Positions 1 to 42,068 of a stretch of 42,068 nt of DNA are shown here, in pieces (the stretch's first letter is position 1; the number at the start of each line of letters is the position of its first letter). A program made the position numbers and the translations under genes. The notes beneath the pieces were generated by a model. That model did no database searches and was not told the origin of the DNA. It was given only the letters and a program-made list of their open reading frames with translations. Source of the DNA: an uncultured Eisenbergiella sp. (GTDB lineage Bacteria > Bacillota > Clostridia > Lachnospirales > Lachnospiraceae); the NCBI GenBank assembly GCA_947626995.1, contig CANQUI010000014.1, positions 1-42,068 on the forward strand. Direction: 5' to 3'.

Positions 1-15
1 ACACGGGGGATTACT

Positions 16-591
16 TTAATCTAAAGATCTTCCCTCCACCTGCAGAGCAGGTGGTTTATTTTTACTGTGACACAACAGAAGAATCTGTCCGCTTTTGTCC
101 GCGTCCAGATTTCCCGCCACGCAGCGATAGATGCCGTCTGGCTTTTTCCATATCTTCGGGTCGCGGAAATCCCTTTCGCTGCAGCCCTCCGGCAGATCCC
201 TTTTTGTCAGGACGGGATTATGCGCATACTTTTCGTAGTCCACGCCGGTATACATCAGCAGATGCCTGTCGTCTTCAAGCGATATGGCGCTCCCGGAAAA
301 GCAGCCGTCCCTGTCATAAGCTTCGTCCGGCGCCAGCGCCGCAGGAAGATATGCCCAATGCAAAAGGTCGTCGCTTACCGCATGTCCCCAGTGCATCGGG
401 CCCCACTTACACGCATAGGGATAATACTGATAAAACATGTGATATTTCCCGTTGTAAAAGGAAAACCCGTTGGGATCGTTCATCCACCCGGTGCGCACGG
501 ACAGGTGAAAACCGGGCCTGTCTTTTCCGGCGATCCTCTTTTCGGCCGCCTCTTCATAGGTTCTTGCCTCCCGTAATGCCTGGCTCGTCAT
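16..591 (-). pseudogene. Truncated GH32 beta-fructofuranosidase (sucrose/fructan hydrolase), N-terminal part
   Basis: This is the N-terminal 40% of a glycoside hydrolase family 32 enzyme, which would release fructose from sucrose or fructo-oligosaccharides. Near residue 37 it has WMNDPNG, which holds the catalytic nucleophile Asp. It continues with the family pattern YHMFYQYYP, WGHAVSDDLLHW and CFSGSA, and then RDPK near residue 143. Family members are about 480-500 residues. Here similarity ends near residue 174 (GQILL), and about 17 unrelated codons run through a perfect hairpin to a stop, so the acid/base Glu motif and the beta-sandwich domain are missing. GGAGG lies 8 bases before the ATG. 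The gene starts 17 bases after the next GH32 gene ends, in the same direction, so they were probably one operon. It is probably inactive; sequence left of the window would show whether an insertion did this. Confidence 0.8.
36..64 (+). repeat. Perfect hairpin with T-rich tail at the broken end of a GH32 gene
   Basis: An 8-bp perfect inverted repeat, CCACCTGC / GCAGGTGG with a 3-nt loop (36-54), is followed on the plus strand by a T-rich stretch (55-64). It sits where the reading frame of the adjacent GH32 gene stops resembling its family. Two readings fit: an intrinsic terminator pointing right, or the subterminal hairpin of an IS200/IS605-type element whose body lies left of the window. I favour the second mildly, because a family-length GH32 gene is interrupted here. 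No transposase gene is visible. Confidence 0.45.
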
Positions 592-608
592 CCTTTTCTC
601 CTCCGCTT

Positions 609-2042
609 TCAGCCTTCCCCGCCCCCTTTTCGCAGACTCACATCCTCAAACGCGGCGCTTCCGAAAGAAAACAGTCCCAGATTACGCCCACGCAGATCAT
701 ACATGCGGAAGCTCAGCGCCGCCTCTCCGTTCACATAGGCCGCAGCCACACTCTCATCCGCCAGAATCTCCAGCCGGTAACAGCCGTCCTCGCTCACTCT
801 TACCGGCGTCTCCAACTCCACATCGTATGGAAAGGTCTTGCCGCCCTCCTCCGACATCCTGAGCCAGGAACGATATACCAGCCTCCCCCTGTCCGGTTCC
901 AGATACAGATAGTAGCCTTCCTTCATGCTTTCGTCTACCCGCAGCGCGACGCCGGCCTGACGGGCCGATCCCATGCGGATCCCTGCGCTCAGATAAAACC
1001 GTTCCGGCAGCGGCTGCATCAGCGCCATCTGCTGCCTGTCGTCCCCTTCTGCCCTGTATACATTTTTATTGCTTTCCCAGCCGTCTGTCAATGGAAAAAA
1101 CGAATTTTGCACGGTTTCTTCAAAAAAATCTTTTTTCTTCTCCGGCATGGACAACGCCAGATCCCCGTCGGGCCTCTGGGTCAGTCTGTGGATGACCATG
1201 CTGCCGCCCCAATCCCAGGTCCGGTAATCCTGCGCCGAGAGCTTTCCCGGCCAGAAGCCGAACAGATCCTCCTCCTTTGTGGGGTTCCATCCGAACAGAT
1301 ACCGCTCCTCTCCTTCCCCTGCGGTCTTTGCCGCATAAAAAGCCCTTCCGTCCAGACGATGATTGGCCGGGATCCGCCAGCAGTCATCCCCTGCGCGGCG
1401 CTTCACATAATACGTACCGAACAGGTTGGTATAGGAGGAAAAGACCAGATAATACCAATCCCCCATCCGAAAGACGTCCGGGCACTCGCAGGCGCCGTTA
1501 AACCGCCGCGGATAGTAGGCCGGGCTGCGGTATTCCCATTTTTTCAGATCCCGCGAAACGCAAAGCCCCACGCAGCCGTTCTGACTGTGCCGGTCCCTCG
1601 CCCTGGCCGCCAGAAACATCCAATATTCGTCCAGCTCCTCCCGATACACGATGCGCGGGTCCCGCCAGTCGGACAGATCATAAATTTCCCCGTCCGGGCC
1701 GAACGTGTCCTCCTCCTGCAGCTCCCAGTGATCCAGACTGCCGTCCGGACTGATATAATGGGTCACAAGCTGCCTGCCCTCCGGAAAGATACAGGAAAAC
1801 AGATGCCACCTTCCGTCCCTGCAAATCAGATCCCCGGTCCCTCCCCTCACATAAACGGGCGTTTCCTCCCCAAAGTGCAGAAGATCCCGGCTCTCCATGC
1901 GGTGCCAGCCAAAAACCGCCTTTGGCTCATGAGGATCCTTCCAGTTTTTCAGATAGAACAGCTGATAGGTCCCATCGATGTACTTGGGAATCACATCCCC
2001 TGTCCGCGCGCCCGGCGCGGCATAAAAAACGCTTTTCCTCAT
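609..2042 (-). CDS. GH32-type fructan/levan hydrolase-like protein
   Basis: This 477-residue protein has a five-bladed propeller plus a C-terminal beta-sandwich in the manner of GH32. It lacks the usual WMNDPNG start. Instead it begins with the variant GDVIPKYIDGTYQLFYL, in which the Asp is likely the nucleophile, as in a recognised GH32 subgroup. WRDPRIV near residue 126 supplies the RDP motif and GACECPDVF near residue 184 supplies the acid/base Glu. The C-terminal 150 residues (LSAGIRMG to FEDVSLRKG) look like the family's sandwich domain. No signal peptide is seen, so it should act in the cytoplasm on imported oligosaccharide. A GGGAG ribosome binding site lies 9 bases upstream. It is the only apparently intact enzyme of this locus; its exact substrate (sucrose, inulin or levan oligomers) cannot be read from sequence. 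Confidence 0.75.
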   Translation of the reverse strand: MRKSVFYAAPGARTGDVIPKYIDGTYQLFYLKNWKDPHEPKAVFGWHRMESRDLLHFGEETPVYVRGGTGDLICRDGRWHLFSCIFPEGRQLVTHYISPDGSLDHWELQEEDTFGPDGEIYDLSDWRDPRIVYREELDEYWMFLAARARDRHSQNGCVGLCVSRDLKKWEYRSPAYYPRRFNGACECPDVFRMGDWYYLVFSSYTNLFGTYYVKRRAGDDCWRIPANHRLDGRAFYAAKTAGEGEERYLFGWNPTKEEDLFGFWPGKLSAQDYRTWDWGGSMVIHRLTQRPDGDLALSMPEKKKDFFEETVQNSFFPLTDGWESNKNVYRAEGDDRQQMALMQPLPERFYLSAGIRMGSARQAGVALRVDESMKEGYYLYLEPDRGRLVYRSWLRMSEEGGKTFPYDVELETPVRVSEDGCYRLEILADESVAAAYVNGEAALSFRMYDLRGRNLGLFSFGSAAFEDVSLRKGGGEG

Positions 2043-2068
2043 ACTTTCTTTCTCCCTTTTTTATGTTC

Positions 2069-3862
2069 TCATCCTTCCGTCATATAATTACGGAGCGTCA
2101 CCGACTTTCTCCTGTTCAGGTAGGCTTCGATCATGGAATGATCCAGATAAAGGTCCCAGACGATATCTCCGTCCTCCGGCTCTATCCGGTCAATTTCTCC
2201 CCGATCCTTTCCGATTTGTTTTCCGCTTTCATCCGTAACACTTAAACGCCCTGTTTTCTTATACCTAAAAAACCGTCTTTTCCCGGGCGCCGTACACCGT
2301 ACGGATCCCCGCCTCTTCTCCCGTAGCCTCCAGGTGCAGATAAAGCCGGTTTCCCCCCTGCGCCGCCAGGAGACGGCCCGCTTCGGCTGCGGATACATTT
2401 TCCAGGGAGAGCAGGCATTTCTTTTGCAGAAAAGCCAGCTCCCGGACGGGCTGTATATGGAGCCGTCCGTTTCGGAGGGAGAGCTCTATCGGAAGCCCTC
2501 CGTTGTGCGCCCAGCCGGACCGATACGTTTCCTCCCCGTCCCGTTTTCCCTGGGCGATGGTAAACACCACGCTCCGCCCATCCGGCGTCACAAAACCGCA
2601 GCCGCCGGTAAAGGTTCCTCTTCCCAGATCCAAAAGCAGCGGCTTTTCCTGAAGTTTACGGAAACATCTGTCCTCCGGGTCCCATTTCCCCAAAAAACCA
2701 TAGGTCTCCACCACATCCCCCTCGATCTGACAGGCGCAAAACAGCAGTATATGACAGACGACCTGCATCTTTTCATCCCGCAGCGGCAGAAGCACGGGAA
2801 GCTCCCATACATGCCCCACCTCCGGATTTTTCTCAAAGTCATAATCCACCAGAAAGCCATGGGACCGCCAGTCCAGCAGATTCTCCGAGGTAAACAGGAG
2901 CGCGTTGCCGCCGCCGTTGTTTTCGTCCCCGCTTCCCACCAGCATAGAGTAAGTATCCCCTTCCGTCCAGACGAAGGGGTCTCTGAATTCTCCGAGTCAC
3001 CCCTCCTCCCGGGGCTCAAGCGCCAGCGGCATATCCTCCCAATGCACCAGATCGGGGCTCACCATGTGCCCCCACTGGATGTTATCCCAGACCGGCGCGT
3101 GAGGGTTGGCCTGATAAAAAATATGATAGAAGCCCTGATACCAAAAAGGCGCATGGGGCTCATTCATCCATTTCCCCGGAGCGATCAGATGGTACCGCGG
3201 GCGCTGCAGATCGTTCTCATAAACGCGCCTGTCGGGCGGATACGGCCCGGCGGCCTGTCCGACGGGCCACGTTCCGTGCAGCTTTCTGACCTCCCGGTCC
3301 GAAAGGGCCCTCTCCTCCAGGCATAGCCGCTTTATCACCCCGTAAAACATTCCCGCTTTCGTATCCTCCCGAAACATCTTCCCGTCCACATACTTTCCCA
3401 GATAAAACCGCGAAGCGGGCCATCGGATGGACTGATGGCGGCGAAACTGCCTGCGGTTTACCAACGCGCCGTTTACGTACAGATCACACCAGCCCGCTTC
3501 TTTTCGGAATACCACGGTAACGGCGTTCCACCGGTACAAGACGGCGCGCGCCGAAAGGGAATCCAGTCCCATCATATAACCGCCCGGCCCCAGTCCCACA
3601 TGGATTCTCCCATGCCTTTCCAGCCGTACGAAAAACCCTTCCCCCGCATTTACATCGCAGAACGAAAGCAACCCGTCCCCCCATGAGAATATCCCTGGGG
3701 CGCGAACAACACACTGACGCTAAATTCGGACAACCCGGACAATGGCTCCCCCTCGGTCCAAAACCAGTTGGAATAACCGTCGAACAAAAGCCCTCCCTCC
3801 AGGAGGCGCCATTCCTGATTTTCAAAGAGCGCCGGATTTTTCCCGAAGTTGATTTCCGACAC
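2069..3862 (-). pseudogene. LamG-GH32 fructosidase pseudogene with internal deletion and two frameshifts
   Basis: Three fragments make up one ancestral protein: an N-terminal concanavalin-like (LamG) module at 3862-3210, then a GH32 catalytic domain with its C-terminal sandwich. The lesions are as follows. (a) At a six-G run near 3682 the frame shifts; one more G would join FAPQGYSHGG to GLLSFCDVNAGEGF. (b) At 2997-2999 a TGA separates WEDMPLALEPREEG from FRDPFVW in the same frame, and about 70 residues normally present between these motifs are missing, so this is a deletion and not a simple stop. (c) At a six-T run near 2271 the frame shifts again before KKTGRLSV and the C-terminal DHSMIEAYLN. 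The catalytic start reads WMNEPHAPFW. The GTG at 3862 has no good ribosome binding site, so the true start may also be lost. Confidence 0.8.
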
Positions 3863-4118
3863 ACTGCAAAAGGAGCGGGGCCGTTGTCAGGAGGAACGTG
3901 GAATACCGGAGCGCGCAGTGCGAGGATATGCCGCGAAAGCTTCTTGACATAAGGCCTACGGACCACACTTTGGGATTGGGAAAAGACCAGTTCTGGGCTT
4001 TTCCCTTGATTACCATGTGATAATCCCACGCCGGCACTGCCATTCGGTGAATTATATATCTGCAATTTTCAAGGTTCTTCGGAGCCTTTTTCTGACTCCG
4101 GAAAGAGGGATTTAGAAT
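3863..4118. other. Intergenic region between GH32 pseudogene and lacI-like gene
   Basis: These 256 bases separate the divergent pseudogene and regulator and should have held the promoters and operators of both. An AT-rich stretch (TTATATAT near 4050) could be a -10 element, but I find no matching -35. A short inverted repeat, CGGAG / CTCCG, lies near 4079-4101, just before the regulator. No reading frame here resembles a known protein. Confidence 0.4.
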
Positions 4119-4820
4119 ATGACTTTACAGAAAGCGCCTACCATGAAGGATGTGGCAAAAGAGGCCGGCGTGGCACTGGGTACGGTCTCCAAAGTAATCA
4201 ATGGGATCCCGGTTTCGGGAAAAAACCGCCTGAAAGTGGAACGCGCCATCCGGGAGCTGAACTATGAAGTGAACACCTACGCCAGGGGCTTAAAGACGCG
4301 AAAGAGCAATCTGGTGGCTCTGATTCTCCCCAATACCACCAATCCCTTCTTTGCGGCTTTTGCCGACCACATCGAAGCCTTTTTGTATCAGAAGGGGCTC
4401 CGTCTCCTTTTGTGCTGTGCGGACGGGATCCCGCAAAAGGAAATCGACTATCTGAATATGGCGGCAAACAATAAGGTGGACGGTATTATTTCGATGACCT
4501 ACTCCGATATCGGAAAATACATCCCGCCCTCCCTTCCCATGGTGGTCTTCGACCGTTTCTTCGAAAACCGCGTCATTCCCCGCGTCGCCTCGGACAACTT
4601 TTCCGGCGGCTGTCTCGCCGTGGAAAAGCTGTTGGAGTTTGGCTGCAAACAGTTTGGCCTCACGCCGGACTATCTCGACGAGGTGGACTGCGGCGACCGG
4701 CTGCAGATGATGCGGGATTTTCTGAACCGACATAAAAATCCGGACGGCAGCCTGACGCTGCTGCCCGCCAGCTATCAGTACGGCGGCACCACCAAAGATC
4801 CCGACTATCCCAACGGCTGA
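4119..4820 (+). pseudogene. LacI-family regulator, C-terminally truncated
   Basis: The first 60 residues are a standard LacI helix-turn-helix and hinge: MKDVAKEAGVALGTVSKVING, then VERAIRELNYEVNTYARGLKT. The start of the periplasmic-binding-like sensor domain follows: NLVALILPNTTNPFFAAFADHIE, later VDGIISM and NFSGGCLAVEKLLEFG. Family members run 330-350 residues; this one stops at 233, after a segment that still aligns weakly (DRLQMMRDFLNRH) and a tail that does not. About 100 residues of the second sensor lobe are gone, including much of the dimer interface. The stop lies 4 bases from the 3' end of dapL on the other strand, so a deletion probably joined the two. It stands divergent to the GH32 genes and most likely controlled them. 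It may still bind DNA but should not sense sugar normally. Confidence 0.7.
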
Positions 4821-4824
4821 TCTC

Positions 4825-6039
4825 TTACAGTCTCTGAATCCGCTTAAGCGCCTCGATCGTATTTTCATGGGTCCCAAACGCCGTAAGGCGGAAAAAGCCC
4901 TCTCCGCTGGCGCCAAAGCCCGATCCCGGCGTACCCACCAGCTGCACTTCCTTTAACAGCAGATCAAAGAAGTCCCAGCTCGTCAGGTTTTTGGGCGTCT
5001 TCAGCCAGATATAGGGGGCGTTGACGCCGCCGTATACGGCAAAGCCTGCCCGGGCAAGTCCTTCCCGGATCATGCGGGCGTTTTCCATATAGTAGGCCAC
5101 CTGCTGCCGGATCTGTGCTTTGCCTTCGGCGGAATAAACCGCCTCCCCGGCCCGCTGTACGATATAGGGCGCGCCGTTGTAGCGGGTGCCGTGTCTCCGG
5201 TTCCAGAGCGCGTGCAGGCTCGTACCGTTACAGACCAGATCCTTGGGGATGACCGTATATCCCAGGCGCAGTCCCGTAAATCCCGCGTTTTTGGAAAAGC
5301 TGTGCATCTCAATGGCGCAGGTTCTGGCGCCCTCACATTCATAGATGCTGTGGGGGATGTCCTCCTGGGAAATATAGGCTTCATACGCCGCGTCATAGAG
5401 AATGATGGAGCCGTTTTGATTGGCATAATCCACCCATTTTTGCAGCGCGTCCTTATGAATGGCCGCGCCCGTAGGGTTGTTGGGGAAGCAAAGATAGATC
5501 AGATCCGGGGTCTGCGCAGGCAGCTCGGGCAAAAAGTCGTTTTCCTGCGTGCAGGGCATATAGATCAGGCGCTCAAACCCGCCCTTTTTGGGATCAAATC
5601 TGCCGCTTCTGCCGGCCATCACGTTGGTGTCCACATAGACCGGATAGACCGGGTCGCACACCGCCACCCGGTTGTCGAGCCCGAAGATCTCCTGGATGTT
5701 GCCCACGTCGCACTTGGCGCCGTCGGAAACAAAAATCTCGTCCGGATCAATTTTACATCCCCGCTCCTGATAATCCTGTTGCGCGATGGCATTGCGGAGA
5801 AACGCATAGCCCTGTTCCGGGCCGTAGCCATGAAACCCTTCTGCGCTTCCCATTTCGTCCACCGCGGTATGCAGCGCCCGGATGATCGCCGGCGCGATGG
5901 GCTGCGTCACATCCCCGATTCCCAGCCGGATCACATCCGCCCCGGGATTGGCCTCTTTATAGGCTTCCACCCGCTTTGCGATCTCCGAAAAAAGATAACT
6001 GCCCTGTAAGTTCAGATAATTTTCATTGATGGTATACAT
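4825..6039 (-). CDS. dapL: LL-diaminopimelate aminotransferase
   Basis: This PLP enzyme converts tetrahydrodipicolinate plus glutamate directly to LL-diaminopimelate and 2-oxoglutarate, bypassing the acylated intermediates of lysine and peptidoglycan synthesis. The 404 residues match the family length. It shows [20 protein letters not shown] at the N-terminus, GIGDVTQP near residue 41, CFPNNPTG near 184, and [15 protein letters not shown], in which Lys250 should carry PLP. I start at the ATG at 6039, not the upstream in-frame ATG at 6072, because the family begins here and AAAGGAAA lies about 10 bases before. It is the last gene of the pyrG-gltBD-glnA operon, 22 bases after the ANTAR gene. 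This fits a glutamate-consuming role. Confidence 0.93.
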
Positions 6040-6061
6040 GTCCGTTTCGTTTCCTTTCTTC

Positions 6062-6616
6062 CTAACTGTCATACAGCAAAAGCAGGATCATCTGCGCCGT
6101 TTCCACCATATTGGTACCGGAATCCATGCTGCTTTTCTGGATGTAGCGGTACGCTTCCTGCTCTGTCATCCGATTGCGTTCCATCAAAACCATTTTGGCG
6201 TTGTTGATAAAATTCTGTTCCTGATCCGTTCGCCTTTTGACGGTCCTGTGCCCGTGTCCGAGCCTTCGTTCCAGCTGCGCCAGCATCATTTCCACCGTGC
6301 CCGCCAGATCGTTGGGACGGATGGGATAGGTCAGGGATACGATGCCGGGCGGGCAGTTGTGCAGCTCGGCCGCCGAGATCAAAAGCAGCATTTCAAAATA
6401 ATCCGGCAGATCATTCAAAAGCTGGGAATAGTGCATATCCTTCAGGCGATAGCTGCAAATCACCACGCCGCTTTCCAGCTGATGCATCTGGGCCAGCGTC
6501 CCGGCTCCCGTGGTGCAGACCGCCGTGACATCCAACCCGCGCCGGCTCAGGATGCCGCGGATCTGTTTTGCGTCTTCCAGTTTTGGCAGAACAACGAGTA
6601 TGCTGCTCATCCCCAT
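6062..6616 (-). CDS. ANTAR-domain RNA-binding antitermination regulator (degenerate receiver)
   Basis: Residues 1-115 have a response-regulator-like fold pattern ([20 protein letters not shown]). The acidic pair is replaced by Pro-Lys near residue 11, the phospho-acceptor Asp by Ser near 55 (VVICSYRL), and the switch Lys is absent near 97 (SLTYP). Residues 128-182 are an ANTAR domain ([26 protein letters not shown]), which in characterised proteins binds hexaloop RNA hairpins and prevents formation of terminators. The gene starts 8 bases after glnA, with GAGG in the glnA end as ribosome binding site. glnA-linked ANTAR proteins of Clostridium (NitR type) have been proposed as nitrogen antiterminators; I recall this and did not look it up. 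Likely targets are the hairpins at 15934 and 19631. The sensed signal is unknown; without the Asp, phosphorylation is unlikely. Confidence 0.88.
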
Positions 6617-6624
6617 TCACCGCC

Positions 6625-7947
6625 TCAAATCCGATAAAGGTATTTTTCAATTTCCCACTCGGAAACCTGTGACATATATTCGTTCCACTCCGCCTTTTTG
6701 GATTCCACATAAAGCTGCACGAACTCTCCGCCCAGCACGGTCCTCATAAAATCGTCCCGTTCCAGGCAGGAAACCGCTTCCGGCAGCGTCTCCGGCAAAT
6801 GCTCGATACCGGCCGCCGCCTTTTCTTCGTCGGTGCGCTCGGAAAAATGGTAGGCCGCCGCCGCGCCGGGATCGGTTTTTTTCTCAATTCCGTCAAGCCC
6901 CGCTGCGATACACGCCGTCAGCGCCAGATAGGGGTTGGCGGAAGGATCCGGGAAGCGCAGTTCGATGGTGCTGTCGCTTCCCTGCTTTGCATGGACGCGG
7001 ATCAGCGTATTCTGATTCCGGGTGGTCCAGATGATATCCCGGGGCGCTTCAAACCCGGACATCAGCCGTTTATAGGAGTTGACCAGCGGATTGGTGAGCG
7101 CGCACATGCCCTTGGCGTGCGCCATGACGCCGCCCATGAACCAGCGGGCCTGATCGCTGATGCCCTCCGGATCGTTGGGGTCATAAAAGACATTTTTTCC
7201 GTCTTTGATCAGGGTAAAACTCATGTGCATGCCGGATCCCGCCGATCCCGCGGTGGGCTTTGGCATGAAGGTGGCGTGCAGGCCGAAGCGTTTGGCCGTG
7301 GAACGGACCGCGTTTTTAAAGGTGACGATTTTATCCGCGATTTCCAGCGCCTCCGCGCGTTTGAAGTCGATCTCATGCTGGGCCGGCGCGCTCTCATGGA
7401 AAGAGGATTCGATCTCAAATCCCATGTTTTCCAGCGTCAGCACCATCTCCCGCCGGGCGTTTTCCCCCAGATCCAGCGGACTCACATCCAAAAATCCCGC
7501 CGTCTCATGGCTCAGCGTGGTGGGGATGCCGTTCTCATCGGTATGAAATAAAAAGAACTCACATTCCGGATGTACAAACACGGTATATCCCTGGTCCTTC
7601 GCCTTTTGGAGCGTCCGCTTGAGCATGGCGCGGGTGCTCACGGGAAGCGGGGAGCCGTCCTCTCTGCGCACGTCGCACAAAAGTCTGGCCACCTTTCCCT
7701 GCTGGGGCCTCCAGGGCAGGATCACAAAGGTATCCAGATCGGGCTGCAGGAAAAGATCCCCTTCGCTCCTGTCCCAGATGCCGTCCATGCCGTAGCCGTC
7801 AAAGGCACATTCATTGTTGATCGCCCGCTCCAGCTGACTGGCCGTCACCGCTACGTTTTTCAGCACGCCGAACATATCGGTAAACTGCAGACGGATGAAT
7901 TCCACATCCTCTTCCTTCACCAATCGCAAAATCTCAGCCTTTGTCAT
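6625..7947 (-). CDS. glnA: Glutamine synthetase type I
   Basis: It makes glutamine from glutamate, ammonium and ATP in a cytoplasmic dodecamer. The 440-residue length and sequence fit the GSI-alpha group of Firmicutes: FTDMFGVLKNVAV near residue 22, FDGYGMDGI, PECEFFLF near 126 (metal-binding Glu), SAGSGMHMSF near 235, and NQNTLIRVHA near 315. The adenylylation-site motif of GSI-beta enzymes is absent, so adenylylation is not expected; feedback control is likelier. A GAGGAG ribosome binding site lies about 10 bases upstream of the ATG. It follows gltD by 40 bases and precedes the ANTAR regulator by 8, an arrangement that supports coordinated GS/GOGAT expression. A second, unrelated synthetase (type III) lies at 16026. 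Confidence 0.95.
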   Translation of the reverse strand: MTKAEILRLVKEEDVEFIRLQFTDMFGVLKNVAVTASQLERAINNECAFDGYGMDGIWDRSEGDLFLQPDLDTFVILPWRPQQGKVARLLCDVRREDGSPLPVSTRAMLKRTLQKAKDQGYTVFVHPECEFFLFHTDENGIPTTLSHETAGFLDVSPLDLGENARREMVLTLENMGFEIESSFHESAPAQHEIDFKRAEALEIADKIVTFKNAVRSTAKRFGLHATFMPKPTAGSAGSGMHMSFTLIKDGKNVFYDPNDPEGISDQARWFMGGVMAHAKGMCALTNPLVNSYKRLMSGFEAPRDIIWTTRNQNTLIRVHAKQGSDSTIELRFPDPSANPYLALTACIAAGLDGIEKKTDPGAAAAYHFSERTDEEKAAAGIEHLPETLPEAVSCLERDDFMRTVLGGEFVQLYVESKKAEWNEYMSQVSEWEIEKYLYRI

Positions 7948-7987
7948 GTTCTCGTTTCTCCTCTCTGTCCGCCCTTTGTGCTGCGTC

Positions 7988-9472
7988 CTACAGGTTTGTA
8001 TATCCCATCAGGGATTCGTCCACCGCTTTTGCGGCTTCCTTTCCCTCCGCGATGGCCCATACCACCAGCGACTGTCCCCGGTGCATATCTCCTGCCGTAA
8101 AGATCTTCTCCTGACTGGTCTGGTATTCCCCGGGCTTTGTCTCCACGTTTGTCCTCGCATTACATTTTACACCAAAACTTTCCGAAACGTAACCCTCGCT
8201 TCCCAGAAATCCTGCGGCAATGAGAACCAGATCCACCGGGACCTCTCTCTGGCTTCCTTCCACCGGCGTCATGACCGTACGTTTTGTCTTTTCGTCAAAT
8301 TTCGGTTCCAGGCTGACCAGTATGGCGGCGCACACATTTCCCGCCTTATTCTTCTTAAATTCCGTTACCGTCGTCTGATAGATCCGGGGATCCTGACCGA
8401 ACCGAAAGATCGCCTCCTCCTGACCGTAATCGGTCTTTTGGATTTTCGGCCATTCGGGCCAGGGATTATCCGCCGTCCGCTCCAGCGGAGGCTTTGGCAT
8501 CATCTCCAGCTGGATCACGTCCCTGGCGCCCAGCCGGATGGAGGTTCCCACGCAGTCGTTTCCGGTATCTCCGCCGCCGATGACCATGACCTTTTTATCC
8601 TTCGCCAGTTCATAGGGCACGCAGGCAAAATCGCTGTCCAAAAGCGTTTTGGTCACCTGTTTGAGAAAATCCACCGCAAAATAGATTCCCCCGGCGTCCC
8701 GTCCCGGCACCTTCAGATCTCTGGGATGGGACGCGCCGCAGGCTAAAATCACGCGGTCATATTGCTTTGTCAGCTCTTTTCCGGAAACGTCTTTTCCCAC
8801 ATTGACATTACATACAAATTCAATGCCGGCCTGCTGCATCAGCGCGATTCTTCTGTCGATCACGCTCTTTTCCAGCTTCATATTGGGGATCCCGTACCGC
8901 AGCAGTCCGCCCGGCCTGTCGCTTCGCTCGTAAACCGTCACCAGATGCCCCCTGCGGTTTAACTGCCAGGCCGCCGCCAGTCCCGCCGGGCCGCTTCCGA
9001 TCACGGCCACCCGTTTCCCGGTGCGCACCTTGGGCGCTTCTGCATTTACCAGGCCGTTTTCAAAGGCATACTCGATGACCGCCCGTTCGTTCTCCTTTGT
9101 GCTCACGGGCCTGGCGTGCAGGCCGCAGGTACAGGCCGCCTCGCACAGCGCGGGACAGACCCGGGAGGTAAATTCCGGGAAACAGTGCGTTTTGGAGAGC
9201 CGGACATACGCCTGTTCCCAGTTGCCATGGTAGACCAGGTCGTTGATCTCCGGCACCAGATTGTGCAGCGGGCATCCGGAGGCCATGCCGGCAATCATCA
9301 TACCGGCCTGGCAGAAGGGCACGCCACATTCCATGCAGCGCGCGCCCTGCAGACGCTGATCCTCCGGCGAAAGCGCGCCGTGGAACTCCCGGAAATTTTC
9401 GATTCTCTGCCCCGGCGCTGTCACCGGGCCGTCCTGTCGTTCGTATTCCAAAAATCCTGTCGGTTTTCCCAT
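7988..9472 (-). CDS. gltD: Glutamate synthase (NADPH) small subunit
   Basis: This is the beta subunit of GOGAT: it oxidises NAD(P)H on FAD and passes electrons through 4Fe-4S clusters to the large subunit. The 494 residues begin MGKPTGFLEYERQD. A Cys-rich region at residues 47-115 follows (CMECGVPFC, GCPLHN, SRVCPALCEAACTCGL). Next are a Rossmann motif, VAVIGSGPAGLAAAWQLNRRG, near residue 150, and a second, VMVIGGGDTGNDCVGT, near 290. The C-terminus has FTAGDMHRGQSLVVWAIAEG, typical of the FAD site. The gene begins 2 bases after gltB stops and uses AAAGGAG inside the gltB end, so the two subunits are translationally linked. Confidence 0.96.
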   Translation of the reverse strand: MGKPTGFLEYERQDGPVTAPGQRIENFREFHGALSPEDQRLQGARCMECGVPFCQAGMMIAGMASGCPLHNLVPEINDLVYHGNWEQAYVRLSKTHCFPEFTSRVCPALCEAACTCGLHARPVSTKENERAVIEYAFENGLVNAEAPKVRTGKRVAVIGSGPAGLAAAWQLNRRGHLVTVYERSDRPGGLLRYGIPNMKLEKSVIDRRIALMQQAGIEFVCNVNVGKDVSGKELTKQYDRVILACGASHPRDLKVPGRDAGGIYFAVDFLKQVTKTLLDSDFACVPYELAKDKKVMVIGGGDTGNDCVGTSIRLGARDVIQLEMMPKPPLERTADNPWPEWPKIQKTDYGQEEAIFRFGQDPRIYQTTVTEFKKNKAGNVCAAILVSLEPKFDEKTKRTVMTPVEGSQREVPVDLVLIAAGFLGSEGYVSESFGVKCNARTNVETKPGEYQTSQEKIFTAGDMHRGQSLVVWAIAEGKEAAKAVDESLMGYTNL

Positions 9473-9474
9473 CG

Positions 9475-12400
9475 TTATCTCTCCTTTTTGCCAAGGCTTT
9501 CATAAAACGCCTCGATCTGCGCCTCTTCCCTGCTCATGCCCTGCTCTTCAAACTGCGAGGACAACTGGAGCAGCCGTTTATAGTCTTCCGGTATGATCTT
9601 TTTGAATTTCGGCAGATAGTCCGCAAAATGCGCCAGCACCTCGCGTCCCTTTTGGGAACCGGTATGCGCCACATGGGCCTGGATCATGGCGTAAAGCTCC
9701 TCCTTGTCGAACTTGGTCTCCACCTTTTCCATGAGCACCATTTCCTTGTTCAGATTGCGGTACAGGCAGTTCTTTTCGTCCAGCACATAGGCGATTCCGC
9801 CGCTCATACCGGCCGCGAAGTTTTTCCCGGTGGGCCCCAGGATCACGGCGCGGCCGCCGGTCATATATTCGCAGCCGTGTTCGCCCACGCCCTCTACCAC
9901 GGCGATGGCCCCGGAATTCCGGACGCAGAACCGTTCTCCCGCCACACCGGCGATATAGGCTTCGCCGCTGGTGGCGCCATAGAGCGCTACGTTGCCGATG
10001 ATGATATTTTCATGGGGTTCGAACTTCGCCTTTTCCGGCGCATATACCACCAGCTTCCCGCCGGAAAGACCCTTGCCGAAATAATCGTTGCTGTCGCCGC
10101 ACAGAGAAAGGGTAAGCCCCTTTGGCAGGAAAGCGCCGAAGCTCTGTCCGCCCGCTCCCTCGCACCGGATGGTGATGGTGTCGTCGGCAAGCCCTTCCGG
10201 GTGCTGCCTTGTGATCTCCGCCCCCAGCAGCGTGCCGAAGGTGCGGTCCACATTGGTCAGCTTCACCTTGTATTCTTTCTTTTCGCCTGTTGCGATGGCG
10301 TGCATCAGATCCTTTTTCTTTAACAGCACCGCCTCGTCCTTGGTCTTTTCCAGGGCAAAGTCATACGCGCAGGCCGGATCGAACACACACAGCTTCCGGT
10401 CCGTCTGGGGCGCCGCCTGCAGGATACTGCTTAAGTCCACCTTGGCCGCCCGTCCGGTGAGCCCTTCCTTTTTCTTTAACAGATCGGTACGGCCCACCAT
10501 TTCGTTCACGGTGCGCACGCCGAGCTTTGCCATATATTCCCGCAGCTGCCGGGCGATAAAGCGCATGAAGTTTTCCACATACTCCGGCTTGCCGATAAAC
10601 CGCTTGCGCAGCTCCGGATTCTGCGTGGCCACCCCCATAGGGCAGGTGTCCAGATTACAGACGCGCATCATCACGCATCCCAGCGTCACCAAAGGCGCCG
10701 TGGCAAAGCCGAATTCCTCCGCGCCCAGAAGCGCCGCGATGGCCACGTCCCGGCCGCTCATCAGCTTGCCGTCCGTTTCGATCATGACCCGGTTGCGCAG
10801 GCCGTTTTGCAAAAGCGTCTGATGGGTCTCGGAAAGGCCCAGCTCCCAGGGCAGTCCCGCGTTATGAATGGAGCTGATGGGAGCCGCGCCGGTACCGCCG
10901 TCGTAGCCGGAAATGAGCACCACCTGGGCGCCCGCCTTGGCAACGCCGGCGGCCACCGTGCCCACACCGGCCTCCGATACCAGTTTGACGGAGATCCGGG
11001 CGTATTTGTTCGCATTTTTCAGATCGTAAATCAGCTGCGCCAGATCCTCAATGGAATAAATATCATGATGCGGCGGCGGAGAAATCAGGCTCACGCCGGG
11101 CGTGGAATGTCGGGTCTTGGCAATCCAGGGATAGACCTTCCTGGCGGGAAGATGACCGCCCTCTCCGGGCTTTGCTCCCTGCGCCATTTTGATCTGGATC
11201 TCCTTTGCGCTTACCAGATAACGGCTGGTGACGCCGAAACGGCCGCTGGCCACCTGCTTGATGGCGGAGCTTCTGTCATGATCCGTGCCCGCCGATTCCA
11301 GGCGCTCATCGCTTTCTCCGCCCTCTCCGCTGTTGGATTTTCCGTGGAGATGGTTCATGGCGATGGCCAGCGCTTCATGGGCTTCCTCGGAAATGGAACC
11401 GTAGGACATGGCGCCGGTCTTAAACCGCTTTACGATTTCCTCCTCGCTCTCCACCTCCTCTAAGGGCACGCCCTGTTCGGGATAGTTGAAATCCATCAGA
11501 CTGCGCAGATAGCCGGAATTTTCGTCGTCGATCTGCTTTGTATACGCCACGAATTTCTCATAGTCCCCTTCCCGGGTCGCCTGCTGCAGCAGATGAATGG
11601 TCTGGGGGTTGTACCGGTGCTGTTCTCCCTGGCTGCGCATCTTATGCCGCCCCATGGAGGAAAACGTCAGGTCCGTTTCCAGTCCCAGCGGATCGAACGC
11701 CCGGGAATGTTGCGCGTCGGTCTGCGCGGCAATATCTTTTAACGTAATGCCGCCCACCCGGCTCACGGTCCCGGTAAAATAGCGGTCGATCACTTCCTGG
11801 GAAATGCCGACGGCCTCAAAGATCTGGCTGCCCTGATAGGACTGGATCGTAGAAATCCCCATCTTGGAAGCGATCTTGACAATGCCCGAAAGGATGGCGT
11901 TATCATAATCGTTGACCGCGGCGTAATAATCTTTGTTCACCAGTCCGCTCTCCACCAGCTCCGCGATGGTGGCATGGGCCAGGTACGGGTTGACGGCGCT
12001 GGCGCCATATCCCAAAAGCGCCGCGAAATGATGCACCTCTCTGGGTTCGCCGGACTCTAAGATGAGGGAAAGGGCCGTGCATTTCTTGGTCTTTACCAGA
12101 TGCTTATGCACCGCCGAAACCGCCAAAAGCGACGGGATCGCCACATGGTTTTCATCCACGCCCCGGTCGGAAAGGATCAGGATATTGGCGCCCTCCCGGT
12201 ACGCCTTATCCACTTCCACAAACAGATGCTCCAGCACCCGGTCCATGGGCGTGCTCTTATAAAAGATGATGGGCACGTATGCCACCTGAAAGCCGGGCTT
12301 ATCCATGGTGCGGATCTTTAAAAGATCCAGGTCCGTCAGGATCGGATTGTGGATTTTTAAAACCTGACAGTTCTCCGGCTTTTCCTCCAGCAAATTTCCG

Positions 12401-14049
12401 TTTTTGCCCACATAAACGGTGGTAGAGGTCACGATCTTTTCCCGGGTGGCGTCGATGGGCGGGTTGGTCACCTGGGCAAACAGCTGCTTAAAGTAAAAGA
12501 ACAGCGGCTGGTATTCTTTGGAAAGCACCGCCAGAGGCGTATCCACGCCCATGGCGCCGATCTGCTCGGACCCGTTTAACGCCATGGCGCAGATGCCGCC
12601 CCGGTATTCCTCATAGGTATAGCCGAACGCCTTTTGCAGACGCGCCCTTTCCTCCTGCGTATAGGAAGGGATCTTTTCATTGGGGATCTTCAGTTCTCCC
12701 AGCGTCACCAGATTGCTGTCCAGCCATTCTCCGTAGGGCTCCCGCAGCGCGTAGGATTCCTTGATCTGTTCGTCCGAAAGCACCTCTCCGCGGGTCGTAT
12801 CCACCAGCAGCATCTTCCCCGGATGCAGCCGTTCTTTTTTCAGGATATGCTCCGCCGGCAGCTCCAGCACTCCCACCTCGGAGGACAGGATGAGCCTGTC
12901 GTCGTCGGTGATGTAATAGCGGGAAGGGCGCAGGCCGTTGCGGTCCAGCACCGCTCCCATCACGTCTCCGTCGGAAAACAGGATGGAAGCCGGCCCGTCC
13001 CAGGGCTCCATCATCGTGGCGTAATACTGATAAAAGTCCCTTCCCTCCTGGGAAATCGTATCGTTGTGGGTCCAGGGCTCCGGAATGGTAATCATCACGG
13101 CCAGCGGCAGATCCATCCCGCTCATCACCAGAAATTCCAGGGTATTGTCCAGCATCGCGGAATCGGAACCGTTGGTGTTTACCACCGGCAGCACCTTGGT
13201 CAGATCGTCCGCGGAAAACCGATGGGCGGACATGGTCTCCTCTCTGGCCAGCATTTTATCCACGTTTCCCTTAATGGTGTTGATCTCGCCGTTATGTACG
13301 ATAAAACGGTTCGGATGCGCCCGCTCCCAGCTGGGATTGGTGTTGGTGGAAAAACGGGAGTGGACGATGGCGATAGCGGAATCGTAATCGCTGTCCTGCA
13401 GATCCAGGAAAAACGTACGAAGCTGTCCCACCAGAAACATGCCCTTATAGACAATGGTGCGGCTGGACAGGGAAGGCACGTAGGTATTGTCGTTGCTTTG
13501 TTCAAACACCCGGCGCACCACATAGAGCTTACGGTCAAAATCCAGCCCGCAGGCCAGATTTTCCGGCTTTTGCACAAACCCCTGGCAGATCACCGGCATA
13601 CATTCCCTGGCCTTATGCCCCAGCACGTCGGGATCCGTCGGCACGTTCCGCCAGCCCAGAAACCGCATCCCCTCTTTCTGGACGATGATCTCAAACATCT
13701 TTTTGGCCTGACTGCGTTTGAGCTCGTTTTGCGGGAAAAAGAACATTCCCACGCCGTATTCCCGCTCCCGTCCGATCTCAAAGCCTTCCTTCGCGCAGGC
13801 CTTTTGAAAGAAACGGTGGGAGATCTGGGTCAAAATCCCTACCCCGTCTCCGGTCTTTCCTTCCGCGTCCTTGCCCGCGCGATGCTCCAGATTTTCCACG
13901 ATCTTCAAAGCGTCCGCCACGATCTGATGGCTCTTTTTGCCCTTTATATTGACCACCGCTCCGATCCCGCAGTTATCATGTTCAAATTCCGGACGGTAAA
14001 GTCCCTGTCCCGCGTTCTGACCGCAAAGCATCTTTTCCTTCTGTTTCAT
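9475..14049 (-). CDS. gltB: Glutamate synthase large subunit
   Basis: The alpha subunit of GOGAT converts glutamine plus 2-oxoglutarate to two glutamates. The 1524 residues are full family length. A class II glutaminase domain has the nucleophile Cys27 (DNCGIGAVV), so the first 26 residues should be cleaved off. A linker domain and an FMN-binding synthase barrel follow ([34 protein letters not shown]). The 3Fe-4S motif, [21 protein letters not shown], lies near residue 1140, and a C-terminal beta-helix carries the repeated Gly pattern. The start overlaps the pyrG stop as ATGA, with GGAGG 7 bases before, so it is translationally coupled to pyrG. It sits in the minus-strand operon with gltD and glnA. 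Confidence 0.97.
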
Positions 14050-15695
14050 TCCATTTCCTCCTTGGCTGTCGCCGCATATTCCGTTTTGCCGGCGTTTTCA
14101 TATCGGACCGCCGCCTCGATCAGCCCCTTAAACAAAGGATGGGCCAGATTCGGACGCGACTTGAATTCCGGATGGGCCTGGGTGGCCACAAAAAACGGAT
14201 GATCGGCCAGCTCGATCATTTCCACGATCCGGCCGTCCGGAGAGATCCCGGAAAGCACCATGCCGTTTTTCTCCAGGATTTCCCGGTAATCGTTGTTCAC
14301 TTCATAGCGATGACGGTGACGTTCTGAAATTTCTTTTTTCCCATACAGCTTCCTGGCCAGCGATCCCTCTTTTAAAAGACAGGGATACGCCCCCAGGCGG
14401 AGCGTGCCGCCGATGTTCTCCACGCCGTTTTGCTCCGGCATCAGCGCGATCACGGGATCCGGCGTATCCGGATCCAGTTCGATACTGGCCGCCGCGCCAA
14501 GTCCCGCCACGTTTCTTGCAAATTCCACGATGGCCAGCTGCATCCCCAGACACAGCCCCAGATAGGGGATTTTATTTCTTCGGGCGTATCCCACCGCCAG
14601 GATCTTTCCTTCCGTTCCTCTCTGGCCGAACCCGCCCGGTACCAAAATACCGTCCACATCGTGCAGATATTCTCCCAGATTCTCCGGCGTCAGCTCTTCC
14701 GCGTCGATCCAGCGGATGTGCACTTCCGCCCGGTTGGCAATGCCGCCGTGCTTTAACGCTTCGACCACGCTCAGGTACGCGTCGTGCAGCGCCACGTATT
14801 TTCCCACCAGAGCGATGGTCACCTCGGTAAGCGGATGATGCAAATCCTCCACCATCGCGTACCAGTCGCTCAGGTTCGGCTCCGGGCAGGGCAGATGCAG
14901 ACATTCGCACACCGCCTGGGCCAGCTTTTCCTTTTCCAGCATCAGCGGAACCTCATAGAGGGAAGGGGCGTCCAGATTCTGCAGCACATGTTCTTTTTTC
15001 ACGTTACAAAACAGCGCGATCTTTTCCTTCATTTTATCATCCAGCGGATAATCGGAACGGCACACCAGAATGTCCGGCCAGATCCCCATGCTCTGCAAAG
15101 ACTTGACGCTCATCTGGGTGGGCTTTGTTTTCATTTCCCCGGACGCTTTTAAATAAGGAATCAACGTCACCTGGATCAGCGCCACATTCTCCCGTCCCAT
15201 CTGCGCCTGAAACTGTCGGATCGCTTCCAGGAAGGGCTGGCTTTCGATATCGCCCACCGTGCCGCCCACCTCGATGATGGAAATGGTTTCCTCCTCCGGC
15301 GTCTTCGCCTGATAGAACCGGGACTTGATCTCGTTGGTAATATGCGGGATCACCTGTACCGTCCCGCCGCCGTAGTCCCCATGGCGTTCCTTATTTAATA
15401 CGGACCAGTAAATCTTTCCGGTGGTCACGTTGGAATTAAAATCCAGGCTCTCGTCAATGAACCGCTCATAGTGCCCCAGATCCAGATCCGTCTCGGTACC
15501 GTCGTCGGTCACATAGACCTCTCCGTGCTGGATGGGGTTCATCGTGCCCGGATCCACATTGATATAAGGATCAAACTTCTGCATCGTCACATGGTAGCCT
15601 CTGGCCTTTAACAGACGTCCCAGCGATGCCGCCGTGATTCCTTTCCCCAGGCCGGATACGACGCCGCCCGTCACAAACACGTATTTTACCGCCAT
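14046..15695 (-). CDS. pyrG: CTP synthase
   Basis: It aminates UTP to CTP with glutamine-derived ammonia and ATP. The 549 residues show the synthetase domain ([17 protein letters not shown] at the N-terminus, [25 protein letters not shown]) and a class I glutaminase domain from about residue 300 ([12 protein letters not shown], then LCLGMQLA with the nucleophile Cys, and a late HPEF). The ATG at 15695 has GGGAGG 8 bases upstream. It opens the operon and overlaps gltB by 4 bases. Linking pyrG with glutamate synthase is uncommon and fits a glutamine-spending theme. A promoter and a long leader hairpin precede it. Confidence 0.97.
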
Positions 15696-15726
15696 ACTCT
15701 CTCCTCCCGTCCTGTATGAACAGAGA

Positions 15727-15769
15727 AGGGCATCAAATAAGCCTGCTTTGGCAGGCTATCTGACGCCCT
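15727..15769 (-). promoter_or_regulatory. Long leader hairpin upstream of pyrG
   Basis: Read on the minus strand, two arms of 19-20 nt (AGGGCGTCAGATAGCCTGC and its partner) pair over 19 bp with two G-U pairs, one bulged U and the loop CAAA. The hairpin lies about 35 nt downstream of the likely transcription start and 31 nt before the ATG. The following bases (TTCTCTGTTC) are only moderately U-rich, so this is a weak terminator at best, or an RNA stability or attenuation element. Known pyrG leaders of Firmicutes use CTP-dependent attenuation. The arm here contains GGGC, but it is not placed at the likely transcript start, so that mechanism is not demonstrated. Confidence 0.6.
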
Positions 15770-15811
15770 CGTCATTCCGTAATTACCAATATGTTTTCAA
15801 TCTCTCGTAAT

Positions 15812-15840
15812 AGTTTATACGATTCATGCGGATTTGTAAA
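15812..15840 (-). promoter_or_regulatory. Sigma-A promoter of the pyrG-gltBD-glnA-ANTAR-dapL operon
   Basis: On the minus strand, TTTACA (15840-15835) and TAAACT (15817-15812) are 17 bases apart. Transcription should start near 15805, giving a leader of about 110 nt. A TATAAA shifted by two bases is an alternative -10. It diverges from the glnN promoter, whose -35 begins about 60 bases away, so one intergenic region serves both arms of the glutamine island. Confidence 0.55.
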
Positions 15841-15896
15841 GTCTTTTTCTTCGATTTTCCGTAAAAATAAAATGCCGATTTTTTATAAAAAAGTGC

Positions 15897-15924
15897 TTGA
15901 CATTTCTTCTGAGGGGTGTATACT
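15897..15924 (+). promoter_or_regulatory. Sigma-A promoter of glnN
   Basis: A perfect TTGACA (15897-15902) and TATACT (15919-15924) are 16 bases apart. The glmS promoter at 21590 has the same -35, -10 and spacer length. Transcription should begin near 15931, immediately before the ANTAR-type hairpin and terminator, so the leader has almost no other sequence upstream of the switch. Confidence 0.8.
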
Positions 15925-15933
15925 ACGAATCGT

Positions 15934-15949
15934 AAAGCAAAGGCGCTTT
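15934..15949 (+). promoter_or_regulatory. Putative ANTAR-binding hairpin in the glnN leader
   Basis: A 5-bp stem AAAGC / GCTTT closes the hexaloop AAAGGC. Loop position 1 is A and position 4 is G, the two conserved bases of described ANTAR-target hairpins. The loop and 3' half of this hairpin are also the 5' arm of the terminator at 15939-15975, so only one structure can form at a time. The amt leader has the same loop with a different but still paired stem. Described ANTAR targets usually have two such hairpins in tandem; I find only one here. Confidence 0.65.
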
Positions 15950-15975
15950 GGAGGATCTCCGAAGCGCTTTTTTTA
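15939..15975 (+). terminator. Leader terminator (attenuator) before glnN
   Basis: A 15-bp stem (AAAGGCGCTTTGGAG pairing with CTCCGAAGCGCTTTT, loop GAT, two G-U pairs) is followed by a run of seven T. It lies between the glnN promoter and the glnN ribosome binding site, with no gene before it, so its job must be premature termination. Its 5' arm is shared with the hexaloop hairpin at 15934-15949. Confidence 0.85.
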
Positions 15976-16025
15976 TGTGAGAACGCAGCCAAACGCGTGA
16001 TCGAAGATCGAAAGGAGAACATTTT

Positions 16026-18122
16026 ATGGAAAAAGGGATTCCCGAACTTTATGGCAGCCTGGTCTTTAACGACAAGGTGATGCGCGACAAGCTCCCGAAG
16101 GATATTTATAAAGCGTTGCGCAAAACGATCGAGAATAACACGCATCTGGAGTTGGATGTGGCCAATTCCGTAGCGGTAGCGATGAAGGAATGGGCCGTGG
16201 AAAACGGCGCCACGCATTTCACGCACTGGTTCCAGCCGATGACAGGTTTCACGGCGGAAAAGCACGACAGCTTCATCTCCCCTGTGGGCAATGGACAGAT
16301 CATTATGGACTTTTCCGGCAAGGAGCTTGTAAAGGGCGAACCCGACGCTTCCAGTTTCCCCTCCGGCGGCCTGAGAGCCACCTTTGAGGCAAGAGGCTAT
16401 ACCGCGTGGGATCCCACCTCTCCTGCGTTCATCAAGGACGGCACCTTATATATCCCCACCGCTTTCTGTTCCTACAGCGGCGAAGCGCTGGATAAGAAAA
16501 CACCTCTCCTGCGTTCCATGGAGACTCTGAGCAAGGAAGCCACCAAGATCCTGAATCTGCTGGGACAGACGGACGTGACCAGCGTTTCCACTACCATCGG
16601 TCCCGAGCAGGAATATTTCCTGATCGACAAGGATCTGTACACGCAGCGCAAAGACCTGATCTTCACCGGACGGACGCTGCTGGGCGCAATGCCTCCCAAA
16701 GGGCAGGAAATGGAAGATCATTATTTTGGCGCCTTAAAACCCCGCGTGGCCGCTTACATGCACGATCTTGACATGGAGCTTTGGAAGCTGGGAATTCCCG
16801 CCAAGACCAAGCACAATGAGGTGGCCCCTTCCCAGCACGAGCTGGCTCCCATTTTTGATACCGCCAATATCGCGGTGGACCACAACCAGCTGACCATGGA
16901 GATCATGAAAAAGGTGGCGGACAAACACGGCCTGGTATGCCTGCTCCATGAAAAGCCCTTCGACGGCATCAACGGTTCGGGCAAACACAACAACTGGTCC
17001 ATGATCACCAACACCGGCGTCAATCTGCTGGATCCCGGCCGTACCCCCGCCGAAAACATCCAGTTTCTGATCTTTTTAATGGCTGTCATCAAGGCCGTGG
17101 ACGAATATGCGGATCTGATGCGTCTGTCCGTGGCCAGCGCAGGAAACGATCACCGGCTGGGCGCCAACGAAGCGCCTCCCGCCATTGTTTCCATTTTCCT
17201 GGGCGATGAGCTGACCGCCGTTTTGGATTCCATCGAAAACGACACCTTCTTTGGCAAACATCAGCGCATCCAGATGGAAACCGGTGCCACGGTGCTGCCC
17301 CATTTCTTTAAGGACAATACGGACAGAAACCGTACTTCGCCTTTTGCGTTTACGGGCAATAAGTTCGAATTCCGTATGCTGGGTTCTTCCATCTCCGTGG
17401 CTGGCCCCAACATCATCCTGAACACGGCGGTAGCGGAAGCGCTCTCCCAGTTCTATGACGAGTTAAAGGACACGCCGGCGGACGGCATGGAGGAAGCGGT
17501 ACATGCGCTGGTAAAACGCGCCATTTTAAAACATAAAAAGATCATCTTCAACGGAAACGGTTATACCGACGAATGGGTGGAGGAAGCGGAAAAACGCGGA
17601 CTTTACAATCTCAAATCCACGCCGGAAGCGCTGCCTTGCTTCATCGCAAAAAAGAATATCAAGCTGTTCACCGAGCATAAGATCTTTACCGAAAGCGAGA
17701 TCTATTCCCGCTATGAGATCCTGCTGGAGAACTACTGCAAGACGCTTCACATCGAGGCGAGAACCATGCAGGATATGATCCGTCGCGACTTCCTTCCCGC
17801 TCTGATGGAATACACCGACGAGGTGACCTGCTCCATCAGCGGCAAAAAGGCGGTGGCCGACCTGCCCTGCACGGCCGAGACCAAACTGCTTTCCAAGCTG
17901 TCCGGCTATTACGAGGAGATCTATCTGGCCGAGGAGAAACTGGAAGCCGACACCAAAACGGCGGAAGGACTTGCGGATATGCAGGAAGCGGCAAACTTTT
18001 ATCATGAAACGATCCTGGCCGATATGGACGCTATCCGTAAGGCTGCGGACGCGGCGGAGGAATATCTGCCCGACAGCATCCTTCCCTATCCGAATTACGA
18101 GGCCCTTCTGTTCTCCGTCTGA
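16026..18122 (+). CDS. glnN: Glutamine synthetase type III
   Basis: This 698-residue enzyme belongs to the large GSIII family, typical of Bacteroidetes, cyanobacteria and Clostridia, and makes glutamine from glutamate and ammonium. Visible blocks are THFTHWFQPMTGFTAEKHDSF near residue 58, SSFPSGGLRATFEARGYTAWD near 110, GPEQEYFLID near 194, KTKHNEVAPSQHELAP near 262, and GSGKHNNWSM near 318 (GK-HNN instead of the GMH of GSI). The ATG has AAAGGAGA about 8 bases before it. Transcription starts about 95 bases upstream and must pass an intrinsic terminator that overlaps an ANTAR-type hairpin. It begins a plus-strand operon with purF and amt, divergent from the operon with glnA. Confidence 0.95.
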   Translation: MEKGIPELYGSLVFNDKVMRDKLPKDIYKALRKTIENNTHLELDVANSVAVAMKEWAVENGATHFTHWFQPMTGFTAEKHDSFISPVGNGQIIMDFSGKELVKGEPDASSFPSGGLRATFEARGYTAWDPTSPAFIKDGTLYIPTAFCSYSGEALDKKTPLLRSMETLSKEATKILNLLGQTDVTSVSTTIGPEQEYFLIDKDLYTQRKDLIFTGRTLLGAMPPKGQEMEDHYFGALKPRVAAYMHDLDMELWKLGIPAKTKHNEVAPSQHELAPIFDTANIAVDHNQLTMEIMKKVADKHGLVCLLHEKPFDGINGSGKHNNWSMITNTGVNLLDPGRTPAENIQFLIFLMAVIKAVDEYADLMRLSVASAGNDHRLGANEAPPAIVSIFLGDELTAVLDSIENDTFFGKHQRIQMETGATVLPHFFKDNTDRNRTSPFAFTGNKFEFRMLGSSISVAGPNIILNTAVAEALSQFYDELKDTPADGMEEAVHALVKRAILKHKKIIFNGNGYTDEWVEEAEKRGLYNLKSTPEALPCFIAKKNIKLFTEHKIFTESEIYSRYEILLENYCKTLHIEARTMQDMIRRDFLPALMEYTDEVTCSISGKKAVADLPCTAETKLLSKLSGYYEEIYLAEEKLEADTKTAEGLADMQEAANFYHETILADMDAIRKAADAAEEYLPDSILPYPNYEALLFSV

Positions 18123-18164
18123 TTTTGATACAACGGATCGAACCACAGGAAGGAACCTCATACC

Positions 18165-19592
18165 ATGTCCATACAGACATCTGACAAAACAACCGCACGC
18201 ACCGGCGCAAAGCGCGTAGCGCTGGTGCGTTCCATAAAAGAAGAATGTGGCGTGTTCGGAATCCTCAATCCGGACGCGGCGCCGGCGGCGCCCGATCTGT
18301 ATTACGGTCTGAGCGCCCTGCAGCACCGCGGACAGGAAGCCGCCGGTATGGCGGTGTGCGATACCTTCGGCCCCATGGGAAATATCTCCTCGAAAAAGGA
18401 CATGGGACTGGTCAGCGAGGTTTTCCGTCCCGATACCCTAAACGCCTTACAGGGCAATCTGGGCATCGGTCACGTACGCTATTCCACCACCGGTTCCAGC
18501 ACCGCAGAAAACGCCCAGCCTCTGGTTTTGAAGTATTTAAAGGGCACGCTAGCGCTCTGCCATAACGGAAATCTGACCAATGCGGCGCAGCTGCGTCAGG
18601 AGCTGGAGGAAAGCGGCGCCATCTTTCACACCACTACGGATTCGGAAGTGATCGCCTGCCATATCGCGCGGGAACGGACGAAAACTGCCTGCGTGGAGGA
18701 TGCCATTTTACATACCGCAAGAAAATTGAAGGGCGGCTACGCACTGGTCATCATGAGCCCCCGTAAGCTGATCGGCGTACGGGACCCGCTGGGACTCAAA
18801 CCGCTCTGTCTGGGCAAACGAAAGGACAGCTACATCCTGGCTTCCGAAAGCTGCGCCCTGACCGCTGTAAACGCGGAATTTGTCCGCGATATCCTGCCCG
18901 GCGAGATCGTCACCATCACCAAAGACAGAATCCGGTCCGACTGCCGGCTCACGCAGGAAAAACACGCGCACTGTATTTTTGAATACATCTACTTCGCCCG
19001 GCTGGATTCCACGCTGGACAAAGTGAATGTTTACGACGCGAGGATCCGCGCCGGAAAGGCGCTGGCGCTCTCCCATCCCGCAAAAGCGGATCTGGTCACC
19101 GGCGTCCCCGACTCCGGCCTCGCGGCCGCAATGGGTTTCGCACAGGCCTCCGGCCTGCCCTTTGCCCTTGCGTTTCACAAAAACAGCTATGTGGGAAGGA
19201 CGTTCATCAAACCCACCCAAAAGGAGCGGGAATCGGCCGTCCACCTGAAACTGAGCGTACTGTCCAGCGTCGTGAGGGACAAAAGCATCGTCCTCATCGA
19301 CGATTCCATCGTCCGCGGCACCACAATGGCAAGCCTCATCAACATGTTAAAACAGGCCGGGGCGAAAGAGGTCCATGTGCGCATCAGCTCCCCTCCCTTT
19401 CTGTACCCTTGTTATTACGGAACCGATGTTCCCAGTAACGACCAGCTGATCGCTTCTTCCCACACAGCTGATGAAATCTGCGCCCGCATCGGCGCGGATT
19501 CCCTGGGCTATATGCGGATCGACGATCTTTCCCAAATGACCGGGGAGCTTCCATTATGTAAAGCGTGTTTTGATAACCAATATCCTGTGTAA
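18165..19592 (+). CDS. purF: Amidophosphoribosyltransferase (glutamine PRPP amidotransferase)
   Basis: It catalyses the first step of purine synthesis, transferring glutamine-derived ammonia to PRPP. It has 475 residues with an N-terminal propeptide: the class II glutaminase nucleophile should be Cys28 in EECGVFGI. The glutaminase pattern is clear (ALQHRGQEAAGMAV, GIGHVRYSTTG, ALCHNGNLTN). The PRPP loop is SIVLIDDSIVRGTTM near residue 367. Four Cys placed like the Fe-S ligands of Bacillus PurF are present (HCIFEYIYF, YPCYYGTD and LCKAC), so an oxygen-sensitive cluster is likely. The start is 42 bases after glnN, with AGGAAGG upstream and no separate promoter seen. It may be a second purF copy tied to nitrogen status; I cannot see the rest of the pur genes. 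Confidence 0.94.
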   Translation: MSIQTSDKTTARTGAKRVALVRSIKEECGVFGILNPDAAPAAPDLYYGLSALQHRGQEAAGMAVCDTFGPMGNISSKKDMGLVSEVFRPDTLNALQGNLGIGHVRYSTTGSSTAENAQPLVLKYLKGTLALCHNGNLTNAAQLRQELEESGAIFHTTTDSEVIACHIARERTKTACVEDAILHTARKLKGGYALVIMSPRKLIGVRDPLGLKPLCLGKRKDSYILASESCALTAVNAEFVRDILPGEIVTITKDRIRSDCRLTQEKHAHCIFEYIYFARLDSTLDKVNVYDARIRAGKALALSHPAKADLVTGVPDSGLAAAMGFAQASGLPFALAFHKNSYVGRTFIKPTQKERESAVHLKLSVLSSVVRDKSIVLIDDSIVRGTTMASLINMLKQAGAKEVHVRISSPPFLYPCYYGTDVPSNDQLIASSHTADEICARIGADSLGYMRIDDLSQMTGELPLCKACFDNQYPV

Positions 19593-19612
19593 CACTCTCC
19601 CCTTTGGTTATC
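19572..19612 (+). repeat. Inverted repeat at the purF stop
   Basis: GATAACCAA (19572-19580) and TTGGTTATC (19604-19612) are perfect 9-bp complements with 23 bases between them; the first arm overlaps the purF end. No T-run follows, so it is not a standard terminator. It could protect or shape the purF-amt junction in mRNA, or it could be chance. Confidence 0.35.
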
Positions 19613-19628
19613 GGACATTCTTTAATAC

Positions 19629-19674
19629 ACAACGCAAAGGCGCGTTTCAAAACAGGAAACGCGTCTTTTGTTGT
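19629..19674 (+). terminator. Leader terminator-like hairpin before amt
   Basis: AAAGGCGCGTTTC pairs with GAAACGCGTCTTT over 13 bp (one G-U) around a 7-nt loop, and an outer ACAAC / GTTGT helix extends it. The T-tract is interrupted (CTTTTGTTGT), so termination may be weaker than in the glnN leader. It lies between the purF stop and the amt ribosome binding site. A second small repeat, GGCC-TTTT-GGCC flanked by A-runs (19676-19700), lies directly in front of the AGGAGG site and may influence ribosome access. Confidence 0.65.
19631..19646 (+). promoter_or_regulatory. Putative ANTAR-binding hairpin in the amt leader
   Basis: A 5-bp stem AACGC / GCGTT closes the hexaloop AAAGGC, identical to the loop in the glnN leader and with the A1 and G4 of ANTAR targets. 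The stem bases differ from glnN at two pairs, and both changes keep pairing. The 3' half is shared with the 5' arm of the hairpin at 19629-19674, so the folds are mutually exclusive. I see no good -35/-10 pair just upstream, so readthrough from purF is the likely RNA source. Confidence 0.65.
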
Positions 19675-19716
19675 AAAAAAAGGCCTTTTGGCCAAAAAAA
19701 ATGAGGAGGAAACATT

Positions 19717-21507
19717 ATGAGTGAAGAGATTTTGAGCGCCTTAAACGGCGAAGTGTTCGGCGTCTGGTTTTTGATCGGCGCCGCGCTGGTGTTCTGGATG
19801 CAGGCCGGATTTGCCATGGTGGAAACCGGCTTTACCAGAGCCAAGAACGCGGGCAACATTCTGATGAAAAACCTGATGGATTTTTGTATCGGCACGGTGG
19901 TCTTTATCCTGATCGGCTTTAGCCTGCTGCTGGGAGAAGACCTGGTGGGCTTTATCGGAAAACCCGGGTTTGACATTTTCACGTCCTACGGCAGTTTCGA
20001 TTGGTCCAACTTTGTATTCAATCTGGTGTTCTGCGCCACCACGGCGACCATCGTATCCGGCGCCATGGCGGAACGCACCAAGTTCCTTTCCTACTGCATT
20101 TACTCCGCAGTAATCTCCGCGGTGATCTATCCCGTGGAGGCGCACTGGACCTGGGGCGGCGGCTGGCTGGCCCAGATCGGATTCCATGATTTTGCGGGTT
20201 CCAACTGTATCCATATGGTAGGCGGTACCAGCGCTCTGATCGGCGCGGCTCTGCTTGGCCCCCGTATCGGAAAATTTGTAAAAGACAAGGCCGGAAAAGT
20301 CACTAAGGTCAACGCATTCCCCGGTCACAACCTTCCCATCGGCTGCCTGGGCGTCTTCATTCTCTGGCTTGGCTGGTACGGTTTCAACGGCGCGGCCGCC
20401 ACTTCCGTCGAAGAGCTGGGATCCATCTTTTTAACCACTACCATCGCGCCCTCTGTGGCCACTGTGGTCTGCATGGTCTTTACCTGGATCAAGTATGGCA
20501 AGCCCGATGTTTCCATGTGTTTGAACGCGTCCCTGGCGGGCCTTGTGGCCATCACGGCGCCCTGTGACGTCTGCGACGCCTTCGGCTCCATTATCATCGG
20601 CGCCATAGCCGGTCTGCTGGTGGTATTCGGCGTATGGTTTTTGGACTACAAGCTGCATATTGACGACCCGGTAGGCGCCGTGGCGGTACACTTCCTCAAC
20701 GGCATCTGGGGTACCCTCTCGGTAGGTCTGTTCGCCACCGATACCGCGCCCGCCTTTGCAAGAGGCTTCGGCGACGGCGTCACCTTCGGTGCGAACCAGA
20801 TCGCCGGAAAAGGCCTGTTCTACGGCGGCGGCTTCCGTCTTCTGGGCATCCAGTGCCTGGGCGTGATCGCCACACTGGCCTGGACCGCCGTTACCATCAC
20901 CATTGCGTTCCTGGTCATTCGGGCCCTTGTGGGACTGCGGGTCACCAAAGATGAAGAGATCATCGGTCTGGACGCCTGCGAGCACGGTCTGACCAGCGCT
21001 TACGCCGGCTTCTCCATCATGGATATCTCCAACACCATGACCATGGATGTCAACGAAAATACGGATCTGGGCACCGATGCGTATGAGGAAGCGTCCGAGG
21101 TGCAAAAGGCCGCCGCGGTTCCTGTGGCCGGCGCGCCGGTGGAGACCGATACCGGAATCCACAAGGTCGTCATCATCACCAAGCTGTCCAGCTACGAGAA
21201 GATCAAAAAGGCGATGAACGATCTGGGCGTCACCGGCATGACGGTTACGCAGGTCATGGGCTGCGGCATCCAGAAGGGCGCCGGGAGCATGTACCGCGGC
21301 GTAGAAGTGGATGCGACTTTGCTGCCTAAGGTCAAGATCGAAGTGGTCGTAAGCAAGATCCCGGTCGCTTCCGTAATCGAAACGGCCAAAAAGACACTCT
21401 ACACCGGCCATATCGGCGATGGTAAGATCTTTGTCTATAATGTCAGCCAGGTGGTGAAGGTCCGCACCGGCGAGGAAGGCCTTGCCGCTTTGCAGGACGT
21501 AGAATAA
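19717..21507 (+). CDS. amt: Ammonium channel (Amt) fused to a C-terminal PII signalling domain
   Basis: Residues 1-430 are an Amt channel with 11 likely membrane helices. They show FWMQAGFAMVETGFTRAKN, SGAMAERTKF, and the pore His pair in NCIHMVGGTSAL and VAVHFLNGIWGTL. After a 55-residue linker, residues 482-596 form a PII (GlnB/GlnK) domain: HKVVIITKLSSYEKIKKAM, a T-loop with QKGAGSMYRG, TGHIGDGKIFV and VKVRTGEEG. In separate systems GlnK plugs AmtB when nitrogen is plentiful; here sensor and channel are one chain. The Tyr in MYRG aligns with the uridylylated Tyr of GlnB, though no uridylyltransferase is seen. AGGAGG lies 9 bases before the ATG. It follows purF by 124 bases, with a terminator-hairpin switch between. 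Confidence 0.93.
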   Translation: MSEEILSALNGEVFGVWFLIGAALVFWMQAGFAMVETGFTRAKNAGNILMKNLMDFCIGTVVFILIGFSLLLGEDLVGFIGKPGFDIFTSYGSFDWSNFVFNLVFCATTATIVSGAMAERTKFLSYCIYSAVISAVIYPVEAHWTWGGGWLAQIGFHDFAGSNCIHMVGGTSALIGAALLGPRIGKFVKDKAGKVTKVNAFPGHNLPIGCLGVFILWLGWYGFNGAAATSVEELGSIFLTTTIAPSVATVVCMVFTWIKYGKPDVSMCLNASLAGLVAITAPCDVCDAFGSIIIGAIAGLLVVFGVWFLDYKLHIDDPVGAVAVHFLNGIWGTLSVGLFATDTAPAFARGFGDGVTFGANQIAGKGLFYGGGFRLLGIQCLGVIATLAWTAVTITIAFLVIRALVGLRVTKDEEIIGLDACEHGLTSAYAGFSIMDISNTMTMDVNENTDLGTDAYEEASEVQKAAAVPVAGAPVETDTGIHKVVIITKLSSYEKIKKAMNDLGVTGMTVTQVMGCGIQKGAGSMYRGVEVDATLLPKVKIEVVVSKIPVASVIETAKKTLYTGHIGDGKIFVYNVSQVVKVRTGEEGLAALQDVE

Positions 21508-21528
21508 CACTCGGCTTTTGTTCCCCCT

Positions 21529-21560
21529 GCCCCGCCCGTTTTTCGGGCGGGGCGCTTTTT
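21529..21560 (+). terminator. Intrinsic terminator after amt
   Basis: GCCCCGCCCG and CGGGCGGGGC form a 10-bp GC stem with a loop of five T, followed by GCTTTTT. It lies 22 bases after the amt stop and separates the glnN-purF-amt unit from glmS. Confidence 0.85.
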
Positions 21561-21589
21561 AAGAAAGCGATTTCCCAGATACCCGAGTC

Positions 21590-21617
21590 TTGACATCCTC
21601 TCCCAATCGTGTATACT
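21590..21617 (+). promoter_or_regulatory. Sigma-A promoter of glmS
   Basis: TTGACA (21590-21595), a 16-base spacer and TATACT (21612-21617) match the glnN promoter in both hexamers and spacing. Transcription should start near 21624, about 20 bases before the leader terminator. Confidence 0.8.
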
Positions 21618-21643
21618 AACAGGAGAAGAAAAAAATTGAAACG

Positions 21644-21683
21644 AAGACGCGCTATCAAGTCTGTTGATATAGGCGTCTTTTTT
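21644..21683 (+). terminator. Leader terminator (attenuator) before glmS
   Basis: AAGACGC pairs with GCGTCTT, continued by CTAT / ATAG and CAA / TTG with small bulges, and ends in a run of six T directly before the GGAGG of glmS. The leader is only about 75 nt long and contains nothing resembling the glmS ribozyme found in many Firmicutes. An alternative fold (TTGA / TCAA plus CG / CG around the hexaloop AAGACG, 21636-21658) would break the terminator. It mirrors the glnN and amt leaders but has an imperfect stem and G at loop position 3. Confidence 0.7.
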
Positions 21684-21700
21684 GAAATGGAGGTCTATCT

Positions 21701-23527
21701 ATGTGCGGGATTGCCGGATATATCGGAAAAAAACAGGCTGCGCCCATCATTCTGGACGGTCTTTCCAGACTGGAATACCGGGGTTACGATTCTGCCGGCA
21801 TCGCCGTATTTGACGGCGAAAAGATCCGGATGCAGAAAGCCACGGGACGGCTGCGGATCCTGGAGGAGATGACACAGCACGGCGCCACGCTTCCCGGCGT
21901 GGCCGGAATCGGCCATACCCGGTGGGCCACCCACGGCTCCCCTTCGGACGTCAACGCCCATCCCCACATGAACGAAGAAAATTCCATCGCGGTGGTGCAC
22001 AACGGCATTATCGAAAACTATGCCCAGCTGAAGCAGAAACTGCAGCAAAAAGGGTACAAATTCGCCTCCGAAACGGATACGGAGGTGCTGGTACATATGC
22101 TCACCGAATATTACCACGGCGATCCGCTGGAGGCCATTGAAAAGGTCATGCACCGCGTGGAGGGCTCCTACGCCCTGGGCATCCTGTTTTTGGACCACCC
22201 GCATCATATTTACGCGGCCCGCAAGGACAGCCCGCTGATCATCGGGGAAAGCGGCGAAGGCAGGTTTATCGCTTCCGATGTGCCCGCGATCCTGCAATAT
22301 ACCCGCAGCGTCTACTATATGGAAAATGAAGAGATCGCCTGTCTCTCCCATGCGCATACCCGGTTCTTCAACGTGGACGGAGAAGCCATCCAAAAGGATC
22401 CCGTCACCATCGACTGGGACATCCACGCGGCGGAAAAAGGCGGCTTTGAATATTTTATGCTCAAGGAAATCTATGAGCAGCCCCGGGCGATCCGCGATAC
22501 CATCTCGCCCCGCATCAAAAACGGCGCCATCGACCTGAGCGAGATTCAAATCTCCGACGACGAGTGGAAGGCGTTTCGCAAGATCACCATCGTGGCCTGC
22601 GGCAGCGCATACCACAGCGGCGTGACCGGCCGGTATGTGCTGGAAGATCTGGCCCGCATCCCCACGGAGGTGGATCTGGCCAGCGAATACCGCTACCGCA
22701 ATCCCATCTACGACCCTGACACGCTGGTCATCATCGTCAGTCAGTCCGGAGAGACGGCGGACTCCCTGGCCGCCCTGCGGGATGCCAGATCCCACGGCTG
22801 CAAGGTCCTGGCGATCGTCAACGTGGTGGGCAGTTCCATCGCCAGAGAGGCCGATGCGGTTTTCTACACCTGGGCGGGTCCCGAAATCGCCGTCGCTACC
22901 ACCAAGGCCTATAGCTGCCAGATCGCGGCCTTCTATCTGCTGGCCTTAAAACTGGCTTCGCTGCGCGCCGCCATTACGCCCGAGCGGTTCCGGACGCTCC
23001 TGGACGCGCTGGTATGCCTGCCGGGTCAGATCGAAGGACTGCTTTCCCAAAAAGAAAAAATCCAGTTCTTCGCCAATCATTATCTGGCCACGGAACACAT
23101 CTTCTTCATCGGGCGCGGCATTGATTACGCCCTTTGCCTGGAGGCTTCCCTGAAACTAAAGGAAATCTCCTATATCCATTCCGAAGCCTACGCCGCCGGC
23201 GAACTCAAGCACGGCACCATTTCGCTGATGGAAAACGGCACGCTGGTCATCGCGGTGGCCACCCAGGACAGCCTGTATCCCAAGACGGTGAGCAATATCG
23301 TGGAGGTTAAGAGCCGCGGCGCCTTTGTCATGGCCCTGACCACACTGCAGCATCAGGAGATGGAAAAATGCGCGGATTACGTGCTTTATATTCCGGAGAC
23401 CGAGGCGCCCTTTATGGGATCCTTGGCCATCATCCCGTTACAGCTGTTCGCCTACTATGTGTCCCTGGGAAGGGGCCTGGACGTAGATAAACCCCGAAAC
23501 CTGGCCAAATCGGTTACGGTAGAATAA
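21701..23527 (+). CDS. glmS: Glutamine-fructose-6-phosphate aminotransferase (isomerizing)
   Basis: It makes glucosamine-6-phosphate for cell wall synthesis, with glutamine as nitrogen donor. The 608 residues equal the family length. The class II glutaminase nucleophile is Cys2 (MCGIAGYIG), followed by LEYRGYDSAGIAV, GIGHTRWATHG and VHNGIIENY. Two SIS sugar-isomerase domains follow (VACGSAYHSGV and SQSGETADSLAAL; then FFIGRGIDYALCLEASLKLKEISYIHSEAYAAGELKHG). The C-terminus, NLAKSVTVE, is typical. GGAGG lies 7 bases before the ATG. It has its own promoter and a leader terminator, and ends in a strong bidirectional terminator. Confidence 0.97.
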   Translation: MCGIAGYIGKKQAAPIILDGLSRLEYRGYDSAGIAVFDGEKIRMQKATGRLRILEEMTQHGATLPGVAGIGHTRWATHGSPSDVNAHPHMNEENSIAVVHNGIIENYAQLKQKLQQKGYKFASETDTEVLVHMLTEYYHGDPLEAIEKVMHRVEGSYALGILFLDHPHHIYAARKDSPLIIGESGEGRFIASDVPAILQYTRSVYYMENEEIACLSHAHTRFFNVDGEAIQKDPVTIDWDIHAAEKGGFEYFMLKEIYEQPRAIRDTISPRIKNGAIDLSEIQISDDEWKAFRKITIVACGSAYHSGVTGRYVLEDLARIPTEVDLASEYRYRNPIYDPDTLVIIVSQSGETADSLAALRDARSHGCKVLAIVNVVGSSIAREADAVFYTWAGPEIAVATTKAYSCQIAAFYLLALKLASLRAAITPERFRTLLDALVCLPGQIEGLLSQKEKIQFFANHYLATEHIFFIGRGIDYALCLEASLKLKEISYIHSEAYAAGELKHGTISLMENGTLVIAVATQDSLYPKTVSNIVEVKSRGAFVMALTTLQHQEMEKCADYVLYIPETEAPFMGSLAIIPLQLFAYYVSLGRGLDVDKPRNLAKSVTVE

Positions 23528-23572
23528 AAAAGCCGGGGACGCATCCGTTTCGATGCTCCCCGGCTTTTTTTG
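23526..23572. terminator. Bidirectional terminator between glmS and the com/holA operon
   Basis: A stem (AAAAAAGCCGGGGA, one bulged C, GCATC, pairing with GATGCTCCCCGGCTTTTTT; 6-nt loop) has T-runs on both strands. It starts at the glmS stop codon and lies 15 bases beyond the stop of the converging minus-strand zinc-ribbon gene, so it can serve both. Confidence 0.9.
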
Positions 23573-23587
23573 CCCGATTCGACGGGT

Positions 23588-24064
23588 TCAAAGGATCTCC
23601 CGGCAGAAATAACAGGTAAAATCCTGTCTCCTGCTGCCGATGCGGATCAGGTTCTCCGCGCCGCAGTACCTGCATCTGACCAGAACCATCCCGCTTGGAA
23701 CCCCGTCGCCGTCATAATGGCGCATGGCGGGCATCCGGCCGCCGGTCTCATGATGAAGCCGCAGCTCTTCGAGCCGTTCTTCTTCCGCATGGGCCTTTTC
23801 ATCCTCCATCGCCTTCTGCCGCAGATACGCCGTGGTAGAATCCGCATCCGGTTCTAAAGGCGGAACCGACGGTTTTTTCCCGGATACCACGGTCCGTGCC
23901 GGCGCCGTTTTCATCCCGCCGCCTGCCGACGGAACGGAAACGTCCGCCTGCCGTCTTTGGTCCCTCATTTCTTTGTGACTGCGATCCCTTTTTTGCTTCA
24001 TGGCCGGCACAAAACGTGTCACAAATATGATCAAAAGGATCAGCCAAACAATCGTCTGTATCAT
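23588..24064 (-). CDS. Membrane-anchored zinc-ribbon protein of unknown function
   Basis: I do not recognise this 158-residue protein beyond its architecture. One N-terminal membrane helix (residues 3-20, IQTIVWLILLIIFVTRFV) is followed by a charged, proline-containing linker. A short helical stretch rich in Glu and Arg (residues 85-108) comes next, and a C-terminal zinc ribbon with two Cys pairs (CRYCGAENLI and CYFCREIL). The ribbon should face the cytoplasm if the short N-terminus stays outside. A GGGAG site lies 8 bases before the ATG. It ends the operon, 16 bases after holA. The ribbon could bind nucleic acid or protein; no specific role can be assigned. Confidence 0.7.
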   Translation of the reverse strand: MIQTIVWLILLIIFVTRFVPAMKQKRDRSHKEMRDQRRQADVSVPSAGGGMKTAPARTVVSGKKPSVPPLEPDADSTTAYLRQKAMEDEKAHAEEERLEELRLHHETGGRMPAMRHYDGDGVPSGMVLVRCRYCGAENLIRIGSRRQDFTCYFCREIL

Positions 24065-24080
24065 CTTTTTCTCCCTTCTT

Positions 24081-25094
24081 TTATCCGGTACGCCCCAGTG
24101 TCTGCGCCGGATCTGTCGCCGCGCTGTGTCGGATCATGAGCAGTTCCACGCTCAGCACGTCGTTCATTTTCCCGGTTTTGACCGCCTCGTCCGCTTCCAC
24201 ACAGTCCTGCAGCGCCTCTTTTAGCTCGTGCATGGAAAACCGGGCGGCCTGCGACGTATATTTTCTGATTACAAAACCGGGAAGCCCGGTCTGTTCCCCG
24301 ATGCTGCGATCGTCATAGCCTTTTTTCTTCAGCTGCTTGACCTGCATCAGCAGATTGAACTGCCGCCCGATCAGGGACAGAATCCGCATCGGAGGTTCCT
24401 TTTTGGAAAGCAGATCATAGTATAGCTTCAGCGCCTGCTGCTGTCTGCGCAGGGCGATGGCCTCCACCATATCGAAGATCTGGCCGCTGATCTGACGGAC
24501 GCAGACCGCGTCCACGTCCTCCTTTGTCACAACGTCCCGCTCCAGCGTATAACAGAGGACCTTTTCCAGCTCCCGCCTTATATTCTCCATATTCGGGCCG
24601 GTCTTTTGCAGAAAATGCCGGAGGGTGCTCTCCGTGATTTTCTTATTTTCTTTCTTAAGCAGGGTGAGGACCCATTTTTGCAGCGTGGCTTCGTCCTGCA
24701 TGGGAAACTCCACCGTACGCCCCACATCCTTCACCGCCCGAAACAGACGGCCCCGTTTATCCACTTCCGTTTCCACAAAAACGAAACTGACCGTTTCGGG
24801 AAGATTTCGGATAAAATCGGCAAGCCGGTCCGACGCCTTTTTGAAAAACCCGCTGTTTTCCACCACGATTACCCGTCTTTGTGCGAAAAAAGGCATGGTC
24901 CGGGCCTGTTCCATCAGCTCTTCCGGATCGGTCTCCCTGCCTTCATAATAATGATAGTTCATGGTGTCTTTGGGATCGATCAGCGCCTGTTTGAGCCGGT
25001 CCCGATACTGCAGACGCAGGTAGGCCTCTTCTCCGTAGAGCAAATAGACCTGTTTCAGGTGCATTGTTCTGAGATCTTCCAACAGCCGCTGCAT
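24081..25094 (-). CDS. holA: DNA polymerase III subunit delta
   Basis: The delta subunit opens the beta sliding clamp within the clamp loader. The 337 residues fit the family: QVYLLYGEEAYLRLQYRDRLKQALI at the N-terminus, then VVENSGFFKKASDRLADFI near residue 95 and the C-terminal collar part with PPMRILSLIGRQFNLLMQVKQL near 235. I start at the ATG at 25094 because GGAGG lies 7 bases before it; the frame is open further upstream but without a binding site. In many Firmicutes holA follows comEC, as here (51 bases between them). Confidence 0.93.
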   Translation of the reverse strand: MQRLLEDLRTMHLKQVYLLYGEEAYLRLQYRDRLKQALIDPKDTMNYHYYEGRETDPEELMEQARTMPFFAQRRVIVVENSGFFKKASDRLADFIRNLPETVSFVFVETEVDKRGRLFRAVKDVGRTVEFPMQDEATLQKWVLTLLKKENKKITESTLRHFLQKTGPNMENIRRELEKVLCYTLERDVVTKEDVDAVCVRQISGQIFDMVEAIALRRQQQALKLYYDLLSKKEPPMRILSLIGRQFNLLMQVKQLKKKGYDDRSIGEQTGLPGFVIRKYTSQAARFSMHELKEALQDCVEADEAVKTGKMNDVLSVELLMIRHSAATDPAQTLGRTG

Positions 25095-25145
25095 CGTTCC
25101 CTCCTTCGTCCGCCCTGCGGCCCTTTTGAGATATTCTAGCACATT

Positions 25146-27377
25146 TCAGGGAGAAAGGAAAGTGCGAACGGACATTCTGTCTTTCTCCACGGATACCAAA
25201 ACAGCGCCCTGTCCGGCGGTGACATAGTAAGGGATCGACTGCCCCCGGATACGCTCCAGCGTCTCTGGAGCGGGATGCCCGTAACGGTTCTTTCTTCCGC
25301 AGGAGATCAGGACGGCCCGGGGATTGATTGCCTGCAAAAAAGGCAGACCAGTGGCGTTTGCCGCGCCGTGATGCCCCGCGGCAAGCAGATCGCACTCCAG
25401 CAGCGTCTTTTCATACCGTTCCACCAGCCACTGCTCGCCCGCTTCCTGCAGATCGCCGGAAAAAAGGGCGCAAAAGTCGCCGTACGCAAGCTTTAATACC
25501 AAAGATGCGTCGTTGCGGTCCGACACGGGCCGCTGTGCAAAAGGGTGCAGACAGGTCAGCGTCACTTCTCCTGCCGTCAGCTGTTCTCCCGCCTGCAGCC
25601 GCGTCACCAAAACGCCATAGTCCTGCGCCAGGGTAAGAATCTGCTGCAGCTGGTCGTCCCACAGAGGCACATCCGGCAAATACAGGCCGTGAATCCCGAT
25701 GCGTTCCGCCTGCGCCCACGCGAAAATCTCCTCAAGCGCGTTGACATGATCCTCATCCCAGTGGCTGATAAAAATACCGGACAGGGAACGGACGCCGCAA
25801 TGCTTTAGATAAGGGATGATCTGGAACGTGCCCGCGCGACTGGAAGAAGCGCTTCCCGCATCCAGAAGGAAAAATTCATGACGGGGCGTTTCCACGCAGA
25901 CGCACGCGCCCTGTCCCACGTCCAGCATCGCGATGCGCAGACCATGGGGCAGGCGGATCAGAAAAATTCCCGTCAAAAGCAGCGCCGCTGTCAGGCGCAG
26001 CAAAGGCGCAAGACGCCTGCCCTGCCAACAGAGAAGAAAGAGCGCCGCGCCAAAAAGCACGACCTGCCACGCCTCGGGCGTCCCGGTATGCTGTGCGCTG
26101 CCGGGCAGCGACAGGACGGTACGGCAGATCAGCCGGTAACATCCAAACAGGAAACGGACCGGCAGCGCCACGCCCTTTGCGATCCCCAAAAAAACCGGGG
26201 CAACCGGCTCCAGCAGACCCAAAACAGCCAGCAGCAGCAAAAGGGGCAGCAAAATGCCCATCAAAGGGATCACCGCCAGATTGGCCGGAATCGACCAGGG
26301 ATTCCACTGATGAAAATGACGCAGCAGAAACGGAAGCGTCGCCAGCGTCACGCTCATCCCGGACAACGCGGCCCGCAGGATCTTCTGCCCCGCCTTTTGC
26401 CGGTCCTCTTTTCGGTCGCCGCTATCGGTCAGAAAGGGGCATATCACCGCAATCCCGGCCACCGCGGAAAAGGAAAGCTGAAATCCCGCGTCAAACAGAA
26501 ATGCGGGAGAAACCACCAAAATCCACGCCGCGGCAAGCAGCAGCGAAGTGGCCAGATCCGCGGTCCTGCAAAAAAGGCGCGCGCCCAGCGTCATTCCAAA
26601 CATGAGAAGCGCCCGTTTTACGGACACGCTCATTCCGGTCATACAGGCATAACCGGTCAGGATTCCCATCCCTGCCGCGGCCGCTGCCCAGACGGGCAGG
26701 CGTATCCTGCGAAGCAGCATAAAAAGCCCCAGACCGATGAGGGAAACGTGCAGTCCCGAGATGGCCAGCAGATGGGAAATGCCCGCCGCCTGGTACAAAG
26801 ACTTCACCGTTTCGTCCATCCCTCTTTTTTCGCCCAGCACCATGGCGGATGCCAGCGGACCGTCCTGTTGTCCCAACAGCTTATCAAAAAAGAAAGCGAT
26901 CCTGCGTCGGATCTCATACAGCGTCTGCCCTACGGGATCAAAGGATTTGCTTTCCCACAAAATCCTGACGTCCTGCAGCGCAAAAAGATACCCTCTGGTC
27001 TGCTGATAAATACGCCGGTCAAACTCTCCCGGATTCGTGGCGCTTTGAAAGGGAACGACTCTGCCCTCCACCCGCACGCTGCTGCCCACCCGGGGCAGCG
27101 ATTCATCCGTTTGCAGATAGCAGACCACTGATTTTTTCCCCGGTTCCTCTTCCGGCTTTTGGGATTTTCGTCCCTTCTCCACCCCGATCCGGGAAAGCGT
27201 AAACGTCAGAGCCGCGTCTGAATCGTCCGCCGGCTCATAAGGCTCTGCCGCCTTCCCGATCAGGATCACCGTCTCTCCTTCCAGGCTGTCCCATCGCCCA
27301 TCAGCGGGCGGCATCGGCGCAAGCAGAAGATAAACGGTCAAAAAAAGCAGCAGAGCCGTACATAATGGTCGTCTCAA
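25146..27377 (-). CDS. comEC: ComEC/Rec2-family DNA uptake channel
   Basis: ComEC carries transforming single-stranded DNA across the membrane in naturally competent bacteria. The 743-residue protein has an N-terminal membrane and soluble region (DUF4131-like), then the competence domain with several helices (LGEKRGMDETVKSLYQAAGISHLLAISGLHVSLIG near residue 220). A C-terminal metallo-beta-lactamase-like domain follows (LDVGQGACVCVETP, SHWDEDHVN, GHHGAANATG). I place the start at TTG 27377, because GAGGAA lies about 9 bases before it and the hydrophobic start LCTALLLFLTVYLLLAP fits; the longer frame to 27542 reads through the preceding gene. It begins 22 bases after the GerMN gene. Whether this organism is competent cannot be judged from this alone. 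Confidence 0.9.
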   Translation of the reverse strand: MRRPLCTALLLFLTVYLLLAPMPPADGRWDSLEGETVILIGKAAEPYEPADDSDAALTFTLSRIGVEKGRKSQKPEEEPGKKSVVCYLQTDESLPRVGSSVRVEGRVVPFQSATNPGEFDRRIYQQTRGYLFALQDVRILWESKSFDPVGQTLYEIRRRIAFFFDKLLGQQDGPLASAMVLGEKRGMDETVKSLYQAAGISHLLAISGLHVSLIGLGLFMLLRRIRLPVWAAAAAGMGILTGYACMTGMSVSVKRALLMFGMTLGARLFCRTADLATSLLLAAAWILVVSPAFLFDAGFQLSFSAVAGIAVICPFLTDSGDRKEDRQKAGQKILRAALSGMSVTLATLPFLLRHFHQWNPWSIPANLAVIPLMGILLPLLLLLAVLGLLEPVAPVFLGIAKGVALPVRFLFGCYRLICRTVLSLPGSAQHTGTPEAWQVVLFGAALFLLCWQGRRLAPLLRLTAALLLTGIFLIRLPHGLRIAMLDVGQGACVCVETPRHEFFLLDAGSASSSRAGTFQIIPYLKHCGVRSLSGIFISHWDEDHVNALEEIFAWAQAERIGIHGLYLPDVPLWDDQLQQILTLAQDYGVLVTRLQAGEQLTAGEVTLTCLHPFAQRPVSDRNDASLVLKLAYGDFCALFSGDLQEAGEQWLVERYEKTLLECDLLAAGHHGAANATGLPFLQAINPRAVLISCGRKNRYGHPAPETLERIRGQSIPYYVTAGQGAVLVSVEKDRMSVRTFLSP

Positions 27378-27399
27378 ATCAATGATTTCCTCGCAGCAG

Positions 27400-28362
27400 T
27401 TACCCCACCGGCACCACCAGATCCAGATTCCGCTCGTATATGCTGGCCAGGTTGAACGTTTCGCGATACATAATCTCCGTCTCTCCGTTGATGGAGATCT
27501 GCACCTTGTTGATATTGGGAAGCTCCGCAAGCGAATTGACAATGGAATATATGACCACGTCCCCGGTCACATTGAATACCTTGGTATTAAACCCATCGTC
27601 CAGATTCACATAACAGGTGCCGTCCTTTACCGTAACGCCCAGCACCTTGGTGGAGGGATTGATCACCGGGAACGCGTCCTCGCTGTCCTGTCCGGGCCCC
27701 GCGATCAGACTTTCCACCACCAGCTTTTCCAGCGAGATATTGCTGTTATAAACCTTTTTTACGCTGGTGGGCACCAGCTTATCCCCTGCTTCATTGGCAA
27801 AATAAAGCTTCAGCCAGATCTGTTCATAAGAATTGATCTCGTTTCCTTCGTTGTCGATGAAAAGTTCCGCGGTCATCGGCCCCACCGGCGTACCGGCGCT
27901 GTCTGTGAGCGCCTCTCCCTTTACGGTTATGGCCACATGATCCACGCCCTCCACCTGCGTCAGCGTACGCACGATGGCCGCCCGGATCAAAACCTCCGTG
28001 GTCGGCTGGATCTTTTTATATTCCTCGCTCACATCCAGCACAAGAAGGCTTTCCTGCAGATCCCAGCCGTTGATCTCGTACCCGTTGACCGGCGTCCGAA
28101 GGGACAGCTCCACCGGGTTTTCTTTGAGCGCGTCCACCGCTTCTCTCAGCTGGCCGTCCCTGTCCTGGCTCTCCAGGCTGTGAGAGACTGCGGTAATCTT
28201 GGTCTCCGCCTGATTGATATAATAAACGGATATGGTGTTTTCGCCTCCCGCAGTATCCTGTGCAGCGCACCCGCCAAGCAGGCAGCCGATCAGACAGATC
28301 ATATAAAAAAAGCCGCCTTGTAAACGCATCCCGGCAAACGGGCGCCGTGTCCTTTTGCTCAT
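27400..28362 (-). CDS. Lipoprotein with two GerMN domains
   Basis: The 320 residues begin with a lipoprotein signal (MICLIGCLLGGC, the lipobox LGGC placing the lipidated Cys near residue 33). Two GerMN domains follow, residues 42-170 (ISVYYINQAETKI to EALTD) and 185-315 (AELFIDNEGNEI to INGETEI), each with the repeated pattern of a short strand pair and a helix (LREAVDALKENP; LEKLVVESLIAGP). GerMN proteins occur in spore germination and cell envelope contexts in Firmicutes. The start overlaps the histidine kinase stop as ATGA, with GGAGG just before it, so translation is coupled. The position after the kinase suggests it may modulate or report to that kinase, as YycH/YycI do for WalK; this is inference. 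Confidence 0.85.
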   Translation of the reverse strand: MSKRTRRPFAGMRLQGGFFYMICLIGCLLGGCAAQDTAGGENTISVYYINQAETKITAVSHSLESQDRDGQLREAVDALKENPVELSLRTPVNGYEINGWDLQESLLVLDVSEEYKKIQPTTEVLIRAAIVRTLTQVEGVDHVAITVKGEALTDSAGTPVGPMTAELFIDNEGNEINSYEQIWLKLYFANEAGDKLVPTSVKKVYNSNISLEKLVVESLIAGPGQDSEDAFPVINPSTKVLGVTVKDGTCYVNLDDGFNTKVFNVTGDVVIYSIVNSLAELPNINKVQISINGETEIMYRETFNLASIYERNLDLVVPVG

Positions 28363-29834
28363 ACATTTCCTCCGGTTCTGATATAGGTCAGCGGAATCTT
28401 TACCGTAAAAACGGTGCCTTCCCCTTCCACGCTGCTGACTTTGATGGAGCCTCTGTGCAAAAGCACCGCGCTTCTTGTGATGGAAAGCCCCAGCCCCGTT
28501 CCGCCGATCTGTCGGGAATGAGACTTGTCCACACGATAAAACCGTTCAAAGATATGGTCGTAATCTTCCTCCTTTAAGCCGATGCCGGAATCCGAAACCT
28601 CCACCGTGAAAAACTGATGATCCGCGTCCAGCACCACCCTGACCCAGCCGTGCTCCCTGTTGTACTTGATGGCATTTTCCACCAGATTGGTAAAGATCAA
28701 AGACAGTTTGATCTCATCCACCTCCGCCGTCACGGGACGCATGCTTTCGAATACGATTTCCACGTCCTGCCTGCGGGCGATGGGACGCAGGCGCTTGAGC
28801 GTCATTTCCAACAGGCTGTTGATATCCACGGCCCGAATATCCATTTCCGCCTCTTTTTTATCCATCTTCACCAGCGTCAGCAGGTCGTTGATGATCTTGT
28901 TTTCGCGCTCGATCTCCTCGGCAATGTCCTGCATAAACTCCCGGTACAGCTCCGCCGGCGCGTCCGGCTGCTGGTTGAGGGAATCCGCCAGTACCTTGAT
29001 GGAGGTCATGGGCGTCTTTAGCTCATGGGAAACGTTGGCCACAAATTCCTGCCGGGAATCGTTGATGACGCGCATCCGGGCAAGCAGCTGATTGAACGCA
29101 TCCACGATCTGTTCGGTCTCCAGATAATCCGGTACGGAAATCTCCTGATCCGTATAACCGTCCTTCACCTCCCGGATCGCTTTGGTGATCCGCTCAAAGG
29201 GCACGATGAGAATATGGGAAAAGAACAGCACGATGCCCAGGATAAGAAACGCCATGACGATTTCCAAAATCAGCGCCCGACGGCTCAAAATTTCCAGCGT
29301 GGCGGCAATGCTGTCCGTGGATGTGCTGGCGAGGATCACGCCGCGCACGATGGACACCGGCTTTTGATCCTGCTCCACCGTCTCCACAATGGGGACCGTC
29401 ATCTCGATATACCCGTTATTGCGGTCATACCGCGACGTATTCTCTCCTTTAAAGCATTTGATGACTTCCTCGGAAATGATGGTTTTTCCTTCGCTGATGC
29501 CGTAGGTGTCCTTTACGATGCGGAAATTGCCGCTGATGATCAGCACGCGGCCGTCGTAAAGGTTGGACATCTGCTCCAGCTCCGCGTTGATGACATCGGA
29601 AGACGTGTCCTGAAGATAATTGTAGTTGATCAGATGGTCGGCGATGATCCTGTACTGCGTGGTCACGTCGGAAATGCGCAAAGATACCGCGCGCTCCTCG
29701 TAGCTTTCCAGGATGCCAATGCGTATGATAATCCCCGGAACCACGCCGATGACCAGCATCAGGATAAAAATATAGGCTTTCAGGCTCCGAAAGATGGGAA
29801 TTTTGCGGATCAGTTCCCTGAGTTGATCGAACAT
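28359..29834 (-). CDS. Two-component sensor histidine kinase (HAMP-HisKA-HATPase)
   Basis: The 491 residues contain a first membrane helix at about 20-40 (AYIFILMLVIGVVPGIII), an extracellular domain to about 178, a second helix (ILEIVMAFLILGIVLFF), a HAMP linker, and HisKA with FVANVSHELKTPMTSIK, whose His is the phosphorylation site. The ATPase domain has NLVENAIKYN, DSGIGL and GGTGLGLSI. No PAS domain is seen between HAMP and HisKA, unlike classical WalK. I start at 29834 because GGAGG lies 6-8 bases before; an in-frame ATG at 29852 has none. It follows its response regulator by 46 bases and overlaps the GerMN lipoprotein gene. Confidence 0.93.
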   Translation of the reverse strand: MFDQLRELIRKIPIFRSLKAYIFILMLVIGVVPGIIIRIGILESYEERAVSLRISDVTTQYRIIADHLINYNYLQDTSSDVINAELEQMSNLYDGRVLIISGNFRIVKDTYGISEGKTIISEEVIKCFKGENTSRYDRNNGYIEMTVPIVETVEQDQKPVSIVRGVILASTSTDSIAATLEILSRRALILEIVMAFLILGIVLFFSHILIVPFERITKAIREVKDGYTDQEISVPDYLETEQIVDAFNQLLARMRVINDSRQEFVANVSHELKTPMTSIKVLADSLNQQPDAPAELYREFMQDIAEEIERENKIINDLLTLVKMDKKEAEMDIRAVDINSLLEMTLKRLRPIARRQDVEIVFESMRPVTAEVDEIKLSLIFTNLVENAIKYNREHGWVRVVLDADHQFFTVEVSDSGIGLKEEDYDHIFERFYRVDKSHSRQIGGTGLGLSITRSAVLLHRGSIKVSSVEGEGTVFTVKIPLTYIRTGGNV

Positions 29835-29880
29835 GGTATTCCTCCGTTGCAAGCGTGGTAATTCTGCGGAAAGGATCCGC

Positions 29881-30570
29881 TCATGCGCGGAAGAAATACC
29901 CTACGCCCCATTTGGTATGCACGTAACGGGGTTCGCTGGGATTTGTCTCGATCTTTTCCCGAAGACGGCGGATATGGACGTCCACGGTGCGCACGTCGCC
30001 GGGATAATCGGATCCCCAGATCAGGCCCAGCAGCTTTTCCCGGCTGTAAACCTTATTGGGGTTTTTGATCAGAAGCTCCAGCACGTCGAATTCCTTGGCG
30101 GTCAGGTTGACCTCTTTGCCCGCGATGCTCACCCGGCGGCTGTCGCAGTCCATGCGCATCTCGCCTCTTTCCAGGATATTCCCTTCTTTTTTCTTTCCCT
30201 CCCGGTCCGAGGTGCGGCGCATAATCGCCTTGATCCTGGCCTTGACCTCCAATATGTTAAAGGGCTTGGTAATATAATCGTCCGCGCCGTATTCCAGGCC
30301 CATGATCTTGTCCATATCCTCGCTCTTTGCGGTCAGCATCACAATGGGAACGTTGGAAAACTCCCGAATCTGCTGACAGACCTCCGTGCCGCTCATTTTG
30401 GGCAGCATGATGTCCAGTAAAATCAGGTCGAAATTCTGGCTGCGGGCGTACTGCAGCGCCTCTTCCCCGTCATATGCGCAGGTGACCTCCATTCCGTCCT
30501 GCTCCAGACTGAACCGGATCCCCTTTACAATCAGCTTTTCATCATCCACCACCAGAATTTTTTTCGCCAT
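29881..30570 (-). CDS. OmpR/WalR-type response regulator
   Basis: The 229 residues comprise a receiver domain (KKILVVDDEKLIVKGI with the acidic pair, LILLDIMLPKMSG with the phospho-acceptor Asp near 53, TAKSEDMDKIMGLEYGADDYITKPF with the switch Thr and Lys) and a winged-helix DNA-binding domain (LTAKEFDVLELLIKNPNKVYSREKLL, then VRTVDVHIRRLREKI). It closely resembles WalR/VicR regulators of cell wall metabolism, but this subfamily is shared by many pairs, so the target is open. It lies between comEA and the cognate kinase gene, all on the same strand. Confidence 0.94.
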   Translation of the reverse strand: MAKKILVVDDEKLIVKGIRFSLEQDGMEVTCAYDGEEALQYARSQNFDLILLDIMLPKMSGTEVCQQIREFSNVPIVMLTAKSEDMDKIMGLEYGADDYITKPFNILEVKARIKAIMRRTSDREGKKKEGNILERGEMRMDCDSRRVSIAGKEVNLTAKEFDVLELLIKNPNKVYSREKLLGLIWGSDYPGDVRTVDVHIRRLREKIETNPSEPRYVHTKWGVGYFFRA

Positions 30571-30597
30571 TCCGTTTTCCCTCTCTGTATGATTTTC

Positions 30598-31251
30598 TTA
30601 TTCCACGAAGATCAAATCTCTGATTTTTTCAAACGCGGCCTGTTTGATGCCGCTTACCTTCATGATGTCCTCAATGCACGCGTACCGTCCGTTTTTCTCC
30701 CGAAACGCAATGATGGCCGCGGCCCGGCTTTCCCCGATCCCCGGAAGGGTCATCAAAGCGGCCGCATCCGCGGTATTGATATCGATCCTGCCGCCTTGGG
30801 CAGCGGACAACGCCCCTTCGTCACGCCCGCCTCCGCCGTCGGAATAAGGCGTCCGCGCGCTCTCTTCCTCCGTCATGATATAGATCCGGCTGCCGTCTGT
30901 GACCGGCTGGGCGAGATTACAGGATGCCGGATCGGCCTCCGTCAAAAACCCGCCGCCCGCGGTCACGGCGTCCATCACCCGGCTGCCCTCGGGCAATTCG
31001 TATACGCCGGGACGCTTCACCGCGCCGCAGATATGAACCACGCAGAACCTTTGCGGCTCCTGCTCTGTCACAGGCGGCGGACCCTCTGTCTCCTGTGTGC
31101 TTTCTATAACGTCGGACGGCTCGGAAAGAGAAAAAAAGTCCTCCTCTTCCCTCCCGCAGCCGCCCGCAAATAAGACGCAAAAAAGCAGCGCGCCGAACAA
31201 AACGGGGCCGCTTAGACGGCCGGTCGTATGTAATTTTTTTTGCTTTGGCAC
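30598..31251 (-). CDS. comEA: ComEA-like DNA receptor (SLBB and helix-hairpin-helix)
   Basis: ComEA is the membrane-anchored double-stranded DNA receptor for uptake and passes DNA to ComEC. The 217 residues have an N-terminal membrane helix (residues 16-31, PVLFGALLFCVLFAGG), a linker, and an SLBB-type domain at about 68-125 (VVHICGAVKRPGVYELPEGSRVMDAV). The C-terminal helix-hairpin-helix pair is RIDINTADAAALMTLPGIGESRAAAIIAFREKNG and IEDIMKVSGIKQAAFEKI. I start at GTG 31251, with AAAGGAGA 6 bases before; an upstream ATG at 31287 has no binding site. A Cys follows the helix, but the residues before it do not make a clean lipobox. It is the first gene of the operon that also holds comEC. Confidence 0.9.
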   Translation of the reverse strand: MPKQKKLHTTGRLSGPVLFGALLFCVLFAGGCGREEEDFFSLSEPSDVIESTQETEGPPPVTEQEPQRFCVVHICGAVKRPGVYELPEGSRVMDAVTAGGGFLTEADPASCNLAQPVTDGSRIYIMTEEESARTPYSDGGGGRDEGALSAAQGGRIDINTADAAALMTLPGIGESRAAAIIAFREKNGRYACIEDIMKVSGIKQAAFEKIRDLIFVE

Positions 31252-31300
31252 CTTATCTCTCCTTTTGTTTTCCAAAAGGAACCCCATGCACCGTAAATTT

Positions 31301-31329
31301 ATTTTATTCCAGAAAAAATGATTTTACAA
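31301..31329 (-). promoter_or_regulatory. Sigma-A promoter of the comEA operon
   Basis: On the minus strand, TTGTAA (31329-31324) and TAAAAT (31306-31301) are 17 bases apart in an AT-rich stretch, about 50 bases before the comEA GTG. No other promoter is evident between here and holA, so the two-component system, GerMN lipoprotein, comEC and holA may be read from it. Confidence 0.55.
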
Positions 31330-31378
31330 GTCCAATCCTTGCTGCATTTATTAAAAATTCCTTATGAAAAATTACAGG

Positions 31379-31403
31379 AAAAAACCGCCGCATTTGGCGG
31401 CGG
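31379..31403 (-). terminator. Terminator after the YdcZ-like transporter gene
   Basis: On the minus strand, CCGCCGC and GCGGCGG form a 7-bp GC stem with a 5-nt loop, followed by six T. It begins 4 bases after the transporter stop and ends the arginine operon transcript before the comEA promoter. Confidence 0.88.
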
Positions 31404-31407
31404 TCCT

Positions 31408-31839
31408 TTACTCCCATTTGAACACCACGATTCCCGCTATGGCTACTATCAGGCCGATGGCCTTGCGCCACATAAAGGGCTGGTGCTGCGTCCCAAAAGC
31501 GCCGAACAGTTCGATCAGATACGCCGTCGCGATCTGTGCCACCACAATAAACAGCACCGCTTTTGCGGGGCCCAGCATATCCATGCTTTTGATCACCGTC
31601 CAGGTAATCGCCGCCCCCATGACGCCTCCCAGCAGCATATATTTTGGTTCAACCCGGAATACGCCCAAAAGATTCGACCGATCCGTCGTCGCCCAGACCA
31701 GCATACACACCAGAAACGCCGTAAACTGAACGAACGCGTTGGCCGTCCAGATGGAAGAGGATTTCGTAACCTGTGTGTTGAATACGCCCTGCAGGCTCAT
31801 CAGCGCGCCCGAAAAAACAGCAATAAAAAATCCGATCAT
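31408..31839 (-). CDS. DMT-family transporter, YdcZ/DUF606 type
   Basis: This 143-residue integral membrane protein has about five hydrophobic helices and belongs to the small half-size DMT group (YdcZ/DUF606): IGFFIAVFSGALMSLQGVFNTQV at the start, LLGGVMGAAITWTVIKSMDMLGPAKAVLFIVVAQIATAYLIELFG in the middle and GLIVAIAGIVVFKW at the end. Such proteins are thought to work as dimers; substrates are mostly unknown. GGAGG lies 8 bases before the ATG. It comes 57 bases after the solute-binding protein and may be the last gene of the arginine operon. I looked for a guanidine-type riboswitch upstream and found none. Confidence 0.8.
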   Translation of the reverse strand: MIGFFIAVFSGALMSLQGVFNTQVTKSSSIWTANAFVQFTAFLVCMLVWATTDRSNLLGVFRVEPKYMLLGGVMGAAITWTVIKSMDMLGPAKAVLFIVVAQIATAYLIELFGAFGTQHQPFMWRKAIGLIVAIAGIVVFKWE

Positions 31840-31896
31840 CTCATTGCCTCCTTTCTGATCAGTATGGCTGATGATCGGATCTTTTATTCCCGCCGG

Positions 31897-33255
31897 TCAA
31901 TCCGTTTCTTTTCCTAAAAAACCGGTATCGTCCGGCACCTCGATATACGTCTCCTCTTCATATTGGGCGCCTGTTACCTGCGTCATGATCTGTTCGGAAA
32001 GATCTTTTAAAAGATCGGACACATTCCCGCCCTGCCAGATCTGCGTGTAGGCCACCTCCATCCGGACCCAGAAGTTGGCCGTGCTCATCAGCTTTGGCAT
32101 GGGAACGGAACGGGCGTATTCCTCAGAAAAGCCCTCTGCGCCGGGGATGTCCAGCGCGATGTCGGATCTTGCCGGCAGCTTTCCGCTCCTTTCGTACAGC
32201 TTTTCGCTTTGCTGTTCTGTCAAAAACAGGGCGAAGTCCCTTGCCAGATCCTTTTTTTCGCTGTATCCGTTCACCGCCAGCGCGTACGTCACGGAAAGCC
32301 CTCTGGACTGCAGCTGTCCGCTGATATCCGGCAGCGTTACCACACCGAATTCATAGGGAAACGCGCCTTCCTGCTTCGCCTTTTCGATCCGCTTTAAAAT
32401 GTCTGTGGTGGCCACGGTAAATACCAGTTTGCCGTCCAGAAAATCCTGCACCACGGACTCATAGCTGGAGGTCTGGGCGTCAATGGAGAAAAACTGATTG
32501 AGATCCTGATAGGCTTTCAGTCCCGTAACCGCGTCGGAATTGTAAATGTCGATCTGAGACTCCGTATCCCCGCAGTCGCCTCCCACGCTGATATAGTTTC
32601 CTGCAAAGAAATAGTTGTAAAAAATATCGGATACATCCCACCGGAAAACCGCTTCCACTGTTTCGGGGGCATTGTACTCCTCCGCAAAAGAAAGAATGTC
32701 CTCTATAGATCCCGGAATCAGGGAATCCGCGGATACTCCCATTTCCTCGGCAGCCTGCTCCAGATAGGTCCGATTGTATACCAGCGCGCTGGTCTCATAA
32801 TAGTAGGGAATGGCCACCTTCTTGCCCTGATAGGTGACGGCGTCGAGCGCCGCCTTGGAAAAATGATCCGATGCCAGCATCCCGTCGTCCCAGGTGATTT
32901 CCTCCGCCAGGCCGGCCAGATACGCCTTTTCCAGGCTGTCGTTGCTGACGATATACAGATCCGGCGGATTGACGCGATCCAACGAAGCCTCATTGACGGC
33001 CTCCAGATAATCCAGTCCGGAAGTCAGAACCGGCAGCACGCGGATGTGATACGTTTCCAGATAATCCAGCGCGGCGCTGGAGAGATAATCTCCCATCGGC
33101 TCGTCCGTATACCAGACGGTGATGGTGGGTCTGGCCAGCAGCGCATTTTCGGGGATCGCCTCCAGAACACGATTTCCCGCCAGCGCCAGCACGATCATCA
33201 TTCCTGTGGCCGCCGCCAACAGGACGACGGAGAATATTCTTTTTTTCAGATTCAT
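31897..33255 (-). CDS. Extracellular solute-binding protein (ABC family 1-like), membrane-anchored, no permease nearby
   Basis: The 452 residues resemble sugar-type solute-binding proteins: after an N-terminal hydrophobic segment (residues 7-27) the mature part starts ITVWYTDEPMGDYL and continues with VAIPYYYETSALVYNRTYLEQA near residue 145, KLVFTVATTDIL near 275 and FALFLTEQQSEKLYERSGKLPAR near 345. Unlike most Gram-positive binding proteins there is no lipobox Cys, so it is either secreted or held by its uncleaved helix. It overlaps argD by 4 bases (ATGA), so it is translationally coupled to arginine synthesis. No permease or ATPase gene is in the window. The ligand is unknown; binding of a sugar, amino acid or peptide cannot be told apart from sequence. 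Confidence 0.8.
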   Translation of the reverse strand: MNLKKRIFSVVLLAAATGMMIVLALAGNRVLEAIPENALLARPTITVWYTDEPMGDYLSSAALDYLETYHIRVLPVLTSGLDYLEAVNEASLDRVNPPDLYIVSNDSLEKAYLAGLAEEITWDDGMLASDHFSKAALDAVTYQGKKVAIPYYYETSALVYNRTYLEQAAEEMGVSADSLIPGSIEDILSFAEEYNAPETVEAVFRWDVSDIFYNYFFAGNYISVGGDCGDTESQIDIYNSDAVTGLKAYQDLNQFFSIDAQTSSYESVVQDFLDGKLVFTVATTDILKRIEKAKQEGAFPYEFGVVTLPDISGQLQSRGLSVTYALAVNGYSEKKDLARDFALFLTEQQSEKLYERSGKLPARSDIALDIPGAEGFSEEYARSVPMPKLMSTANFWVRMEVAYTQIWQGGNVSDLLKDLSEQIMTQVTGAQYEEETYIEVPDDTGFLGKETD

Positions 33256-34463
33256 AACGCCCCCTTACCGGCCGCAATGCTTTCCCGCAGAATCCCCATC
33301 ATCTCGTCCACATGCTCCTTTTGAATGATCAGCGGAGGCAGAAAACGGAGAATGTCGGGCCCGGCGTTAATGAGGATCAGCCCTCTTTTGAGCGCCTCCT
33401 CAATCACCGGCGCCACGGGCCGGTCAAAGACCAGTCCCTGCATCAGTCCGACGCCGCGCCGAAGCCGGATAAAATCGAATTCGGAAACCAGCGCATCCAG
33501 TTTTTCCTCCAGATAGCCGGAGATTTCTCTCACATGCCCGACGATATTGTCCCTTTCAAACAGCTCCAGCACCTTTGCCACCGCGGCGCAGGCCAGCGGA
33601 TTCCCGCCGTAGGTCGTGCCGTGATCCCCGGCCGCGAGGGATTTTTCCGCCACTCTTTCCGTCATCAAAAACGCCCCCACGGGCACGCCGCAGCCGATTC
33701 CCTTCGCCAGCGTCATAAGATCCGGTTTGATGCCATACCGCTGCCAGGCAAACAGAGTTCCGGTCCGTCCCATGCCGCACTGCACCTCGTCCAGTATCAT
33801 CAGAAGATCCCTTTCGTCGCAGAGGGCGCGGATCTTTCTCAAAAAATCCTCCTCCGCGGGATAAAGACCTCCCTCGCCCTGCACCGTTTCCAGAAGGATG
33901 GCGCAGGTTTTGTCCGTCACGCAGGAAAGCACGCTGTCAAAATCGTTTAGCTGCGCAAAGCGGATCTGGCCGATTCCCGGTTCAAACGCTTCCCGGTATT
34001 TGGGATTTCCCGTCACCGAAAGCGCCCCCATGGTGCGCCCATGGAAAGAATGGTGCATGGCAATGATCTCATGATCCGTATTGCCGTCCTTTAAAAAGGC
34101 GTACTTACGCGCCGCTTTGATGGCGCCCTCCACCGACTCCGCCCCGCTGTTGGTAAAAAACACCCGATCCATCCCGGAAACGCGCGTCAGCTTTTTGGCC
34201 GCCTCGATGGCGGGCACGTTATAATAGTAATTGGACGTGTGGGTGATCGCATCGATCTGCGCTTTGAGCGCGTCGTTATATTCCCGGTTGTGGTACCCCA
34301 GCGCGAATACGCCGATGCCCGATACAAAATCCAGATACTTCTTATCGTCCAGGTCGTACAGATAAACGCCCTCGCCCCTTTTTAAAACGATGGGATACCG
34401 GTTGTAGGTATGCAAAAGGACGCTTTCCGCTTCGTCAATATATTGCCGCATGGTCTCAGACAT
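33252..34463 (-). CDS. argD: Acetylornithine aminotransferase
   Basis: This PLP enzyme of arginine synthesis transfers the amino group of glutamate to N-acetylglutamate semialdehyde. It is a 403-residue class III aminotransferase: LDFVSGIGVFALGYHN, FTNSGAESVEGAIKAARKY, HSFHGRTMGALSVTGNPKYRE, LDEVQCGMGRTGTLFAWQ and LAKGIGCGVPVGAF, in which the Lys should bind PLP. I use the ATG at 34463 because GGGG-AAAAG lies just upstream and the family begins with a similar stretch; the longer frame to 34583 overlaps argB. Ornithine and GABA aminotransferases are close relatives, but the arg context settles it. Confidence 0.94.
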   Translation of the reverse strand: MSETMRQYIDEAESVLLHTYNRYPIVLKRGEGVYLYDLDDKKYLDFVSGIGVFALGYHNREYNDALKAQIDAITHTSNYYYNVPAIEAAKKLTRVSGMDRVFFTNSGAESVEGAIKAARKYAFLKDGNTDHEIIAMHHSFHGRTMGALSVTGNPKYREAFEPGIGQIRFAQLNDFDSVLSCVTDKTCAILLETVQGEGGLYPAEEDFLRKIRALCDERDLLMILDEVQCGMGRTGTLFAWQRYGIKPDLMTLAKGIGCGVPVGAFLMTERVAEKSLAAGDHGTTYGGNPLACAAVAKVLELFERDNIVGHVREISGYLEEKLDALVSEFDFIRLRRGVGLMQGLVFDRPVAPVIEEALKRGLILINAGPDILRFLPPLIIQKEHVDEMMGILRESIAAGKGAL

Positions 34464-34495
34464 TTTCTTTTCCCCTTTCCAGCCCTGCTTTCGTT

Positions 34496-35395
34496 TTACA
34501 CCGGCGCATCCGGCAGCGGATCGTGATCCCCCACAATGGCGGTTCCGATTCCCTGATCCGTAAAGATCTCCAAAAGCAGGCAATGCGGAATCCTTCCGTC
34601 CAGAATGTGCACCCGGTTGACGCCGTGATCCACCGCCGCCGTGCAGTTGGCGAGCTTGGGAAGCATGCCGCCTCCGATATAGCCTTCCTCGATCAGCCGG
34701 TTGGCTTCGCTGACACGGATGCGGTTGATAAAGGTGCTCTTGTCCTCAAAATCCCGGTACAGACCTTCCACATCCGTTAAAAAGACCAGCTTGTCCGCGC
34801 CCACCGCCCGGGCGATGGCGCAGGCCGCGTCGTCCGCGTTAATATTATAGGTATCACAGTTTTCATCCATTCCCACAGGCGCCACAATGGGCAGAAAATC
34901 GCGATCGATCAGATCGTAAAGGATCTTGGGATTGACGCAGGTTACATTGCCCACAAAGCCGATATCCTGTCCGTCCACATATTTCTTTTCCACCTGCAGC
35001 AGATTGCCGTCCTTGCCGGAAATACCGGCCGCCAGTACGCCGAGCTTTTGCACCATGGACACCAGCTTTTTGTTCACCCGGTTTAAAACCATCTCCGCGA
35101 TCTCCATGGTCTCCTCATCCGTCACCCGCAGGCCGCTGATAAAGGTCGGTTCCTTTCCCGCCTTTTCCACCCAGGTGCTGATGGCCTTGCCGCCCCCGTG
35201 GACAATGATGGGTTTAAATCCCACCAGTTTTAACAGCGTAACGTCCTGGATCACGCTGCGCTGCAGCTGCTCATGGCTCATGGCGCTGCCGCCGTATTTT
35301 ACCACAATGATCTTACGGTTGAATTTCTGAATATAAGGAAGGGCTTCAATCAGTACCTCCGCTTTTTTCATGATCTCTTCCATTTCCGGTTTCAT
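34496..35395 (-). CDS. argB: Acetylglutamate kinase
   Basis: It phosphorylates N-acetylglutamate with ATP, the second step of arginine synthesis. The 299 residues show [11 protein letters not shown] near 30, [20 protein letters not shown] near 60, [16 protein letters not shown] near 88, [28 protein letters not shown] near 183, and [27 protein letters not shown] near 245. The N-terminal helix ([13 protein letters not shown]) is the kind that forms the arginine-sensitive hexamer in feedback-inhibited enzymes, so arginine inhibition is plausible. It lies 22 bases after argJ and 32 before argD. Confidence 0.96.
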
Positions 35396-35417
35396 CTGTT
35401 ACATCCTGCTCCTTCCC

Positions 35418-36641
35418 TTAACTCCTGTAATCCGCATTGATCTTCACATAATCATAGGTCAGATCGCAGCCCCAGGCGGCGGCCTCAAAGTCTCCCGCCT
35501 TCATATCCACATAAGCCGTCACTTCCGGACAGGACAAAATCCGGGTGGCCTCTTTCTCGTCAAAATCCACCGCCACGCCGTCCTGATAGGTCAGAATCTT
35601 CCCGGCGCTGCCAGAAAGCCAAAGCTCCACCTTCTGCGGATCGAAGCAGACGCCCGAATATCCCAGCGCGCACATGATACGCCCGCAGTTGGCGTCGTGT
35701 CCGAATATGGCCGCCTTGGTCAGATTGGAGCTGATCACGGAACGCGCCAGCTTTCTGGCGTTTTCCTTGGTGTCCGCATGCGCCACCTTCACTTCAAACA
35801 GGGCCGTGGCCCCTTCTCCGTCCCCGGCGATTTTCTTTGCCAGCGTCTCGTTGAGCTGATGCAAAGCGGCGCAAAACAGTTCGTACGCCTCTCCCTTTTG
35901 GGTGATCGGGGCGTTGCCCGCCTGTCCGTTCGCCAAAACCAGCAGCGTATCGTTGGTAGAAGTGTCGCCGTCCACGGAAATCATATTAAACGTATCCTTT
36001 ACGTCCTCAGACAGCGCTTCCTGCAAAAGCTCTTTGGAAATATCCGCATCGGTGGCCACATAGGCCAGCATCGTGCACATATTGGGATGGATCATGCCGG
36101 AGCCCTTGCACATGCCGCCCAGCGTCACCTTTTTTCCGTCTATGGTCACGCACACTGCCGCCTCTTTGGGCAATGTGTCCGTGGTCATGATCGCGCAGGC
36201 CGCGTCATGGCCCGCCTGGCTGCCTTCCTTTAAGGCGGCGGCAGCTTTTTTGGCCCCCGCCACGATCCGGTCCATGGGAAGCGGCATCCCGATGACGCCG
36301 GTGGAACCGATCAGGACGTTCTGCGGCAAAATCCCCAGCGCTTCTCCCACCGTTTCAGCGGTCTGTTCACAACAGGCAAAGCCCTCGTTTCCGGTACAGG
36401 CGTTGGCGATTCCGGTATTTACCACCAAAGCGTGCACATCCTGCCCGCTCTCTACCACCCGCCGGTCCCAGAGCACGGGGGCGGCCTTTACCACGTTGCT
36501 GGTAAACACGCCCGCCACCCGGCAGGGCGCCTGGCTGTAAAGCATCGCCATATCTTTTCTGTTTTCGTATTTGACGCAGGCCTGTACTCCGGCCGCCAAA
36601 AAGCCCTTCGCTGCGGTAATTCCGCCGGCAATCCACTCCAT
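35418..36641 (-). CDS. argJ: Bifunctional ornithine acetyltransferase / N-acetylglutamate synthase
   Basis: ArgJ moves the acetyl group from acetylornithine to glutamate, closing the acetyl cycle; some members also use acetyl-CoA. The 407-residue precursor cuts itself before a Thr near residue 186. The motif here reads KGSGMIHPNMCTML, so the residue before the nucleophile Thr is Cys where Ala is usual. Other conserved blocks are GVFTSNVVKAAPV, VNTGIANACTG, STGVIGMPL, SVDGDTSTNDT and GRIMCALGYSG. GGAGG lies 8 bases before the ATG. Presence of argJ explains the absence of separate argA and argE genes here. Confidence 0.95.
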   Translation of the reverse strand: MEWIAGGITAAKGFLAAGVQACVKYENRKDMAMLYSQAPCRVAGVFTSNVVKAAPVLWDRRVVESGQDVHALVVNTGIANACTGNEGFACCEQTAETVGEALGILPQNVLIGSTGVIGMPLPMDRIVAGAKKAAAALKEGSQAGHDAACAIMTTDTLPKEAAVCVTIDGKKVTLGGMCKGSGMIHPNMCTMLAYVATDADISKELLQEALSEDVKDTFNMISVDGDTSTNDTLLVLANGQAGNAPITQKGEAYELFCAALHQLNETLAKKIAGDGEGATALFEVKVAHADTKENARKLARSVISSNLTKAAIFGHDANCGRIMCALGYSGVCFDPQKVELWLSGSAGKILTYQDGVAVDFDEKEATRILSCPEVTAYVDMKAGDFEAAAWGCDLTYDYVKINADYRS

Positions 36642-36657
36642 CCTGTCATCCTCCGTT

Positions 36658-37107
36658 CTATTCGTTGAACCGCTCGATATTCTTTTCGTTTAAGACAAAA
36701 TCATAATAGTTCAGATCTTCCCGCTTCGTCCAGCCGATGCAGTTCCAAAAGGCGTTCCCGACGTCGTTTTTGGTAAACGCAATCAGGGAAACCTTGCTGA
36801 TTTCTTCTTCTTTGAGCGCCTTCATGCAGGCCACCACCATCGCTTTTCCGATGCCCATCCGGCGATAGCCCTCCTGTACGCAGACATGATACAGACATCC
36901 CCGCCGGCCGTCATGGCCGCACAGGATCGCACCCACTACTTTTTGCTCCCAAACCGCCACCACGCTGGTGGTGGGATTGCGCTTCAAAAAACGGGCGATC
37001 CCTTCCCGGGAATCGTCCACGCTGCGGATCCGAAACCCCCGGATGGTCATCCAAAGCGCATATACCTGATCATAATCCTCGATCTTCATTGTCCGGACCG
37101 TAAACAT
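36658..37107 (-). CDS. GNAT-family N-acetyltransferase
   Basis: The 149 residues form a compact GNAT domain: MKIEDYDQVYALWMTI at the start, VVAVWEQKVVGAILCGHDGRRGCLYHVCVQEGYRRMGIGKAMVVACMKAL, with the acetyl-CoA loop RRMGIG near residue 84, and IAFTKNDVGNAFWNCIGW at the end. The substrate is unknown. It lies between the glycosylase and argJ, with its 5' end overlapping the glycosylase 3' end by 38 bases. Two adjacent ATGs (37110, 37107) are possible; the second is better spaced from AGGGGAGG. A role in the arginine pathway is possible but not shown; argJ already supplies acetylglutamate. Confidence 0.82.
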   Translation of the reverse strand: MFTVRTMKIEDYDQVYALWMTIRGFRIRSVDDSREGIARFLKRNPTTSVVAVWEQKVVGAILCGHDGRRGCLYHVCVQEGYRRMGIGKAMVVACMKALKEEEISKVSLIAFTKNDVGNAFWNCIGWTKREDLNYYDFVLNEKNIERFNE

Positions 37108-37675
37108 CATTTCCTCCCCTGATACCGCCGTCCTTTGGCGCACATTCCCTGACAGTGTACGCCCTTTCCCTGTAGCTGTCAACCGAAAGAAACGGCAGGA
37201 TCAGTTCCCGCCATCTCTCGATCAGCCGCGCCAGCGGCCAGGCGGCATTGGCCGGAGAAGTGGACGGAAGCTTAACCGCCGTTTTCCGGCAGGCGTCCGC
37301 GCAATATTTTTCATACAGCGACCATGCTTTTTCCCCGTTGGCAAATACGGCGTCGATTTTCGTCCGTCTCAAAAGCCCGGCCACATCATTGGGCGTCACG
37401 CTGCGGATGGAGCTGTCGGAAGAACCTTTTATCTGACAGGAAGCGATCACATCCCAGATGGCGATGCGCCCCTTTAACAGCATGGCCTTCTTTTCTTCCA
37501 CCGTTTCCGGCACGGGCTGATCGGTCAAAGCCGCCGTCACCTTCCAGAAGCGGTTTTGCGCATGCCCGTAATAAAACCCGGTTTCCCGGGATCGGACCGA
37601 GGGAAAGCTCCCCAGAATCAGGACCCTGGAATTTTCATCGCAGACCGGTTCAAACGTGTGCGTTAAGACCTCCAT
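37070..37675 (-). CDS. DNA-deoxyinosine glycosylase (uracil-DNA glycosylase superfamily)
   Basis: This 201-residue repair enzyme of the Mug/UDG superfamily should remove hypoxanthine (deaminated adenine) or related bases from DNA. It shows ILGSFPSVRSRETGFYYGHAQNRFW near residue 20, with the GSFPS active-site loop, WDVIASCQIKGSSDSSI near 75, and KLPSTSPANA near 145 as the second DNA-contacting loop. The start at 37675 has GGGAGG 6 bases before it. It sits between argC and argJ on the same strand, 19 bases after argC, and overlaps the GNAT gene. Its presence in an arginine operon looks like transcriptional hitch-hiking. Confidence 0.85.
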   Translation of the reverse strand: MEVLTHTFEPVCDENSRVLILGSFPSVRSRETGFYYGHAQNRFWKVTAALTDQPVPETVEEKKAMLLKGRIAIWDVIASCQIKGSSDSSIRSVTPNDVAGLLRRTKIDAVFANGEKAWSLYEKYCADACRKTAVKLPSTSPANAAWPLARLIERWRELILPFLSVDSYRERAYTVRECAPKDGGIRGGNDVYGPDNEDRGL

Positions 37676-37694
37676 TTTTTCCTCCCGGCAGATC

Positions 37695-38750
37695 TTAAGG
37701 GAACAGAGGCGCCCAACGCAGTCCTTCGTCCTCCTTCTGGCCAAACATCAGGTTCATATTCTGCACGGCCTGTCCCGCCGCGCCTTTCACCAGATTGTCC
37801 ATGGCGCCCATCACGACGATGCGCTTCGTTCTGGGATCGATCTGGAAATTGACATCCACATAATTGCTGCCTTCCACCCACTTGGTCTCCGGACAGATGC
37901 CCGGCTCCAGGACGCGGACAAAAGTTTCTTCCTTATAATAGCGCTCATAGGCCGCCCGAACCTGTTCGGACGTGGGAAGCGCCGACGTAGCGTCCGGCTT
38001 TAACGAAGCGTAAGCGGTCACCAAAATCCCGCGGTTCATGGGGACCAGATGCGGCGTAAAGTTTAAAAGCACCGGCTGTTTGGCCGCATAGGAAAGCTGC
38101 TCTTCGATCTCCGGCGTATGGCGGTGCCCCGTCACCGAGTATGCCTTGATGTTTTCGTTTACCTCGCAGAATAAATTGGCCGTCTTGGCGCTGCGGCCGG
38201 CACCGGAGGTCCCGCTCTTGGCGTCGATGATAATTGTAGACGGATCGATCAGTCCTTCCTTTAACAAAGGATAGAGAGAAAGGATCGAGCAGGTGGGATA
38301 ACAGCCGGGATTTGCCACCAGTCTCGCGCGCTTGATCGCCTCTCTGTTGATCTCACACAGACCATAAACCGCCCCGTCAATCAGCTGCGGGGATTTGTGC
38401 TCGATGCCATACCACTTTTCATAAACGGCCACATCCTTGATCCGGTAATCCGCGCTCAGATCCACCACCTTTACTTTGGACAGGATCCTCTCATCCAGCA
38501 CCGACGCCAAAAAGCCCTGCGGCGTTGCGGTGAATATCACGTCCACCTGATCCGAAAGCGCCTGCAGATGATCGTCCCGACAGACATCCTCCACCAGACA
38601 GAACATATTCCGATAGACCGACGCGTATTTCTGATCAATGTAGCTTTTGGAACCGTACCATTTGATCTCCACATTTTTATGCCCCAGCAGGATACGGGTC
38701 AGTTCTCCTCCCGCGTACCCGGTGGCACCGATGATGCCTGCTCTGATCAT
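37695..38750 (-). CDS. argC: N-acetyl-gamma-glutamyl-phosphate reductase
   Basis: It reduces N-acetylglutamyl phosphate with NADPH, the third step of arginine synthesis. The 352 residues begin MIRAGIIGATGYAGGELTRIL, the nucleotide-binding Gly-rich loop. LVANPGCYPTCSILSLYPLL near residue 145 carries the catalytic Cys, and TSGAGRSAKTANLF and HRHTPEI follow. AAAGGAG lies 9 bases before the ATG at 38750; an upstream in-frame ATG at 38822 overlaps the promoter. It is the first gene of the minus-strand arg operon. Confidence 0.96.
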   Translation of the reverse strand: MIRAGIIGATGYAGGELTRILLGHKNVEIKWYGSKSYIDQKYASVYRNMFCLVEDVCRDDHLQALSDQVDVIFTATPQGFLASVLDERILSKVKVVDLSADYRIKDVAVYEKWYGIEHKSPQLIDGAVYGLCEINREAIKRARLVANPGCYPTCSILSLYPLLKEGLIDPSTIIIDAKSGTSGAGRSAKTANLFCEVNENIKAYSVTGHRHTPEIEEQLSYAAKQPVLLNFTPHLVPMNRGILVTAYASLKPDATSALPTSEQVRAAYERYYKEETFVRVLEPGICPETKWVEGSNYVDVNFQIDPRTKRIVVMGAMDNLVKGAAGQAVQNMNLMFGQKEDEGLRWAPLFP

Positions 38751-38793
38751 CTCTTTATCTCCTTTTCGTCCCAGCCGTTTCTGATTTTGCATA

Positions 38794-38822
38794 ATCATAA
38801 CACTATGATGCGCATTATGCAA
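38794..38822 (-). promoter_or_regulatory. Sigma-A promoter of the argC operon
   Basis: On the minus strand, TTGCAT (38822-38817) and TATGAT (38799-38794) are 17 bases apart. Transcription should begin near 38787, about 37 bases before the argC ATG. It faces away from the argG promoter, with ArgR-box-like sequences between the two. Confidence 0.75.
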
Positions 38823-38829
38823 GTATTTT

Positions 38830-38884
38830 GTGAATAAAATACATAAATATTCATTTTACGAGTCCGTTTTTTGCATAAAATACA
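38830..38884. promoter_or_regulatory. Cluster of ArgR/AhrC-box-like operators between argC and argG
   Basis: Three 13-14-base sites resemble the ARG box TGAAT-AT-rich-ATTCA: TGAATAAAATACAT (38831-38844), TACATAAATATTCA (38840-38853, overlapping the first) and TGCATAAAATACA (38872-38884). The third ends 2 bases before the argG -35, and the pair lies just upstream of the argC -35. Repression of both directions by arginine-bound ArgR is the simplest reading. The argR gene itself is not in the window. Confidence 0.65.
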
Positions 38885-38886
38885 TC

Positions 38887-38915
38887 TTGCAATTCCGCTG
38901 TGCCTGATGTATAGT
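38887..38915 (+). promoter_or_regulatory. Sigma-A promoter of argG
   Basis: TTGCAA (38887-38892) and TATAGT (38910-38915) are 17 bases apart. Transcription should start near 38922, about 70 bases before the argG ATG. An ArgR-like box directly abuts the -35. Confidence 0.75.
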
Positions 38916-38990
38916 ATTGAAAGAATATGGCGGACACTTCCATCTTGCCATAAATATGAAAAAAAAGCAACAGCAACGGAGGTCTGTATC

Positions 38991-40220
38991 ATGAAAGAGA
39001 AAGTCATTCTGGCTTATTCCGGCGGTCTGGATACCACCGCCATCATCCCCTGGCTGAAGGAGAATTTCGACTATGAGGTCATCTGTGTCTGCATCGACTG
39101 CGGACAGGCGGAGGAACTGGACGGTCTGGAAGAGCGTGCCAAGTTCTGCGGCGCGTCCAAGCTGTATATTCTGGACGTAACGGATGAATTTGCCGACGAG
39201 TACATCGTTCCCTGCGTACAGGCGAACGCCATCTATGAGAACAAATATCTGCTGGGCACGTCTATGGCCCGTCCTCTGATCGCCAAGAAACTGGTAGAGA
39301 TCGCCCGTCAGGAAGGCGCTTCCGCGATCTGCCACGGCGCCACCGGAAAAGGAAACGATCAGATCCGTTTCGAACTGGGAATCAAGGCGCTGGCTCCCGA
39401 CATCAAAATCATCGCCGCATGGCGCAGCGATAAGTGGACACTGGATTCCCGGGAATCCGAGATCGAATACTGCAAGGCGCACGGCATCGACCTGCCCTTC
39501 TCGGCGGATTCCAGCTACAGCCGCGACCGGAACCTCTGGCACATCAGCCATGAAGGACTGGAACTGGAAGACCCGGCGAACGAACCCAACTACGATCATC
39601 TTCTCGTACTTGGCGTGACGCCCGAAAAGGCGCCGGAAGAAGGCGAATACGTAACCATGCGTTTCCAGGCCGGCGTTCCCGTCAGCGTAAACGGAAAGGA
39701 AATGAAAGTTTCCGATATCATCCGCACACTGAATCAGCTGGGCGGCAAGCACGGCATCGGGATCGTTGATATTGTGGAAAACCGCGTGGTTGGCATGAAA
39801 TCCCGCGGCGTTTACGAAACCCCCGGCGGCACGATCCTGATGGAGGCGCATCAGCAGCTGGAAGAACTGATTCTGGACCGCGATACCTACGCGCTTAAAA
39901 AGGATATGGGCAACAAGCTGGCCCAGGTGGTCTACGAGGGCAAATGGTTCACCCCCTTACGCGAAGCGCTGCAGGCGTTTATCGAATCCACCCAGAAATA
40001 TGTCACCGGCGAAGTGAAATTCAAGCTTTATAAAGGAAACATCATCAAAGCCGGAACCACTTCCCCGTATTCTCTTTACAATGAGAAAATTGCCTCCTTT
40101 ACCACAGGGGATCTGTACGACCATCATGACGCGGAAGGCTTTATCAATCTGTTCGGCCTTCCCAGCAAGGTGCGCGCCATGAAGATGCAGGAGGCAAAGA
40201 AAGCGGGACTTTTGGATTGA
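38991..40220 (+). CDS. argG: Argininosuccinate synthase
   Basis: It joins citrulline and aspartate with ATP, the penultimate step of arginine synthesis. The 409 residues begin KVILAYSGGLDTTAIIPWL, the ATP pyrophosphatase P-loop. GATGKGNDQIRFELGI lies near residue 118, and GVYETPGGTIL and YSLYNEKIASF further on. The ATG at 38991 has GGAGG 8 bases before it. argH and the carbamoyltransferase gene (argF) are not in the window, so the last steps must be encoded elsewhere. Confidence 0.97.
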   Translation: MKEKVILAYSGGLDTTAIIPWLKENFDYEVICVCIDCGQAEELDGLEERAKFCGASKLYILDVTDEFADEYIVPCVQANAIYENKYLLGTSMARPLIAKKLVEIARQEGASAICHGATGKGNDQIRFELGIKALAPDIKIIAAWRSDKWTLDSRESEIEYCKAHGIDLPFSADSSYSRDRNLWHISHEGLELEDPANEPNYDHLLVLGVTPEKAPEEGEYVTMRFQAGVPVSVNGKEMKVSDIIRTLNQLGGKHGIGIVDIVENRVVGMKSRGVYETPGGTILMEAHQQLEELILDRDTYALKKDMGNKLAQVVYEGKWFTPLREALQAFIESTQKYVTGEVKFKLYKGNIIKAGTTSPYSLYNEKIASFTTGDLYDHHDAEGFINLFGLPSKVRAMKMQEAKKAGLLD

Positions 40221-40230
40221 GGAATCTTTT

Positions 40231-40527
40231 ATGGATGTGATCTTTGTTGTGCTGCTCTACCTTGTTATCGTCAATATCGCCGGATTTGCCTTTATGGGAA
40301 TCGACAAGCGCAGAGCGCGCCGCAATGCCTGGCGTATCCCGGAGAGCGATCTGTTTTTGATCGCTCTCATCGGCGGCAGCGTCGGATGTCTCTGCGGTAT
40401 GTACTTTTTCCGTCACAAGACCCGCCACTGGTACTTTGTCTGGGGGATGCCGGCCATTCTGGTCATTCAGGTGATCCTGATTCTCTGTCTGGTGTTCTTT
40501 ACTCCCTTTTCCTTTGCCATTCTGTAA
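40231..40527 (+). CDS. DUF1294 small membrane protein
   Basis: The 98 residues hold three hydrophobic segments (3-22, 43-60 and 70-92) and the DUF1294 pattern: GIDKRRARRNAWRIPESDLFLIALIGGSVGCLCGMYFFRHKTRHWYFVWGMP. The function of the family is unknown. It begins 10 bases after argG, so it is probably co-transcribed. No terminator is obvious before the converging GNAT gene. Confidence 0.85.
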   Translation: MDVIFVVLLYLVIVNIAGFAFMGIDKRRARRNAWRIPESDLFLIALIGGSVGCLCGMYFFRHKTRHWYFVWGMPAILVIQVILILCLVFFTPFSFAIL

Positions 40528-40597
40528 TGGGAAAGGAAAAGGCGGACGCCGGGCGCAAAAGCTGCGGCCCGCAGTTATCTCAGCAACAAGCGGGAAA

Positions 40598-41083
40598 TTA
40601 TATGCTTTCTATTGCCATCTCTTTGCACTTCCATTCGTCACCAAGAACATAATACTTTTCTGTCGTATCAAGAACGACATCTTTAAAACCGACGGCTTTA
40701 TAACAGTAATAAGCCGGAAGGTTATTCTCAAAAACACCCAATGATGCTTTTTTTGCTCTATATATTTCAAATGCGTATTTCAGCCCTAACCGGAGCATCG
40801 CTTTTCCACAGCCCTTTCCTCTCTTTTGAGGGTCCACAATAACAAATCCAAAGCGCAGTTCGTCCAATGATTCATCCGGAGTCCTTAGCGTAAAAAAGCC
40901 AACGATCCCTGTTTCATCAAATGCCGTAAATGGCATCAGAGAGGTCACAAAACCGAATTCCCTTTGTGTTATGGGATAATTGCCAAGCACACCTGCCGAC
41001 CATTGATAAAATGCTTTTTCATCCTGACTCCACGATAATATTGCAGCTGCATCTGCCTCTTTATATGGCCTTATTCTTATCAT
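40598..41083 (-). CDS. GNAT-family N-acetyltransferase (RimI/RimJ-like)
   Basis: The 161 residues begin MIRIRPYKEADAAAILSW. The acetyl-CoA-binding segment is VIVDPQKRGKGCGKAMLRLGLKYAFEIYRAKKASLGVFENNLPAYYCYKAVGF near residues 90-140. The substrate is unknown. I start at 41083, where GAGGG lies about 8 bases upstream. Base composition and codon use are visibly more AT-rich than in the arg genes (for example TTT, ATA and AAA codons). It shares its strand and this composition with the neighbouring sugar kinase gene, 60 bases upstream. Confidence 0.85.
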   Translation of the reverse strand: MIRIRPYKEADAAAILSWSQDEKAFYQWSAGVLGNYPITQREFGFVTSLMPFTAFDETGIVGFFTLRTPDESLDELRFGFVIVDPQKRGKGCGKAMLRLGLKYAFEIYRAKKASLGVFENNLPAYYCYKAVGFKDVVLDTTEKYYVLGDEWKCKEMAIESI

Positions 41084-41143
41084 TTGTTTTCCCTCGCAAA
41101 AATCCATTTTTTCTCTCTGATCCACTTTTTGACAAGCGGAAAG

Positions 41144-42055
41144 TTACTTTACATGATTCCTTATGTTTAATCTTTGTTCCTCCATCTCACCTTCACTCGG
41201 AAATCCTTTGGCACCTCCGGAGTGTCGGATTTTCAAAGCGGCAAATAGCTGTGCACGGTCGAGCGCGTCTGCGGGAGAAAACCCCTTTGCATAATAATGG
41301 ATAAAGGAACTGAACAGAGCGTCGCCTGCGCCGACCGTGTTTTGGACATCTCCTGTGTCGTATGCAGGTAATGCAACAAACGAGCCGTTATTTGCGTCCA
41401 ACAGCAGAGCGCCCTTTTTACCCATACCGAGAACAATGAGCTTATTTTGATATCGGTCGTGTAACAAACGCATAAACTCCCGATAATCGCCTTTGATCCC
41501 CTCGTCGCTTAAAAACAGAATATCTGCGGCGGCCATAAAGTCACGGTTATATTCGTCATCAAGGCTGTTCAAAACATGAACGTCTGTGGCAATCGGCTTG
41601 TTCCTCCTTTTCGCGAGCGTCAAAAGCGGACGGTTAAAGTTAATGTTGCAGGCTGCAACAAGATCTATATTCTCAAGAATATCCTCTGAGAAACCATAGT
41701 CGTGATCCTGAATATCCTTTAAGTCGCAGTATATCTGCCGTTTGCCGCTTTCGTCGTATAAAACGACAGACGCCGGCGTTTCAGTCAAAATTGGCTTTAT
41801 ATATTCGTCGGAAACGCCGCAGGCGGAAAGTTCCGCGCGTATGATCATCGCCGCTGTGTCGCTGCCTGTCATAGACGCTATCCTAACCTCGTCGCCGAGA
41901 GCGGTATAAGCGCGGCAAAGGTTATAGCCCACTCCCGATACCGACGAATTGACGCCAAAGAACGGGTAATCAATAGGATAATAATCGATGGGAAATTCTC
42001 TGACCTTAACGGTCGTTTCTATATTTATAAGTCCTGAAACCAATATTTTAGCCAT
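41144..42055 (-). CDS. PfkB-family sugar/nucleoside kinase
   Basis: The 303-residue protein is a complete ribokinase-like (PfkB) kinase, which phosphorylates a sugar or nucleoside with ATP. Near the N-terminus it shows SGLINIETTVKVREFPIDYYPIDYPFFGVNSSVSGVGYNLCRAYTALG (substrate side), and near residue 245 the C-terminal signature NTVGAGDALFSSFIHYYAKG with the catalytic Asp. The substrate cannot be assigned; adenosine, ribose, fructose and others are possible. The gene appears AT-richer than the rest of the window. Its promoter would lie beyond the right edge. Confidence 0.88.
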   Translation of the reverse strand: MAKILVSGLINIETTVKVREFPIDYYPIDYPFFGVNSSVSGVGYNLCRAYTALGDEVRIASMTGSDTAAMIIRAELSACGVSDEYIKPILTETPASVVLYDESGKRQIYCDLKDIQDHDYGFSEDILENIDLVAACNINFNRPLLTLAKRRNKPIATDVHVLNSLDDEYNRDFMAAADILFLSDEGIKGDYREFMRLLHDRYQNKLIVLGMGKKGALLLDANNGSFVALPAYDTGDVQNTVGAGDALFSSFIHYYAKGFSPADALDRAQLFAALKIRHSGGAKGFPSEGEMEEQRLNIRNHVK

Positions 42056-42068
42056 AATGATCTTTCCT

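Follow-up and report, generated by a model that had tools for sequence, protein, structure and literature searches.

What decides whether glnN, the gene for a type III glutamine synthetase (GSIII), is transcribed in an uncultured Eisenbergiella sp., when its leader carries only one hexaloop hairpin of the kind that the ANTAR protein EutV requires in pairs? In the Enterococcus faecalis eut leaders, EutV needs both hairpins in vivo: deletion of the first (P1) ablated induction, and P1 is joined to P2 by a linker of 5–12 nt (PMC3369931). The same work (Ramesh 2012) predicted ANTAR-type leaders at ammonium transporter, P-II, and glutamate and glutamine synthase genes, using a covariance search built on two hairpins, a model that we infer would miss single units. 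In Walshe 2022 the minimal ANTAR binding site shrinks to one hexaloop, antitermination is still held to require two, and natural single sites are named as a subject for further work (PMC8934654). In the literature on nitrogen assimilation, NitR of Clostridium saccharobutylicum is described as acting by antitermination of GS/GOGAT genes on nitrogen limitation (PMC6316151; the role is cited also in PMC4676874), and the same GS/GOGAT role has been suggested for an ANTAR protein of C. thermocellum (PMC4676874).

Here, we analyze the window, a 42,068-nucleotide stretch that makes up contig C14 in a draft genome of 2.5 Mb (G000), and conclude with a probability of about 80% that its glnN leader is an ANTAR-type transcription attenuator with a single hexaloop, which the ANTAR protein would bind to bring about antitermination. 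The plus strand carries glnN, purF, amt with its P-II domain, and glmS, in that order; the minus strand carries pyrG, gltB, gltD, glnA, the ANTAR gene and a gene for LL-diaminopimelate aminotransferase (Table 1). The closest GSIII match, among the 80 matches listed in the scan of named sequences, is 90% identical and comes from an uncultured Lachnospiraceae bacterium. Spanning the purF stop codon (19571–19614) is an inverted repeat, GATAACC...GGTTATC, whose arms vary jointly in the genus by eye, for example as GACAACC/GGTTGTC.

Table 1. Positions of the regulatory elements and associated genes in the window
Feature	Position	Strand	Basis
glnN promoter, sigma-70-type, TTGACA-16-TATACT	15897..15924	+	11/12 consensus matches
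Single ANTAR-type hexaloop hairpin AAAGC-AAAGGC-GCTTT, putative antiterminator	15934..15949	+	read directly, scan, covariation
Intrinsic terminator, stem 15939–15971, T tract 15968–15974	15939..15974	+	scan, folding
glnN, type III glutamine synthetase (GSIII)	16026..18122	+	Pfam GSIII_N, E 3.3e-81
purF, amidophosphoribosyltransferase, between glnN and amt	18165..19592	+	TIGR01134 above cut-off
Second single hexaloop AACGC-AAAGGC-GCGTT, purF–amt gap	19631..19646	+	scan; R1 match 19628–19669, E 1.1e-6
Terminator overlapping the amt hexaloop	19637..19669	+	sequence; fold of unit
amt, ammonium transporter, C-terminal P-II domain	19717..21507	+	Pfam Ammonium_transp, P-II
ANTAR protein, 184 aa	6062..6616	-	PF03861, E 2.1e-16
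glnA, type I glutamine synthetase, next gene upstream of ANTAR	6625..7947	-	TIGR00653 above cut-off

The boxes of the glnN promoter, TTGACA at 15897–15902 and TATACT at 15919–15924 with a 16-nt spacer between them, match the consensus at 11 of 12 positions and bear out the strong promoter claimed in the original prediction; by rule of thumb, the transcript is expected to start near 15931–15932. The hairpin consists of AAAGC (15934–15938), the loop AAAGGC (15939–15944, with A1 at 15939 and G4 at 15942) and GCTTT (15945–15949), and its loop starts 14 nt past the end of the −10 box. Direct reading and a motif scan both agree with the earlier claim that hairpin and terminator overlap: nucleotides 15939–15949 serve as the loop and 3’ arm of the first and also lie in the 5’ arm of the second. 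The terminator had been described as a 15-bp stem with seven T. Both counts are correct, and 7 of the 15 pairs are G-C, but four pairs at the foot (three A-T, one G-T) consume four T of the tract, so that 11 pairs are left if the tract is to be single-stranded.

The terminator is the predicted fold of the free leader (−22.3 kcal/mol, z −4.81, with 0 of 200 shuffles as good), and the calculated energies are −2.9 kcal/mol for the hexaloop alone and −20.7 kcal/mol for the terminator. In a growing transcript whose start is taken as 15931, the hexaloop is part of the minimum-energy fold at lengths of 18–32 nt and the terminator stem appears from 34–36 nt. The shared arm and this stepwise order support the mutual exclusion of the two structures that had been proposed. 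Rfam gave no match in the window at the gathering score, and the region 15690–16030 produced only sub-threshold ones. An A1/G4 hexaloop with a stem of at least three pairs and an overlapping terminator, as in the published dual element, is present in the glnN leader; a second hexaloop (P1) was not found upstream in it, and we therefore file the element as a single-hexaloop variant and not as a member of the dual-element class.

Relatives retain this arrangement. Window-type glnN occurs in 9 of the 13 genomes of the genus at 84–100% identity, and the unit of hexaloop and terminator is present in all eight readable leaders, though leader sequence outside it has diverged; the contig of the ninth ortholog (L009) ends at the gene. 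One of these leaders has the loop AACGGC, in which A1 and G4 are kept. Across the family, reading found the unit in 28 of 29 glnN leaders fetched (L085 by eye), the exception being L091. Among 77 named glnN leaders (80 loci minus L214, L236 and L239, which have less than 150 nt upstream), 39 combine an A1/G4 loop, a stem of at least four pairs and an overlapping terminator, compared with a mean of 1.2 and a maximum of 4 across 20 dinucleotide-shuffled sets; some of the 38 that miss this strict rule are near misses.

Because the terminator includes the hairpin’s loop and 3’ arm, both would be conserved anyway, and the hairpin might be a by-product of selection for a strong terminator, in an unregulated attenuator that no protein reads. 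We give this account very little credence. Six other loop classes occur in only 0–4 of the 77 named leaders, against 39 for A1/G4, and the 5’ arm of the hexaloop, which lies outside the terminator, nonetheless covaries with the 3’ arm. A first count over 29 distinct units gave 88.3% pairing versus 72.8% in shuffles, and 23 double changes versus 7.8. Because those units had been chosen with a stem requirement, a cleaner test comes from matches to R1, a covariance model built from 36 units on terminator pairs only (alignment A1 holds 49 units minus 13 near-duplicates or odd ones; L085 is in no alignment). In 40 distinct R1 matches, 93.0% of the stem cells are paired versus 81.8% after shuffling, with 22 double changes versus 7.4, and none of 500 shuffles reaches either value; of two weaker measures, the count of doubly changed pairs was reached in 11 of 500 shuffles and that of pair types in 120. 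When the partner is slid by 1–3 columns, pairing falls from 93% to 22.5–57%. Variants of AAAGC/GCTTT include ACAGC/GCTGT, AAGGC/GTCTT, AGAC/GTCT and GAAGC/GCTTC. Judged from these alignments, the hexaloop stem covaries in relatives while A1 and G4 of the loop stay fixed, and the check that had been suggested for conservation of hexaloop and stem in homologous leaders thus came out with both conserved and the stem compensated. R1 also matches plain terminators that have no A1/G4 hexaloop (L193, L204 and L206), and alignment A4 retains L193 together with the 22 nt common to L204 and L206.

Leaving these three out of 59 R1-match loci gives 56, of which 32 come from the same family and 24 from 15 others (16 Clostridia families in all). 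A1 and G4 are present in all 56, and the loop is AAAGGC in 45. With promoters and loops chosen by simple rules, a promoter was found within the 60 nt searched at 50 of the 56 loci, and at 45 of these 50 the loop starts 13–16 nt after the −10 box. The five outliers lie at 19, 20, 22, 26 and 31 nt; at L201, the promoter at 19 nt is weak and a better one stands further upstream by eye. For the named set, the same kind of rules gave 12–17 nt in 26 of 33 cases and 20–125 nt in the other seven. Since a start would be expected about 7 nt past the −10 box, a spacing of 13–16 nt would have the RNA begin at the foot of the hairpin and leaves no room for a second one. The single hairpin between start and terminator, put forward as a possible minimal variant, thus extends well beyond one leader (45 of 50 loci).

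The same geometry makes it very improbable that the element is an ordinary two-hairpin ANTAR target whose P1 was overlooked and whose true transcript start lies upstream of the one that the promoter predicts: at the 45 loci P1 would sit inside the promoter. Nor is P1 any commoner than expected. An A1/G4 version with a stem of at least four pairs occurs at 1 of 56 loci, against 0.9 expected; allowing A or G at loop position 1 gives 3 of 56 (expected 1.3, maximum 6 in 200 shuffle sets), and accepting stems of three pairs or more gives 3 of 56 (expected 2.6). Two-hairpin versions probably do exist in the class, as three genomes carry a hexaloop hairpin with a linker of 2–7 nt to the unit: AACGAG in G164, and GATGAC and GACGAC at the same place in G254 and G198, which belong to one family. 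Though their count is no more than chance, we regard these three as likely two-hairpin leaders because a promoter near the unit is weak or absent by rule, the linkers are short, and the hairpin is shared by G254 and G198.

The glnN hexaloop is one of several in this genome. The stem of the amt hexaloop in the purF–amt gap is compensated relative to that of glnN, and the only other R1 match in the genome, at G000:C17:12735–12778, has the stem GAGAC/GTTTC with one G-U pair and precedes genes that read as a putative amino-acid ABC transporter ATPase and binding protein. In the genus, all ten amt leaders read contain the unit (the partial L061 is left out), with stems such as AACGC/GCGTT, GCAC/GTGT and ACGC/GCGT, four stems of three pairs (CGC/GCG), and the loops AAAGGC, AAAGGT or AAGGAC. 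Relatives have units before gltB, pyrG-gltB-gltD, glnA-ANTAR, glmS and amt, and also at glnN, pyrG and glnA; glnN, amt and glnA, whose leaders had been proposed for such a search, are among these genes. The ANTAR gene cluster has a unit of its own in G003 and G063 (TTGAC-AAAGGC-GTCAA, a complete A1/G4 unit placed ahead of pyrG or gltB) and in G015 (AGAAC-AAAGGC-GTTCT). The suggestion that glmS is a further target holds for the relatives G002 and G003, whose glmS leaders have an A1/G4 unit, but not for the window: we rejected its glmS leader (21590–21685) as a third site, as it combines a near-consensus promoter and a terminator with no A1/G4 hexaloop unit, and Rfam families, the glmS ribozyme among them, gave no match to it.

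Several further hairpins lie at the edges of this set. In the window, the leader of the pyrG-gltBD-glnA-ANTAR genes contains TGAC-GAGGGC-GTCA (15774–15761, minus strand), read by eye and kept as a weak candidate; it has G at loop position 1 and no clear T tract, lies in a long hairpin, and is absent from the motif scan results. A second GSIII type of the genus, 52–55% identical, has no unit in the leaders looked at, one of which (L017) shows a hexaloop with no terminator. Units can also stand in series, 61–84 nt apart and each with its own terminator, with three in G220 (L310) and two before glnN in G347 (L311). At L330 (G006:C29:35307), a G1-type hairpin (GAAGGC) and a terminator precede a gene whose product presumably resembles a circularly permuted ATP-grasp protein.

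If an ANTAR protein reads the hexaloop, the two should occur together. A Pfam search of 150 sampled genomes of the family found ANTAR in 131 and not in 19. R1 matched 87 of the 131 ANTAR-positive and 0 of the 19 ANTAR-negative genomes at E ≤ 1e-5 (raw counts in which kinship and completeness are ignored), 103 and 1 at 1e-4, and 121 and 8 at 1e-2; with the 26 seed genomes removed, the counts at 1e-5 are 62 of 105 and 0 of 19. No R1 match at 1e-5 was found in 44 of the 131 ANTAR-positive genomes. A laxer R1 rescan of the 19 ANTAR-negative genomes gave nothing below 2.2e-5, and the 16 R1 matches printed for such genomes are mostly plain terminators. Within the genus, ANTAR is present in 12 of 13 genomes, and G004, the sole one in which it was not detected, is also the sole one with no R1 match at E ≤ 0.01; it has neither window-type glnN nor window-type amt. 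All 16 genomes of other families have ANTAR, which is weak support because this sample was picked for R1 matches.

These counts bear on whether some other RNA-binding protein reads the hexaloop and the ANTAR link reflects shared ancestry. Such a protein might account for G126, in which no ANTAR domain was detected and in which a G1 hexaloop and terminator stand before an other-type GSIII gene (by eye). With R1 matches at 1e-5 in none of the 19 ANTAR-negative but 87 of the 131 ANTAR-positive genomes, and with an A1/G4 loop rule that is the published ANTAR rule (PMC3369931), we consider this alternative extremely unlikely. One apparent exception also has a simple possible cause: in G149, with no ANTAR detected, the unit TGAAC-AAAGGC-GTTCG precedes glnA, but the contig breaks off within that gene, short of the place expected for ANTAR, so at least one ANTAR negative may be an assembly gap.

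By eye, hairpins with the loops GACGGC (G126, L132), GAAGAC (G149, L136) and GAAGGT (G028, L126) lie beside terminators at other-type GSIII genes in genomes with no detected ANTAR. The G1 loops found beside terminators (GAGGGC, GAAGGT, GACGGC and GAAGAC, partly by eye) suggest that some of the set follows an R1-G4 loop rule, R here denoting A or G; the motif is then wider, and the claim of a strict A1 weaker.

The genome has a single ANTAR match, the putative reader. Its ANTAR domain is C-terminal and scores 59.9 bits against a curated cut-off of 27.3 (PF03861), and its predicted model combines a receiver-like domain with the ANTAR helices (pLDDT 88.0, pTM 0.63), the best PDB matches being Rv1626 and EutV at a TM of about 0.5, with AmiR at rank 13. 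With EutV numbering set by aligning the residues named in PMC8934654, the protein shares with EutV the ANTAR fold and K149, Y164 and M172. It differs at R142, K143 and K147, which are Q, N and N, and in its receiver-like domain, where the phospho-Asp stretch reads VVICSY and holds no Asp. Among 30 family ANTAR proteins, K149 and M172 are kept in all, the residue at 164, the one that in EutV stacks on G4, is H in 21, Y in 6 and F in 3, and a basic residue (K or R) is found at 142, 143 and 147 in 13, 5 and 8, respectively (alignment A5 of ANTAR proteins leaves out L035, L037, L043 and L049). Outside the family, 9 of 15 ANTAR proteins from 14 other genomes have I-R-R-K-H-M at these six contact positions.

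With no usual Asp in its receiver-like domain, the protein is probably controlled through a partner. The ANTAR antiterminators AmiR and NasT are held by their partners AmiC and NasS and are not switched by phosphorylation, and we propose control by a partner here as well. GlnA is the candidate to which gene order points: glnA lies upstream of the ANTAR gene in each of the 30 best-scoring loci among 109 family matches, and likewise in 20 of the 22 loci examined from a further 29, the exceptions being G164 and G172, the latter near a contig start. In the window itself, the order gltB-gltD-glnA-ANTAR places the ANTAR gene in a GS/GOGAT cluster, as in the NitR type. A suspected GlnA-ANTAR fusion in G031 proved on reading to be a PyrG-ANTAR protein. 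This product of L124:2125–3873, a PyrG (CTP synthase) with a C-terminal ANTAR domain, is the only ANTAR match of its genome, the glnN leader of which retains the hexaloop unit; a 100-codon piece at a contig end (L302, G075) looks like PyrG-ANTAR too.

We propose that the RNA would begin at the foot of the hairpin, given the predicted start, and that the hexaloop would form first as the RNA leaves the polymerase. An active ANTAR protein would bind the A1/G4 loop and hold the hairpin, which would take the 5’ arm away from the terminator and allow GSIII to be made. With no active ANTAR protein, the far stronger terminator would form and transcription would end at about 15974. The amt unit would take the same decision again inside the gene cluster, and GlnA, judging from gene order, may report the nitrogen state to the ANTAR protein. 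The direction of the response, with GSIII on when the ANTAR protein is active, is part of this proposal. The protein could instead bind the hexaloop with the opposite sign or in another mode, such as pausing or an effect on the ribosome, and Ramesh et al. do mention ANTAR sites near ribosome-binding sites (PMC3369931). We think this very improbable, as the collected units as a rule overlap a terminator, the two folds are mutually exclusive, and NitR is said to induce GS/GOGAT genes on nitrogen limitation (PMC6316151). A point against antitermination by a single hexaloop is the P1 requirement of EutV (PMC3369931).

A broader extension of antitermination at a single hexaloop is more tentative, and we place its chance somewhat below even. 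It would have a Clostridia-wide, GlnA-paired ANTAR subfamily run an ammonia-assimilation regulon through promoter-proximal single-hexaloop attenuators, with protein and RNA changed together and GlnA acting as a glutamine sensor that gates the RNA-binding protein. A recruitment hairpin would not be needed, because the hexaloop would be the very 5’ end of the RNA. As for the joint change, proteins of single leaders would have lost the receiver Asp (as read in Lachnospiraceae) and the EutV contacts, and the ANTAR proteins of G164 and G254, the only two likely dual-leader genomes that were paired with their ANTAR, would have kept both. The latter have contact residues R-K-K-K-Y-M in G164 and R-K-R-K-F-M in G254, and their receiver Asp is intact (LVLVDFDLP and LIIADADLP in the G254 and G164 proteins, L342 and L343), whereas it is absent from the Lachnospiraceae proteins read. 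We hold the extension less likely because two-hairpin leaders (3 of 56) are not above chance and because G220 has single units together with R-K-K-K-H-M, which makes the link between protein and leader type only a hint.

The regulator and regulon are thus of a known kind (NitR/ANTAR). As with NitR of C. saccharobutylicum and C. acetobutylicum, an ANTAR regulator is paired with GS/GOGAT genes, and as in the nitrogen regulons of Ramesh 2012, leaders lie at ammonium-transport and glutamine/glutamate genes. As in the EutV targets, an A1/G4 hexaloop on a short stem has a 3’ side that is the 5’ arm of a terminator. Unlike the eut leaders, the window leader has one hexaloop and not two, at the expected transcript start; and unlike NitR, as far as its literature is accessible, the target RNA is defined here, as a single promoter-proximal hexaloop at GSIII, amt and, in relatives, glmS. 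A literature search yielded no single-hexaloop leaders in Clostridia among the matches listed, most subscription journals lying outside that search. What is new is that the usual form in Lachnospiraceae, and in the 15 other Clostridia families sampled, is a single promoter-anchored hexaloop, that covariation supports it, and that GSIII is a main target. In these leaders, nature supplies many single sites that overlap a terminator and stand at almost the same distance from the promoter, which makes the question of why P1 is needed directly testable; the nitrogen regulon also becomes readable in a family that is prominent among gut bacteria.
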